In this document: positions 1 to 47,561 of the stretch, in pieces
How positions within the stretch are numbered: position 1 is the first letter of the stretch
Layout of the letters: every line of letters begins with the position of its first letter
Virus record (IMG/VR): IMGVR_UViG_3300037202_000211
Location: 1-47,561 of that record
Reading direction: 5' to 3' (one strand)
Origin: a virus
Length of the DNA stretch: 47,561 nt
Notes under the pieces: model-generated
What the model saw: only the letters and a program-made list of their open reading frames with translations
Told to the model about the DNA's origin: nothing
Databases searched by the model: none
Program-made: the position numbers and the translations under genes

Positions 1-549
1 ATGGACACGAGGTTAACGCCTCCGAGAAAGGAGAAGGATTTGAAGATTCAGATTCAAGCTCAGATTGAAGCGCTCCGGCGGATGACGGTGCGGGAGTTGC
101 ACGGGCGGTACCGCGAGGTCTTTGGCGAGGAATCGCATTCCAACCACAAGCAGTTTCTCTTCCGGCGCATCGCATGGCGGCTCCAGGCAGACGCCGAGGG
201 CGGCCTGTCGGAACGCGCCCGCCAGCGAGCGCTGGAGATAGCCAACGATGGCGACCTTCGGATTCGCGCCCCGAAAGGATTCGACTTCGATACAGCCGGC
301 AACCGGTGCGTGCAGGACAAGATCACGCCAGACGCGGACCCGCGGCGGCCGCTTCCCGGCACGGTGCTGGAGCGCGAGTACAAAGGCCAGCAGATCATCG
401 TAAAAGTCCGCGAGGACGGGTTCGACTACAACGGCCAGCGCTACAGGTCGCTCAGCGCGATTGCGAAGGAGATCACCGGGACTAAGTGGAATGGCTACCT
501 CTTCTTCCACTTGCCCGTGGGGAGCGCCAATGGCGATGAAAAACGGTAA
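1..549 (+). CDS. DUF2924 family protein, recombinase-associated
   Basis: The C-terminal half carries the DUF2924 signature: a 'LEREYKGQQIIVKV' stretch followed by 'GQRYRSLSAIAKEITGTKW'. The N-terminal half is basic and helical ('MTVRELHGRYREVFGEE', 'FRRIAWRLQ'). This family commonly sits directly before large serine recombinases in phages and islands, as here, where its 3' end overlaps the recombinase start. Its molecular role is not established; a DNA-binding accessory to integration or excision is an inference from position. The ATG at base 1 is the longest start. A TTG at 40, preceded by AAGGAGAAGG, gives a protein starting 'MKIQIQAQIEAL' and may be the real start. Confidence 0.85.
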   Translation: MDTRLTPPRKEKDLKIQIQAQIEALRRMTVRELHGRYREVFGEESHSNHKQFLFRRIAWRLQADAEGGLSERARQRALEIANDGDLRIRAPKGFDFDTAGNRCVQDKITPDADPRRPLPGTVLEREYKGQQIIVKVREDGFDYNGQRYRSLSAIAKEITGTKWNGYLFFHLPVGSANGDEKR

Positions 550-2119
550 CGGCAAGGCCAACGGCAACGGTGCGGACCTGGTTGCAAAGCCGATCCGTTG
601 CGCGATCTACACCCGGAAGTCCACCGACGAAGGCCTCCAGCAGGAGTTCAACTCGCTCGACGCGCAGCGCGAGGCGGGCGAGGCGTACATCCTAAGCCAA
701 CGCCACGAAGGCTGGCAGTTGGTGCCGGCCCACTACGACGACGGCGGCTACACCGGCGGCAACATGGATCGGCCCGCGCTGAAGAAACTCCTGGTCGATA
801 TCGAGGCCGCTAAGGTGGACTGCGTGGTTGTCTACAAGGTTGACCGGCTCAGCCGATCGCTCATGGACTTCGCGCGCATCATAGAGGTTTTCGACAAACG
901 CGGCGTGAGCTTCGTGTCGGTCACCCAGCAGTTCAACACCACCAATTCGCTCGGACGCTTGACGCTGAACATCCTCCTGTCCTTCGCGCAGTTCGAGCGG
1001 GAAATCATCTCCGAACGCACACGCGACAAGCAGTCGGCGGCGAGGAAAAAGGGCAAGTGGATCGGTGGCCACCCGATCCTCGGTTATGACATTGATCCGC
1101 GCGGCGGGCGCCTCGTCGTAAACGCGAAGGAGGCCGAGCGCGTCCGGGCGATCTTCGATCTCTACCTTGAGCACCAGGCCGCCATCGCGGTTGTCGAGGA
1201 ACTTCGGCAACGCGGCTGGTGTACCAAAAGCTGGCAGTCGGCCGAAGGCCGCGCGCACGGCGGCAAGCCCTTCACCAAGAATCGCCTGTACGGCCTGCTG
1301 ACCAACGTGATCTACACCGGGAAAGTCAATCACAAAGGTACGATCTACGCCGGAGAGCAGGATGGGATCGTCGATGTGAAAACGTGGGAGCGGGTTCAGA
1401 AGCTTCTCGGCCGCAACGGAGCCGCCCGCCGAGATCGCACCCGAAACAAGTACGGCGCGCTGCTCCACGGGCTGGTGTTCTGTGTCCCCTGCGGCGCGCC
1501 GATGATCCACACGTACACGATGCGCGGACCGAAGCGATACCGCTACTACGTTTGCCACAACGCCCAGCAGCGCGGTTGGAACACCTGCGAGACGAAGTCG
1601 GTTGGTGCACCGGCGATCGAGGCGGCGGTCATCGAGAGCATCCGCAGGTTGGGAAGCGATCCGGAACTTGCGCGCCGCACGGTCGAGCACGCCCGGAGCC
1701 AGGTCGCCGCGAGAATCGTGCAACTGCGGAAGGATGAAGCTGCCGGCCGTGACCAGCTTCGGCGGCTGAACATGGAGATGGCGTGTGCCGCGACAGTGAG
1801 TGGCGAAGAAGATGGTGCGGCGGCGCGATTCGACCGGCTGGTGGAAGTGCATAAGGAGGTCCAGGCCATTGAAGACCGTCTCACCACGATCCGGGTTGAA
1901 CTCGAGGCGCTGGCCGACGACCCACTGGACGCTGCGGATGTGCTTTCGGCGATCGAACGGTTCGAACCGGCGTGGAACTCGCTGCGGACGCACCAGCAGA
2001 CGCGGATGGTGAACCTGCTCGTGGAACGAGTCGGATACGACGGGCGCACCGGCAAGGTCACCGTCGCGTTCCGATCGCAGGGCATGCGGGAATTGTGCTC
2101 CGGAAGGAAGGTCGAATGA
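530..2119 (+). CDS. Large serine recombinase (phage integrase)
   Basis: This is a site-specific recombinase that would integrate or excise the element through a 5'-phosphoserine intermediate. The resolvase catalytic domain opens with 'CAIYTRKSTDEG', where the Ser is the expected nucleophile, followed by 'SLDAQREAGEAYI' and the Arg-containing 'DRLSRSLMDFARI'. A recombinase domain follows, then a zinc ribbon (Cys pair 'CVPCGAP', second half near 'CHNAQQRGWNTC') and a C-terminal coiled-coil region. At about 529 residues it is normal length for a large serine integrase. The reading frame stays open upstream to 461, but ATG 530 (or 536), with GGGGAG just upstream and a short overlap with DUF2924, is the best start. 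No att site was found. Confidence 0.95.
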   Translation: MAMKNGNGKANGNGADLVAKPIRCAIYTRKSTDEGLQQEFNSLDAQREAGEAYILSQRHEGWQLVPAHYDDGGYTGGNMDRPALKKLLVDIEAAKVDCVVVYKVDRLSRSLMDFARIIEVFDKRGVSFVSVTQQFNTTNSLGRLTLNILLSFAQFEREIISERTRDKQSAARKKGKWIGGHPILGYDIDPRGGRLVVNAKEAERVRAIFDLYLEHQAAIAVVEELRQRGWCTKSWQSAEGRAHGGKPFTKNRLYGLLTNVIYTGKVNHKGTIYAGEQDGIVDVKTWERVQKLLGRNGAARRDRTRNKYGALLHGLVFCVPCGAPMIHTYTMRGPKRYRYYVCHNAQQRGWNTCETKSVGAPAIEAAVIESIRRLGSDPELARRTVEHARSQVAARIVQLRKDEAAGRDQLRRLNMEMACAATVSGEEDGAAARFDRLVEVHKEVQAIEDRLTTIRVELEALADDPLDAADVLSAIERFEPAWNSLRTHQQTRMVNLLVERVGYDGRTGKVTVAFRSQGMRELCSGRKVE

Positions 2120-2535
2120 AACGAGGTAGGAAGACCAGCGTGCCGGCAATGGAAGTCGAGGTCATGCTGGATTTGCGCTGCCGAGCGGCGGGAAAGGCCA
2201 ATCCGGGCGTGGCCAAACCAGAAGCGGCCGCGCGGACGGCCAGGGTCACCCGCCTGATGGCCCTGGCGGTCAAGTACCAGGAAATGGTGGACAGGGGCGA
2301 GCTGAGGGACTACGCCGACATCGCCAGGCTGGGGTACGTGAGCCGGGCCCGGATCACCCAGATCATGAATCTGGCGAATCTGGCCCCGGATATTCAGGAG
2401 GAACTACTGTTTCCTGCCTGCTCCCTACCCACGGAACGTCGGCTCCGGCAGTTGACCAGGCTGATCGGCTGGGCTGAGCAGCGGCTCTCTTGGCGAGATC
2501 TTCTGGTCATTGGGAATCCCTGTATTTTCAATTAG
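2116..2535 (+). CDS. Small helix-turn-helix protein of the integration module
   Basis: A 139-residue basic protein whose ATG overlaps the recombinase stop (ATGA), so it is probably translationally coupled. The central part 'DYADIARLGYVSRARITQIM' reads as a helix-turn-helix of the ParB/KorB or sigma-region-4 type. The N-terminus is rich in Lys and Arg. Proteins like this often follow serine recombinases in DUF2924-recombinase modules. A recombination directionality factor or local regulator would fit, but this is inference from position. The open frame extends upstream to 1972, but that part lies inside the recombinase gene and is low-complexity shadow. Confidence 0.65.
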   Translation: MKRGRKTSVPAMEVEVMLDLRCRAAGKANPGVAKPEAAARTARVTRLMALAVKYQEMVDRGELRDYADIARLGYVSRARITQIMNLANLAPDIQEELLFPACSLPTERRLRQLTRLIGWAEQRLSWRDLLVIGNPCIFN

Positions 2536-2625
2536 ATCGATACGACTGGATTTTTACAGGAGAGCCTCCGGAGATTTGGCAAGCGCAAAATTCGCCACGT
2601 TTTGAGCGGGTTAGCTGTCATCCGA

Positions 2626-2654
2626 TTTTCGCCTATTCTTCGCTATAGTACAAT
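2626..2654 (+). promoter_or_regulatory. Candidate early promoter
   Basis: The 146-base gap after the integration module is AT-richer than its surroundings. It has TACAAT at 2649-2654 (overlapping TATAGT at 2644-2649), with a weak -35-like TTTTCG 17 bases upstream. It would drive the gene at 2682. This is only a match by eye. Confidence 0.3.
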
Positions 2655-2681
2655 CAAGAGTTCTAGTGGGGGGCGGTGCCT

Positions 2682-3482
2682 ATGGATCGAGGTGGGTTTC
2701 TCGGCTTCTTCAGCAGTCCTCGGGAGGCGGCAGAGGCTTGGATGCGGTCTCTGGCGAAAACGGCTTCGGTGCGCAAAGCACGAGCCAAGGCCGAGGTGGA
2801 ATTCAGGTCGCGTGAGGCGGCCGCCAACTGGCGCGACTGGAGAGGACGCCTGGGCGAAATGATCGAGTTCGATCCGTCCCGGTTCGAAAACCATATTCCC
2901 CCGCACTGGCAAGCGGGGCTTCGATACGCCGAGTTGATAATCCCGGCATATGGAACTGCAGCTTTGGAGGAGATTCCGAAGCCGAGCGAATTCGAGAAGT
3001 TCCTGCGTGAGTGCGCCTGGATTGTGGCGCAGCGGACGTATGAGGCGAAGCTCCAGCCGTATGACGCCTTGCCGCTTAGGAAGATAGACTTTGCGATCGC
3101 CAACTTCCACCAAGTGGTCCGCACCGCTGTCGCGGCCGAAAGCGGCCGCCTTGGACTCGAAGCATGGCAGCGTCACAACGCGAGGCTCGATCTGGAGATG
3201 GTATCTGCGCCGACCGCCGCTGGCGGCGCCATGGATGTCGATCCGGTTCCAGCGGAGACTCTGGCGCGCGACCGGGAGGCGCGCCTACAGGCCTTCCTTA
3301 CGGCCAACAGCACTACTATCGCCGCCGTGAGCGAGGCGGCCCTCGTGCACAAGCCCGACATGCAGCATTGGCGGCATGAAGAGTTGAGCGGGGACTCCGT
3401 CATGTCGCAGAGGATTGAGAGTGTCCTGGCCGGCAAGACTCCGCTGAAGGCTGGTGACGCCAAGCCGCTGGCTGCGGCATAG
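2682..3482 (+). CDS. Hypothetical protein, 266 residues
   Basis: I do not recognise a family. The N-terminus ('FLGFFSSPREAAEAWMRSL') and the next 40 residues are Ala/Arg/Glu-rich and helical. The middle is mixed alpha/beta, and the C-terminus (about 215-250, 'HKPDMQHWRHEEL') is a hydrophilic tail ending in Ala. There is no signal peptide, membrane segment or Cys cluster. ATG 2682 follows a run of six G about 8 bases upstream; GTG 2676 is in frame as an alternative. It stands alone between two non-coding gaps, so it is probably transcribed from its own promoter. Its reading frame and third-position G+C look properly coding. Confidence 0.7.
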   Translation: MDRGGFLGFFSSPREAAEAWMRSLAKTASVRKARAKAEVEFRSREAAANWRDWRGRLGEMIEFDPSRFENHIPPHWQAGLRYAELIIPAYGTAALEEIPKPSEFEKFLRECAWIVAQRTYEAKLQPYDALPLRKIDFAIANFHQVVRTAVAAESGRLGLEAWQRHNARLDLEMVSAPTAAGGAMDVDPVPAETLARDREARLQAFLTANSTTIAAVSEAALVHKPDMQHWRHEELSGDSVMSQRIESVLAGKTPLKAGDAKPLAAA

Positions 3483-3501
3483 GGTAGGACCGCCTCCTAC
3501 C
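3483..3501 (+). terminator. Hairpin after the 266-residue gene
   Basis: A perfect 7-bp inverted repeat, GGTAGGA and TCCTACC, with a 5-base loop (CCGCC), lies right after the stop codon. Another TTCCTACC follows at 3506-3513. There is no T-run, so it may be an operator rather than a terminator. The same octamer recurs elsewhere in the early region (see findings). Confidence 0.35.
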
Positions 3502-3577
3502 TAACTTCCTACCGTCTCCGGATCAACGGTGCGCTCCAGGCCCGCCCATGTAATAGTGGAGGGATCCTGGAGGCGCC

Positions 3578-3976
3578 ATGAGCGCTCACGAAGCAGTCCG
3601 CGCATTTGTTACTGACCCCGTGCTTCAGAAACGGCTCGCGAAGTACATGGTGTTGCAGTGCTTCCGCAATTCCCGGCTTGAGGATCTTCATGCGGGAATC
3701 TCGCCAGACTCCGCAGCCGGAGACTACTCCGACGTGCTGGTCACCAGCCCGTATGGCTCGATCTCCTGGCCCGAGGTGTCGCGCTTCAACGACGACGAAA
3801 TGAAGGACCTCATGATCGATGTCGTCAACCGGGCCTATCGCTTCATTCACACGCTCTTCGACGAGAACACTGGCGCTGGGCTCCTGCTCCAGCTTGCCGA
3901 ACGCGATCCTCTGCCACGATGGAACGAACCGGCGCTGACGGAAATCGAGGCGCCCACATCGCGCAAAAAGCCGTAG
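3578..3976 (+). CDS. Conserved hypothetical protein, 132 residues
   Basis: This is a soluble protein with a distinctive middle: 'LEDLHAGISPDSAAGDYSDV' followed by 'SPYGSISWPEVSRFNDDEMK'. I recall similar small proteins in integrative elements of other bacteria, with no assigned function. No membrane or signal segments are visible. It has a good ribosome site (GGAGG a few bases before ATG 3578). The last 15 residues are polar and probably disordered. Its place beside an excisionase-like gene fits an element-maintenance role, but that is inference. Confidence 0.75.
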   Translation: MSAHEAVRAFVTDPVLQKRLAKYMVLQCFRNSRLEDLHAGISPDSAAGDYSDVLVTSPYGSISWPEVSRFNDDEMKDLMIDVVNRAYRFIHTLFDENTGAGLLLQLAERDPLPRWNEPALTEIEAPTSRKKP

Positions 3977-4101
3977 ACCGCTATCTGTTGCGGTAGGTTT
4001 GCATACTTACCCCAAGGACCGATTTCGGCCAAATTTTCCTACCTTTCCTCACCCCTCTCCCACCTTGACCTCTTACCGCAGGCATCAGGCAATCTCGTCT
4101 C

Positions 4102-4353
4102 GTGGCTGCAATTCAACACAACACACAATGCATCGCAAGGGGTGGCCAGCCGGTTGAACCACTCCTCAGTGAGCGCGAACTGGCCGCCATCTGTGGCCTC
4201 AGCATGGCCGCGATCCGCCGTTGGCGTCTGCTCGGGAAGGGCCCGCGCTACATCAAAGTGGGATCGGCGGTCCGCTATCGCCAGGAAGATGTAAACAACT
4301 GGTTGGAGACGCGGCCGAGCGGCGGCGAACTGGCGCCGGGGGTGGGGCAATGA
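4102..4353 (+). CDS. Excisionase/MerR-like helix-turn-helix protein
   Basis: An 83-residue DNA-binding protein of the winged-HTH 'helix_turn_helix type 17' kind. It has 'LLSERELAAICGLSMAAIRRW' as the recognition helix pair, then 'GKGPRYIKVGSAVRYRQEDV' as the wing and final helix. Proteins of this type act as excisionases (directing a recombinase to excise) or small regulators. No in-frame ATG precedes the HTH, so GTG 4102 is the only reasonable start, although its ribosome site is poor. The 125-base gap before it holds a TTCCTACC copy at 4036-4043. Its stop overlaps the next start (ATGA). Confidence 0.75.
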   Translation: MAAIQHNTQCIARGGQPVEPLLSERELAAICGLSMAAIRRWRLLGKGPRYIKVGSAVRYRQEDVNNWLETRPSGGELAPGVGQ

Positions 4354-4700
4354 GCACTTCCAAACCTTGCTCATCCAGCGACCTGATGCCGTCCGAACAG
4401 CGCTTCCTCGGCGCCATGCGGGAAGTCGGGTTCGGGCGCTTCGAATACGTCCAGATCCGCAACGGCCAGATCATCCTCGATCCCTGGCCGGTTGCCGTTC
4501 GGGATGTGAAGTTCGGAGCCGAGACGGCCGCCGAGCGGGCGGCGAACTCCGAGTACCAACTGAAAAGTCAGGTAGCGGAGTTCCTCGAGTACACCCGCGA
4601 CGTCGACGACGGGGAAATCCGCACTCTTGAAATTCGGCACGGCCTGCCCTTCTCCATGGAGGTGGAGTTGGCGGGCCGGCAACGGGGAGGGCGACCGTGA
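4350..4700 (+). CDS. Conserved phage hypothetical protein, 116 residues
   Basis: The start ATG 4350 overlaps the previous stop, and the frame ends by overlapping the next gene's GTG, so the three are probably co-translated. The first half contains 'MREVGFGRFEYVQIRNGQII', a compact alpha/beta stretch that looks conserved and might bind nucleic acid. The rest is charged. No known domain was recognised. The reading frame is open upstream to 4221, but that lies inside the excisionase-like gene and has no coding character. Confidence 0.7.
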   Translation: MSTSKPCSSSDLMPSEQRFLGAMREVGFGRFEYVQIRNGQIILDPWPVAVRDVKFGAETAAERAANSEYQLKSQVAEFLEYTRDVDDGEIRTLEIRHGLPFSMEVELAGRQRGGRP

Positions 4701-5245
4701 CTAGCCCGAGCCTGGATCTCCACCTTCCCGCCACGCGCACCTTGGCTCGTTTCAAAGCGAAGGCTGTCATCGGCCAAGCCGGGCTGACTGCGGATGACCG
4801 GGAAGACGTCGAAGCCCAGCTTCTGGTGGCCCTCTGCTCTCGGGTCCGGGCCTTCGACGGTGATCGCTCCTCTCTCCGCACGTTCGCCTGCCGGGTGATG
4901 GATAAAGAGGTTGCCTCCATGCTGCGGTACCGCCTGGCGCAGCGCCGGCTGCAACTCGGCCGGCCCGAGCTTGTTGACGGCGGCGCGCCCGATCATGTCT
5001 ACGGTGCCTCGCCCTCCACGGCCCAACAGCAGGAGTTCTGGCTGGACGTGGGCAGGGTGGTGGAAACCCTCCCGGCGCCTTTACGGGAAACAGTGCTGGC
5101 CCTGCGCTGCGGTTCGCCCACCGAGGCCAGCGAAGCTCTCGGCACGGCGAGGTCGGTGGTGTACGAACGGATCGCTCAGATCCGCCATGCGTTCCTGGCG
5201 GCAGGCATCGGGCCGACCTATTTCACGGTGGGAGGCGGCCGATGA
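4697..5245 (+). CDS. Sigma-70-like RNA polymerase sigma factor or related HTH protein
   Basis: The 182-residue protein has the layout of a small sigma factor. A region-2-like block (about 20-85, 'DREDVEAQLLVALCSRVRAF' then 'RTFACRVMDKEVASMLRYRL') is followed by a linker and a region-4-like HTH (about 125-175, 'LPAPLRETVLALRCGSPTEA' then 'LGTARSVVYERIAQIRHAF'). It may direct transcription of phage genes, or be a sigma-fold regulator that does not act as a true sigma factor. GTG 4697 overlaps the preceding TGA and has GGGGAGGG upstream. Its stop overlaps the next ATG. Region 2 is short and divergent, which is the main doubt. Confidence 0.65.
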   Translation: MTSPSLDLHLPATRTLARFKAKAVIGQAGLTADDREDVEAQLLVALCSRVRAFDGDRSSLRTFACRVMDKEVASMLRYRLAQRRLQLGRPELVDGGAPDHVYGASPSTAQQQEFWLDVGRVVETLPAPLRETVLALRCGSPTEASEALGTARSVVYERIAQIRHAFLAAGIGPTYFTVGGGR

Positions 5246-6057
5246 AGCACGGCGAGATTATCGCGATCAAAGACCTCCGGCTGGATGGCGGCACTCAGCC
5301 GCGCGCCACCATCGATTTTGAAGCTGTTTTCGATTACATGGATGCGATGGCCGACGGGGCGAAATTCCCACCCGTGGTCGTCTTCTACGACGGAGCGAGT
5401 TATTGGCTGGCCGACGGCTTCCATCGGGTCAAAGCGGCGGAACAGGCCGGTGGCGACGAAATCGAGTGCGATCTGCACCAGGGGACCCAGCAGGACGCGC
5501 AGTGGTACAGCTTCAGCGCCAACAAGACCAACGGGCTCCGGCGAACCAACGACGACAAACACCGGGCCGTGATCGCGGCACTCGGACATCCCAACGGCGC
5601 GCCATTGAGCAATCGCCAAATCGCTACCCATGTCGGCGTCGATGAGGGTACGGTGCGAAACTGGCGGGAGAAATTGACTGCGGAAATTCCGCAGTCGCCG
5701 AAGCGCAAGGGCCGCGACGGCCGCACCATCAAAGTCACCAACATCGGCAAAACCGCCAGCCAGCCTTTTCCCGCGACTGCGCCGGAGGCTGTGCAGCCCG
5801 CGGAGCCAACAGACGCCACCTGCGCAACCGACCCATCGCCATCAACCGATGACGGCGGCGCGAACGCTGCCGAAGGCATGGCCAATTACTGGTGTCAGCG
5901 TGTGTGGAGCGCCGCCTCGGAAATTGCGGAATGCCCGGTGTCCGCGAAGGATCTTGCGGCGGCCATGCGCCGCAGCAACAGCAATCAACTTAGAAAACAA
6001 CTGGAGAAAACACGTGACGTCATTGCAGCAGTTCTCGCCGACGCAGGCCTCGATTGA
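5242..6057 (+). CDS. ParB/Spo0J-like DNA-binding protein
   Basis: The N-terminal ParB domain (about 1-95) has 'DGGTQPRATIDFEAVFDYMD', 'FPPVVVFYDG' and the GxHR-type motif 'LADGFHRVKAAEQAGG'. An HTH follows ('LSNRQIATHVGVDEGTVRNW') and then 'AEIPQSPKRKGRDGRTIK', matching the 'GEIPQ..KR.G.DGK' motif seen in many phage and plasmid ParB-like proteins. The C-terminal third is Pro/Ala-rich and then helical. Such proteins may bind DNA and hydrolyse CTP, or act as regulators; no ParA is nearby, so partition is not implied. ATGA overlap with the sigma-like gene. A 21-bp palindrome lies inside this gene at 5676-5696. Confidence 0.85.
   Translation: MKHGEIIAIKDLRLDGGTQPRATIDFEAVFDYMDAMADGAKFPPVVVFYDGASYWLADGFHRVKAAEQAGGDEIECDLHQGTQQDAQWYSFSANKTNGLRRTNDDKHRAVIAALGHPNGAPLSNRQIATHVGVDEGTVRNWREKLTAEIPQSPKRKGRDGRTIKVTNIGKTASQPFPATAPEAVQPAEPTDATCATDPSPSTDDGGANAAEGMANYWCQRVWSAASEIAECPVSAKDLAAAMRRSNSNQLRKQLEKTRDVIAAVLADAGLD
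5676..5696. repeat. 21-bp perfect palindrome, copy 1 (inside the ParB-like gene)
   Basis: Two 10-bp arms (GACTGCGGAA and its reverse complement) flank a central A. It lies in coding sequence, reading as TAEIPQS just after the HTH. The identical palindrome occurs at 16555-16575 with unrelated flanks. It is a candidate protein-binding site. Confidence 0.8.
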
Positions 6058-6928
6058 CCTGCAGACGCCCGCCGCGTTCGGCGGAGCCGCCATCGACAAT
6101 TTCGCTTCGCTTTTGAGGGCAACCAAACCGACCCGGCTCAGGATGCAGGTAACTCCGGCAATGGCGAAGCATTGGCTCGAAACCACCAACGTCAAGAACC
6201 GCCCGCTTTCGGAAACGCACTGGATGAAGATCTGGATCGATATTGTCGAGGGCCGGTGGAAGTACAACGGCGAGCCGATCAGCTTCGGAACCAACGGCGC
6301 CCTCCTGAATGGGCAGCATCGGTTGCAGGCATGCACAGAGAGCGAAATCCCGATCGATACCGACGTGATCTTCGGCCTGGACCCCGAGGCCATGAGCACG
6401 ATCGACATTGGCAAGGTCCGGACCGCCGCGAACATTGCCTACCTGGAGGGCGTGGAGAACGCCACTGCCGCATGCGCGGCCGCCCACCTCATCCTCCTGC
6501 ATGAAAACGGCGGCATCCACCAGCTCGGCAACAAAGACGTGGAGCCAAGCAAAACGAAGGTCAACGAGCGGGTTCGGACCGACCGCAGGATCTCGACGGT
6601 CGCCGGCCATGCCTCGGGAATGGGCCGCGGCCTGGCCTCTCCGCGCGTGATGACCTTCTGCTATTACCTCTTCAGCGCGCAGAAACCCGACTTGGCCGAA
6701 ACCTTCTTTAACCAACTGGAGAGCGGCGCCGGTCTTACTGAACGCAATCCCGTCTACCTCTTGCGGGAGCGGCTGCGCACCAACAGCGCAGGTAAGGCAA
6801 AACTGCCGCTGCTCGAAATCGTTGCGCTGTTCTTCAAGGCGTGGATTGCTTACCGGAGCTACAAGCCAGTGAAGTGTCTCCGCTGGAACAACAGCGGCGC
6901 CAATCCCGAGAGGTTTCCGGAGATCTAA
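6014..6928 (+). CDS. ParB-like phage protein (NGQHRL family)
   Basis: A 304-residue protein with the layout of a common phage family: 'VTPAMAKHWLETTNVKNRPL', then 'IVEGRWKYNGEPISF', then 'TNGALLNGQHRLQACTESEI' and 'STIDIGKVRTAANIAYLEG'. NGQHRL corresponds to the GxHR nucleotide-binding motif of ParB domains. The C-terminal half is helical. The frame is open from 5849, but GTG 6014, with CTGGAG 7-10 bases upstream and a short overlap with the previous gene, is the likely start. Its role is unknown; binding or modifying DNA is the usual guess. The next gene starts two bases after its stop. Confidence 0.75.
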   Translation: MTSLQQFSPTQASIDLQTPAAFGGAAIDNFASLLRATKPTRLRMQVTPAMAKHWLETTNVKNRPLSETHWMKIWIDIVEGRWKYNGEPISFGTNGALLNGQHRLQACTESEIPIDTDVIFGLDPEAMSTIDIGKVRTAANIAYLEGVENATAACAAAHLILLHENGGIHQLGNKDVEPSKTKVNERVRTDRRISTVAGHASGMGRGLASPRVMTFCYYLFSAQKPDLAETFFNQLESGAGLTERNPVYLLRERLRTNSAGKAKLPLLEIVALFFKAWIAYRSYKPVKCLRWNNSGANPERFPEI

Positions 6929-6929
6929 C

Positions 6930-7949
6930 ATGACCGCCGCACCCATGGTTTCGACCTACTCGATGTGGAGTCTGTTCCGGAACTGCCGTAAGGCGGTCGA
7001 CTGGCGCTACCTCCAACAACTCGTTCCGCTCGGCCGCGACCGGAATCTGCACTTCGGCTCGATCATCCACGAGTGCCTCCAGGCGTGGCACCAGCGGCGC
7101 GACCTGGCCGAAGTGCTCGCCCTGATCGACCGGCTTTGCCCCAACCGGCTCCAGGATGAGAACCAGCGCCGGGACTGGCATCTCGCCACCGCGATGATGA
7201 CGGCCTACGCCGCGCGATATGCGGCTGACGACCTTGAGGTCGTTGCGCTGGAGAAGAATTTCGAGGGGCCCATCGTCAATCCGGCGACCGGGGCCGCCTC
7301 GCGCAGCTTTGTTCTCGCCGGCAAGGTCGATGGCGTCGTCCGCATCGGCGGTGAGCACTTCATCCTCGAACACAAAACGGCAGCGCAGGTGGACGGGGAC
7401 TACCTGGAGAAACTCTGGACCGACTTCCAGATCACCATCTATGCCCACTACATCGAGCAGACCATGGGTATTCCCATCACCGGCATTCTGTACAACGTCC
7501 TGGTGAAGGCGAAGCTGCAGCAGGGCAAAGGCGAAACGGAAGAAGAGTACCAGGCCCGCCGTGCGGAGTTGCTGGCCAAATCCAAGACTGGCAAGACCAC
7601 GGCGAAGCGGAAGCTACCCGAGTCCGATGAGGAATATCAGGCACGTCTCGCCGAGAAGTACGCCGACGCCGCCATGTTTCACCGCGAGATGCTCTACCTC
7701 TCGCGGGACCGCTTCGCCATCCTGCGCAGCGAGCTCTGGGAACTGACTCAGGCGTTTCTCGATGCGCGCCGCCGCGGCGTTTTCTACCAGAACACCGCCT
7801 TCTGCTTCAACTACCAGCGGCCGTGCCCGTACTTCGCGCTCTGCCGCTCCAACGGCAATCCGAATCTGATTGAGAACTTCTACCAGCGCGCGGCGCCCAA
7901 CGAAGAGCTGCGCGTGCTGCCGAACGAAACCACCGAACCAGCTTTCTAA
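6930..7949 (+). CDS. PD-(D/E)XK nuclease, Cas4/RecB-like with Fe-S cysteines
   Basis: RecB-type nuclease motifs appear in order: 'HFGSIIHECL' (His47), 'LAGKVDGVV' (Asp134) and 'ILEHKTA' (Glu147, Lys149). Four Cys are placed as in Cas4/AddB iron-sulfur nucleases: Cys19 near the N-terminus and Cys292, Cys299 and Cys305 near the C-terminus. A charged insertion with two 'EEYQAR' copies lies at about 205-250. Such enzymes resect DNA ends to make single strands. Here it precedes a Sak4-like recombinase, a DUF669 protein and an ERCC4 nuclease, so it probably prepares ends for phage recombination or replication. No CRISPR genes are present, so it is not a Cas protein by context. ATG 6930. Confidence 0.88.
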   Translation: MTAAPMVSTYSMWSLFRNCRKAVDWRYLQQLVPLGRDRNLHFGSIIHECLQAWHQRRDLAEVLALIDRLCPNRLQDENQRRDWHLATAMMTAYAARYAADDLEVVALEKNFEGPIVNPATGAASRSFVLAGKVDGVVRIGGEHFILEHKTAAQVDGDYLEKLWTDFQITIYAHYIEQTMGIPITGILYNVLVKAKLQQGKGETEEEYQARRAELLAKSKTGKTTAKRKLPESDEEYQARLAEKYADAAMFHREMLYLSRDRFAILRSELWELTQAFLDARRRGVFYQNTAFCFNYQRPCPYFALCRSNGNPNLIENFYQRAAPNEELRVLPNETTEPAF

Positions 7950-7968
7950 AAAGGAGACCGACACAATC

Positions 7969-8724
7969 ATGCCACTACTGCCAACCATGAAAACGCAACC
8001 CAAGCCAGCCCTGGCCGACCTCACGGTGCTGGTTTATGGGCAAACGAAGATCGGGAAGTCGACGCTCTGCTCCAATGCGGACGGAACTGTCTTCCTCGCC
8101 ACCGAGCCGGGCCTGAACTCGCTCGATGTTTTTCAGGTGCCCATCCTGTCCTGGGATGACCTGCTGAATGCGTGCGCCGAAATCACCGACGGCAAACACC
8201 CCTTCAAAACGGTCATCATCGACACGATCGACAACGCCTACAAATTCTGCACGGACTACATCCTCAAGAAATTCAAGATCGAGCACGAGTCGGATCTCGG
8301 CTATGGCAAAGGGTATGCCATCGTCAACAACGAATTTCAGCGGGTGTTGACCAAGCTGGCGTTCCTGCCCTACGGCCTCTTTCTGGTGTCCCACGCGAAG
8401 GAGATCGAAGTGGAGACGCGCACGGCGAAGTATACGCGCATCGTGCCGACCCTGCCCGACAAGGCCCGGAAAATCGTACTCGGCATGGTGGACATGGTGC
8501 TGTTCTGCGACCTGGAACCGACGACCGGCGATGACGGCGTCGAGAGCATGCGGCGCGTGATTCGCACCAAGCCCAGTCTGTACTACGAGGCCGGTGATCG
8601 CACCGGGCGCCTGCCCGAGACCATCGACCTCGACTTCAAAAAGTTCCTCGAGGCGTTCACCGCGGCGGCCACGCCGTTGAAGACGCCGGCAGTTCCGAAA
8701 CCCGCAGCCGTGACAGCAAAGTGA
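7969..8724 (+). CDS. Sak4-like RecA-fold ATPase (phage nucleotide-binding protein)
   Basis: A 251-residue ATPase with the Walker A motif 'GQTKIGKST' (residues 24-32), a Walker B-type strand 'FKTVIIDTIDNAY' (about 80) and a conserved 'GLFLVSHAKEIEVET' strand. This matches the phage AAA_24/Sak4 group, distant RecA relatives that work with single-strand binding proteins in homologous recombination. A DUF669 protein follows directly, as is usual for Sak4 modules. The open frame begins at 7870, but ATG 7969, with AAGGAG at 7951-7956, is preferred. The spacing is slightly long, and ATG 7987 is possible. The C-terminal 25 residues are Pro/Ala-rich. Confidence 0.85.
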   Translation: MPLLPTMKTQPKPALADLTVLVYGQTKIGKSTLCSNADGTVFLATEPGLNSLDVFQVPILSWDDLLNACAEITDGKHPFKTVIIDTIDNAYKFCTDYILKKFKIEHESDLGYGKGYAIVNNEFQRVLTKLAFLPYGLFLVSHAKEIEVETRTAKYTRIVPTLPDKARKIVLGMVDMVLFCDLEPTTGDDGVESMRRVIRTKPSLYYEAGDRTGRLPETIDLDFKKFLEAFTAAATPLKTPAVPKPAAVTAK

Positions 8725-8746
8725 GTTTCCCAAAGGAGATCAGCAT

Positions 8747-9205
8747 ATGAGCAAACGAGCGATTGACCTTTCGCAGTTTGATGACGAGTTCCGCGCCGAG
8801 CAACCCGAGGAGCGGGGCGACTACGAAACCGTGCCCGACGGTAAGTACCAGGTGGCCGTCGAGAAGGTGGAACTGACCGAGGCGCAAAGCACCGGCAACC
8901 CGATGTTGAAGTGGACCCTGCGGGTGATCGCGCCGAAGTTCATCGACCGCCTGATGTGGCGCAACAGCGTCATCACCCACAACACGCTGAAGTACGTGAA
9001 GACGGACCTGCATCTCTGCGGTCTGGATCTCGACAAAATCTCCGAATTGCCAAAGCACCTGAAGAAGTTGCTTGACGTGAAGCTCGAAGTTACCAAGAAG
9101 ACCAAGGGCGACAACGAGAACATCTTCTTCAACCGGCGCATAGAGAACGACCGCACGCCCAGCAAGTTCCGCCAGGAGGCGGGCGACGCGCTTGTCCCGT
9201 TCTAG
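8747..9205 (+). CDS. DUF669 protein, probable single-strand DNA-binding partner
   Basis: A 152-residue DUF669 protein. It starts 'SKRAIDLSQFDDEF', contains 'VPDGKYQVAVEKVELTEAQ' and 'GNPMLKWTLRVI' (an OB-like beta region), and ends in a basic stretch. In many phages DUF669 proteins lie next to Sak4 ATPases and are thought to act as single-strand DNA-binding proteins. AAAGGAG about 9 bases before ATG 8747 supports the start. Its 3' end overlaps the ERCC4 nuclease gene by 14 bases. Confidence 0.85.
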   Translation: MSKRAIDLSQFDDEFRAEQPEERGDYETVPDGKYQVAVEKVELTEAQSTGNPMLKWTLRVIAPKFIDRLMWRNSVITHNTLKYVKTDLHLCGLDLDKISELPKHLKKLLDVKLEVTKKTKGDNENIFFNRRIENDRTPSKFRQEAGDALVPF

Positions 9206-9641
9206 CCAGCAGCCAGTGACGTTGCTGGTGGACACCCGCGAACAGGAGCCTTACTCCTTCGATGCCCGGTTGGTGACGGTTGAGCGCCGCGCGCTGCCAG
9301 CCGGGGACTACTCAGTCGCGGGCCTCGAGGGTGTGGTCGCGGTGGAGCGGAAGACGCTGGACGATTTTGTCTCCACGGTAATCCACAGCCGGCCGCGATT
9401 CCGCGAAGAGTTGAAGAAGCTCGAGGGCTACCGGGCTGCGTGTGTGGCGGTCGAGGGGAGCCTCCTCGATGTCCTGATGCACCGTTACAGGGGCGATGCC
9501 CACCCGAACGCGGTGCTTGGGAGCGCGCTGTCCATCATCCTCGACTACCGCATTCCGGTGTTTTTCTGTTCCAGCCGGCAGGCGGCCTGCCAGTTCGTCC
9601 AGGCCTATCTGCTCGGCGCACATGCGAGGTGGAATGCATGA
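9192..9641 (+). CDS. ERCC4-type nuclease
   Basis: A structure-specific nuclease of the XPF/MUS81 (ERCC4) family. It has 'VTLLVDTREQEPYSF' (the DTRE acid motif), 'LPAGDYSV' (the GDY motif) and 'VAVERKTLDDFVSTV' (the ERK..D catalytic motif). The length (149 residues) is normal for phage versions, which lack the helicase and HhH parts. It probably trims branched intermediates during recombination-dependent replication. TTG 9192, with GGAGG 11 bases upstream, is taken as the start; GTG 9216 is also possible. The gene overlaps both neighbours, ending in an ATGA overlap with the helicase gene. Confidence 0.9.
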   Translation: MSRSSQQPVTLLVDTREQEPYSFDARLVTVERRALPAGDYSVAGLEGVVAVERKTLDDFVSTVIHSRPRFREELKKLEGYRAACVAVEGSLLDVLMHRYRGDAHPNAVLGSALSIILDYRIPVFFCSSRQAACQFVQAYLLGAHARWNA

Positions 9642-11830
9642 CGAAGACAGCAGCCGCGGAGGATCGGTCGTGTCTCCGCGGCATCGTAGAGACCGTCTTC
9701 TATTCGGGGCCCACGTTCAGCGCCGGGCGGCTCCGCACGGCGGACGGCGCGCTGGTGAATTTCGCCGGGAAGGTGTTCGCGAGGCCGAGCGATGCGGTGC
9801 GCCTGGAAGGGCAGTGGGCCAACCACCCGAAATACGGACGCCAGTTCACGGTGGAATGTCTCGCCTACGACCTGGAGATGGACCCGGATGGCTTGGCCAA
9901 CTTTCTGGCTAATCACCCCGACGTGAAGGGCATCGGCCCGGCCAAAGCCCGGCTCATAGCGGACCGGTTTGGCATTGGGTTCGATACCGCGATTCGAAGT
10001 AACCCCGAAGCGGTTGCTGCCGTGGCGAAAGTACCGCTGGAGGCGGTCATGGCATTGCAGCAGATCTGGGTGGCCAACAGCGCCTTCAACGCGGCCATGA
10101 CGTACCTGTCGCGGTACGGCCTGACCCACCACCAGGTGACCACGCTGGTGGATCGGTTCGGCAGCCAGGTGGTGCCGATCCTGGAACGCGACCCATATGT
10201 GCTAATGCGCGAGATCGCGGGCTTCGGCTTCAAGCGCGTGGATAAGATCGCGCGCAAGATGGGCACGCCCAAGGATCTCCCCTCCCGGACTCGCGCCGGA
10301 ATCCACTACTGCGTCCTCGCGGCAATGGACGACGGTGACTGCTGGGTGGAGTACGAAGATCTGCTGGACCGCGCCAACACGTTGCTGGTCATGGACACGC
10401 TGGACAGCCGTGACGTCATCGAAGGCCACCTGGAGGCGTTAATCGCCGAGGGTGTCCTCTTCTCCCAACCCTTCGAGCGATTGGTGGTCGCCGACCCCGA
10501 GATCCACAAGATGGAGCGTGAGTTGGCGGAGGTGTTGCGGACGGCCTGCGCGCCGAACCCGCACCCCGTCGGGGAACAGGACGCTCTACTGGACGCCGAG
10601 GGATCCGAGTTGAACCCGGAGCAAAGGGCAGCGGTGATGAACGCGCTGTCCTACTCCATCTCGCTGATGACCGGCGGCGCAGGCAGCGGAAAAACTTATG
10701 CGGTCTCGACTATCGCCAGCATCGCCGACCTGCTGGAACTGCGCGTCGTGCTGGCCGCCCCCACCGGCAAGGCAGCCAAACGCCTTGAACAGGTCGTTGG
10801 GCACGAAGCAAGCACCATCCACCGCCTGCTGGGCTTCAACGGCCACACCTATTCCCGCGACGCCCTGAACCCGATCGAGGCGGACATTCTGGTGATCGAC
10901 GAAGTCTCCATGGTGGATGTCCCGCTCGCCTGGCGGCTGTTTCAGGCCGTCAATCGTGAGAAGACCGCTGTGGTTCTGGTCGGTGATCACAACCAGTTGC
11001 CGCCGGTAGGTCCGGGGAACCTGCTTCGGGACCTCGTGAAATCGCGCGCCATCCCGACCACGGTCCTCACCAGGATCATCCGCCAGGCGGGCGAACTGAA
11101 GGAGAATTCCACCGCAATCCTTGCCGGTGAAGTGCGCCCCACCTCGGAGGTAAAGAGCGGGCTGCGACGGCCCTGGTACGTCGTCGACAAGTTCACCGAC
11201 ACTGGCGATCTGCGGCGCATGCTGCTGCTCCTGTTCAACGAAGTCCTGCGCGAGAGGCTCGGGTACGACCTCGTCCGCGACGTCCAGGTGCTGACGCCAA
11301 CGCACAAGGGGCCACTGGGGACGGTCGAGTTGAACATCGAGTTGCAGCGACTGCTCCAGAGGAAGCTGTTTCAGTTCGATGTTCCGGATGTCGATGCGGG
11401 GCACAAGCCACGCCTCTATCCCGGCGACAAAGTGATCCAGACGAAAAACGATTACGAACTGGGCGTCATGAACGGCGCGATGGGCATCGTGGTTAGCGCC
11501 GATGCCAAGGCGGGGCTGGCAGTAGATTTTGATGGCCGGCTAGTCGAAATCAAAAGCGGCAGCGATGCTCTCGGCAATATTCAACTGGCCTATGTCACCT
11601 CCATTCACAAAGTGCAGGGTTCGGAGTTTCCTTGTGCCGTTGTCGTGGCGCATAAATCGCATTCCTTCATGCACCATCGCAATCTGCTCTATACGGCGGT
11701 GACCCGCGCCAAGGAATCGGTGATCATCCTGGGGGACCGCTGGGGAATCGAGCATTGCGCCCAGAAGCGCCAGGTGGACCAGCGGAACACGTTTCTGTCC
11801 TTCCTGCTCGGGTCGGAGTCGCAGCGGTGA
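9638..11830 (+). CDS. recD2: RecD2-like SF1B DNA helicase
   Basis: A 730-residue 5'-3' helicase. The N-terminal half has RecD2-type helix-hairpin-helix repeats ('NHPDVKGIGPAKARLIADRF', 'IAGFGFKRVDKIARKMG'). Helicase motifs follow: Walker A 'TGGAGSGKTYA' near 345, 'LAAPTGKAAKRL' (Ia), Walker B 'VIDEVSMVD' near 418, 'GDHNQLPPVGPG' (III), and 'VTSIHKVQGSEF' (V/VI region) near 650. It probably unwinds DNA in phage replication or recombination. The frame is open from 9440, but ATG 9638 overlaps the ERCC4 stop and is the natural start. The 3' end overlaps the primase GTG (GTGA). Confidence 0.92.
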   Translation: MTKTAAAEDRSCLRGIVETVFYSGPTFSAGRLRTADGALVNFAGKVFARPSDAVRLEGQWANHPKYGRQFTVECLAYDLEMDPDGLANFLANHPDVKGIGPAKARLIADRFGIGFDTAIRSNPEAVAAVAKVPLEAVMALQQIWVANSAFNAAMTYLSRYGLTHHQVTTLVDRFGSQVVPILERDPYVLMREIAGFGFKRVDKIARKMGTPKDLPSRTRAGIHYCVLAAMDDGDCWVEYEDLLDRANTLLVMDTLDSRDVIEGHLEALIAEGVLFSQPFERLVVADPEIHKMERELAEVLRTACAPNPHPVGEQDALLDAEGSELNPEQRAAVMNALSYSISLMTGGAGSGKTYAVSTIASIADLLELRVVLAAPTGKAAKRLEQVVGHEASTIHRLLGFNGHTYSRDALNPIEADILVIDEVSMVDVPLAWRLFQAVNREKTAVVLVGDHNQLPPVGPGNLLRDLVKSRAIPTTVLTRIIRQAGELKENSTAILAGEVRPTSEVKSGLRRPWYVVDKFTDTGDLRRMLLLLFNEVLRERLGYDLVRDVQVLTPTHKGPLGTVELNIELQRLLQRKLFQFDVPDVDAGHKPRLYPGDKVIQTKNDYELGVMNGAMGIVVSADAKAGLAVDFDGRLVEIKSGSDALGNIQLAYVTSIHKVQGSEFPCAVVVAHKSHSFMHHRNLLYTAVTRAKESVIILGDRWGIEHCAQKRQVDQRNTFLSFLLGSESQR

Positions 11831-14800
11831 GCGCCGCGACGATTGACGTCCACGCGTATTACCGGCAAGCCACCGACGTCGATATCGGCGAAATCGCCCG
11901 CGAGCTGCTGGGCGGCAGAATCACGCAGGAATCGGCGAAAACCCTATTCTGCGACTGCCCCAATCATCGCAGCCAATCGCACCGGTCGTTGCATGTCTGG
12001 CTCGACAAGCAAGGCTGGTTTTGCCACGCCTGTGGTGTGGGTGGCGACGTCCTGCAGCTGGTCGAGTTTATCCAGCATGGCGGCGTCACGCGGGGCCAGT
12101 CCGGAAACATGCCGGAGTCGCACCGGCAGGCACGGGATTTCCTGGCGGCCCGGGTCGGTTTGCCGCCGCTATCGCAGCTCGGGCGCAGCCCGGAGGAACT
12201 GGCAGCAGTCGAGGAAGACCATTGCCTCACTTTGCGCGTACGGGAGGCGCTCACCGCCGTCGCGGACCTTTATCATGAGCGGCTCATGCGGAACGCCGAC
12301 GTCCTCGCGTGGTTCCAGGAGAAATACCGAATCGGTGAGGAAACGGCGGCCAGGCTGAAGGTCGGTTTCGCTGACAACGGCGCGGAGAGCGTGATCCGGA
12401 CGTTATTGAACGGACCAGGCGCCTTCACCCCGCGCGAGCTGACCGCGACGTCGGCATTCCGCCCCACCGCTCAGGATGGGCTCGTTGCGTTCTTCGATGG
12501 CCGGATCGTATTTCCGTACTGGAGCCGGGGCCAGGTCGTGTTCATGATTGGGCGCCGCACCCCGTGGACGCCCGATCACGAATGGGAGAAATCGAAGTAT
12601 AAGAAGCTGGCCGTCCGCAACGACCGTAACAACGGCCACGTTGCGCCTTGCATCCGGAACGACGTTCTCTACAACGAAGACGTGCTTCTGACTCGCCCGG
12701 AGCGGGTCATCATCACCGAGGGAGTCACCGATTGCATTTCCCTGATGGAGCACGGATTCCCGGTGGTGTCGCCGGTGACGGTTCAGATCCGCGAGGCGGA
12801 TTGGGAACGATTGCTGCCGAAGCTGAACGGCGTCAAAACGGTTTACATCTGCCAGGACAATGAGGTCTCGGCCGCTGGCCTCAACGGGGCGTTGCGCACG
12901 GCGCGCGCCCTGGCAGCGCGTGGCATCCTCACGCGCGTGGCCGCACTACCGCTTGGGGAAAAACAGCAGCACGCCCGGCAAGAACTGAAGGACAGCTTCG
13001 GTGTGGATGCCGCCGTCGGTCCGCGCGAGATGGCCAAGCGGCTCGAGGGCCGCACCGCGGATGATATAGAGCGGGCCGAAACGCTCCTGGCCGATGCCAA
13101 GATCGACGTCAACGAGTTCTTCGCCGCCGGCAAGACCGCCGCGGATTTCGAAACCATACTCACCGCAGCAGAGACGCCACTGGAAATGGCGATTGCGAAA
13201 CTCGATTCCGGCACGCCAGAAGATCATCTGGAAGGCCTTCTCGATCCGATTCTTCAGGAAGTCGGGCAGATGGGGCCAATCGAGCGGGAACGCCACCTCC
13301 GGCTGATACAGGCCCGCTGTGGGAAGTCCAAGCTGCCCGTCAGCGTCTTGCGCCAGCAGTTGAAGGTCGTAGTGCTGGATAATAGCGCGCGCAAGAAGCA
13401 TTCCCGCACTCGGGCCGGCGCGGCGGCGGGTGGCGAGCCCAGCGGCAACACCGTTTTTCCCAAAATCCAGATCAATGATCGCCAGTTGCGGGAGATCGTC
13501 TCCGAAGGATGGTTCGCTGTCCATCGCGCCAACCAGCACGGCTGCAGCATCTATCCCCACACCCCTTTTCTGTTTCATCGCGCCGGGAGCCTTGTGCGGC
13601 TGGTCATCGGCGAGTTTGGTCCGGAGATCGACGAGATGGACGAGGATGCCGTCTTCGGATTGCTAGCACGCACTGCAGACTGGCATCGGGCGGCCGAAGA
13701 CGCCGACGTCGAGACATCCCCGCCCCGAGACGCCGCGCGCGACATGCTGGCTTACCCCGATTTGCACCTGCCGATGCTGGAGGGCGTCATCAGCACTCCT
13801 GTGTTCGGCCGCCATGGGGAGTTGATTATGACTGACGGTTACCATCAGGACGACCGCCTGTGGTTGTCTCCGGACCCCAACCTTGAGTTGGGAACCATCC
13901 CCGACGAGCCGACGGCGGAAGCCATCGCCGCGGCGCGGGCACTGTTGATCGACGACTTGCTGGTGGACTTCCCATTTGTGGATGACTCTGACCGCGCGCA
14001 TGCGATCGCAGCGATGATCCTGCCGTTCATCCGGCGAATGATCGACGGGCCAACTCCCATGCACCTGATTGAGGCACCGACCATGGGATCCGGCAAGGGA
14101 CTGCTGGCCAACCTGATCTCCGTCGCCGCCACGGGCGCCGCTTGCGAAGCCCGCACGCTGCCGGAGAGCGAGGACGAAATACGCAAAATGCTCACCGCCG
14201 AGTTGATGAAGGGCCGCCCTATCGTCCTCCTGGACAATGCCAATGACCGCAAGCAAATGCACTCGTCGTCGCTCGCATCCGTGCTTACGTCCGTCCGATG
14301 GACCGACCGTAAGCTCGGCGAGTCCATTATGGCCTCGGTGCCCAACCACGCCGTTTGGCTGATGACGGGCAACAACCCGAACCTGCATCTGGAACTCACA
14401 CGCCGTTGCATTCGGGTGCGGATCGATCCGCGCGTGGACCGCCCCTGGAAGCGCACGTCGTTCAAACACCCTGAGGTCACCACTTGGGCCACGGAGAACC
14501 GGTCGGCTCTGGTGAGTGCCATCGTCACCCTGATTCGCGCGTGGATGGCGGCCGGCAAACCCCTCGACCGTGCGCGGCTCGGCTCTTTCGAACGATGGTC
14601 CAGCGTCATCGGCGGCATTCTCAAGATCGCCGGCGTCCCCGGTTTCCTGGCCAACCTCGACCAACTGTACGAAGCCGCCGACGTCGAAGGACAAGCATGG
14701 CGGGAGTTCACTGCGGCCTGGTGGCAGGCATTCCGGGGTGAGCCCAAGAAAGTCAGTGAACTGAACCAGTTCTGTGAAGAGCGTGAGCTCATGCTGCGGT

Positions 14801-15369
14801 TGCGCGGGGACGGCTCCGCCCGGTCGCAGCAAACCAGGCTGGGGAGCGCTCTCGGCAGTTACCGCGATCGTTCCTTCGACGGCCTTCGGATCTTGTGGGC
14901 CGGAGCGGCCTCCAAACATAAAGGCGTCGCCATGTACTCCCTGGAGACGGCTGACGAATCCGCGAGTTGGGGACCTTGGGGACCTTCTGGGGACCTTGGC
15001 GACAAAGGTCCCCACGATTCAAGTGCAAATGATTCAGGGGATTGCGGTCTATTTGGGGACCTTGGGGACCTTGAAGGGGTTCCTCCGCGTGTAGAGACAG
15101 ATTTCTCGCAATGTCCTGAAGGAGCGCAAATAGACACACGCGCGCACGTGTGTATAGAAGGTGGCGCTAACGTCCCCAACGTCCCCAAGGTCCCCATTTC
15201 GTCCGCAAGTGATTGCAGCGAAAGGGCAGATCTTTTGGGGACCTCGGACAGCAAGGTCCCCACAACGTCCCCAACCGCATCCGAGGTCCCCAAGACGCCA
15301 AATCGGGCACGGGTGGATCTCGCCGATTTCAGAGAACGGCCCATGCCGCCCGACGGGAAGCGGTCATGA
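11827..15369 (+). CDS. Large primase: CHC2 zinc finger, Toprim and C-terminal ATPase
   Basis: An 1180-residue replication protein. The CHC2 zinc finger lies at 42-70 (Cys44, His47, Cys66, Cys69; 'CDCPNHRSQ', 'FCHACGVGGDV'). The Toprim domain begins at 'VIITEGVTDCISLMEHGF' (about 295, catalytic Glu), with 'VYICQDNE' near 341. A P-loop domain has 'APTMGSGKG' near 751, an acidic 'IVLLDNAND' and sensor-like 'AVWLMTGNNPN', so primase and a helicase-like ATPase share one chain. From about 1040 the chain is Gly/Pro/Asp-rich and probably disordered; its DNA is full of GGGGACC boxes. GTG 11827 overlaps the helicase stop; the frame open upstream to 11755 lies within the helicase gene. It would prime phage replication. 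Confidence 0.88.
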   Translation: MSAATIDVHAYYRQATDVDIGEIARELLGGRITQESAKTLFCDCPNHRSQSHRSLHVWLDKQGWFCHACGVGGDVLQLVEFIQHGGVTRGQSGNMPESHRQARDFLAARVGLPPLSQLGRSPEELAAVEEDHCLTLRVREALTAVADLYHERLMRNADVLAWFQEKYRIGEETAARLKVGFADNGAESVIRTLLNGPGAFTPRELTATSAFRPTAQDGLVAFFDGRIVFPYWSRGQVVFMIGRRTPWTPDHEWEKSKYKKLAVRNDRNNGHVAPCIRNDVLYNEDVLLTRPERVIITEGVTDCISLMEHGFPVVSPVTVQIREADWERLLPKLNGVKTVYICQDNEVSAAGLNGALRTARALAARGILTRVAALPLGEKQQHARQELKDSFGVDAAVGPREMAKRLEGRTADDIERAETLLADAKIDVNEFFAAGKTAADFETILTAAETPLEMAIAKLDSGTPEDHLEGLLDPILQEVGQMGPIERERHLRLIQARCGKSKLPVSVLRQQLKVVVLDNSARKKHSRTRAGAAAGGEPSGNTVFPKIQINDRQLREIVSEGWFAVHRANQHGCSIYPHTPFLFHRAGSLVRLVIGEFGPEIDEMDEDAVFGLLARTADWHRAAEDADVETSPPRDAARDMLAYPDLHLPMLEGVISTPVFGRHGELIMTDGYHQDDRLWLSPDPNLELGTIPDEPTAEAIAAARALLIDDLLVDFPFVDDSDRAHAIAAMILPFIRRMIDGPTPMHLIEAPTMGSGKGLLANLISVAATGAACEARTLPESEDEIRKMLTAELMKGRPIVLLDNANDRKQMHSSSLASVLTSVRWTDRKLGESIMASVPNHAVWLMTGNNPNLHLELTRRCIRVRIDPRVDRPWKRTSFKHPEVTTWATENRSALVSAIVTLIRAWMAAGKPLDRARLGSFERWSSVIGGILKIAGVPGFLANLDQLYEAADVEGQAWREFTAAWWQAFRGEPKKVSELNQFCEERELMLRLRGDGSARSQQTRLGSALGSYRDRSFDGLRILWAGAASKHKGVAMYSLETADESASWGPWGPSGDLGDKGPHDSSANDSGDCGLFGDLGDLEGVPPRVETDFSQCPEGAQIDTRAHVCIEGGANVPNVPKVPISSASDCSERADLLGTSDSKVPTTSPTASEVPKTPNRARVDLADFRERPMPPDGKRS
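14969..15291. repeat. Cluster of GGGGACC boxes in both orientations (candidate origin)
   Basis: At least ten GGGGACC/GGTCCCC copies lie in about 320 bases. Forward: 14969, 14978, 14989, 15055, 15064 and 15237. Reverse: 15007, 15189, 15255 and 15285. Reverse GTCCCC near-copies lie near 15172, 15181 and 15267. The first two are in tandem with 9-base spacing. They lie in the 3' end of the primase gene. Iteron-like arrays inside a replication gene recall the lambda origin inside O, but no AT-rich element is obvious. Confidence 0.7.
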
Positions 15370-16055
15370 GCCCGCAGCCAGCGGTTGTTCCTTCGAGCAC
15401 GTCGGCGCGCGGCCATTTGTTCGTCTCAACGGCGCTCGACAAGTGGTTCACCGAGCACGCCGCCGCGTTCGCCCGCGACGTGCAAATCGACGACATTGCG
15501 TACCGGCGGCTTGATCCCGAATACTACGCCTGGCTGCGGTCCAGGATGATGCTGGCGAAGTTAGCCGCCAGTGCCGGCCAGATTGGGATTGATGCGTTTG
15601 ACGAACTGCGCCACCGGTTCAACACGATCCACCAGTGGGCGCTTGACCGCTTCGGCGAAGCGGCGTTGATTGGTGCCGCCAGGGGCTTCGGCCATCGCGA
15701 GTACACCCCGCCGGTCGCAGAACCAGAGCCACAGTATCGCGCCATCGTGCCGGCGTGCACGGATCGGAACACGGTGGCGTTCTCGCCGGAGTCCGCCGCG
15801 CTCGTCGATGCGATTCGCGACCGCGCTCTCGCCTTGGGCTGGACGCACGAAAGCCTCTACCAGACGCGCGGTTCGCTGCGTTTCCCCCTGGGGAGCGATT
15901 ACGGCCTGGTCTGCTACCTGAAGCCAGGTGATCGCATTGGCGACGTGACCACGCACTCTATCGAGATCATTCTGCCGAACAACATCCGCCAGCGACTCTA
16001 CAACCCAAACGTGGACCAGCCGTGGATCAGGCGGGTCGCCCGCGAAGAATCTTGA
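15366..16055 (+). CDS. Hypothetical protein, 229 residues
   Basis: I do not recognise a domain. ATG 15366 overlaps the primase stop (ATGA), so it is translationally coupled to replication genes. Residues 20-115 are mainly helical ('YYAWLRSRMMLAKLAASAGQ', 'IHQWALDRFGEAALIGAARG'). The C-terminal part looks alpha/beta, with 'LVDAIRDRALALGWTHESLY' and then a strand-rich end. There is no membrane segment or Cys motif. The frame is open upstream to 15213 inside the primase gene; that part is repeat-derived and unlikely to be translated. Confidence 0.7.
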   Translation: MSPQPAVVPSSTSARGHLFVSTALDKWFTEHAAAFARDVQIDDIAYRRLDPEYYAWLRSRMMLAKLAASAGQIGIDAFDELRHRFNTIHQWALDRFGEAALIGAARGFGHREYTPPVAEPEPQYRAIVPACTDRNTVAFSPESAALVDAIRDRALALGWTHESLYQTRGSLRFPLGSDYGLVCYLKPGDRIGDVTTHSIEIILPNNIRQRLYNPNVDQPWIRRVAREES

Positions 16056-16167
16056 TCTGCGACCGGACACTTTTCCCGCGTTTCGCGTATATTTCCAGTG
16101 AAGGCGCTGTTCGACAGGCGAGCGCAAAGCGCACCCTCCGATAGATTCCCTCCAAATCTGTAGCTCC

Positions 16168-16185
16168 TTGCGGGCATACCCGCAA
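16168..16185 (+). other. Hairpin in the 5' leader of the 108-residue gene
   Basis: TTGCGGG and CCCGCAA form a perfect 7-bp stem around CATA, 26 bases before ATG 16212. A weaker AGATT/AATCT pair lies just upstream, near 16143-16159. There is no T-run. It may be an RNA structure affecting translation or an operator. The rest of the 156-base gap shows nothing I can name. Confidence 0.3.
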
Positions 16186-16211
16186 TCCCACCTGGGCAGC
16201 ACACGAGAGCC

Positions 16212-16538
16212 ATGCGCAAAAATATCCGAATCGAAAACCCGGTGTCCGAGTGTGGATTCACATCGAAGAATCGCGCCAACCGCTTTGTAGCCCAGGGGCG
16301 AGCGGAGTGGGTGCAGGCCGGAATCTCAATCCGATTCATCCAGTCGGACCACCGGAATGCTTCTGCGCAGAAGTCCGTGGACCACACGCGCTGGTCGTAT
16401 GACCGGGCGGCGAACACCGGAATGGCGCAGATCGCTGAGTTGGCGAACCTGCCCATGATCCGGCCTGCTGTACTCATGGGAATCGGCCGACGGAAGGGCG
16501 CCAGCAGGCACACGTTCCTGGCAACGCAGGGGCTCTGA
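16212..16538 (+). CDS. Hypothetical protein, 108 residues
   Basis: A small, basic, soluble protein. Its first half has 'CGFTSKNRANRFVAQGRAEW', which looks like a phage family I cannot name, and the second half ends in a basic, Gly-containing tail ('GIGRRKGASRH'). No signal peptide, membrane span or metal-binding Cys cluster is visible. ATG 16212 has GAGAG a few bases upstream. It stands between two hairpin-containing gaps, so it could be its own transcription unit. Confidence 0.6.
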   Translation: MRKNIRIENPVSECGFTSKNRANRFVAQGRAEWVQAGISIRFIQSDHRNASAQKSVDHTRWSYDRAANTGMAQIAELANLPMIRPAVLMGIGRRKGASRHTFLATQGL

Positions 16539-16554
16539 CGCCGGTGACCAAAAC

Positions 16555-16575
16555 GACTGCGGAAATTCCGCAGTC
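16555..16575. repeat. 21-bp perfect palindrome, copy 2 (intergenic)
   Basis: It is identical to the palindrome at 5676-5696 and lies 16 bases after the stop of the 108-residue gene, just before a small zinc-ribbon gene. As RNA it could also form an 8-bp stem with an AAATT loop. A 12-codon GTG-started reading (16543-16581) across it spells KTTAEIPQSV, echoing the ParB-like protein. Confidence 0.8.
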
Positions 16576-16588
16576 AGTTTGAACCCGC

Positions 16589-16753
16589 ATGCGCTGCCCC
16601 GAATGCCTGAGCGACGCCGTCGCCGTCCGCGAGTACGACTTCGGGGTCTGCCGACAGACGGGCTATCACGATACCGGTGAGAGGTTTCGGTGTCGTGCCT
16701 GCGGTGCTACGGGTGACGTGGACGACCTCGTGGCGGAAGGACAGGAGTCATGA
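16589..16753 (+). CDS. Small zinc-ribbon protein, 54 residues
   Basis: A short gene from ATG 16589 to TGA 16753. It encodes a protein with two CxxC knuckles, 'RCPECLSD' near the start and 'FRCRACGATGDV' near residue 35, the spacing expected of a zinc ribbon. The remainder is acidic. Its function is unknown; small phage zinc ribbons often bind nucleic acid or proteins of the transcription machinery. No strong ribosome site is seen. The stop overlaps the next ATG (ATGA), which supports both genes being real. Confidence 0.65.
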   Translation: MRCPECLSDAVAVREYDFGVCRQTGYHDTGERFRCRACGATGDVDDLVAEGQES

Positions 16754-16935
16754 CAAAGAGGTCCATCGGCGGTCGGCACGTTGCGAAGGAGCGCGGACTC
16801 ATCCCGGCATGGTCCGGATGGCCGTTTGGGCGTGAGGTACGAAACACGATGGCCGCGCGCCGCAACCGCAACTCGCGGCGCATGACGAAGGAGAACAGCG
16901 AGCCGATGAAAGGACCGAAGCCATGCCAAACGTGA
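16750..16935 (+). CDS. Small basic hypothetical protein, 61 residues
   Basis: It starts in an ATGA overlap with the zinc-ribbon gene, with ACAGGAG just upstream, and its 3' end overlaps the next gene by 13 bases. It is rich in Arg, Lys and Asn ('RNTMAARRNRNSRRMTKE') and looks disordered. It could bind nucleic acid, but no family is recognised. The gene-chain arrangement is the main reason to accept it. Confidence 0.5.
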   Translation: MTKRSIGGRHVAKERGLIPAWSGWPFGREVRNTMAARRNRNSRRMTKENSEPMKGPKPCQT

Positions 16936-17213
16936 TCACACCCGAGATTCTGGCGGAGCGCGTTTGCCGGACGCTCGATCTACCCGTCAAGGACAACGCC
17001 GAGAACCTGACTGAGATCCTGTGGGTGGCACTCACTGAGACGCGCGACCAGGCGATCGGGGCGGCCAAGGCTGTCTGCCTGGAGATTGCGGAGGACGAAG
17101 CCGAGCGATGCCGCGGCGTAGGGGCGACGGTGGCGCAGCAGACGGCGTTGACCATCGCAGCGCGGATTCGCAAACGGCATGTCGAGGTGGCCGGCAGCAA
17201 TTCAGGGACCTGA
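16923..17213 (+). CDS. Hypothetical protein, 96 residues
   Basis: A small, mostly helical protein. The first half is 'LAERVCRTLDLPVKDNAENL' and the second half is rich in Ala and Glu, with 'AAKAVCLEIAEDEAERCRG'. There is no signal or membrane span. AAAGGA upstream of ATG 16923 supports the start. It is the last gene before a 127-base gap that precedes the C5 methyltransferase. No function can be given. Confidence 0.65.
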   Translation: MPNVITPEILAERVCRTLDLPVKDNAENLTEILWVALTETRDQAIGAAKAVCLEIAEDEAERCRGVGATVAQQTALTIAARIRKRHVEVAGSNSGT

Positions 17214-17274
17214 CTGGGCATTGGCGGCCGCGGCTTGAAATGTTGCGCAGTTTGCCTAGTCACATGGGTTTAAG

Positions 17275-17298
17275 CAGGTTGTCACTTCAGGTTGTCAC
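17275..17298 (+). promoter_or_regulatory. Tandem 11-bp repeat before the C5 methyltransferase gene
   Basis: CAGGTTGTCAC occurs twice with a 13-base period, about 45 bases before the methyltransferase start. Each copy also contains TTGTCA, one base from a consensus -35. A regulator-binding site controlling the methylase genes is plausible, but the evidence is only the repeat and its position. Confidence 0.4.
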
Positions 17299-17340
17299 CC
17301 CTCCCTGGAGCCACTTGGCCAGCCGCCAGCTTGGATTTCT

Positions 17341-18597
17341 TTGACTTACGGCAGCGTGTGTTCGGGCATTGAGGCTGTGACCGTGGCATGGGAGCCGCTG
17401 GGCTTCCGGCCGGCATGGTTTGCCGAGATCGATCCGTTTTGCTCCGCGCTCCTGGCGCACCGGCACCCGGGTGTTCCCAACCTTGGCGATTTCACGACCA
17501 TCGAAGAAAGCCGCCGTCCAATCGACATTCTGGCCGGAGGAACTCCGTGCCAGTCCTTCTCCCTCGCCGGAAGACGTGGCGGCCTGGAGGATGCGCGTGG
17601 CAACCTGGCCATCGAGTTTTGCCGGCTTGCTGGCCGACTGCGGCCTCGCTGGATCGTCTGGGAAAACGTCCCCGGTGTTCTGTCCTCGAACGGCGGGCGG
17701 GACTTCGGCTCCATCGTCGGGGCGCTGGCGGAACTCGGGTTTGGTTGCGCCTGGCGAGTGCTGGACGCTCAGTTTTTTGGAGTGCCCCAGCGGCGCCGTC
17801 GCGTCTTCGTTGTCGGACATCTTGGAGACTGGCGGCGTGCCGCAGCGGTACTTCTTGAGCGCGAAGGCCTGTGCAGGCATACTCCGGCGCGCCGCCAGAC
17901 GGGGGAAGGAATTACCCGCGATCTTGCGCCAAGCCTTACAGGAAGTGGCCGGGGAGTCGAACGAAACGGCGATTCGCGAGGGCAGGATCCGGTAGTCGCG
18001 GTGCACCACACCACAGGCAATGGCTACTGGCACGAAGGAGCGGGCACGCTCCGGGCACGCAAGCAGGAATCGCACGAGCATCTGGTCGCTTCGACGGGCA
18101 ATGTCTCGCGCTGTCTGAATGGGGGCGGCATGCACCGGATCGATTATGAGACGGAGACACTGGTGACGGCGTTCTCCGCGAAAGACCACGGAGCCGACGC
18201 GGGACCACTCGCGCCAACACTCCGCGCGATGCCGCACGACCGCAGCCATGCGAACGCGGGCGGCCAAGTCGCGGTGTGTTTCGAGAGTCGAGTTGCGCGA
18301 AACGGCAGGGGCGGTCCATCGGAAGTTGTGCCACCGCTCAAGGCTCAGTCCGGGGCGACTGGCCGGGGCGACGCCGCTCCGTTGCTTGCGGTTGGTGGGC
18401 CCCTGGCGGTCAGGCGATTGACCCCGCGCGAGTGCGAACGGTTACAGGGGATGCCGGACGATTACACGTTGATCCCATATCGCGGGAAGCCGGCAGCCGA
18501 CGGTCCCCGGTACCGGGCGATTGGAAACTCGATGGCGGTGCCAGTGATGCGGTGGATTGGCAGCCGAATTCAGATGGTGGACAGCATTGGCGGCTGA
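17341..18597 (+). CDS. DNA (cytosine-5) methyltransferase
   Basis: C5 methylase motifs appear in order: motif I 'YGSVCSGIEAVTVAWEPLG', motif IV 'GGTPCQSFS' with catalytic Cys70, motif VI 'WENVPG' (Glu108), motif VIII 'QRRRRVFVVG' (151-159), a long variable target-recognition region (about 170-365), and the motif X region 'RAIGNSMAVPV'. It would methylate cytosines in phage and host DNA, probably to evade restriction; no restriction enzyme gene is nearby. The 418 residues are usual for phage Dcm-like enzymes. The start is TTG 17341, which gives the family's usual beginning; no ATG or GTG could encode motif I intact. A ParB-methylase gene follows. Confidence 0.92.
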   Translation: MTYGSVCSGIEAVTVAWEPLGFRPAWFAEIDPFCSALLAHRHPGVPNLGDFTTIEESRRPIDILAGGTPCQSFSLAGRRGGLEDARGNLAIEFCRLAGRLRPRWIVWENVPGVLSSNGGRDFGSIVGALAELGFGCAWRVLDAQFFGVPQRRRRVFVVGHLGDWRRAAAVLLEREGLCRHTPARRQTGEGITRDLAPSLTGSGRGVERNGDSRGQDPVVAVHHTTGNGYWHEGAGTLRARKQESHEHLVASTGNVSRCLNGGGMHRIDYETETLVTAFSAKDHGADAGPLAPTLRAMPHDRSHANAGGQVAVCFESRVARNGRGGPSEVVPPLKAQSGATGRGDAAPLLAVGGPLAVRRLTPRECERLQGMPDDYTLIPYRGKPAADGPRYRAIGNSMAVPVMRWIGSRIQMVDSIGG

Positions 18598-18616
18598 AAC
18601 TCGTATCACGCCCGCC

Positions 18617-20080
18617 ATGGCGCGGCAAATCGAACTGTGGCCCGTCGAGCGGCTGGTGCCATACGCGAGGAATGCACGGACGCATTCGGACGATCAGATT
18701 GCCCAGATTGCAGCGAGCATCGTGGAGTTCGGGTTCAACAATCCGGTCCTGGTGGACACCAACGCCGGGATCATCGCCGGCCACGGTCGCCTGTTGGCCG
18801 CACGGAAGCTTGGGCTGGAGCGCGTGCCGGTGGTCGTCCTCGATCACCTCAGCGAGACGCAGAAGCGTGCGTACATACTCGCGGACAACCGAATCAGTGA
18901 GAACGCCGGGTGGGACGAAGATACGCTGGCAGCGGAACTCGGGGAACTTCAATCTGCCGACTGGCGGCTCGATCTACTGGGCTTCTCTGAGGAGGAACTC
19001 GCCAAGCTCCTGGCAGACACCGAGCCTGCGACAGAGGCTGCGGCGGCGGCGGAAGAAGAGATCCCCGAAGCGCCGGCGAACCCCGTAACGCGGGCCGGGG
19101 ACGTCTGGTTGATCGGAAAGCACCGGCTGATTTGCGGGGACTGCCGCGACCACGGTACGCGCGCACGAATGCTCGACGGGCAGAAGGCGAACGTAGTGAT
19201 TACCTCGCCGCCGTACGCTACGCAGCGGGAGTATGACCCTTCCAGCGGTTTCAAGCCGGTGCCGCCGGATGAGTATGTGGAGTGGTTCCGCGCGGTGGCC
19301 AGTGGGGTCGAAGCGGTGCTGGCACCGGACGGTTCCTACTTCCTGAACATCAAGGCGCACGCCGATGAGGGCGAGCGGAATTTGTACGTGATGGATTTGG
19401 TGCTGGCGCACCGGCGGCAGTGGGGCTGGCGCTTCGTGGACGAATTCTGCTGGCGCAAGACCGACAACGGCGTGCCGGGTGGTTGGGGGAATCGATTCAA
19501 GAACGCGTTCGAGCCCGTCTACCATTTCTGCCGCCAGCAGCAGATCAAATTCCGCCCCAAGGCGGTCGGGCATGAGTCGGAGGATTGCTTCGACTACAAC
19601 CCGAACAACCCGAAATCGACTTCCGGCAGCGGACTGCTCGGCACGGGGCCGCGCGGCGCAGCGGCCGATGGCGGCAAGAACCAGAGCGCGTGGCAACGGA
19701 GCCGGAGCAGCCTGTCCGACGATTCGGAAGGGCGCCACGCGGGTGTCGCGCGGCCTTCCAACGTGATCGAGGTCCGTACGGAGTCCGGTCAGGGATCGCA
19801 CTCAGCTCCGTTCCCACGCCCGCTCGTCGAGTTCTTCCTTCTGGCGTTCAGCGATGCCGGCGATGTGGTGTTCGATCCGTTCATGGGGTCGGGAACCACG
19901 ATGGCCGCGGCGGCGATGTTGGAACGCGTTGGCTATGGCTGTGAAATCAGCCCCGCCTACTGCGACGTGATCCTGCGCCGGATCATGAACCTGACCGGCG
20001 ATACAGCGATGCTCGCGGCAACGAAAGAGACATTCGCTGCGGTCGCCGAGTCGCGCGGCGTGCCCGCCGACAGGGCTTGA
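18617..20080 (+). CDS. ParB-domain/DNA methyltransferase fusion 1 (probable N4-cytosine or N6-adenine)
   Basis: The N-terminal ParB-like domain (about 1-110) has 'WPVERLVPYARNARTHSDDQ' and 'NAGIIAGHGRLLAARKLGLE'. The N4/N6 methylase domain has 'VVITSPPYATQ' (catalytic SPPY, near 195) before 'FDPFMGSGTTMAAAAMLERV' (SAM-binding, near 420), the beta-class order. SPPY is more usual in N4-cytosine enzymes. Such fusions are common in phages; the ParB part may help find or move along DNA. ATG 18617 is taken as the start. TTG 18587, which overlaps the C5 methylase stop, is a good alternative giving ten more residues. It is paralogous to the gene at 20989. Confidence 0.88.
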   Translation: MARQIELWPVERLVPYARNARTHSDDQIAQIAASIVEFGFNNPVLVDTNAGIIAGHGRLLAARKLGLERVPVVVLDHLSETQKRAYILADNRISENAGWDEDTLAAELGELQSADWRLDLLGFSEEELAKLLADTEPATEAAAAAEEEIPEAPANPVTRAGDVWLIGKHRLICGDCRDHGTRARMLDGQKANVVITSPPYATQREYDPSSGFKPVPPDEYVEWFRAVASGVEAVLAPDGSYFLNIKAHADEGERNLYVMDLVLAHRRQWGWRFVDEFCWRKTDNGVPGGWGNRFKNAFEPVYHFCRQQQIKFRPKAVGHESEDCFDYNPNNPKSTSGSGLLGTGPRGAAADGGKNQSAWQRSRSSLSDDSEGRHAGVARPSNVIEVRTESGQGSHSAPFPRPLVEFFLLAFSDAGDVVFDPFMGSGTTMAAAAMLERVGYGCEISPAYCDVILRRIMNLTGDTAMLAATKETFAAVAESRGVPADRA

Positions 20081-20113
20081 ACCGTTCTCAACAAGTTTGC
20101 AGCACCCAAAACA

Positions 20114-20135
20114 GCGGCCCGGCGATCCGGGCTGC
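20114..20135 (+). terminator. GC-rich hairpin after the first ParB-methylase gene
   Basis: GCGGCCCGG and CCGGGCTGC form a 9-bp stem (one G-T pair) with loop CGAT, 33 bases after the stop codon. No T-run follows, so it may only partly terminate transcription. Confidence 0.4.
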
Positions 20136-20176
20136 ATGACCCAAACCGCAACTCCAACCGAAAGGACTTTTCCCGT

Positions 20177-20692
20177 ATGGCCGAAACCAATCCCAATCTC
20201 TCCCCGTGCGTCACCCACCAGCCGAGCTTGCTGGGTGGCGCCGAAAACATCAAGCTGCTCTTCGACGAAGAGCTGGACAACCGCCGCGAAACCCTGGCCC
20301 GTCAGCGCGCGTGGGAAGCGGTATCGCTGGATCTGGCGCAGACCGCCAGCCGGCGCGCGCAGAACGCCGCCACGATCGACCACGCCATCAACGCCGGCAT
20401 CGTGTTGTCCGGCCAGGTGGGCACGACCGAGGGCCAGCAGACCGTATCGCCCGCCGGCACGGCGGCCAGCGAGACGACCAAGGGCGCCGTCGCCGCCGCC
20501 GGAGCTGGCGAGGCAGTAAGCGCCGAGGCCGTCACCGCCAACGTCGCGAACCTGTTCACGTCGCTGACGCCGGTGATCGCGAGCGCTCTGGCCGCCGCCA
20601 TCTCGCAGACCATCGCGGCCCTTGTGCCGGTGGTGGTGACCGCGTCCGGAGGGGCGTCAACCCCTTCCCAGACGCAGCCCAAGACCGCGTAG
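20177..20692 (+). CDS. Hypothetical phage protein, Ala/Thr-rich, 171 residues
   Basis: The first 65 residues are polar and helical ('LLFDEELDNRRETLARQRAW', 'AQTASRRAQNAATIDHAINA'). The rest is rich in Ala, Thr and Val, with a hydrophobic stretch near residues 120-155 ('TPVIASALAAAISQTIAALV'). That could be one membrane segment or an amphipathic helix, so a virion or holin-like role cannot be excluded. AAAGGA 10 bases before ATG 20177 supports the start. A GATCTCCC/GGGAGATC hairpin directly follows the stop. Confidence 0.65.
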   Translation: MAETNPNLSPCVTHQPSLLGGAENIKLLFDEELDNRRETLARQRAWEAVSLDLAQTASRRAQNAATIDHAINAGIVLSGQVGTTEGQQTVSPAGTAASETTKGAVAAAGAGEAVSAEAVTANVANLFTSLTPVIASALAAAISQTIAALVPVVVTASGGASTPSQTQPKTA

Positions 20693-20712
20693 ATCTCCCC
20701 ATACGGGAGATC
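20692..20712 (+). terminator. 8-bp hairpin at the end of the 171-residue gene
   Basis: GATCTCCC and GGGAGATC pair perfectly around a CATAC loop, beginning at the stop codon. There is no T-run. It may be a weak terminator or a processing or stability element before the 60-residue gene. Confidence 0.4.
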
Positions 20713-20793
20713 CCTACTGGGGGCGGTTGCGGACGCTTCGGCTCCGTGGCCGCCTCCAAGGGCCTTCTCGTAGGGACCAGAAAGGACAAGACG

Positions 20794-20976
20794 ATGAACT
20801 TTTTGCAAATCATTCAGACGATTCTCAGCGTGGCTCCCTCCGGCATTCAGTTGACGCAGGAGGTGGTGGCGCTCGTCCAGGCTATCGAAGCCGCTTTCAC
20901 CGCCGGTCAGACGCCGGCGACTCACCAGCAGGCCGTGGCGTCAGCTCTCGGCGCCCACCTTGCCAAGACCGCGTAA
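20794..20976 (+). CDS. Small hypothetical protein, 60 residues
   Basis: It lies inside a longer shadow frame (from 20206) but has its own ATG 20794 with AAAGGACAAG just upstream. The product begins 'NFLQIIQTILSVAPSGIQLT', an amphipathic or weakly hydrophobic helix, and continues as an Ala/Gln-rich helix. It could be a small virion or membrane-associated protein; no family was recognised. It is placed between two methylase genes, where phages often carry small accessory genes. Confidence 0.6.
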   Translation: MNFLQIIQTILSVAPSGIQLTQEVVALVQAIEAAFTAGQTPATHQQAVASALGAHLAKTA

Positions 20977-20988
20977 CTCCCCATCCAC

Positions 20989-22320
20989 ATGAAGACCGCG
21001 CACGATTCAACCACGAGTCAGGACAGTTCCGTGACACCTGAGCGTGTCTTGCGCGATCTTCTCGTGGAGCGCTGGCAGGTCGACCGCCTGATTCCCTACA
21101 TCCGCAATGCGAGGACGCATTCGGAGGAGCAGGTCGCGCAGGTCGCCGCCAGCATCGTCGAGTTCGGGTGGACGAATCCAATCCTGGTCGGTGCGGACGG
21201 AGTGATCATCGCCGGTCACGCGCGCCTGCTTGCCGCCCGGAAACTCGGGATGACCGAAGTCCCAGTCATCGTTCTGGATCATCTCACCGAAACACAGCGC
21301 CGCGCGCTGGTCATCGCAGACAATCGTCTGGCGATGAATGCCGGTTGGGACGAGGAGATGCTGCGGGTTGAACTGGAGTCGCTCCAGGTGGACGGCTTCA
21401 ATCTGGACATCGTCGGCTTCAGCGACGAGGAAATTGAAGCACTGCTCCAGGAGCCGGAAGAGGAGCGCGCCGGGAACACCGACGACGATGCAGTCCCGGA
21501 GACGCCGGAGACTGCAGTCACGGTCCCCGGCGATGTCTGGATTCTGGGTGAGCACCGTCTGCTTTGCGGCGACAGCACGCAGATGGAATCCGTGGAGAAG
21601 GTGCTTGCCGGCGGTCTTGCCGACATGGTCTTCACCGATCCGCCGTACAACGTGAACTACGGCGCGACGATGAAGGACAAGCTCCGCAAAAAGAACCGCA
21701 AGATCGCCAACGATAATCTGGGCGATGGCTTCGAGCAGTTCCTGCGGGACTCCTGCACGAACCTGTTGGCGGTGACCAAGGGCGCTATCTACATCTGCAT
21801 GTCGTCGTCGGAGATCCACACGCTGCAGCGGGTGTTCCGCGAGGCGGGTGGGCACTGGTCGACTTTCATCGTGTGGGCGAAGAACACTTTCACGATGGGG
21901 CGTTCCGATTACCAGCGCCAGTATGAACCGATCCTCTATGGATGGAAGGAAGGCACGGATCATTTCTGGTGCGGCGCCCGCGATCAGGGCGACGTGTGGT
22001 TCATCAAGAAGCCTTCGGTGAACGATCTGCACCCGACGATGAAGCCTGTGGAACTGGTGGAGCGCGCCATCAGGAACAGCAGCAAGGGCCGCGATACCGT
22101 GCTCGATCCGTTCGGCGGCTCTGGCACGACGTTGATCGCTTGCGAGAAGTCCGGCCGCCAGGCGCGCGTCATTGAGTTGGACCCGAAGTACTGCGATGTG
22201 ATTATCACCAGGTGGCAGGAGTTCACCGGTAAGCAGGCGCAGCACGCAGCGAACGGTCGCGCATTCGCGGACACGCACGAGTCAAACGAGGAGGATCGAT
22301 GCCAACCCCAGGAATCATAG
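20989..22320 (+). CDS. ParB-domain/DNA methyltransferase fusion 2 (probable N6-adenine)
   Basis: A 443-residue fusion with a ParB-like N-terminus ('QVDRLIPYIRNARTHSEEQ', 'DGVIIAGHARLLAARKLGM') that closely matches the gene at 18617. An N4/N6 methylase follows, with 'VFTDPPYNVNY' near 216 and 'VLDPFGGSGTTLIACEKSGR' near 372. DPPY points to N6-adenine rather than the SPPY of its paralogue, so the two may mark different bases. The N-terminal halves are much more alike than the C-terminal halves, suggesting duplication or shuffling with a swapped catalytic domain. ATG 20989 is the only clear start. Confidence 0.9.
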   Translation: MKTAHDSTTSQDSSVTPERVLRDLLVERWQVDRLIPYIRNARTHSEEQVAQVAASIVEFGWTNPILVGADGVIIAGHARLLAARKLGMTEVPVIVLDHLTETQRRALVIADNRLAMNAGWDEEMLRVELESLQVDGFNLDIVGFSDEEIEALLQEPEEERAGNTDDDAVPETPETAVTVPGDVWILGEHRLLCGDSTQMESVEKVLAGGLADMVFTDPPYNVNYGATMKDKLRKKNRKIANDNLGDGFEQFLRDSCTNLLAVTKGAIYICMSSSEIHTLQRVFREAGGHWSTFIVWAKNTFTMGRSDYQRQYEPILYGWKEGTDHFWCGARDQGDVWFIKKPSVNDLHPTMKPVELVERAIRNSSKGRDTVLDPFGGSGTTLIACEKSGRQARVIELDPKYCDVIITRWQEFTGKQAQHAANGRAFADTHESNEEDRCQPQES

Positions 22321-22463
22321 TGGCCGCGATGGCGGTCGCTCTGGTGGTAATCGGAGCACAGAAGACGGTGCATGGCGTGAAGAAGGTGGGTCACCAGATC
22401 GGATGCCTTGCGAAGACGGGCCACAAATGCCCGCCGAAGCCGCCGCCTGCAGCGAGGAAGTAG
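22299..22463 (+). CDS. Small single-pass membrane protein, 54 residues
   Basis: It overlaps the end of the methylase gene and has a strong ribosome site (GAGGAGG, 5 bases before ATG 22299). The N-terminal 20 residues, 'PGIIVAAMAVALVVIGAQ', form one membrane span or a signal anchor. The remainder is basic and Pro/Lys-rich, with two Cys. Size and layout fit a small phage membrane protein such as a holin helper or spanin-like part, but no lysis gene is nearby to confirm that. Confidence 0.6.
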   Translation: MPTPGIIVAAMAVALVVIGAQKTVHGVKKVGHQIGCLAKTGHKCPPKPPPAARK

Positions 22464-22627
22464 CAGGCGCGGCGCCGGATCTCCAACGTGAGATGGTGCG
22501 CTGCCGCACTGAGATCGCTGCCGTCGAAGCGTTGCTGCGCGGTGGGCACCCGGATGTCGCCGGCCTGTGTTTGGCACTCTCGGACTGGTCCGCCGAGCTA
22601 CGCATTCTGGAGAAAGAACGTGAATGA
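22403..22627 (+). CDS. Small hypothetical protein, 74 residues
   Basis: The C-terminal half has a conserved-looking helical part, 'ALLRGGHPDVAGLCLALSDW' followed by 'SAELRILEKERE'. The first 25 residues overlap the previous gene and may not be translated (ATG 22427 and ATG 22494 are alternatives). It overlaps the next GTG by 8 bases. Its function is unknown. It forms a tight group of three small genes with the two membrane proteins beside it. Confidence 0.55.
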   Translation: MPCEDGPQMPAEAAACSEEVAGAAPDLQREMVRCRTEIAAVEALLRGGHPDVAGLCLALSDWSAELRILEKERE

Positions 22628-22880
22628 TCATTTGTTTCAGATTCTGATCCCGGTGACCGGGCTGGTGTCCGGACTGATCGCGACCTATGTCAGCCTTCAG
22701 AATCGGGCGCTCCTCGCCGAGGTGCGTAGGGAGTTGGCCGAGTTGGAGAATCGCATCATTGCGCGGATCAACGGTACCTATGTCCGCGCGGGGGAATGCC
22801 AACTCCGGGAACAATTGGTCCACGAAAGACTCGCCGCCATCGCCGAGGATCTGAAGAACAGAAACGCCGCCGGCGATTAG
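22620..22880 (+). CDS. Membrane-anchored coiled-coil protein, 86 residues
   Basis: GTG 22620 starts 'NDHLFQILIPVTGLVSGLIA', one clear membrane span (about 5-24), followed by a charged helical region that looks like a coiled coil ('LAEVRRELAELENRIIAR'). This layout is seen in spanin-like and other small phage envelope proteins. A lysis role is possible but unproven. The frame is open upstream to 22488; that part is shadow of the 74-residue gene. The stop codon sits in the loop of a strong hairpin. Confidence 0.6.
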   Translation: MNDHLFQILIPVTGLVSGLIATYVSLQNRALLAEVRRELAELENRIIARINGTYVRAGECQLREQLVHERLAAIAEDLKNRNAAGD

Positions 22881-22896
22881 ACCGGCGGCGCGTTTC
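22861..22896. terminator. Convergent (bidirectional) terminator hairpin
   Basis: CGCCGCCGG (22865-22873) pairs perfectly with CCGGCGGCG (22882-22890) across an 8-base loop. The pairing nearly extends outward with AAA and TTT at the ends. It separates a + gene block ending at 22880 from the minus-strand operon ending at 22909, so it could stop transcription from both sides. Confidence 0.7.
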
Positions 22897-22908
22897 GATG
22901 CGGGGCTG

Positions 22909-23460
22909 TTACTGCGCAACCTTGTAAGCACGGATCCCATCGGAGCGCTTGAAGGATTCGACGGTGAGGCCCATCTTCTTTCCGAGGCTGCCGGAGATGA
23001 AGCCGCGGACGCTATGCGCCTGCCAGTCGGTAGCGGACATGATGTCAGCGAGCGTAGCGCCGTCCGGGCGTTTCAGCATGTCGAGGACGATGGCCTTCTT
23101 GCTGCCGTCGCGAGCCGTGGGCGTGGCGTCCTTGGCGGTGGCCGCCTTGGTCGCCTTGGCTTTCTTCGGCGCAACCGGGGCGGCCTGTGGCGCGGGGGTG
23201 GGCGTCAGGGCCTGGATGGCCTTCCAGATGCGCGCGACCGCCGTCTTGCGGTCGGTGAACTTCTTGACCGGCTTCAGTTCGCCGAAGGGCGGCGCGCCGG
23301 CGAAGGCGTTCCAGACTTCGACGAACCGCGTGATGGGCCAGTCGGCGGACAGCTTGGCGAACTCCTTTTCAGTGGTGAAACGATCTTGGCCTTCTGAAAT
23401 CTGCTCGGCGGCGGCGAAGGCAGTGATGTTGTTGTCGGTGTCTATGGTGAAAGTCGTCAT
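22909..23460 (-). CDS. DUF3489 family protein
   Basis: A 183-residue DUF3489 protein. The C-terminal 65 residues carry the family signature: 'SKKAIVLDMLKRPDGATLAD', then 'TDWQAHSVRGFISGSLGKKM' and 'YKVAQ'. This reads as a winged-helix-like DNA-binding domain. The N-terminal 65 residues form another small domain ('TEKEFAKLSADWPITRFVEV'), and the linker is Ala/Lys/Pro-rich. Its function is not established; the fold suggests a regulator. AGGAG precedes its ATG on the minus strand. It is the last gene of a three-gene minus-strand operon and ends next to the convergent hairpin. Confidence 0.88.
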   Translation of the reverse strand: MTTFTIDTDNNITAFAAAEQISEGQDRFTTEKEFAKLSADWPITRFVEVWNAFAGAPPFGELKPVKKFTDRKTAVARIWKAIQALTPTPAPQAAPVAPKKAKATKAATAKDATPTARDGSKKAIVLDMLKRPDGATLADIMSATDWQAHSVRGFISGSLGKKMGLTVESFKRSDGIRAYKVAQ

Positions 23461-23474
23461 GGTGGTCTCCTGTT

Positions 23475-23984
23475 TCAGAATTCGATCTCGTCGGCGATGC
23501 GGCGCGCCTCTTCTTCAGTGAGGCGTTTCAGGCCTCCCTGCTTGATCCATGCGTCAACGGCATCCTGGACAGCGTTCCAGAAGTCCGTCTCGTTGTTGTC
23601 GAAGGGACGCTCAAACGCCCCGCCGTAGCCGTTGGCGTCCGTGTAGTCGTGCAGTTCGCTGAAGGAGGCACAAGTGGCCGGTACGGTCCCGGAGGCGACA
23701 TCCGCGAGGATTTCGGCCTTGGCCCGTTCCACAACGCGGCGCAGTTCGTCGCCGCTGAAGTCCGGCAGGCGCGGGTTGCGGGGCTTTTCGATGCGCGCTT
23801 CTCCAGCTGGCTTGACCGCCGAGCGGAGACGGGCGGCTGTGCGGATGCGGATCTCGCGGCCGGTGGCGAGGTTGGTGCCGTACCATCCGCCGCGTGGGTG
23901 TTCGCGCGTGATGCGAACCCTGGCCAGCGTGCCGCTGACCTTCACGATGTAGGTCGTGCCGATTTGTACGTTGTGTTTCTGCAT
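23475..23984 (-). CDS. Hypothetical protein, 169 residues
   Basis: The start at 23984 ('MQKHNVQIGTTYIVKVSG') has GGAG just upstream; the longer frame from 24275 is shadow. The first 45 residues look like a small beta barrel that may bind nucleic acid ('VRITREHPRGGWYGTNLATG'). The C-terminal part is helical and acidic ('FDNNETDFWNAVQDAVDAWI'). No family was recognised. It is the middle gene of the minus-strand operon, with 2 bases to the upstream gene and 14 to the DUF3489 gene. Confidence 0.7.
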   Translation of the reverse strand: MQKHNVQIGTTYIVKVSGTLARVRITREHPRGGWYGTNLATGREIRIRTAARLRSAVKPAGEARIEKPRNPRLPDFSGDELRRVVERAKAEILADVASGTVPATCASFSELHDYTDANGYGGAFERPFDNNETDFWNAVQDAVDAWIKQGGLKRLTEEEARRIADEIEF

Positions 23985-23986
23985 GT

Positions 23987-24232
23987 TCAGTACTCCAGTC
24001 CTTTCTGGTCCACCGCGCTGCGGTCGCCCAGGCTGGCGAGGACGTAGGCCAGTTCTTCGTTGACGCGGCCGAGGTCGCCAGCGTATCCCCAGTTGGCGGG
24101 CTCCTGTGCCTGACACCCACGGTGGACGTCCAGGCGGAAGGCGATGCGTTTCAAAAGGTCCTGGCACTCGGCGTGGCGTTCGGCGTAGCAGGCGGCGGCG
24201 GTTTGCTTGGTGGTCTTGGTGGTGCGTGGCAT
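23987..24232 (-). CDS. Small hypothetical protein, 81 residues
   Basis: First gene of the minus-strand operon. It is helical with scattered Cys ('ACYAERHAECQDLLKRIAFR') and an acidic C-terminus. No domain was recognised. The 82-base space to the divergent terminase gene (from 24315) must hold the operon promoter; I see TATAGG near the start on the minus strand but no convincing -35. Confidence 0.6.
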   Translation of the reverse strand: MPRTTKTTKQTAAACYAERHAECQDLLKRIAFRLDVHRGCQAQEPANWGYAGDLGRVNEELAYVLASLGDRSAVDQKGLEY

Positions 24233-24314
24233 CGAACCTATACATCACTTCAGTCGCGGCGAATAGCAACGGCAAAGTTCGATTTGTCGGAAGAAAGATT
24301 CACTGGGCGAACGT

Positions 24315-24851
24315 ATGGCGATGATGGGCATTTCTCTTCGGGCATACGCGCGGATGCGCGGGTGCAGTCTGCCTGCTGTTCAAAAGGCCATTGCCAGCAA
24401 GCGCATCACGACGCTGCCTGACGGGAGCATCGACCCGGAGCGTGCCAACCAGGAATGGGCCAGGAACACCTTCGCCGGCCAGACGGTCAATCGAACGGCG
24501 GCCGCAGCACCGAAGGAACGGGTCTCCCCGATGCCCGAACAGCCGACAGCGACGGGCGATCCGGTCGCTCAATATCTGCGTGCCCGCGCCGTCAAAACGA
24601 GTTTTGAAGCGCGCACGGCGCAGTTGGAATATGAAGAGCGCGCCGGCAAGCTGATCCAGGCGGTGCGCGCCTCGGAGTATGCCGCGAGTTTCTCGGCCAT
24701 TGTGAAAGACCACCTCCAGGCGCGTGCCGACCGTTTGGCGCTCATGCTGGCCGCCGTCAACGACGAGAAAGCCATCCATCGGTTACTGAAAAACGATGAT
24801 GAGGCCGTGCTGCGCAAGGTGAGCAAGGCCATCGCGGACGCAGGTTTGTAA
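24315..24851 (+). CDS. Terminase small subunit (Nu1-like)
   Basis: A 178-residue DNA-packaging protein. The N-terminal winged helix, 'ISLRAYARMRGCSLPAVQKA' followed by 'KRITTLPDGSIDPERANQEW', matches lambda Nu1-type small terminases that recognise the packaging site. The C-terminal half is helical ('ARTAQLEYEERAGKLIQAV') and would pair with the large subunit. The large subunit starts 2 bases after its stop, the usual order. ATG 24315, or 24321 in the same frame. Confidence 0.85.
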   Translation: MAMMGISLRAYARMRGCSLPAVQKAIASKRITTLPDGSIDPERANQEWARNTFAGQTVNRTAAAAPKERVSPMPEQPTATGDPVAQYLRARAVKTSFEARTAQLEYEERAGKLIQAVRASEYAASFSAIVKDHLQARADRLALMLAAVNDEKAIHRLLKNDDEAVLRKVSKAIADAGL

Positions 24852-24852
24852 C

Positions 24853-26748
24853 ATGCATCCGTTCTCCATCCATGAGGTTGGCGCCGCGGCCATGCTGCCG
24901 CCGCGCGACATTACCGTTTCCCAGTGGGCGGATGAGAACCGCGTGCTGACCGGCGGCGCGGCGGCCGAACGGGGCCAGTGGCGCACGCGGCCTTACCAGC
25001 GCGAGCCGATGGACGTACTCAGTCCCAGTCATCCCTGCCGCCAGGTCGTGGTGCTATCGGGAGCGCAGATCCTCAAGACGGAAGTGCTCCTCAACTTCAT
25101 CGGCTTCATCGCCGATGTGGATCCGGGACCGGTGCTGGTGGTGGAGCCGCGCACGGAGGATGCCAAGGCCCTCTCGAAAGACCGCGTGGCGCCCATGTTC
25201 CGCGCGACGCCGGCACTCCGTGGGAAGATCGCGCCCGTCAAGTCGCGCGATTCGAGCAACACCACACTGCACAAGGTTCTCGCCAATGGCGCAGGGCAGA
25301 TCACGCTGACCGGGGCGATCTCGCCGTCGGGGCTGGCCATGCGGCCGATCCGCTATGCGCTGCTGGATGAGGTGGACCGTTACCCGGCCAGCGCGGGCAC
25401 GGAGGGCGACCCGGTGTCGCTGGCGATCCAGCGCACCGCGGAATTCGCCCACAACAAAAAGATCGTCATGGCGTCTACGCCGACGATCAAGGGCGTCAGC
25501 CGCATCGAGCTGGCGTGGCGTGAGAGCGACCAGCGCGATTACTTCGTGCCCTGCCCGCAGTGCGGGTGCTTCCAGGTGCTCGCGTTCGGCGATGGCACGG
25601 GGCCGGGCGTGGTGTGGCCAGAGGGGAAACCCGAAGACGCTGCGTATCGTTGCGCCGGGTGCCACGAGCTAATTCCTCACCGCCTCAAAGCTGAGATGGT
25701 GGAGCGCGGCGAGTACCGCGCGGCGAATCCGTCCTCGCCGATTCCCGGCTTCCGCGTGTCGCAACTGATCTCGCCCAAGAAGTCCTGGGGAGAAATCGCC
25801 GTGGAATTTCTGGCGGCGAAGAAGTCGCCGGAGACGCTTAAGGCATTTCTGAACACGGTGCTCGCTGAGTTGTGGGAGGAGATCCACGAAGTAGCGACGG
25901 ACGCCCATGGGTTGTGGAACCGTTGCGAGCCTTTCGAAGCCGAGGCACCGGACGGGGTGGCGCTGATCACGGCAGGCGTCGATGTGCAGGCTGATCGCCT
26001 GGAGATGGAAATCGCCGGGTGGGGGCGCGATGAAGAATCCTGGTCGATCGCCTATCACGTGATCCCTGGCGACGTGACCCGCAACGAAGTGTGGGAACAC
26101 TTGGAAGGCCTGCTGCTCTCCGAGTACCTGCATGCGTCGGGGCTGCCGATGCGGATCGTCGCGACGTGCATCGACTGCGGGTTCAAGGATGCCACCGTGC
26201 TGCATTTCACACGCGACCGTTACAACCGGCGTGTCTATGCCACCAAGGGGCGCGCGGGCGAATCGCCGATCTGGCCGCGCAAGCCGAGCCGTAAGAACCA
26301 GACGCCGTTCTTCATGATCGGTGTGGATGCGGCGAAGACGGCGATCTATGACCGGCTGAAGCTCCGGGATATTGGGCCGGGCTATTGCCACTTCCCGATC
26401 GGGCGGGACCTCGAGTACTTCGAGCAGTTGACCGCCGAGAGGAAGTTCACGCGCTACCACAACGGGTTTCCGAAGCAGGAATGGCGGAAGCCGGCTAACG
26501 CCCGCAACGAAGGCTTGGATGCGCGGGTGCTCGCGTACGCGGCGCTGCACGCGCTGTACGCCAGCGGCTTGAAACTGCCGGTGCATTGTGACCGCTTCGC
26601 ACGGATGGTGCAGACGCGGCGGGGGGAGACGCCACAGGCAACTCCTGCGGTGACAAAGCCGTCCAACACCGACCGCCCGGCTCCGCCTTCCACAGAGCGC
26701 GGCGAAGACCCATGGATACCGCGCCGCAACTGGTTCGGGCGAAATTGA
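24853..26748 (+). CDS. Terminase large subunit, GpA family
   Basis: A lambda GpA-type packaging motor and nuclease, 631 residues. The ATPase domain has the deviant Walker A 'LSGAQILKTEVL' and a Walker B region 'YALLDEVDRYP'. A zinc-ribbon insertion has 'PCPQCGCFQ' and 'RCAGCHELIP'. The C-terminal nuclease has 'TAGVDVQADRLEMEIAGWG' and 'NEGLDARVLAYAALHAL' with the expected Asp residues. The last 50 residues are a Pro/Arg-rich tail. It cuts concatemeric DNA and drives it into proheads through the portal encoded just downstream. Confidence 0.95.
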   Translation: MHPFSIHEVGAAAMLPPRDITVSQWADENRVLTGGAAAERGQWRTRPYQREPMDVLSPSHPCRQVVVLSGAQILKTEVLLNFIGFIADVDPGPVLVVEPRTEDAKALSKDRVAPMFRATPALRGKIAPVKSRDSSNTTLHKVLANGAGQITLTGAISPSGLAMRPIRYALLDEVDRYPASAGTEGDPVSLAIQRTAEFAHNKKIVMASTPTIKGVSRIELAWRESDQRDYFVPCPQCGCFQVLAFGDGTGPGVVWPEGKPEDAAYRCAGCHELIPHRLKAEMVERGEYRAANPSSPIPGFRVSQLISPKKSWGEIAVEFLAAKKSPETLKAFLNTVLAELWEEIHEVATDAHGLWNRCEPFEAEAPDGVALITAGVDVQADRLEMEIAGWGRDEESWSIAYHVIPGDVTRNEVWEHLEGLLLSEYLHASGLPMRIVATCIDCGFKDATVLHFTRDRYNRRVYATKGRAGESPIWPRKPSRKNQTPFFMIGVDAAKTAIYDRLKLRDIGPGYCHFPIGRDLEYFEQLTAERKFTRYHNGFPKQEWRKPANARNEGLDARVLAYAALHALYASGLKLPVHCDRFARMVQTRRGETPQATPAVTKPSNTDRPAPPSTERGEDPWIPRRNWFGRN

Positions 26749-26749
26749 T

Positions 26750-27004
26750 ATGGCTCTGACGATTCAGCAGTTGCAAGCGAACCTGGACACGATCAACCAA
26801 GCGATCGGCAGTCCCACGCTGAAAGTGCGTTTCCCGGACGGGCGGGAGGTGACGTACCGATCTATGGACGAACTGCGCAAGGCGAAGGCCGAGATTGAAG
26901 AGGACATCCGGCAGGCCAGCGGGCAGACCGGGAGCCGAGTCCGGTTCGCGCAGCACCAGCGCGGGGACGGTCCCACAGGCCCAACGCTGGATGACCGCTG
27001 GTAA
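26750..27004 (+). CDS. gpW-like head-tail joining protein
   Basis: An 84-residue protein beginning 'LTIQQLQANLDTINQAIG', with 'VRFPDGREVTYRSMDELRKA' and a helical end, the usual look of gpW-type proteins placed between the terminase and portal genes. They stabilise filled heads and form part of the connector. The C-terminal 25 residues are polar. ATG 26750 is one base after the terminase stop, and the portal starts 4 bases after its own stop. Confidence 0.8.
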   Translation: MALTIQQLQANLDTINQAIGSPTLKVRFPDGREVTYRSMDELRKAKAEIEEDIRQASGQTGSRVRFAQHQRGDGPTGPTLDDRW

Positions 27005-27008
27005 CGAA

Positions 27009-28553
27009 ATGAATCTCCTCGATAAGGCCATCAGCATCGCGGCGCCGCGCGTTGCGTTGCAGCGTGTGCGTAGTCGCGTGGCACTCGAATTGACCACGGG
27101 CTACCTGGAGCGGCACGCGCAGCGGTTCCGCTACGAAGGCGCCACCGCAGGACGCCGCGCACACGGCTGGTACGCCGCCTCGACGGACGCCAACGTCGAG
27201 TTGATGGGGTCGCTCATCTGGCTCCGCAACCGCAGCCGCGATCTCATTCGCAACAATCCGTATGCGGCGCGCGCGGTGGAGGAACTGGCCGGGAATGTGG
27301 TTGGGACTGGAATCGTACCGAAAGCAAAAACCGGCAACACGGCCATCGACAAGATCATTGACGCCGAGTGGCCATTCTTCGCCGACGGCTGCGACACGCC
27401 GCAGCGCCTCGATTTCTATGGCATGCAGACGCTGACCGTCCGCACCATGGCGGAATCGGGAGAAGCGATTGTCCGTTTCCGGCCGCGACCCGCGGACGCC
27501 GGCCTGCGTATTCCGCTTCAGCTTCAGATGCTCGAAGCCGATTTCCTCGATCAGGCCCGCACGATGGGCCTGGTCAACGGCCATGTGATGGAGGGCGTCC
27601 AGTTCGATGAGATGGGACGCCGCGTCGCGTACTGGCTGTTCAGCTACCACCCGGGCGGCGTGCTGATCCTCAACCCGCGCGGCGGCATTGTGAGCCAGCC
27701 GGTTCCGGCCGACCAGATCATGCACGTTTACCGCGTGCTCCGGCCTGGCCAGGTGCGCGGCGTGCCGTGGCTAGCGCCGGTGATGATGGCGCTTCGCGAT
27801 CTTGACGACTACTGCGACGCGGAGCGGGTCCGCAAGAAGGTGGAAGCCTGTGTTACGGCGTTCGTGCAGCAACCGGAAGGCGTCGATGGCGATCCACTCG
27901 GCATCGCGGGAACCGATCCGTCCAGCGGGCTTCCGGTCGAGAGCTTCCAGCCCGGCATGGTTGAGTATCTGAAGCCCGGCCAGGACATCAAGTTCAACAA
28001 TCCGCCGCCGGCGGGCGGGTACCGAGAATACAAGATGACCGAGTTGCAGGGGATCATGGCTGGCATCGGGCTGCCTTACGAACTCGGCACCGGCGACATG
28101 TCGCAGGTAAACTACCCCCAACTGGCGCGGCGGGATGCTCGGCTTCCGCAACACGGTGGAGGCCTTCCGCTGGCTCACCCTGATCCCGTTGTTTGCGATG
28201 CCTGTGTGGCGGCGGTTCATCGACACGCTAGTTATGCAGGGCAAGATTCCGAAATCCGCGGCCAACGACCCGAAGATCGGACTGCGCAGTGTGCAGTGGA
28301 CCGCGCCACGGTTCGAATCGGTGGATCCGGTGAAAGACGCAGAGGGTGTATTGAAAGATGTCCGCATGGGCCGCAAGACCTGGTTCGAGGCCGTGCTGGA
28401 GAACGGTTACGACCCTCCCACCCAGCTTGCGCAGATTGCACTGTTCAACAAGCTGGTGGACAAATTCGAAATCATCCTGGACTCGGACCCGCGCAACACG
28501 ACGCTCCGCGGCCAGGAGCAGCCGGCCGCAACGGAGGAGCGGACCCCGAGTAG
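27009..28553 (+). CDS. Portal protein, lambda family, N-terminal part (frameshifted)
   Basis: The lambda gpB-type portal forms the ring through which DNA enters. Recognisable parts are 'DLIRNNPYAARAVEELAGNV', 'ESGEAIVRFRPRP', 'PADQIMHVYRVLRPGQVRGV' and 'GIGLPYELGTGDMSQVNY'. After about residue 369 the frame yields Pro/Arg/Ala-rich nonsense to 28553, while the true C-terminal half continues in the next frame (ORF at 28135). The break lies at or just after a run of five C at 28115-28119. Removing one C gives one 562-residue portal. ATG 27009 is used; the frame is open upstream to 26895 within the joining gene. Confidence 0.9.
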   Translation: MNLLDKAISIAAPRVALQRVRSRVALELTTGYLERHAQRFRYEGATAGRRAHGWYAASTDANVELMGSLIWLRNRSRDLIRNNPYAARAVEELAGNVVGTGIVPKAKTGNTAIDKIIDAEWPFFADGCDTPQRLDFYGMQTLTVRTMAESGEAIVRFRPRPADAGLRIPLQLQMLEADFLDQARTMGLVNGHVMEGVQFDEMGRRVAYWLFSYHPGGVLILNPRGGIVSQPVPADQIMHVYRVLRPGQVRGVPWLAPVMMALRDLDDYCDAERVRKKVEACVTAFVQQPEGVDGDPLGIAGTDPSSGLPVESFQPGMVEYLKPGQDIKFNNPPPAGGYREYKMTELQGIMAGIGLPYELGTGDMSQVNYPQLARRDARLPQHGGGLPLAHPDPVVCDACVAAVHRHASYAGQDSEIRGQRPEDRTAQCAVDRATVRIGGSGERRRGCIERCPHGPQDLVRGRAGERLRPSHPACADCTVQQAGGQIRNHPGLGPAQHDAPRPGAAGRNGGADPE

Positions 28554-28698
28554 CAAAGTGGCTCCCACCAAGTCCAAGGGTCAGGGTTTCACGGGGCTTT
28601 CGGAAGAGGACCTGGGCATGGTGAAAGATCTGCTCGTCGCCGGCATGTCGCGCGCGGGCAGCGGTTTCGAATCGGCCCCACGGCTGTATCGCGGCTGA
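28135..28698 (+). CDS. Portal protein, C-terminal part (out of frame with the N-terminal part)
   Basis: These 188 residues are the end of the lambda-type portal: 'GFRNTVEAFRWLTLIPLFAM', 'PKIGLRSVQWTAPRFESVDP' and 'AEGVLKDVRMGRKTWFEAVL'. In this frame the TAA at 28108-28110 closes the upstream side, and reading from 28111 gives PNWRGG before the Met. The frame change must therefore lie between 28111 and 28135. ATG 28135 is probably not a true start; the part is best read as the continuation of the gene at 27009. Confidence 0.85.
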   Translation: MLGFRNTVEAFRWLTLIPLFAMPVWRRFIDTLVMQGKIPKSAANDPKIGLRSVQWTAPRFESVDPVKDAEGVLKDVRMGRKTWFEAVLENGYDPPTQLAQIALFNKLVDKFEIILDSDPRNTTLRGQEQPAATEERTPSSKVAPTKSKGQGFTGLSEEDLGMVKDLLVAGMSRAGSGFESAPRLYRG

Positions 28699-28724
28699 AG
28701 ACTCAACCACAAGGAAGGACACCA

Positions 28725-29213
28725 ATGAAAGGGAACCCACAGGTAATCGCTGGGCTTCAGGAGGCCGCCAACGTTGAAGGCTCCATGATGCTTCAGTATC
28801 TTCTCGACCAGCGCGACGTGAAGCGCCTGGGCCTGGATCTGGCCGACGGCCTCAAGCAACTCAAGGAGCAGTGCGAGGACCATATGAAGTGCCTGGTGAG
28901 CCGCGTCCTGTTCCTCGAGGGCGCGCCCACGATTGAGCTGAAGCCCGCGGCGACCCACGATAGCGTCACCGAGATTCTGAATGATGCGTTTGCCGCCGAG
29001 CAGGCTGCCATCGCGCGGTTCACCGACCTCTGCAAACAGTGCTACGACGCCGGCGACATGTCGAATTTCCACTTCTATCAGCACCTGGTGAAGTGGCATC
29101 GCGAGGGCGACGACAAGTTCAAAGGCCATGTCGCGTGGCTGCAGAAGCAACTCTACCAGTTGAAGAAGCTGGGAGAAAACGACTACATCGCCGTCAGCGC
29201 GGTGAAGGACTAA
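28725..29213 (+). CDS. Bacterioferritin-like protein in the phage head operon
   Basis: A 162-residue four-helix ferritin-like protein. The start 'MKGNPQVIAGLQEAANVE', the middle 'LVSRVLFLEGAPTIEL' and the end 'GHVAWLQKQLYQLKKLGEND' match bacterioferritin over its whole length. Aligned by eye with E. coli Bfr, ligands Glu18, His54, Glu94 and His130 are kept (here Glu18, His53, Glu92, His135). The positions of Glu51 and Glu127 hold Cys50 and Phe132, and the haem-ligand Met52 is Glu51. It may therefore bind iron weakly or serve structurally. It lies between the portal and protease/capsid genes with an AAGGA ribosome site, so it should be expressed with virion genes. Confidence 0.88.
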   Translation: MKGNPQVIAGLQEAANVEGSMMLQYLLDQRDVKRLGLDLADGLKQLKEQCEDHMKCLVSRVLFLEGAPTIELKPAATHDSVTEILNDAFAAEQAAIARFTDLCKQCYDAGDMSNFHFYQHLVKWHREGDDKFKGHVAWLQKQLYQLKKLGENDYIAVSAVKD

Positions 29214-29222
29214 GGAGGCACC

Positions 29223-31466
29223 ATGCCGCTTCTACGAACTGAAGTATCCGCTGCGGGTACCGGCGCGCCGCCGCCCGCGCAGGCTGACGCTGAAATCTTC
29301 TCAGCCGACGCACAGGTGCTGCCGAGCACTGCCAACGCCAAGGACGGCACCATCGATGTGGTCTGGTACAGCGGCACCGCCGTTCCGAGGGTTGACCGCT
29401 CGACCGGGGAACCCTACATGCTCCAGCTCGACATGCAGGGCTGCCGTTTCGACCGGCTGAACAACGGAGCTCCGGTGTTCGACACCCATTTCACCGGAGA
29501 CGATTTCAAGTCCCTCATGGCGGGCAAGGTCGGCACGCGAGCCCAGTTGGGCGTGGTGCGCCGCGCCTGGCCCAATGGCGAGAAGGGCATGGCGACCCTG
29601 CAATTCGATCTGGGCGATCCGGATGGCGCCGAGATATTCCGCAAAGCCAGCACCGGCATCCTGCAAAACCTCAGCTTCGGAACCTTTGTGTACAAACGCG
29701 AAAAGGTGGATGCGCAGACTGAAGGAATGCCGGAGGGCAAGCCGCCCTACCTGAACGACAAGGAAATCGGCATGTTCAAGGCTACCGACTGGGAGCCTTT
29801 CGAGATTTCGCCTTGCACGGTGCCGGCCGATTTCAACACGTGCTTTCTGAGCGCACAACCCAACGATTCAGTACGGGCAATCAGCCCACAAAAGGAGAAA
29901 CCTGCAATGGAACAGACGACCACGCAGGACACGGGCGCGGATGCCCGTACTGTGAACGATCAGGCCCTGGCCGCCGCGCGTGAAGAGGCGGTCCAGGCCG
30001 AACGGGAGCGCGTCAGCGAAATCCAAACGCTGGGCGCGACCGCAATCAAATACGGGATCGACGAGACCGTCATCAGCGACTTCATCGCCAAGGGCGTGCC
30101 CGTCGATCAGGCGCGGAAGGAACTGTTCGCCCATCTCGCGACCAAGGGCCAGCAGGGAGTCCCGCCGCGCCCAGGCGCAGAGGGCCCGTCAATCCCGATT
30201 CGCGCCGAACGCGGTGGATCGGTGACCCGCGACGGCATGGAGCAGCGCCTTGCCTGCATGCAGATGGCTCTGTTGCTGCGCGCGGACGGGCGGTTCTTCC
30301 TGGCTCGACGCAGGGATCACAACGGAAACGAAACCGGGGAATACCTCGATGGCTACGGTCCCGAGCAGCAGCGGCAAGCCGTCGAGATGGCCCGCGAGTA
30401 CCGCAATTTCAAGCTCATCGACATGGCCAAGGAGGCGCTGACGTTCCGCGGCATCAACCCGCGCGGAATGGACGTGACGCGGGTCGCGGAACTGGCGCTG
30501 AAGGGCCCGTCGCGTGGGCCGGAATTCTTTATGGGCGGCGCCGAATCGACTTCGGACTTCCCGGCGATCCTGGCCAATGTCGCCAATAAGACTCTGCGGC
30601 AAGGCTACGAAGCCTATCCGCGCACCTTCCAGCCCTTCTGCCGGCAGGTCACGGCGCAGGACTTCAAGCCCATCAACCGCGTGATGCTTGCCGATGCGCC
30701 CGTCTTGCAGGCGCTGAACGAGAAAGGCGAGTACCACCGCGCCAATCTGACCGACAACAACATCAACTACGCGCTCGGCACCTATGGCGAGATCGTCGCG
30801 CTGACCCGTAAGGTGATCATCAACGACGACCTTCAGGCGTTTACGCGCGTCCCGGCTCTTCTCGGCGTGGCTGCGGCGCAGCTCGAATCGAACACCGTTT
30901 GGGCAATCATCACGTCGAATCCGGCGGCGGTGTACGCGGGCGACAAGAACTCCACGGCGCTGTTCCACGCCAATCACGGCAACCTGCTGACCGGCGTGGC
31001 CAGCGCCATCGATTCCACCGTTGCCAATTCCGCTCCGTTGACTGCCTTGGGTAAGGGGCGCGGCGCCATGCGCTTGCAGAAGGGACCGCAGGGCACTCCT
31101 CTGAACCTCATTCCGCGGTTCATCGCCGTGCCGACGGCGCTCGAGACTTACATGCTCCAGCTCGTATACCCGATCAACATCGCGTCGGCCGATGCCACGA
31201 AGGTGGTTCCGGAATGGGTGCGCAGCCTGGTTCCGGTGGTCGAGCCGCGTCTCGACGCCGCGGCGAACGGGACCACGGGCTGGTATCTGATCGCGGACCC
31301 GGCGCAGATCGACACCGTGGAGTACTGCTACCTGGAAGGGCAGCAGGGCGTGTACATCGAAACCAAGCAGGGATTCGAGGTGGACGGCGTCGAAATCAAA
31401 GCGCGCATGGACTTCGGCGCGGCGGCCCTCGACTATCGCGGCCTCCAGAAGAACGCCGGCCAGTAG
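29223..31466 (+). CDS. Prohead protease / major capsid protein fusion
   Basis: A 747-residue fusion. The N-terminal protease domain (about 30-210) has 'PVFDTHFTGDDFKSLM' (His) and 'STGILQNLSFGTFV' (probable Ser), as in HK97/U35-like prohead proteases. A scaffold-like helical linker follows (230-320, 'EEAVQAERERVSEIQTLG'), then an HK97-fold capsid domain (about 330-747; 'YGEIVALTRKVIINDDLQAF', 'PRFIAVPTALETYMLQLVY', 'GVEIKARMDFGAAALDYRGL'). The protease would release mature capsid subunits. AAGGAGG before ATG 29223 is a strong ribosome site. Fusions of this kind are known in phages. Confidence 0.92.
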   Translation: MPLLRTEVSAAGTGAPPPAQADAEIFSADAQVLPSTANAKDGTIDVVWYSGTAVPRVDRSTGEPYMLQLDMQGCRFDRLNNGAPVFDTHFTGDDFKSLMAGKVGTRAQLGVVRRAWPNGEKGMATLQFDLGDPDGAEIFRKASTGILQNLSFGTFVYKREKVDAQTEGMPEGKPPYLNDKEIGMFKATDWEPFEISPCTVPADFNTCFLSAQPNDSVRAISPQKEKPAMEQTTTQDTGADARTVNDQALAAAREEAVQAERERVSEIQTLGATAIKYGIDETVISDFIAKGVPVDQARKELFAHLATKGQQGVPPRPGAEGPSIPIRAERGGSVTRDGMEQRLACMQMALLLRADGRFFLARRRDHNGNETGEYLDGYGPEQQRQAVEMAREYRNFKLIDMAKEALTFRGINPRGMDVTRVAELALKGPSRGPEFFMGGAESTSDFPAILANVANKTLRQGYEAYPRTFQPFCRQVTAQDFKPINRVMLADAPVLQALNEKGEYHRANLTDNNINYALGTYGEIVALTRKVIINDDLQAFTRVPALLGVAAAQLESNTVWAIITSNPAAVYAGDKNSTALFHANHGNLLTGVASAIDSTVANSAPLTALGKGRGAMRLQKGPQGTPLNLIPRFIAVPTALETYMLQLVYPINIASADATKVVPEWVRSLVPVVEPRLDAAANGTTGWYLIADPAQIDTVEYCYLEGQQGVYIETKQGFEVDGVEIKARMDFGAAALDYRGLQKNAGQ

Positions 31467-31544
31467 GGCGCGGCCTGGCGTAGAAAACCAACAACAGACC
31501 GGGGCGGCGCGAGCTGCCCCGGCAAGGAACAGGAGAAGAATTCC

Positions 31545-32339
31545 ATGCAGAATTACGTTCAAAAAGGTCAAACCCTCACGGTGACTGCGCCCTATGCACT
31601 CCTCAGTGGCGGCGGTTGCCAGGTGGGTAACATTTTCGGGGTGTCGGTCAACACCCAGAACATCGGCGACTCCAGCGAGATCGTGGTGGAGGGCGTGTTC
31701 GATCTGGCCAAGGACGCGAGCACGTTCAACTCGGGCGACAAAGTCTTCTGGAACAACACGACCCAGCAGGCCACGTCGAGCACGTTGACGGCGGCCGGAG
31801 CGTCGAATAAGGAAATCGGCTTCGCGGTCCTGAACCAGGCCAGCGGGGTGAACGCGCCAGGCGGCCAGACCACGGATGCCACGGTTCGCGTGCGGCTCAA
31901 TCCGCTCGGCTTTGGCCCGGTGCAGGCTGCCGATACCGATCCGTCGCTGATCCAGAAAGCCGTCGTCACGCTCACGGCGGCGCAGATCATGGCGATGTAC
32001 GGGGCGGCGGTCAGCATTCTGCCGGCCCCTGCGGCCGGCCAGGTGCTCGTGATCGACCAGCTCATCGCGCAGATGAAGCCCGGCGCCACGCAGTTCACAG
32101 GCGGCGGCGCGGTCACTTTCCAGTATCACGGGACTGGCGTGGTGCCGCACTCCGGAAACATTCCCGCCGCGACCATCACCAGCGCGGCTGGCAGCGAGAA
32201 CGTGGTGCCGCCGCCTACCGGAACGATCCAGCCCCCGGCTGCCACGGGCCTGGACATCACTAACGGCACCGCCGCCTTCGCGACCGGCAACGGCACCATG
32301 GTCGTAACCGTGTTTTACTCCATCATCACGCTCAACTAG
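31545..32339 (+). CDS. DUF2190 domain protein, probable capsid decoration protein
   Basis: The N-terminal 100 residues show the DUF2190 pattern: 'MQNYVQKGQTLTVTAPYALL', 'GCQVGNIFGVSVNT', 'VEGVFDLAKDAS' and 'GDKVFWNNTTQQAT'. This is usual for small proteins placed right after major capsid genes, thought to decorate or cement the head. The C-terminal 130 residues are an extra, strand-rich Pro/Thr/Gly region ('ATITSAAGSENVVPPPTGTI') perhaps forming a surface domain. CAGGAG before ATG 31545. The 78-base gap before it holds nothing I recognise. Confidence 0.75.
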   Translation: MQNYVQKGQTLTVTAPYALLSGGGCQVGNIFGVSVNTQNIGDSSEIVVEGVFDLAKDASTFNSGDKVFWNNTTQQATSSTLTAAGASNKEIGFAVLNQASGVNAPGGQTTDATVRVRLNPLGFGPVQAADTDPSLIQKAVVTLTAAQIMAMYGAAVSILPAPAAGQVLVIDQLIAQMKPGATQFTGGGAVTFQYHGTGVVPHSGNIPAATITSAAGSENVVPPPTGTIQPPAATGLDITNGTAAFATGNGTMVVTVFYSIITLN

Positions 32340-32398
32340 TCCCGTCGACACTGCGCCTTGGGGCGGCCGTTGCGCCGCCCCGTTTTCCCCATCGATCT

Positions 32399-32740
32399 AT
32401 GTCCGACTGGCCCACCATCGACGCGGCAGTAAACGCCATCATGCAGGAGACGTTTGGCGAGCCGGTGGTGTACCAATCCGTGCAGGCTGGTTTCGCGGCT
32501 GGCGATCCCGCGACGGTCACTGCTATTCGCCATGCTCGCGTCCGCGAAGAATTCGGCGCATTGGCGAACGTCGAGGAGATCTCGGTCAATCCCACGGACC
32601 TTCCTAACTTTCCTCAGCGCGGGGATTGGGTGACCGCTTGGGGATCGCAATTTGTGGTGGCCACCGTGCGCCAGCCCGATCCATACGGACTGGTCGAACT
32701 TTCGCTGATGGCGCGAGCCGGGCAGGTTCCCAATGATTAA
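32399..32740 (+). CDS. Head-tail joining protein (gpFII-like)
   Basis: A 113-residue protein with a small beta-rich fold ('QRGDWVTAWGSQFVVATVRQ') and a helical N-terminus ('WPTIDAAVNAIMQETFGEPV'). Its place between the DUF2190 protein and tail genes fits a gpFII-like connector at the tail end of the neck. The similarity is short, so the assignment rests partly on gene order. The 3' end overlaps the next gene by 8 bases. Confidence 0.6.
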   Translation: MSDWPTIDAAVNAIMQETFGEPVVYQSVQAGFAAGDPATVTAIRHARVREEFGALANVEEISVNPTDLPNFPQRGDWVTAWGSQFVVATVRQPDPYGLVELSLMARAGQVPND

Positions 32741-33230
32741 CCCGAAGACAATCCTGGCCGAGTGGGTGACGGCCCTTCAGACTCTGCCGAACCTGGTGGA
32801 GGCGCTGGGTGGGGACGGCAACTCCATTCAGTTCTATACCGAGAACACCGTCGTATTCGGGCAGCCTACGCAGAACAACATTCGCCTGGCGATCCTCTCG
32901 ATGCCGCCCGGCTCGGTGATGATCGCATGGCAGGGCAGCGGGCCGGGCAGGCTCGGCAACGCGCTCGTGTTTGTACACGATTTCTCGTTGTATTTGCACG
33001 CGCCGGAAGAAGCTGATGTCGGTTACGAGGACCTGTTCAACTGGATCGTGAATGACATCCCGGCTGGCGGCAGCCTGCGGATGCTGCACACCCAAGTCGA
33101 TCCAAACTGCGAGCCGATGGATTTCTATCTGCCCTCGGCGCGGCGCAACACCGTCGTGATCAGCCCGGACGGGGCCACCTTTGAATATTTCGAGGTGCCG
33201 GTGCGGCTGATCGAATCCTATAACCCGTAG
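32733..33230 (+). CDS. Probable tail completion/terminator protein
   Basis: A 165-residue protein with an N-terminal helix ('INPKTILAEWVTALQTLPNL') and then strands ('NTVVISPDGATFEYFEVPVR'). Gene order, after the joining protein and before the tail tube, is where gpU-like tail terminators lie. I see no family signature, so this is mainly a positional call. It is probably co-translated with the preceding gene because the frames overlap. Confidence 0.55.
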   Translation: MINPKTILAEWVTALQTLPNLVEALGGDGNSIQFYTENTVVFGQPTQNNIRLAILSMPPGSVMIAWQGSGPGRLGNALVFVHDFSLYLHAPEEADVGYEDLFNWIVNDIPAGGSLRMLHTQVDPNCEPMDFYLPSARRNTVVISPDGATFEYFEVPVRLIESYNP

Positions 33231-33258
33231 GTTCCGGAAAGGGAAAGGAAAAAGGGAA

Positions 33259-33417
33259 ATGGCTGCTGATTTGGTGTTTTTGGAATCTCCGCAAGGCGAC
33301 GAGATCAAGGAAGTCGAGGCGACCGCGGAAAAGCTTTCGCCGTTCCTGGCACAGGGGTGGCATCAGATACCCGCGCCAGCAGGCCACCGACCGGCCTCTG
33401 TTCAGGAGGAAAAGTAA
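33259..33417 (+). CDS. Small hypothetical phage protein, 52 residues
   Basis: ATG 33259 follows AAAGGGAAA and the stop lies directly before the tail-tube ATG, so it is co-transcribed. The protein is acidic with a hydrophobic first part ('AADLVFLESPQGDEIKEVEA') and a Gly/Pro tail ending in VQEEK. Many phages carry a small gene here between terminator and tube genes; no function is known. The GGAGG of the tube gene is inside its 3' end. Confidence 0.65.
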   Translation: MAADLVFLESPQGDEIKEVEATAEKLSPFLAQGWHQIPAPAGHRPASVQEEK

Positions 33418-34446
33418 ATGGCTAACATCAACGAGTTGATGAACGGCTGGGGGTTCGGCAAACAGACCGCCATCGGAACCGCCAACACGGTGGCGACGAT
33501 CTGGCGTCACACCAACCTCAACACCAAACCGTGGGCCAAGGTTCCGGTGAATGAGGACGACCGGGCGGAAATCGGCAAAGGGCATGAATTCCCGACGCAG
33601 CTCTTCAAGTCGCATTACAACATGCCGACGTTTGAGATTTCGAAGTACGCCTCGTCGGAGTTTCTCGCCTGGGCCATGGCGTTCTCAATGGGCAACGTGG
33701 TGGTGAGCGGCAGCGGTCCGTACACCTATACCATCGTTCCGGCCTTGGGCGCCACGAATCCGACTGGCCTCGAGTTGCCGTACTTCTCCTTCGTTCAGCA
33801 GATCCGGCCGGGCGGTTCGGCGGTGCTGGATGAAATCCTGGTGGGATGCGCCATCAAAGGCTGGAAGCTGTCCATCAAAAACGCTCCGGGTCGCGCCAGT
33901 GCGATGTGTTCGGTGGAATGCGTGACTACCGGGCAGTACACCTCGCCCAGCGCGATCACGCTGCCAGCCGCCGTGACGCCGCACGAATTCAACGCCGGCA
34001 TGATTACCGCGCTGACCTTCAACGGCGTCAATTACCTTACGGGTGGCAGCGCCAAGCAGTTCGTGTCCATGGAAGCGTCCTGGGAGAACAACTTCCGGCC
34101 CGGTTTCTTCCCCGGCTCGGGAACGCAGGACGGTTATCAGATCCAAGGACGCTTCGAGTGGGGTGACCGGGCCTTCGCGGTGCAGTTCGTGGTGCGTGTT
34201 CAGGCCGGATCGACGGAGTATTCCAATCTGATCAACCTGACCACCGGGACGGCCACCTATACCATGGCCCGCGACGCTAACAATTCCTTCTCGATGTTGA
34301 TCCAGAAGATGGGCTTCAACGTCGTGGAACTGGGCAACACGGATGGCATCGCGACGCTCCAGATCACCGGCGTGCAGCTCTACGATTCCACCAACGGGCT
34401 GGTGACCATGACCGTCATCACGCCGCAAAACAACATCTGCCAATAA
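33418..34446 (+). CDS. Major tail (tube) protein
   Basis: A 342-residue protein, beta-strand-rich with Gly, Thr and Ser ('LEFLAWAMAF'-like helix at 'SSEFLAWAMAFSMGNVVVSG', then 'GYQIQGRFEWGDRAFAVQFV' and 'FSMLIQKMGFNVVELGNTDG'). Size, composition and place before the chaperone-like and tape-measure genes fit a siphovirus tube subunit. It would stack around the tape measure to form the tail. TTCAGGAGG before ATG 33418 is a strong ribosome site, as expected for an abundant virion protein. Confidence 0.8.
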   Translation: MANINELMNGWGFGKQTAIGTANTVATIWRHTNLNTKPWAKVPVNEDDRAEIGKGHEFPTQLFKSHYNMPTFEISKYASSEFLAWAMAFSMGNVVVSGSGPYTYTIVPALGATNPTGLELPYFSFVQQIRPGGSAVLDEILVGCAIKGWKLSIKNAPGRASAMCSVECVTTGQYTSPSAITLPAAVTPHEFNAGMITALTFNGVNYLTGGSAKQFVSMEASWENNFRPGFFPGSGTQDGYQIQGRFEWGDRAFAVQFVVRVQAGSTEYSNLINLTTGTATYTMARDANNSFSMLIQKMGFNVVELGNTDGIATLQITGVQLYDSTNGLVTMTVITPQNNICQ

Positions 34447-34460
34447 AGGAAAGGGTTCAC

Positions 34461-35069
34461 ATGGAAGCAGAAACGAAGGCGGGGTTCGACGTAACGAAGC
34501 CGTTCGTAGTGCCGATCCTTTCGGGCGGCGAGAAGACCTGCGAGGTGCGGTTCCCTTCGGACGAGGAGTGGTGTGCCTGGGCGCGCGCGCAACGCACTGT
34601 GCGACATTTTCTGGGGCGCGGGAAGTCGCAGAGCGAGGACGTGGACCTGCCGAAGATCAACGCGGAGTTGTTCGGCAAGATCCGCACCGACAAGGACGGC
34701 CCGGTCTTCGATGATGCCGAGGCCGGCATGGTGATCGGCCGCATCGAGCGGTGCGCCGTGGCCAACGTCGAGCGCGAGGGGATTAATTACCGGATCGAAA
34801 TGAAAGTCCCCGGTACCCGCGTGGTTCACGTGCTCCGCATGCCGACCGCCAAGGAGATGCAGGACCACGAACGGGCTTCGACCAGCGTGGTCGCGGCGCG
34901 GCGCTCCATCGAAACACGCGCGTTCCTGGAGCCGAGCGGCGCGCTCTACGACAAGCTGCACGCCTCCCACGATGGCTATGCTGGCGCCGTGCCGATCGTT
35001 CACAAATCGGCGGCAGTGTCCGAGGTTATCGCGCAACTGGCCATCGAGGCCGACGAAGACCCGGAATAG
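34461..35069 (+). CDS. Probable tail assembly chaperone (gpG position)
   Basis: A 202-residue, charged, mostly alpha/beta protein ('PFVVPILSGGEKTCEVRFPS', 'RMPTAKEMQDHERASTSVVA'). It lies where lambda-like phages keep the chaperone gene G, directly after the tube protein. The frame one base back stays open without starts past its stop at 35067 into the next gene, the layout of a G-GT -1 frameshift. I do not see the canonical slippery heptamer. It has a good AAAGGAAAGGG ribosome site. The assignment comes mainly from order and frame layout. Confidence 0.6.
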   Translation: MEAETKAGFDVTKPFVVPILSGGEKTCEVRFPSDEEWCAWARAQRTVRHFLGRGKSQSEDVDLPKINAELFGKIRTDKDGPVFDDAEAGMVIGRIERCAVANVEREGINYRIEMKVPGTRVVHVLRMPTAKEMQDHERASTSVVAARRSIETRAFLEPSGALYDKLHASHDGYAGAVPIVHKSAAVSEVIAQLAIEADEDPE

Positions 35070-35122
35070 CCGCGCCCGGCGACTGGCCGGAAGAACCGGG
35101 CGTTCGATTCCTAATCCGGTCG

Positions 35123-35488
35123 GTGCTGCACCAGGGCGGGCTGTGTGGTCCCGACGAAGAATGTCCCGATCGCGTCTTCCGCTGCCGCCGGTGCGGCTAC
35201 TCGGCGCAGACAGAGTTGGATGGCTGCCCTGCTTGCGGTGCGGACTGGAAGGCCATCGACGTCAGCCATGGGCCCGGCTGTCCGAAGAACATGCTTGAAG
35301 AGGCGATGGATACGCCGAGCGGCGCTCTCGTTCGACGGTGCTTCCGCATTCTGAACGCGAAGAGCATCGGGCTGACGATTACGCTCGCGGACATCACCGA
35401 GGAGGAGTTCCGGGTGCTGGAGGTGATCGAAGCTGAGCGCCAGGAGCAGTTGAAGAGTGTGGATGGCGGTACACAGGGCTCTCGATAG
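35123..35488 (+). CDS. Zinc-ribbon protein, probable second chaperone part (gpT position)
   Basis: From GTG 35123 this encodes 121 residues with a zinc-ribbon-like set of Cys ('RCRRCGYSAQTELDGCPACG'), then a helical C-terminus ('GLTITLADITEEEFRVLEVI'). Upstream of the GTG the same frame still reads as natural protein ('PGDWPEEPGVRFLIRSV') back to the stop of the previous gene. Translation may therefore enter by a -1 frameshift, or by a non-standard start such as the ATA overlapping the stop at 35066. The zinc ribbon is not usual for gpT, so another role is possible. Confidence 0.6.
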   Translation: MLHQGGLCGPDEECPDRVFRCRRCGYSAQTELDGCPACGADWKAIDVSHGPGCPKNMLEEAMDTPSGALVRRCFRILNAKSIGLTITLADITEEEFRVLEVIEAERQEQLKSVDGGTQGSR

Positions 35489-35541
35489 CGGTCAACTACC
35501 GGTTTGGCGACTACACACCAGAGTGCCTATCCTCCCAGCCA

Positions 35542-35937
35542 CTACGGCGTGGAGAGGAATCGCAGGATTTCGTGCATCAGACGAACGCTTTGGTCTGTTT
35601 GGAAAAGAAACTGAGCGTGCGCGGAACCGTCCAGAACGATGAGTTCTTTCGGTCCAGGAGCTTTTTCAAATTGAGCACGGATCTCCGGAAGCCGGAGACC
35701 GGCAGCATTCGTGTCCTCACGCGCGACAATGAATAAGGCGCGCGATTCCAGCTTCTCGGCAGACAGATTCGGTGCTGCGCCGAGAAATACTATGCGGTCA
35801 ATCTCCCCAGGTATTGACTTAATCGATGCATCGCCGGCGACTAAAGTGCCTTCGCTCCGCCGTGCTCCGGAGTCTCGCGAAGGGGGCAATAGTGTCAGAC
35901 AGCAGCGGACGATGCGGGATGGACCCTGTTTTCGCAC
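35542..35937 (-). pseudogene. Alpha/beta hydrolase remnant, C-terminal part
   Basis: On the minus strand, inside a + strand tail operon, is the C-terminal half of a bacterial alpha/beta hydrolase (dienelactone hydrolase-like): 'GEIDRIVFLGAAP', 'SRALFIVAREDTNAAG' (the acid loop), 'PKELIVLDGSAHAQFLF' (catalytic His) and a final helix. The nucleophile elbow that should read GxSxGG before 'TLVAGDAS' is garbled (GARRSEG), and the N-terminal half is missing. It is probably dead and was carried in with cargo DNA. The flanks 35489-35541 and 35938-35987 hold no recognised gene. Confidence 0.75.
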
Positions 35938-35987
35938 TTGAGTTATGATCTTCTTTCTACGACTTTACCTTGCGAAGGAGCGCCAGT

Positions 35988-36647
35988 ATGAGTTTCTGGA
36001 AGCAACTGTTTGGGAAACCCACTAGTCAAGATGAAACTTCGGATCGAGGACCGGATGAACGCGCAAAGTTTGCCGATTCCCTCATGAAGATAAACGGATG
36101 GGGCGGACTGACAGTGGATTTGCTGTTGGCCCCATTCGATACTCACGTGCAAGCGTTCCAAGGAGCTCATGAGTTGTATAAGGCGGCCTGTTACAACGCC
36201 AGTGACCGTGGCGTGGTCGTGGTTTGTGGCTGGTTGACTCATTTGCAAGGTGAATTACCGGTGGCGGGAATCGTCTGCCCAGTATGGCACTCTGACAACA
36301 ATAAACGATGGCTACTCGCAACACCGATGGTGGGGTTGCGCCAGGCTGTCGGTCTCATAAAGATCGGCGATCAGAGCATGGGACAACTCGGCTCGCCTTC
36401 CTCACCTCTGTTTGTGGACTCTTACACTGGCCACGTCGTTCAAGAAAGCACTGGCCACGTCGTTCAAGAAACTGTGGCCGGTTCGAAATCCCCAACAACT
36501 CCGCCCCGGGCATCCACGAGGGTCCCCACCATCGCCGAAGCAATGGGGACGCGCGGTCCAAAGCAGGAACAGAAGCGGTGTCAAGGATGCGGGGCACCGG
36601 TTGGCGAGGGCATTACATACTGCTTTGAATGTAGACAGCGCAGGTAA
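35988..36647 (+). CDS. Hypothetical zinc-ribbon cargo protein, 219 residues
   Basis: ATG 35988 has GAAGGAG 8 bases upstream. The first 30 residues are polar ('SFWKQLFGKPTSQDE'). The middle (about 50-135) is an alpha/beta domain ('GVVVVCGWLTHLQGELPVAG'). Then come two near-identical TGHVVQE units (24-base DNA repeat), a Pro/Thr-rich linker and a C-terminal zinc ribbon ('RCQGCGAPVGEGITYCFEC'). No family was recognised. Base composition is lower in G+C than in neighbouring phage genes, and the gene sits between tail genes, so it looks like imported cargo. Confidence 0.7.
   Translation: MSFWKQLFGKPTSQDETSDRGPDERAKFADSLMKINGWGGLTVDLLLAPFDTHVQAFQGAHELYKAACYNASDRGVVVVCGWLTHLQGELPVAGIVCPVWHSDNNKRWLLATPMVGLRQAVGLIKIGDQSMGQLGSPSSPLFVDSYTGHVVQESTGHVVQETVAGSKSPTTPPRASTRVPTIAEAMGTRGPKQEQKRCQGCGAPVGEGITYCFECRQRR
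36425..36471 (+). repeat. 24-base tandem duplication in the cargo gene
   Basis: Two 23-base copies starting CACTGGCCACG are adjacent with a 24-base period, in frame, giving STGHVVQE-type units. The copies are identical, so the duplication is recent. Confidence 0.85.
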
Positions 36648-36782
36648 CCCGTGCGGGGTTGGAGGCCTCTGCCAATTCTCAAAACTTAACCTTTCGAGAC
36701 TGCGTTTCGCGTCCACACGGACGGGAAACGCCCACCTCTGATACTGAAACGCCGCCGAGTTCTACAGTAGTCCAGTTTGGCC

Positions 36783-37241
36783 ATGCCCAGGTTTCAAACA
36801 GTCATCAAACACGCCCGCTTCGTCTATTCGCCGTACACCGCCACCGAGATGCAGGGCTTTGCGCAGGTGCTGGCGGATTCAATCCGGGCGCGGATTCAGA
36901 GCGGGCGGAACATCTACGATCAGGCGGCGGCGCCGCTGAAGCCCGGACTGTCTGGACGCCGCGGTTACCCCGAATACAAGGCGGCGCGGGGTCTCCAGCC
37001 CATCCGCGACTGGACTTGGAGCGGGCATACCCTGCGGTGTCTGAAGGTCCTGACCGCGAACGAAAACCGCGCGGCGATTGGGTTTCTGGACGAAGCTTTA
37101 CCTGGCCGGCGGATGACCGCCTCACAGATCGCGGCCTTCAACAACCGGCGCCAGGCACAGTGGGGTGTATCGCCGCGCGACCGCCAAGCCGTACTCGCGG
37201 CTTTTCAGGCGCGTCCCTTCGTGATGCTCAAGGCAGCGTAA
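36783..37241 (+). CDS. Hypothetical phage tail-region protein, 152 residues
   Basis: The protein has a helical N-terminus ('YTATEMQGFAQVLADSIRAR'), a Gly/Arg-rich middle ('PLKPGLSGRRGYPEYKAARG') and 'NRRQAQWGVSPRDRQAVLAA' near the end. The general look resembles virion-morphogenesis or tail-completion proteins of Mu-like phages, but I cannot confirm the family. ATG 36783 (or TTG 36777) has no good ribosome site. It abuts the tape-measure gene (ATG 37242), so it belongs to the tail operon rather than to the cargo before it. The 135 bases upstream hold nothing recognised. Confidence 0.6.
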   Translation: MPRFQTVIKHARFVYSPYTATEMQGFAQVLADSIRARIQSGRNIYDQAAAPLKPGLSGRRGYPEYKAARGLQPIRDWTWSGHTLRCLKVLTANENRAAIGFLDEALPGRRMTASQIAAFNNRRQAQWGVSPRDRQAVLAAFQARPFVMLKAA

Positions 37242-40200
37242 ATGGCAGACCAAGCAGAACGCGTAATTCTCGAAGCCGAGGACCAGGTCACCCCGATAAC
37301 GGACAAGGCCAACGCCGCCCTCGACGGCTTCGAGAAGAAAGCGGAATCGTCGCATGGCAAGGTCATCCGGATTTCGGATCAGACCCGGTCCAGCGTCCAG
37401 CGGCTCATCGCCTCCCTCGAAAAGCAGGCTGAAACCTATGGCAAGAGTGGCGTGGACCGGCTGATCACTCAGCGGGACCAGCTTCTCCAGCGATACAACC
37501 GCGAGCCGCAGGCTATCGACGCGATCACCAGATCCTACGAAAAGATGATCGCCATGGAGGAAAAAGCCGCCCGCGAAGCTCTCGCGGTGAAGGCGGCGAA
37601 GGAAGCCGAAGAAGCATTGCGGAAGCAGTCCGAAGCCATTACTTCGTTCGGTGACCGGGTCAGCCAGTTCATGGAGAATCCGCTCCAGGGGGCGAAGGGC
37701 GCGATCTCATCGGTGCTTTCCGCTCTTGGCCCCTTTGGCATTGCCGTCACCGCCGGCGCGGCGGTCCTCGGCACCATTGCGGCGTCCGCATTCGAGGCAG
37801 CGAAGAGTCTCGGCGAATACGGCACCCGCGTGAAGGACGCCGAACTGCGTACCGGCTTGACGGCGAAAGAGGTCGGACAGTTCGGCTTCGCGGCGCGCGC
37901 GGTCGGGCAGGACATCTCGATTGTGGAGCGCCTGATGCGCGGTTTGTCCCAGGCGGCCGACGACAATTCCAGGGAAGGCGAGAAGGCGCGGGCCACCCTG
38001 CGCGGAATGGGCATCGATTTTCACACCGCCACCGGAGAGATGAAACCCACCTCCGAGATTCTGACGGAGATCTCCGAGGGTCTGAACAAGCTCCCGGAAG
38101 GCCTTCAGCGGGACGCCGCCGCCATGGACCTGTTCAAAAAGGTTGGCGTGGAGGCGATTCCGTTCATGACGGAACTCAACGAGAACCTGCGCGTCGCCCA
38201 CGAGCAGGGCTTCGGGCCGACCGAGGAGGACATCCGCCGCTTTGCCGAGTACCAGCGTGAAGTGACGGTGCTCGAAACGAAGTGGGACGCGCTCGTCCGC
38301 AAGTTCAAGGAGGGGCTGGTCGTCACCGTTACCTGGGTCGAGAAGGGCGTCGACTGGTTCCTCAATAACATCTCGACTGCCGGCGATGATGAACGGCAGC
38401 GCCGCGAAGAGGAACAGGCGATGCAGGATGCCGCCGGCATTCGGGCGACGGGCGGCATTGGGGCGAAAATGTCGATCAGCGGTCATCGTCAACAGGTGGC
38501 TGACATGGAGCGACAGGCGCCCGAGATCATGAAGAACCGCGATGCCACTTTGAAGCGCATCGAGGATTTGCGGGCCCAACAGCAAGGGCTGGTCGGCGAT
38601 TTCGGCATCCTGCAAGCAATCGCGCCCACCCGCGACGAGGAGGCCCGAGCGAAGCGCGCGAGCGAAATCCAAGACCAGATCCAACAGTTGCAGAAGATGC
38701 TGCAGGATGCCGAGGCAGCCACGAAGCGGACAGACCTGCGGGCCGGCAAGGAAGAAACGGATCGCATTCGCGCCCGGTTCTTCGGCACGCACGATGGCAT
38801 GGAGAAGGCTTACGCCGATGCCAAGAAGGATGTCGAGCGGCTCCAGAAGCAATTGCTCGAACCCGACAAGCCGTTGACGAAGGCTCAGGCACAGGATCTG
38901 GGCCAACAACTCCACACTGCGAAAGCTACCGAGGCGCGCCGCAAGGCGGCATTGGACGCGGTGGCAAAGGGCGCGGAGCAGCTCAAGGATTTCCGTCGGC
39001 AGGCGGCCGAGTTCGAGAAGAAGGGCGATGAGGCCGAGCTTGACGCGATCGGCAAAATCTATTATCAGCGCGACCAGCTTCTACAGCAGGCCGCGAAGGT
39101 CAAGGCTTCGGAATCGGAGATTGCCGCGATCCGCAAAGCAGCGGACGAGCAGGCGGCCGTGCTGTCGAAAAAGGCATGGGAGGAGTTCGAAAAGTACGCC
39201 GACAAGCAAGCGGCCGAGCAGCAGAAGAAAATGCTCGCACTCATGATGCCGAGCAAAGAGCAGATGAAGGAGTGGGAGGAAGCCTTCGCCGCGCAGGAAC
39301 GGATCGAGGACATCGGAGTCCAGGCGCAGCGCGACGAATTGCGGCGGCGCGCCGCGCGGTCCGCGCGCATCGCGGAACTGACTGCCGGCCAGGAAACGCC
39401 GATGGCCATGTCTGAGGCCGAAAAGCGGGAGCAGTCGGCGCGAAAGGAAGAGGCGGCGGCGCAACAAGCCTACCAGATCCGGCTCGATCTGGCCGTCCAG
39501 TTGGCGGGCATCGAAGCGGAGCGGATATCGAAGGAAGAGAACGCGGCGAAGCGCTCCGTGCTGGCTGCGCAGGCGCAGAAGGATCTGTACACGGAAATCG
39601 CCCAGGCGCAGGACCAGTTCGAGGAAAAGCAGGCGCAGCTCCAGCAGAAGCGTCAGCAGGAGATCCAGTCGCAGTTCGACAGCCTCCAGAAGCAGGCAGA
39701 AAAGCTGCTCGACGTTCTGTTCACCAAGCCCAAGAACTTCGGCAAGGATCTGCTGAGTACGGTCCACGCCGCGGTGCTCAAACCGGTGACCGAAACGCTG
39801 GGCGGCATGGCGGCGAACGTCCTCCATCCGATCATCTACGGTGCGGATGGGCAGGGCGGGCTCGCTGGTGTGTTCAAGGGCGGCAAGCAGGACCCGGTGC
39901 GCGTGTCCACCGACCAGAACACCGCCGCGACCATGCAAAACAGCGCGGTGATGGCGGCGTTGACGGCTATCCTGGCCGCAGGCATGGGAGTGGCTGCTCC
40001 CTCCTTGCCGAGTGGTGCCGCCGGTGCTGCTGGCGTTTTGGGGATTTCCATTCCATCGATCTCAGCGCCGGCCAAGATGAGCGCACCTATCGGGGCGGGC
40101 GGTTACTCCCCGACCGCGTGGAATTCCGGTGGTACCGGGATCGACCCGATTGCAATGCTGTTCGGCGGCGGCACGCGTAGCGGCTCCGGAGCGGCTGGCG

Positions 40201-41318
40201 GTGGAGCGGGTGCCCTGGGGACGGAGTACCCTTCGTCGGGCGCGGCCACCGGTGGCTACACTCCCGCTCCTTGGGCTGCTGGCGGCGGAGATTGGTCCGG
40301 CGCATCGGCGGGCGCGACGACGTTGAATCGGGCGTCGGGCGGGACGGGCGGATTCAATCCGCTGGCGATGTTGTTCGGCGGTGCGCGCGGCGGCGCGGCT
40401 GGTGGGAGTGGGACGAACGGTCTGGCGGGAATCGTCAGTAACTTCAAGAGCACGAACTGGGGGAGTTTCAAGCGGAGCCCGTCTAATCCGACCTATGGCA
40501 CAGATGAAAACGGCAACGACGTCCAAACCGGAGATTCCGGCGGCAAGATCACCGGAGTAGGTGGCGTGGCTGGGGCCGCGACGCTGGCCGGTGGCACCAT
40601 GCTGGCGCAACAGGGGCTGCTCGGGAGCAGCCGTGGCACATGGACGGGCACAGCGGAAGGGACCGCTGGCGGGGCGGCGATCGGGTTCCAGATGGGAGGC
40701 CCGTTGGGCGCGCTGATTGGCGGCGCCGCCGGTTTCGGCATTGGCATCGGAGAGATGATAGCTGGCGTCAAGTCTCCGCAGAGGGAGGCGCACGACGACA
40801 TCAAGAGCATCTACGGTGTCGACATTCCCCAGAACAGCGGCACGATCAAGCAGGTCGTCCAGATCGCGCAGTCGCAGTTCGGCGGCCAGATCGCGGTGGC
40901 GGTGCGATCCCCCAGCGTTCGGCAGCTTGTGATGTTGTACTCGGAAGCCACCGGCCAGAAGATGCCGATGTCGGCCACTACGCCATACGCGGGGAGCTTG
41001 GTGGAGCAGGGTGGCAAGCTCTATCAACAAGCCAGCTACCAGGATGGCCAGGCCCACGCCTACGCTTCGAATATTCCGACGCTCGGCGGCATCGCGGCCG
41101 GAACCTATCCCACGCCCGGTGGCCCGAACACGGCCGGCGGCAGCGGTGCGACGTACCTCTCGCTGAATATCAGCGGCAACGACGCCGCGAACTTCATGAC
41201 CGGCCAGTTCGTCACGCCGCAGTTCGTGACCGACCAGGCGATGGCGGCGCAGTATTCGAGCTACGGGCGCACGCAGCAATCGGCGAACATGCAGCTACCC
41301 GGATTGACGGTGGCGTGA
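37242..41318 (+). CDS. Tail tape-measure protein
   Basis: The longest tail gene (1358 residues) has the usual tape-measure features. There are coiled coils (about 45-130, 400-480 and 540-830; 'EQQKKMLALMMPSKEQMKEW'). Near 165-185 is a hydrophobic segment ('SALGPFGIAVTAGAAVLGTI'). The C-terminal third is Gly/Ala-rich with repeats such as 'PIAMLFGGGTRSGSGAAGG' and 'PLAMLFGGARGGAAGG', and a glycine-zipper stretch 'GGPLGALIGGAAGFGIGIG'. It sets tail length and may enter the host membrane at infection. At the usual 1.5 angstrom per residue the tail would be roughly 200 nm. The start directly follows the preceding stop. Confidence 0.92.
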   Translation: MADQAERVILEAEDQVTPITDKANAALDGFEKKAESSHGKVIRISDQTRSSVQRLIASLEKQAETYGKSGVDRLITQRDQLLQRYNREPQAIDAITRSYEKMIAMEEKAAREALAVKAAKEAEEALRKQSEAITSFGDRVSQFMENPLQGAKGAISSVLSALGPFGIAVTAGAAVLGTIAASAFEAAKSLGEYGTRVKDAELRTGLTAKEVGQFGFAARAVGQDISIVERLMRGLSQAADDNSREGEKARATLRGMGIDFHTATGEMKPTSEILTEISEGLNKLPEGLQRDAAAMDLFKKVGVEAIPFMTELNENLRVAHEQGFGPTEEDIRRFAEYQREVTVLETKWDALVRKFKEGLVVTVTWVEKGVDWFLNNISTAGDDERQRREEEQAMQDAAGIRATGGIGAKMSISGHRQQVADMERQAPEIMKNRDATLKRIEDLRAQQQGLVGDFGILQAIAPTRDEEARAKRASEIQDQIQQLQKMLQDAEAATKRTDLRAGKEETDRIRARFFGTHDGMEKAYADAKKDVERLQKQLLEPDKPLTKAQAQDLGQQLHTAKATEARRKAALDAVAKGAEQLKDFRRQAAEFEKKGDEAELDAIGKIYYQRDQLLQQAAKVKASESEIAAIRKAADEQAAVLSKKAWEEFEKYADKQAAEQQKKMLALMMPSKEQMKEWEEAFAAQERIEDIGVQAQRDELRRRAARSARIAELTAGQETPMAMSEAEKREQSARKEEAAAQQAYQIRLDLAVQLAGIEAERISKEENAAKRSVLAAQAQKDLYTEIAQAQDQFEEKQAQLQQKRQQEIQSQFDSLQKQAEKLLDVLFTKPKNFGKDLLSTVHAAVLKPVTETLGGMAANVLHPIIYGADGQGGLAGVFKGGKQDPVRVSTDQNTAATMQNSAVMAALTAILAAGMGVAAPSLPSGAAGAAGVLGISIPSISAPAKMSAPIGAGGYSPTAWNSGGTGIDPIAMLFGGGTRSGSGAAGGGAGALGTEYPSSGAATGGYTPAPWAAGGGDWSGASAGATTLNRASGGTGGFNPLAMLFGGARGGAAGGSGTNGLAGIVSNFKSTNWGSFKRSPSNPTYGTDENGNDVQTGDSGGKITGVGGVAGAATLAGGTMLAQQGLLGSSRGTWTGTAEGTAGGAAIGFQMGGPLGALIGGAAGFGIGIGEMIAGVKSPQREAHDDIKSIYGVDIPQNSGTIKQVVQIAQSQFGGQIAVAVRSPSVRQLVMLYSEATGQKMPMSATTPYAGSLVEQGGKLYQQASYQDGQAHAYASNIPTLGGIAAGTYPTPGGPNTAGGSGATYLSLNISGNDAANFMTGQFVTPQFVTDQAMAAQYSSYGRTQQSANMQLPGLTVA

Positions 41319-41324
41319 TTCAAC

Positions 41325-41741
41325 GTGCCAGGCAATCTCGTACAATCCGCACCCAACGGGGTGATGCCGGCGTCTCTGTGTACGGCGTTCACGGAACTGC
41401 GCGAGTATGCGCAGCTTCAGAACCAATATCACGACGGAACGATCCAGCGGTCGCAACTCGCGCAGACCTCGCGGCGGACGTTCCGGCTCAGCAAACGCCT
41501 GAGCGCATCGGTGCTCTCGGCGCTGTACAGCTTCTGGGTATCGCAGAACGCCGGCCTGACCCCGTTCGCCTTCTACAATCCGTTCGATGTGGCGTCGGGC
41601 CAGCAGATCGGCAGCAATTACGATCCCACAGGCAACAATACGCAGGGGCGCGTGACGGTGGTTTTTCGGGGGAATTGGGCACAGGCGACGGATATCGCGC
41701 GGACGAACGTGCAGGGGCTGGAACTCGTGGAGTTGGCGTAG
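41325..41741 (+). CDS. Tail protein, 138 residues
   Basis: A small tail-tip protein following the tape measure ('PFAFYNPFDVASGQQIG', 'GRVTVVFRGNWAQA', ending 'GLELVELA'). Position and strand-rich makeup suggest a distal-tail or minor tail component, like lambda gpM-type genes. GTG 41325, 6 bases after the tape-measure stop. A second, broken copy of its C-terminus lies at 42395-42541 behind a cargo gene, so this gene exists as one full and one remnant copy. Confidence 0.7.
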   Translation: MPGNLVQSAPNGVMPASLCTAFTELREYAQLQNQYHDGTIQRSQLAQTSRRTFRLSKRLSASVLSALYSFWVSQNAGLTPFAFYNPFDVASGQQIGSNYDPTGNNTQGRVTVVFRGNWAQATDIARTNVQGLELVELA

Positions 41742-41759
41742 AGGGTTGAGCGACCGAGG

Positions 41760-41765
41760 TATAAT
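41760..41765 (+). promoter_or_regulatory. TATAAT -10-like box before the secreted-protein gene
   Basis: A perfect TATAAT 28 bases before ATG 41788 is conspicuous in this GC-rich region. The -35 is weak (TTGGCG at 41733 is 21 bases away). It would let the cargo gene be expressed from the prophage without the late operon. Confidence 0.4.
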
Positions 41766-41787
41766 AAACACCGGAAAGGGCGTTCCC

Positions 41788-42369
41788 ATGTCAGCGTCGA
41801 AGGCGTTCGTTCTTGGCAGTGTCTTCTTATTCTTCCTTTCAGGGGGAGTCTACGGCGACGACCAGAAGGGAGGGAATGAGATGGTATCGAATCCCTTCCC
41901 GGTCACAGTCGACTATTCTCGGTCTCTCGGTCAGATGATCACGGCCGGCGGGTATGAAGTGGTTGCAAAGGAAGTCACACCTGAGCATTATCCTGTTCTG
42001 GGCAAAGGCAAGACAGACATTGAGGTTGTGGTTTTCCATTTCAACCGCAAGATTTCAATCGACGGCGTGCTCAGCGAGTTTTCTCGGCTCGGATATCGCG
42101 CAGCGACGCTCCCGGAACTTCTAGCTTTTGCCGCCAAGAACCCGGGCCTCCAGAGGGAGTTTCCGATTGTCGAGTTCGGTTCGTTGTGGCGAAACAACGA
42201 TGTGCGGGTTGCCGCTTACCTTCGTGGCACGCCGATGGGGGCTCGGACTCTGGACATAAACTTTGTGGACAACCCATCAGGCGGAGGTGGCTCCGTTCCG
42301 TGGACTGAGGAAACCCGCTTCCTGGGCGTTCAGATTTCCAAGGAACTCTCGGTCCCGAAGAAGAAATAG
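41788..42369 (+). CDS. Secreted hypothetical protein (cargo/moron)
   Basis: The N-terminus 'SASKAFVLGSVFLFFLSGG' is a signal peptide, with cleavage probable after Gly-Val-Tyr-Gly. The mature part is alpha/beta with 'EFSRLGYRAATLPELLAFAA' and 'REFPIVEFGSLWRNNDVRVA', then 'TEETRFLGVQ'. I recall similar hypotheticals in bacterial genomes rather than in virions. It sits between tail genes with its own TATAAT box, so it looks like a moron gene expressed by the lysogen. ATG 41788 gives the signal peptide; the frame is open to 41746. Lower G+C than its neighbours supports import. Confidence 0.7.
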   Translation: MSASKAFVLGSVFLFFLSGGVYGDDQKGGNEMVSNPFPVTVDYSRSLGQMITAGGYEVVAKEVTPEHYPVLGKGKTDIEVVVFHFNRKISIDGVLSEFSRLGYRAATLPELLAFAAKNPGLQREFPIVEFGSLWRNNDVRVAAYLRGTPMGARTLDINFVDNPSGGGGSVPWTEETRFLGVQISKELSVPKKK

Positions 42370-42394
42370 CCCCCAATAGCGCGCTGCACTGCGC

Positions 42395-42541
42395 TGAGCC
42401 GTGGTGCCGTTCCTGTTCTGCAACCTCGCGAGGGCGCCCCGACGACGCCTTCGGCAACTCGTCTTCCGCGGCAACTGGTCGCAAATCACCGGTGTGCTGG
42501 GCACGGACATACCGCAATTCGAACTCATAGAAGTCGCGTAG
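42395..42541 (+). pseudogene. 3' remnant of a tail gene homologous to 41325-41741
   Basis: Read in frame to the TAG at 42539-42541, it ends 'LVFRGNWSQITGVLGTD' and 'FELIEVA', matching the end of the intact gene ('VVFRGNWAQATDIARTN', 'LELVELA'). Before that the match breaks up ('VPFLFCNL' against 'TPFAFYNP'), with apparent indels. There is no start or ribosome site. It is a diverged leftover, probably from a related phage, marking the boundary of the cargo gene. Confidence 0.8.
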
Positions 42542-42556
42542 TTTCCCCGAAATTCC

Positions 42557-45500
42557 ATGTCCGACACCATCGGCCGCATCACCGTCCCCACGGTGATCAA
42601 CTCCGGCCAGACATTCCCACTCACCACGCAGTACCCGTTCGGCTTCTCCGTCGAACGCCCGGTGATCGTGCATCGCTTCGGCAGCCTCGACGCCAAGCAG
42701 GAGCAGCGTTACTACGTCGGGATCGGCCCACGGAAGTTTCAGTTCAAGCACCAAAACCTGAACTGGGCCGAAACGAACCAGCTCAAGGCGTTCTGGGAAG
42801 CCATGCAGGGGCCGTGGAAAGCGTTCACTTACAACGTCCCCAACCCCGGCGGCACGACCACGGGCGTGCTCGTCACCTTCGAGCAGGCGCCGATCTCGTT
42901 TGAATACCTGCGCAACGCGGTGCAGGTGGGACTGAACCTCATCGAGGTCGTAGATCCGACGCAATCCCCTGCGTACACGATCAACTCCACCTGCCTCCGG
43001 TTCCCCTCTACCGCGCTGTCCACGGCACTGCTCTCCGAAGTCCAGCAGATCATCCCGCTGGTGCACATCCGCGTGCGCGAATCTGCGGTCGCCGACATCT
43101 ACGTCTCCGACCGTCGCGTCACCGTGGGCGGGCAGCTATACCTGCCGCGCCTGATCGGCATAGGCGAGCCCGGCTCCGACGTGCTTATCTCCCAGGACAT
43201 CAAAGGCACCTCGGACAACGTGCGCTTCACCTTCGGCAACGGCGACCGCGTGATGACGCAGCTCGCCAACGACACCGACCTGAAGTACGCCGAGATCGAC
43301 CTCTGTCTCTTCCATGTGAACTCCGGCATCCTGCTGCAGCTTTGGAAAGGCGTCATCCAGAATTTCACCAGCGACGGCACGCCGATCTTCCCGGTCACCT
43401 GCTCAGACGGGTTCTTCCAGATCATGAATCAGTACCCGGAGCGGCAGCTCAGCCGCCAGTGCTGGAAGAGCTACAACGACGGCGTGAACTGTCCGTGGGC
43501 CTCAAGGGGTCGCAGCGCAGCGGCGGTGACGGTGGCGGGCGGCGATCCCACAAGCTGCGACTATTACCTCGAATCGGCAAACGGCTGCCAGGTTCACGGC
43601 ATGGCTCCCTATTTTGGCGGGCATCAGGCCGACCCGCAGGGCGTCGTCATCAAGGACGATTCCACCGGTTTTCTCGGCTTCGGCCGCAACACCGTCACGG
43701 CAACGTCGATCCTCTCGGATACGGTCTGGGGGCTGGCGCTGCCGGAGATCTGGTGCAACAGCGGCGGCAATCCCCTCTATGCGTTCATGGCCAGCGCGCT
43801 GATGGTCGCGTATCGCGATGAATCGGGATATGCCGACTCGCTCGGCATTCTCAGCGCTGGCCCTCTCGGCGGCTTCACCGCGTCGATGGTCGTCACGAAC
43901 GCGGACGGCTATCGATACGTGGTTGCGCCCATGGTCGATGGGTACTTATGGCAGGGCCTCAAGCTCGACGGCAACCTGAACGTCACCAAGTACCAGCCAG
44001 GCATGGGGCTGCGGTACATTACCGGCAGCGATCCGGCGAATTCGAGCACCGATTATTTCTCGCTCGGGCAAGGCTCGCCCCAGGTGTGGGAGCCGAATGT
44101 TTACGCTGCGGGGACGGCAGCCTGCGAGATTCGCATCGTCAAGTCCACCACGATTCAGCCGAGCACTCCCGACCAACACCAGATGACGGTTCCCATCGAT
44201 TACGGGATGTGGGGCTGGACGTGGGATCAGAACGGCAACCGGACGGCGGTCAGGGGCCTCATCAATCCGTTCTGGATCGCCGTCAACATGCTGCTGCGTG
44301 CGATGGGTCTGTATGGCGATCCGTCCACCTGCTCGAATCCCGCCGGTGGAACCGGCCCGACGTCGTTCGCGCAGCTCGCCACGTTCGTGTTGCCGTCGCT
44401 GATAGTAGGCGATGGCAGCGGTGCGGCCGAGATCGCGGCCGACCAGGTGGCAGCCATCCTCGGCACCGGCGTGGAAACGCAGTTCCAGTTCCAGGGAATC
44501 ATCAGCAGCCAGAAGCCGTTTCGGGACTGGCTCACCGAGGTGCTCAACTGCTGCCTGGGATTCTACACCTGGGAGTTCGGGAAGCTGAAGCTCGGTTGCC
44601 GGATCAACGCGAGCGCGGTGGACGCGTACACCCTCGCCAACTCTCTGTTTCAGAGCCTGCGGCTGACGCCGATTCAAGCGGGCTTCGAGCACCTGGTGCT
44701 TTCGTTCGCCGACGTCGCCTATCAATACCAGGCGAACACGGCAGAGTATTGCGATAAGAGCCACGCAGCGTATTACGGGCGCGCCGGATCTCCGCTCACC
44801 AGCCAGATGCATTCGGTGGGGTGCTCGTCACTCAGCCAGGCGTTGCGCATCGCGGCCACGCGCACGCGCGAGGAGATCGGCGGCGTGAATCCCGCCGAGT
44901 GGCGCGACGCGCGCGCGGCCGCATGGCAGACCACCCTGCTCGGTCTCGGCAACGAGGTCGGACAGGTGGTCTCGATGACGCATCCGGACATCCCTGGACT
45001 CCATGGGACATGCAACGTCACCGGCACCTCGGTCACATGGGCCAGCGGCGATGCCTTCGACACGTCCATGCAGAACAAGGAAGTCGAGATCAACGGCGTG
45101 CAGGTGTTGATCACGGGCTACACGACGGACCCGACCTACCACACGGTAACCGGCTTGCTGCTGGCGTCAGCGCCCGGCAACGGGACCAATCTTCCGTTCC
45201 AAATCGTAACGATGTCCTTCAGAATTCAGCGATGGAGCCTGAAGAAGGATTGGTCTGTGCAGATCGAAGGGCAGACCGTCACGGATTCCATGTACGACCT
45301 CGACGTCGGGCCGAAGCCGATGGACGTCGTGCCGGGACCCCTGCCGCCTCTCTTCTATTCGATTCCGCTCGGGCCGGCGTGGGCACCGTACCAAGTGCAG
45401 GCGGCGGCGAATGACGCGCTGTTTCCCGGCGAGTGGACCTTCGATACCAACCAGTCCTACGCGCAGATGGCCGACGGCAGCATGCTCGCGAACCTGGTGG

Positions 45501-46975
45501 TGACCGGAAAGCTGCCGGTGAACGAGTTCAGCGCCACCGGCGCGGGTGCGCCCGGAATTGGATCGATTGCGCAGTCCGCGACGGGCGGCTCCCTGCCTGC
45601 CAACGTGACGCTGCGAGTGGCCATCTGCGCGGTCGACTCGAACGGGCTTCCTTCGGCACCGTCAAATATCGCCATCATCGGGACCGGAGCGGCGGCGGGT
45701 GGCGCGTTCACACTGGGAGACATCACGTGGCCGGCGGTCGCGGGCCTCGTCTCCTACGTGTTGTTCGTGGCGACTCAAGACGATCTGATTTGCGCGCAGG
45801 CCACCGGAGCGCTGACGGCGGGTCCGAACAACACGTACACGCCTGGATCGATCACCTTCAGCGGGCCGCTGATGCGTTCGACGTGGGCCCTGCCGTCGCC
45901 ATACGTCAGCAAGGTCCGGTTGAAAGCCAAGCACCTGATTCACGGTGGGATCATCGGCGCGCCCGTCGACAGCGTTTCAACCGGAGCGCTGGTGGCCGGT
46001 TACCTGAAAGGCAGCCCGCCATCTACCAATCCATCGTTCACGCCGGTGGGCCGCATCATCTCGATCATTGGCAGGCCGGAGAGCGCCACGCCGTACTTCA
46101 GCGGGACGATCACTTCCTGGGACCAGACTACCGGCACCATCGGCGTCACTCCCGACCCCAACGGCATTGTGCAGGCGGGCGACTGCCTCGTGGTCCGGTA
46201 CAAAGCCGACGCGTCGAATTCAGCCAACCCCACTTCCATAACGGACTCCGGGTGCCAGAACATCGCCTATCCCGGCGGGATGACGCCCGGCGCGGAGGTC
46301 GGGAATCTGGTCCGGGTGATCCGAGGCGTCTCGCGCGGTCTGCCGCCCCGGAAGATCACCGCGAATACGGCGACCACCATCACGTGGGACCTTCCGATGG
46401 TCATCAATCCCGGCGATGTGTGGATCATCGAGGAGCCGACGTGGCCCTACTCCTGCGACACGACCTCGCTCGATAATGGCAACCCGCTGGCGGTGACCAC
46501 GATCAACATGCCCACCGGCAATTTCGTGGACGAGGCACTCGTGATCGCAGGCTTCACCGTTGACGTGAACGGCATCGAATCGCCCGACGGCGATGCGCCT
46601 ATTCGCGAGGACTGGGTGTTCGGCGCGGAAGGACTCTCGAAAGTCGCCGGCCTCGTATTTCAGATGCAGGGGACGCTGGGCGTGGAATCCAACGCCGCGC
46701 AGCCTCTCTATTTAAACCGCCCCGTCACTGTCGGTGACGTGAAGGCTTACGTCCAGGCCGCGCCCACCGGCGCGGCGATCACGTTCACGATCTACGTGGG
46801 CGGCTCGGCCTGGCTCACCTTGACCATTCTCGCCGGCCAGACCGTAGTGGTCGCCACGCCGTCGCAGATCGGCGCTCTTTCGCAGATCCCGGCGAACACC
46901 GCAGTCTCCATCGGCATCACTGCGGTGGGCACCACGTTCCCCGGCTCGAATCTCTCGGTCTTCATCTACTCGTAA
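42557..46975 (+). CDS. Large fused tail-tip protein (distal tail, gpL-like and hub parts)
   Basis: A 1472-residue protein that seems to join several tail-tip genes. Residues 1-130 resemble a distal-tail/gpM-like unit ('FSVERPVIVHRFGSLDAKQE', 'NLNWAETNQLKAFWEAMQGP'). Residues about 165-370 are like DUF2163/gpL, with the paired Cys 'CWKSYNDGVNCPWA' and 'CDYYLESANGCQVHG' that in such proteins bind a metal or Fe-S cluster. The middle (to about 930) is a hub-like beta region. The end (about 1000-1470) has fibronectin-type strands ('LPANVTLRVAICAVDSNG'). It would contact the host surface. ATG 42557 is 13 bases after the end of the remnant gene. Confidence 0.75.
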   Translation: MSDTIGRITVPTVINSGQTFPLTTQYPFGFSVERPVIVHRFGSLDAKQEQRYYVGIGPRKFQFKHQNLNWAETNQLKAFWEAMQGPWKAFTYNVPNPGGTTTGVLVTFEQAPISFEYLRNAVQVGLNLIEVVDPTQSPAYTINSTCLRFPSTALSTALLSEVQQIIPLVHIRVRESAVADIYVSDRRVTVGGQLYLPRLIGIGEPGSDVLISQDIKGTSDNVRFTFGNGDRVMTQLANDTDLKYAEIDLCLFHVNSGILLQLWKGVIQNFTSDGTPIFPVTCSDGFFQIMNQYPERQLSRQCWKSYNDGVNCPWASRGRSAAAVTVAGGDPTSCDYYLESANGCQVHGMAPYFGGHQADPQGVVIKDDSTGFLGFGRNTVTATSILSDTVWGLALPEIWCNSGGNPLYAFMASALMVAYRDESGYADSLGILSAGPLGGFTASMVVTNADGYRYVVAPMVDGYLWQGLKLDGNLNVTKYQPGMGLRYITGSDPANSSTDYFSLGQGSPQVWEPNVYAAGTAACEIRIVKSTTIQPSTPDQHQMTVPIDYGMWGWTWDQNGNRTAVRGLINPFWIAVNMLLRAMGLYGDPSTCSNPAGGTGPTSFAQLATFVLPSLIVGDGSGAAEIAADQVAAILGTGVETQFQFQGIISSQKPFRDWLTEVLNCCLGFYTWEFGKLKLGCRINASAVDAYTLANSLFQSLRLTPIQAGFEHLVLSFADVAYQYQANTAEYCDKSHAAYYGRAGSPLTSQMHSVGCSSLSQALRIAATRTREEIGGVNPAEWRDARAAAWQTTLLGLGNEVGQVVSMTHPDIPGLHGTCNVTGTSVTWASGDAFDTSMQNKEVEINGVQVLITGYTTDPTYHTVTGLLLASAPGNGTNLPFQIVTMSFRIQRWSLKKDWSVQIEGQTVTDSMYDLDVGPKPMDVVPGPLPPLFYSIPLGPAWAPYQVQAAANDALFPGEWTFDTNQSYAQMADGSMLANLVVTGKLPVNEFSATGAGAPGIGSIAQSATGGSLPANVTLRVAICAVDSNGLPSAPSNIAIIGTGAAAGGAFTLGDITWPAVAGLVSYVLFVATQDDLICAQATGALTAGPNNTYTPGSITFSGPLMRSTWALPSPYVSKVRLKAKHLIHGGIIGAPVDSVSTGALVAGYLKGSPPSTNPSFTPVGRIISIIGRPESATPYFSGTITSWDQTTGTIGVTPDPNGIVQAGDCLVVRYKADASNSANPTSITDSGCQNIAYPGGMTPGAEVGNLVRVIRGVSRGLPPRKITANTATTITWDLPMVINPGDVWIIEEPTWPYSCDTTSLDNGNPLAVTTINMPTGNFVDEALVIAGFTVDVNGIESPDGDAPIREDWVFGAEGLSKVAGLVFQMQGTLGVESNAAQPLYLNRPVTVGDVKAYVQAAPTGAAITFTIYVGGSAWLTLTILAGQTVVVATPSQIGALSQIPANTAVSIGITAVGTTFPGSNLSVFIYS

Positions 46976-46976
46976 A

Positions 46977-47561
46977 ATGGATCAGATTTACAAGCTGCAG
47001 CCGAATCGCACGATGGCACTGCAGGGCTTCGACGATTACGGCGCGGCGGCGGCACTGTGGGGTGCGTCCGACACCGGCTTCACCGTGTCCGGCGTGTTCC
47101 GCGATTTGGCCGATTTCGCCGTGCTGGTCCTGTTCCAGAAAGACGATCCGTTTGGCCACCCGCTGTTCTCGTATCTTCCGGACGGCGATCTCACCGGCCT
47201 CGTACTCGATTTCGACATCACGTGGCAGGGCATTCAGGCGTGGGAATCGCTCAAGAGCGCGTGGACGGATTGGAACACCCTCGATTACTCCGTCAACGGC
47301 GTCGGCCACACGGATGTGAAGTGGATCGGCACGCCTGGCATCACGATCACGTGCAACACGACTGGGCGCGCGGGGGCATCGGCCACCTTCACGCTCAATC
47401 AAACCAGCGCGCAGGCTGGCGACAAGGTCACGCTCTGGTATCAGAACCAGTCGTTCATCAGCCCGGCGATCATTCCCGGCAATCCGACCACCGACCAGGC
47501 TCTGTGGTGGCAGGGATCGGTGGCGACTACCGACCAAGCGCTGTGGTGGCAGGGGAACGCG
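46977..47561 (+). CDS. Tail-tip/fibre-like protein, partial (runs off the window)
   Basis: ATG 46977 directly follows the previous stop and the frame is open for 195 codons to the window edge. The N-terminal part ('DQIYKLQPNRTMALQGFDDY', 'VSGVFRDLADFAVLVLFQKD') and strands around 70-150 suggest a structural tail protein; no family was recognised. Near the edge a unit TTDQALWWQG is repeated 13 residues apart. The rest of the gene, and probably endolysin or other late genes, lie outside the window. Confidence 0.65.
   Translation, partial: MDQIYKLQPNRTMALQGFDDYGAAAALWGASDTGFTVSGVFRDLADFAVLVLFQKDDPFGHPLFSYLPDGDLTGLVLDFDITWQGIQAWESLKSAWTDWNTLDYSVNGVGHTDVKWIGTPGITITCNTTGRAGASATFTLNQTSAQAGDKVTLWYQNQSFISPAIIPGNPTTDQALWWQGSVATTDQALWWQGNA
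47487..47554 (+). repeat. In-frame tandem repeat (TTDQALWWQG) at the window edge
   Basis: Two 29-base copies start 39 bases apart (47487 and 47526), differing at 3 bases. They encode TTDQALWWQG twice. The array may continue past the window, as in tail fibres with short repeats. Confidence 0.75.

Follow-up and report, generated by a model that had tools for sequence, protein, structure and literature searches.

A bacterioferritin-like protein with an apparently rebuilt metal site is encoded between the portal and capsid genes of uncultivated phages

Phage head operons can carry a conserved, selected ferritin-fold protein whose metal chemistry appears to have been rebuilt. We found its gene in a 47,561-nucleotide virus sequence from IMG/VR (record IMGVR_UViG_3300037202_000211, positions 1 to 47,561; here, the window), where it occupies positions 28725 to 29213 of the plus strand and encodes 162 aa from an ATG start. 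As judged from family models and a predicted structure, the protein is ferritin-fold and closest to bacterioferritin (Bfr).

The gene order in the window, all on the plus strand, is terminase large subunit (24853 to 26748), head-tail adaptor Ad1 (26750 to 27004), portal (26895 to 28698), the ferritin-fold gene, a protease-major capsid fusion (phrog_4523; 29223 to 31466), and a head decoration protein (31545 to 32339); a weak match to head closure protein Hc1 follows at 32399 to 32740. An earlier note on this DNA had placed the ferritin gene between portal and protease/capsid genes. The position was right, but protease and capsid proved to be a single fused gene of 747 aa. The same note's description of virion-type spacing and a ribosome site was accurate. 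The ATG lies 26 nt after the portal stop, direct reading of the sequence puts the ribosome-binding site AAGGAAGGA at 28711 to 28719 (plus strand), 5 nt before the ATG, and the ferritin-gene stop is followed after 9 nt by the ATG of the protease-capsid gene, whose own ribosome site (AAGGAGG) overlaps that stop. Neither promoter-like nor terminator-like sites flanking the gene were found in a simple consensus scan, outside which other promoter types lie, and an Rfam search of the whole window gave no match. The portal frame is broken by one extra base beside a C run at 28115 to 28121, the C-terminal part occupying 28135 to 28698; the frame is intact in locus L007 and other relatives, and the break is probably a sequencing or assembly error and possibly a real mutation. 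Elsewhere, the window carries a C5-cytosine DNA methylase (17341 to 18597) and an N6/N4 DNA methylase (20989 to 22320), which suggests that the phage DNA is modified, as well as a serine recombinase, so that the phage may be temperate.

The claim that the gene is a full-length bacterioferritin homologue was borne out by Pfam, PDB, and Foldseek. The product scored 44.1 bits against Pfam PF00210 (Ferritin; cut-off, 24.5; E = 2.5e-11) and matched the NCBIfam bacterioferritin model TIGR00754 over its full length, with 41.9 bits, far under the equivalog cut-off of 125.55. Its top PDB sequence matches were bacterioferritins (E = 4e-9). An AlphaFold2 model built from 21 relatives had a mean pLDDT of 88.9 and a pTM of 0.85 (two of the five models were above 84 pLDDT and three were at 53 to 61). 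Helices were predicted at residues 5 to 34, 40 to 65, 81 to 108, 112 to 127, and 135 to 159, the last two of which indicate a helix D interrupted by a loop. The structural check against Bfr that the earlier note had proposed returned the expected fold, with Foldseek matching the model to bacterioferritins at E = 4e-7 and TM scores of 0.83 to 0.90. A PF00210 score over the curated cut-off together with a predicted four-helix bundle places the protein in the ferritin-like superfamily. Other phage alleles scored 17 to 42 bits against TIGR00754 or did not match it, and the most diverged one (L119 type) was not recognised as a ferritin by any family model; its predicted structure still had this fold, with helix D broken in the same way. 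PHROGs contained no family for the protein.

A search of IMG/VR retrieved 75 loci and later searches added further ones, giving, after removal of duplicates, 79 distinct loci (window included) that encode 73 distinct proteins. This number rules out an assembly error as the origin of the gene. Portal was recognised at 75 of the 79 loci and the capsid gene at 76, and in nearly all those on long enough contigs, the two flank the ferritin gene. Where seen, the portal stop is mostly 9 to 37 nt upstream, and the capsid gene usually starts 5 to 13 nt downstream. Two loci have extra DNA between portal and ferritin gene: in L042 (4740 to 6000), it contains a reverse-strand ORF of 239 aa with a signal-like start, and in L084 (5228 to 6000), two short ORFs only, of 81 and 93 aa, again on the reverse strand. 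A single-sequence query with the L074 protein matched nothing except L074 itself. In the INPHARED isolate collection, neither the window protein nor the diverged allele had a match, and E. coli Bfr as the query retrieved host-like contigs (Salmonella and Acinetobacter records included) and a few unannotated faecal records. Two loci fall in acidobacterial metagenome bins. In one of them, L077, truncated pieces of head genes, among them a part of the ferritin gene (5148 to 6643), are flanked by bacterial genes for an aldehyde dehydrogenase, an aldolase, MacB, and a CoA-transferase. This locus is likely a prophage remnant and supports an acidobacterial host. The carriers, uncultivated phages from soil and peat, probably infect Acidobacteriota, abundant bacteria of these habitats with few cultured phages.

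The earlier note had called the di-iron site eroded. Its by-eye alignment with E. coli Bfr was correct, in that E18, H54, E94, and H130 are kept in the window protein and E51, M52, and E127 are replaced, the first two by Cys and Glu. To place this in context, we set 72 distinct full-length phage proteins against 29 cellular bacterioferritins of Acidobacteriota, all of which keep E18, Y25, E51, M52, H54, E94, E127, and H130. Among the phage proteins, E18 (Glu18 in the window, codon 28776 to 28778) is kept in 68 of 72, H54 in 59, and Y25 (Tyr25, 28797 to 28799), E94 (Glu92, 28998 to 29000), and H130 (His135, 29127 to 29129) in every one; E51, M52, and E127 are present in none, and the D50 position is always Gln. 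The stretch equivalent to E51-M52-x-H54 reads Cys50-Glu51-Asp52-His53 in the window (28872 to 28883). In E. coli Bfr, E51 and E127 bridge the two irons, and D50 is part of an inner-surface iron site. The loss of both bridging residues makes a normal di-iron centre unlikely, and the loss of M52 from all 72 proteins rules out haem binding. Thus, neither the complete set of ferroxidase ligands (E18/E51/H54/E94/E127/H130) nor the haem ligand that characterise a bacterioferritin is present.

Helix D, on the other hand, has gained histidines. His116, His120, and His125 (29070 to 29099, plus strand, like all codons given here) occur in 71, 72, and 72 of the 72 phage proteins, respectively. H116 and H120 correspond to Bfr positions D118 and E122, and H125 would take the position of E127 when helix D is aligned ungapped (MAFFT placed the gap elsewhere). 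The inserted loop between H125 and H135 (29103 to 29123) differs in length among alleles, with 7 residues in the window and 12 to 13 in two other allele types. H120, H125, H135, and E92 are invariant even among phage proteins down to 39% identity, and the stretch of lowest entropy is GHxxWLQKQ, in the second part of helix D. Given that the altered site is common to all 72 proteins, is under purifying selection, and includes new, fixed histidines, it is better read as rebuilt than as decayed. The note was therefore right about the lost canonical ligands and wrong about erosion; the site appears to have been rebuilt once, long ago, and preserved thereafter.

The dN/dS of the ferritin gene between relatives was about 0.03 to 0.14, similar to the portal and capsid genes. 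The gene is under purifying selection, and these values and the residue invariance rule out recent decay. In a tree in which the cellular Bfr were acidobacterial and, from other phyla, of E. coli only, the phage proteins formed one clade (support 100/99) far from the sampled cellular Bfr. We propose a single capture of a bacterioferritin gene by tailed phages that probably infect Acidobacteriota, in whose head operon it became an accessory gene. The distance of the phage clade from the sampled cellular proteins rules out a recent acidobacterial host as the donor.

The ferritin gene is accessory and has been lost several times. Among the cultured capsid-gene relatives, RcDormio, LPPA33, MinM1, and S1 have portal joined directly to capsid, and Shewanella phage 1/44 has other genes between them. 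Many IMG/VR relatives found via their portal lack the ferritin gene at the slot, and the portal tree requires 5 to 6 state changes. In L132 (about position 3700), L136, and L146, the capsid precursor has a new N-terminus: the ferritin gene is deleted except for its first 11 codons, MKGNPDVI(T/N)GL, which run on in frame into the protease-capsid gene; L138 and L140 have a slightly altered version of this fusion. Such a deletion scar implies that the gene was ancestral in those phages. L131 and L144 show apparent clean losses. A second copy of the gene was found in none of the records of L140, L098, L118, and L112, which may be incomplete. Since the gene is missing from close relatives, it is dispensable for head assembly there, and absence from otherwise similar phages is what is expected of a moron. 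Alleles also appear to move. The DNA of L190 and L200 is 98 to 100% identical in the portal region and mostly 85 to 100% in the capsid region, and drops to 45 to 63% inside the ferritin gene (L190, 5543 to 6129), the divergence being sharp and confined to the gene; at the protein level, the portals are 99.6% identical and the ferritins 54%. Divergence limited to this gene in near-identical phages indicates that alleles are swapped as cassettes.

The same slot is used in a second head module. L192 and L193, two nearly identical contigs that count as one independent case, have a terminase (TerL, PF03354), a portal (PF04860), a separate ClpP-like protease (PF00574), and an HK97 capsid protein (PF05065), and their portal and capsid had no detectable similarity to those of the window. 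They carry a member of the same ferritin clade between portal and protease (L193, 4331 to 9264), its ATG overlapping the portal stop and its end lying 30 nt before the protease. In L242, the nearest relative of this module (portal 65% and capsid 75% identical), portal is joined directly to protease, with no ferritin gene. The use of one slot in unrelated head modules points to a head-linked function rather than random insertion.

Taking the conservation and gene-order patterns together, we give roughly an even chance to the reading that the gene encodes an accessory, late-expressed, ferroxidase-dead, putatively metal-binding protein that acts with or inside the head. The gene would be expressed late, on a single transcript with portal and capsid. 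Its product would still form a ferritin-like oligomer and bind metal at the rebuilt, non-ferroxidase site, with E92, H125, H135, and often E18 as candidate ligands. It would work together with the assembling head or within it, and might, for instance, be packaged as a cargo that retains metal or protects DNA from metal-driven oxidation. That the protein may be a virion component, one of the roles suggested in the earlier note, is indirectly supported by the slot shared between two unrelated head modules and by the lack of a promoter or terminator of its own in the simple scan. Membership in a late operon does not require presence in the virion, and the more specific idea that the protein is a ferritin-fold, metal-binding cargo loaded into an HK97-type phage head is one that we hold only tentatively.

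A rather improbable but real alternative is that the protein acts in the host cell, as a ferroxidase-dead, haem-less subunit that joins host bacterioferritin cages and shifts iron storage or release to the advantage of the phage. Bacterioferritin cages are known to mix subunits with distinct functions (PMC6529640, PMC12120770), which is what makes this alternative real. Intact Bfr is common in acidobacterial genomes (54 of 199 above the curated cut-off), the full site is present in all 29 aligned cellular proteins, and allele swapping would suit a changing partner. However, the phage protein is only about 31% identical to the nearest acidobacterial Bfr seen and is separated from the cellular group by a very long branch, so the subunit interfaces may not match those of host Bfr. 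Moreover, many Acidobacteriota have no clear Bfr, and the shared portal-to-protease slot in two unrelated head modules would be left unexplained. That slot and the strongest conservation, which lies beyond the metal ligands, in GHxxWLQKQ, would also suit a protein of the capsid interior, or a decoration protein, for which the four-helix bundle is only a reused scaffold, the histidines and WLQKQ serving protein contact with no metal involved. We consider this unlikely, because four metal-capable histidines, E92, and Y25 are near-invariant at the old metal site, which would be unexpected without metal.

Slighter still is the chance that this is simply an auxiliary metabolic gene whose product, with a variant centre, oxidises iron and stores it as Bfr does. 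Two studies report viral bfr genes of this category (PMC10904782, PMC11780533), the gene is under purifying selection, E94 and H130 are kept, and E18 and H54 usually are. Against it, the bridging glutamates, the haem methionine, and D50 are each lost in 72 of 72 proteins, E18 and H54 are missing in some lineages, and the bfr model gives 41.9 bits against an equivalog cut-off of 125.6. Storage of iron for infection, one of the roles suggested in the earlier note, is accordingly unlikely by the normal Bfr mechanism. Finally, a stray host gene now degenerating in the capsid operon would account for the missing canonical site and for the relatives that lack the gene, but 79 distinct loci with intact frames, dN/dS of 0.03 to 0.14, and residues invariant down to 39% identity leave this with next to no probability.

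Presence of the protein in the virion would mean that these phages carry a protein dedicated to metal handling, which would bear on whether virions contain metal and on the origin of encapsulin cargo systems. If it is cargo, a real virus would independently show the encapsulin design, with a ferritin-like cargo gene just upstream of an HK97 shell gene, and it could be tested whether the pairing of ferritin cargo with HK97 shells predates or postdates capsid domestication. Action on host cages would make it a means by which the phage counters iron storage in the host. The natural deletions and allele swaps are ready-made comparisons for both the virion and the host-cage readings.

Among known systems, Bfr (TIGR00754; E. 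coli 1BCF/1BFR) shares with the phage protein the ferritin-fold bundle, alignment over the whole length, Y25, E94, and H130, and usually E18 and H54. The phage proteins differ in having no E51, E127, or M52 in any of the 72, Gln at D50, a helix D split by an inserted loop, and the new H116, H120, and H125, and they form a separate clade far under the equivalog cut-off. As with the bfr auxiliary metabolic genes of a Thermoproteota virus (PMC10904782) and of Flandersviridae (PMC11780533), a bacterioferritin homologue is present in a viral genome, and the former gene is likewise described as under purifying selection. In the available text of these reports, however, those genes are treated as bacterioferritins of iron metabolism, unlike the head-operon proteins, and there is no mention of a head-operon slot or a rebuilt site. 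Ferritin-superfamily proteins are also found in other phage records, as Dps-like or ferritin-like proteins (in Streptomyces phages, or named "Prohead protease" or Dps in BFVD), but the viral-structure search of BFVD gave only weak matches to ours (best E, 1.4e-3; identity, about 12 to 19%). Weak ferritin-fold matches included A0A6J7XDU5, A0A6J7WIS1, and A0A6J7WPK9, named prohead protease in uncultured Caudovirales, and a ferritin-like domain may be fused to the head protease elsewhere in phages. Purified AXL1 virions were reported to contain a single host protein, a bacterioferritin (PMC9206674), which is suggestive, yet also a warning of contamination.

Family 1 encapsulins, thought to derive from phage capsids, share this layout, the gene of a ferritin-like cargo lying immediately before that of an HK97-type capsid protein (PMC8346489). 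Here, in contrast, the shell is a phage protease-capsid fusion beside terminase, portal, adaptor, and decoration genes, the ferroxidase site of the would-be cargo is dismantled, and a simple pattern search of the 72 phage proteins found no encapsulin-type C-terminal targeting peptide. Since the layout is present and the targeting peptide and encapsulin shell are absent, we do not class the locus as an encapsulin system. Viral bacterioferritin genes were thus already known; in the open-access literature, we found no description of one in a phage head operon and, as the earlier note had supposed, no established role for a gene at this position, and the head-operon subfamily appears to be undescribed there. 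Within the bacterioferritin family, it is best regarded as a ferroxidase-less, head-operon branch.
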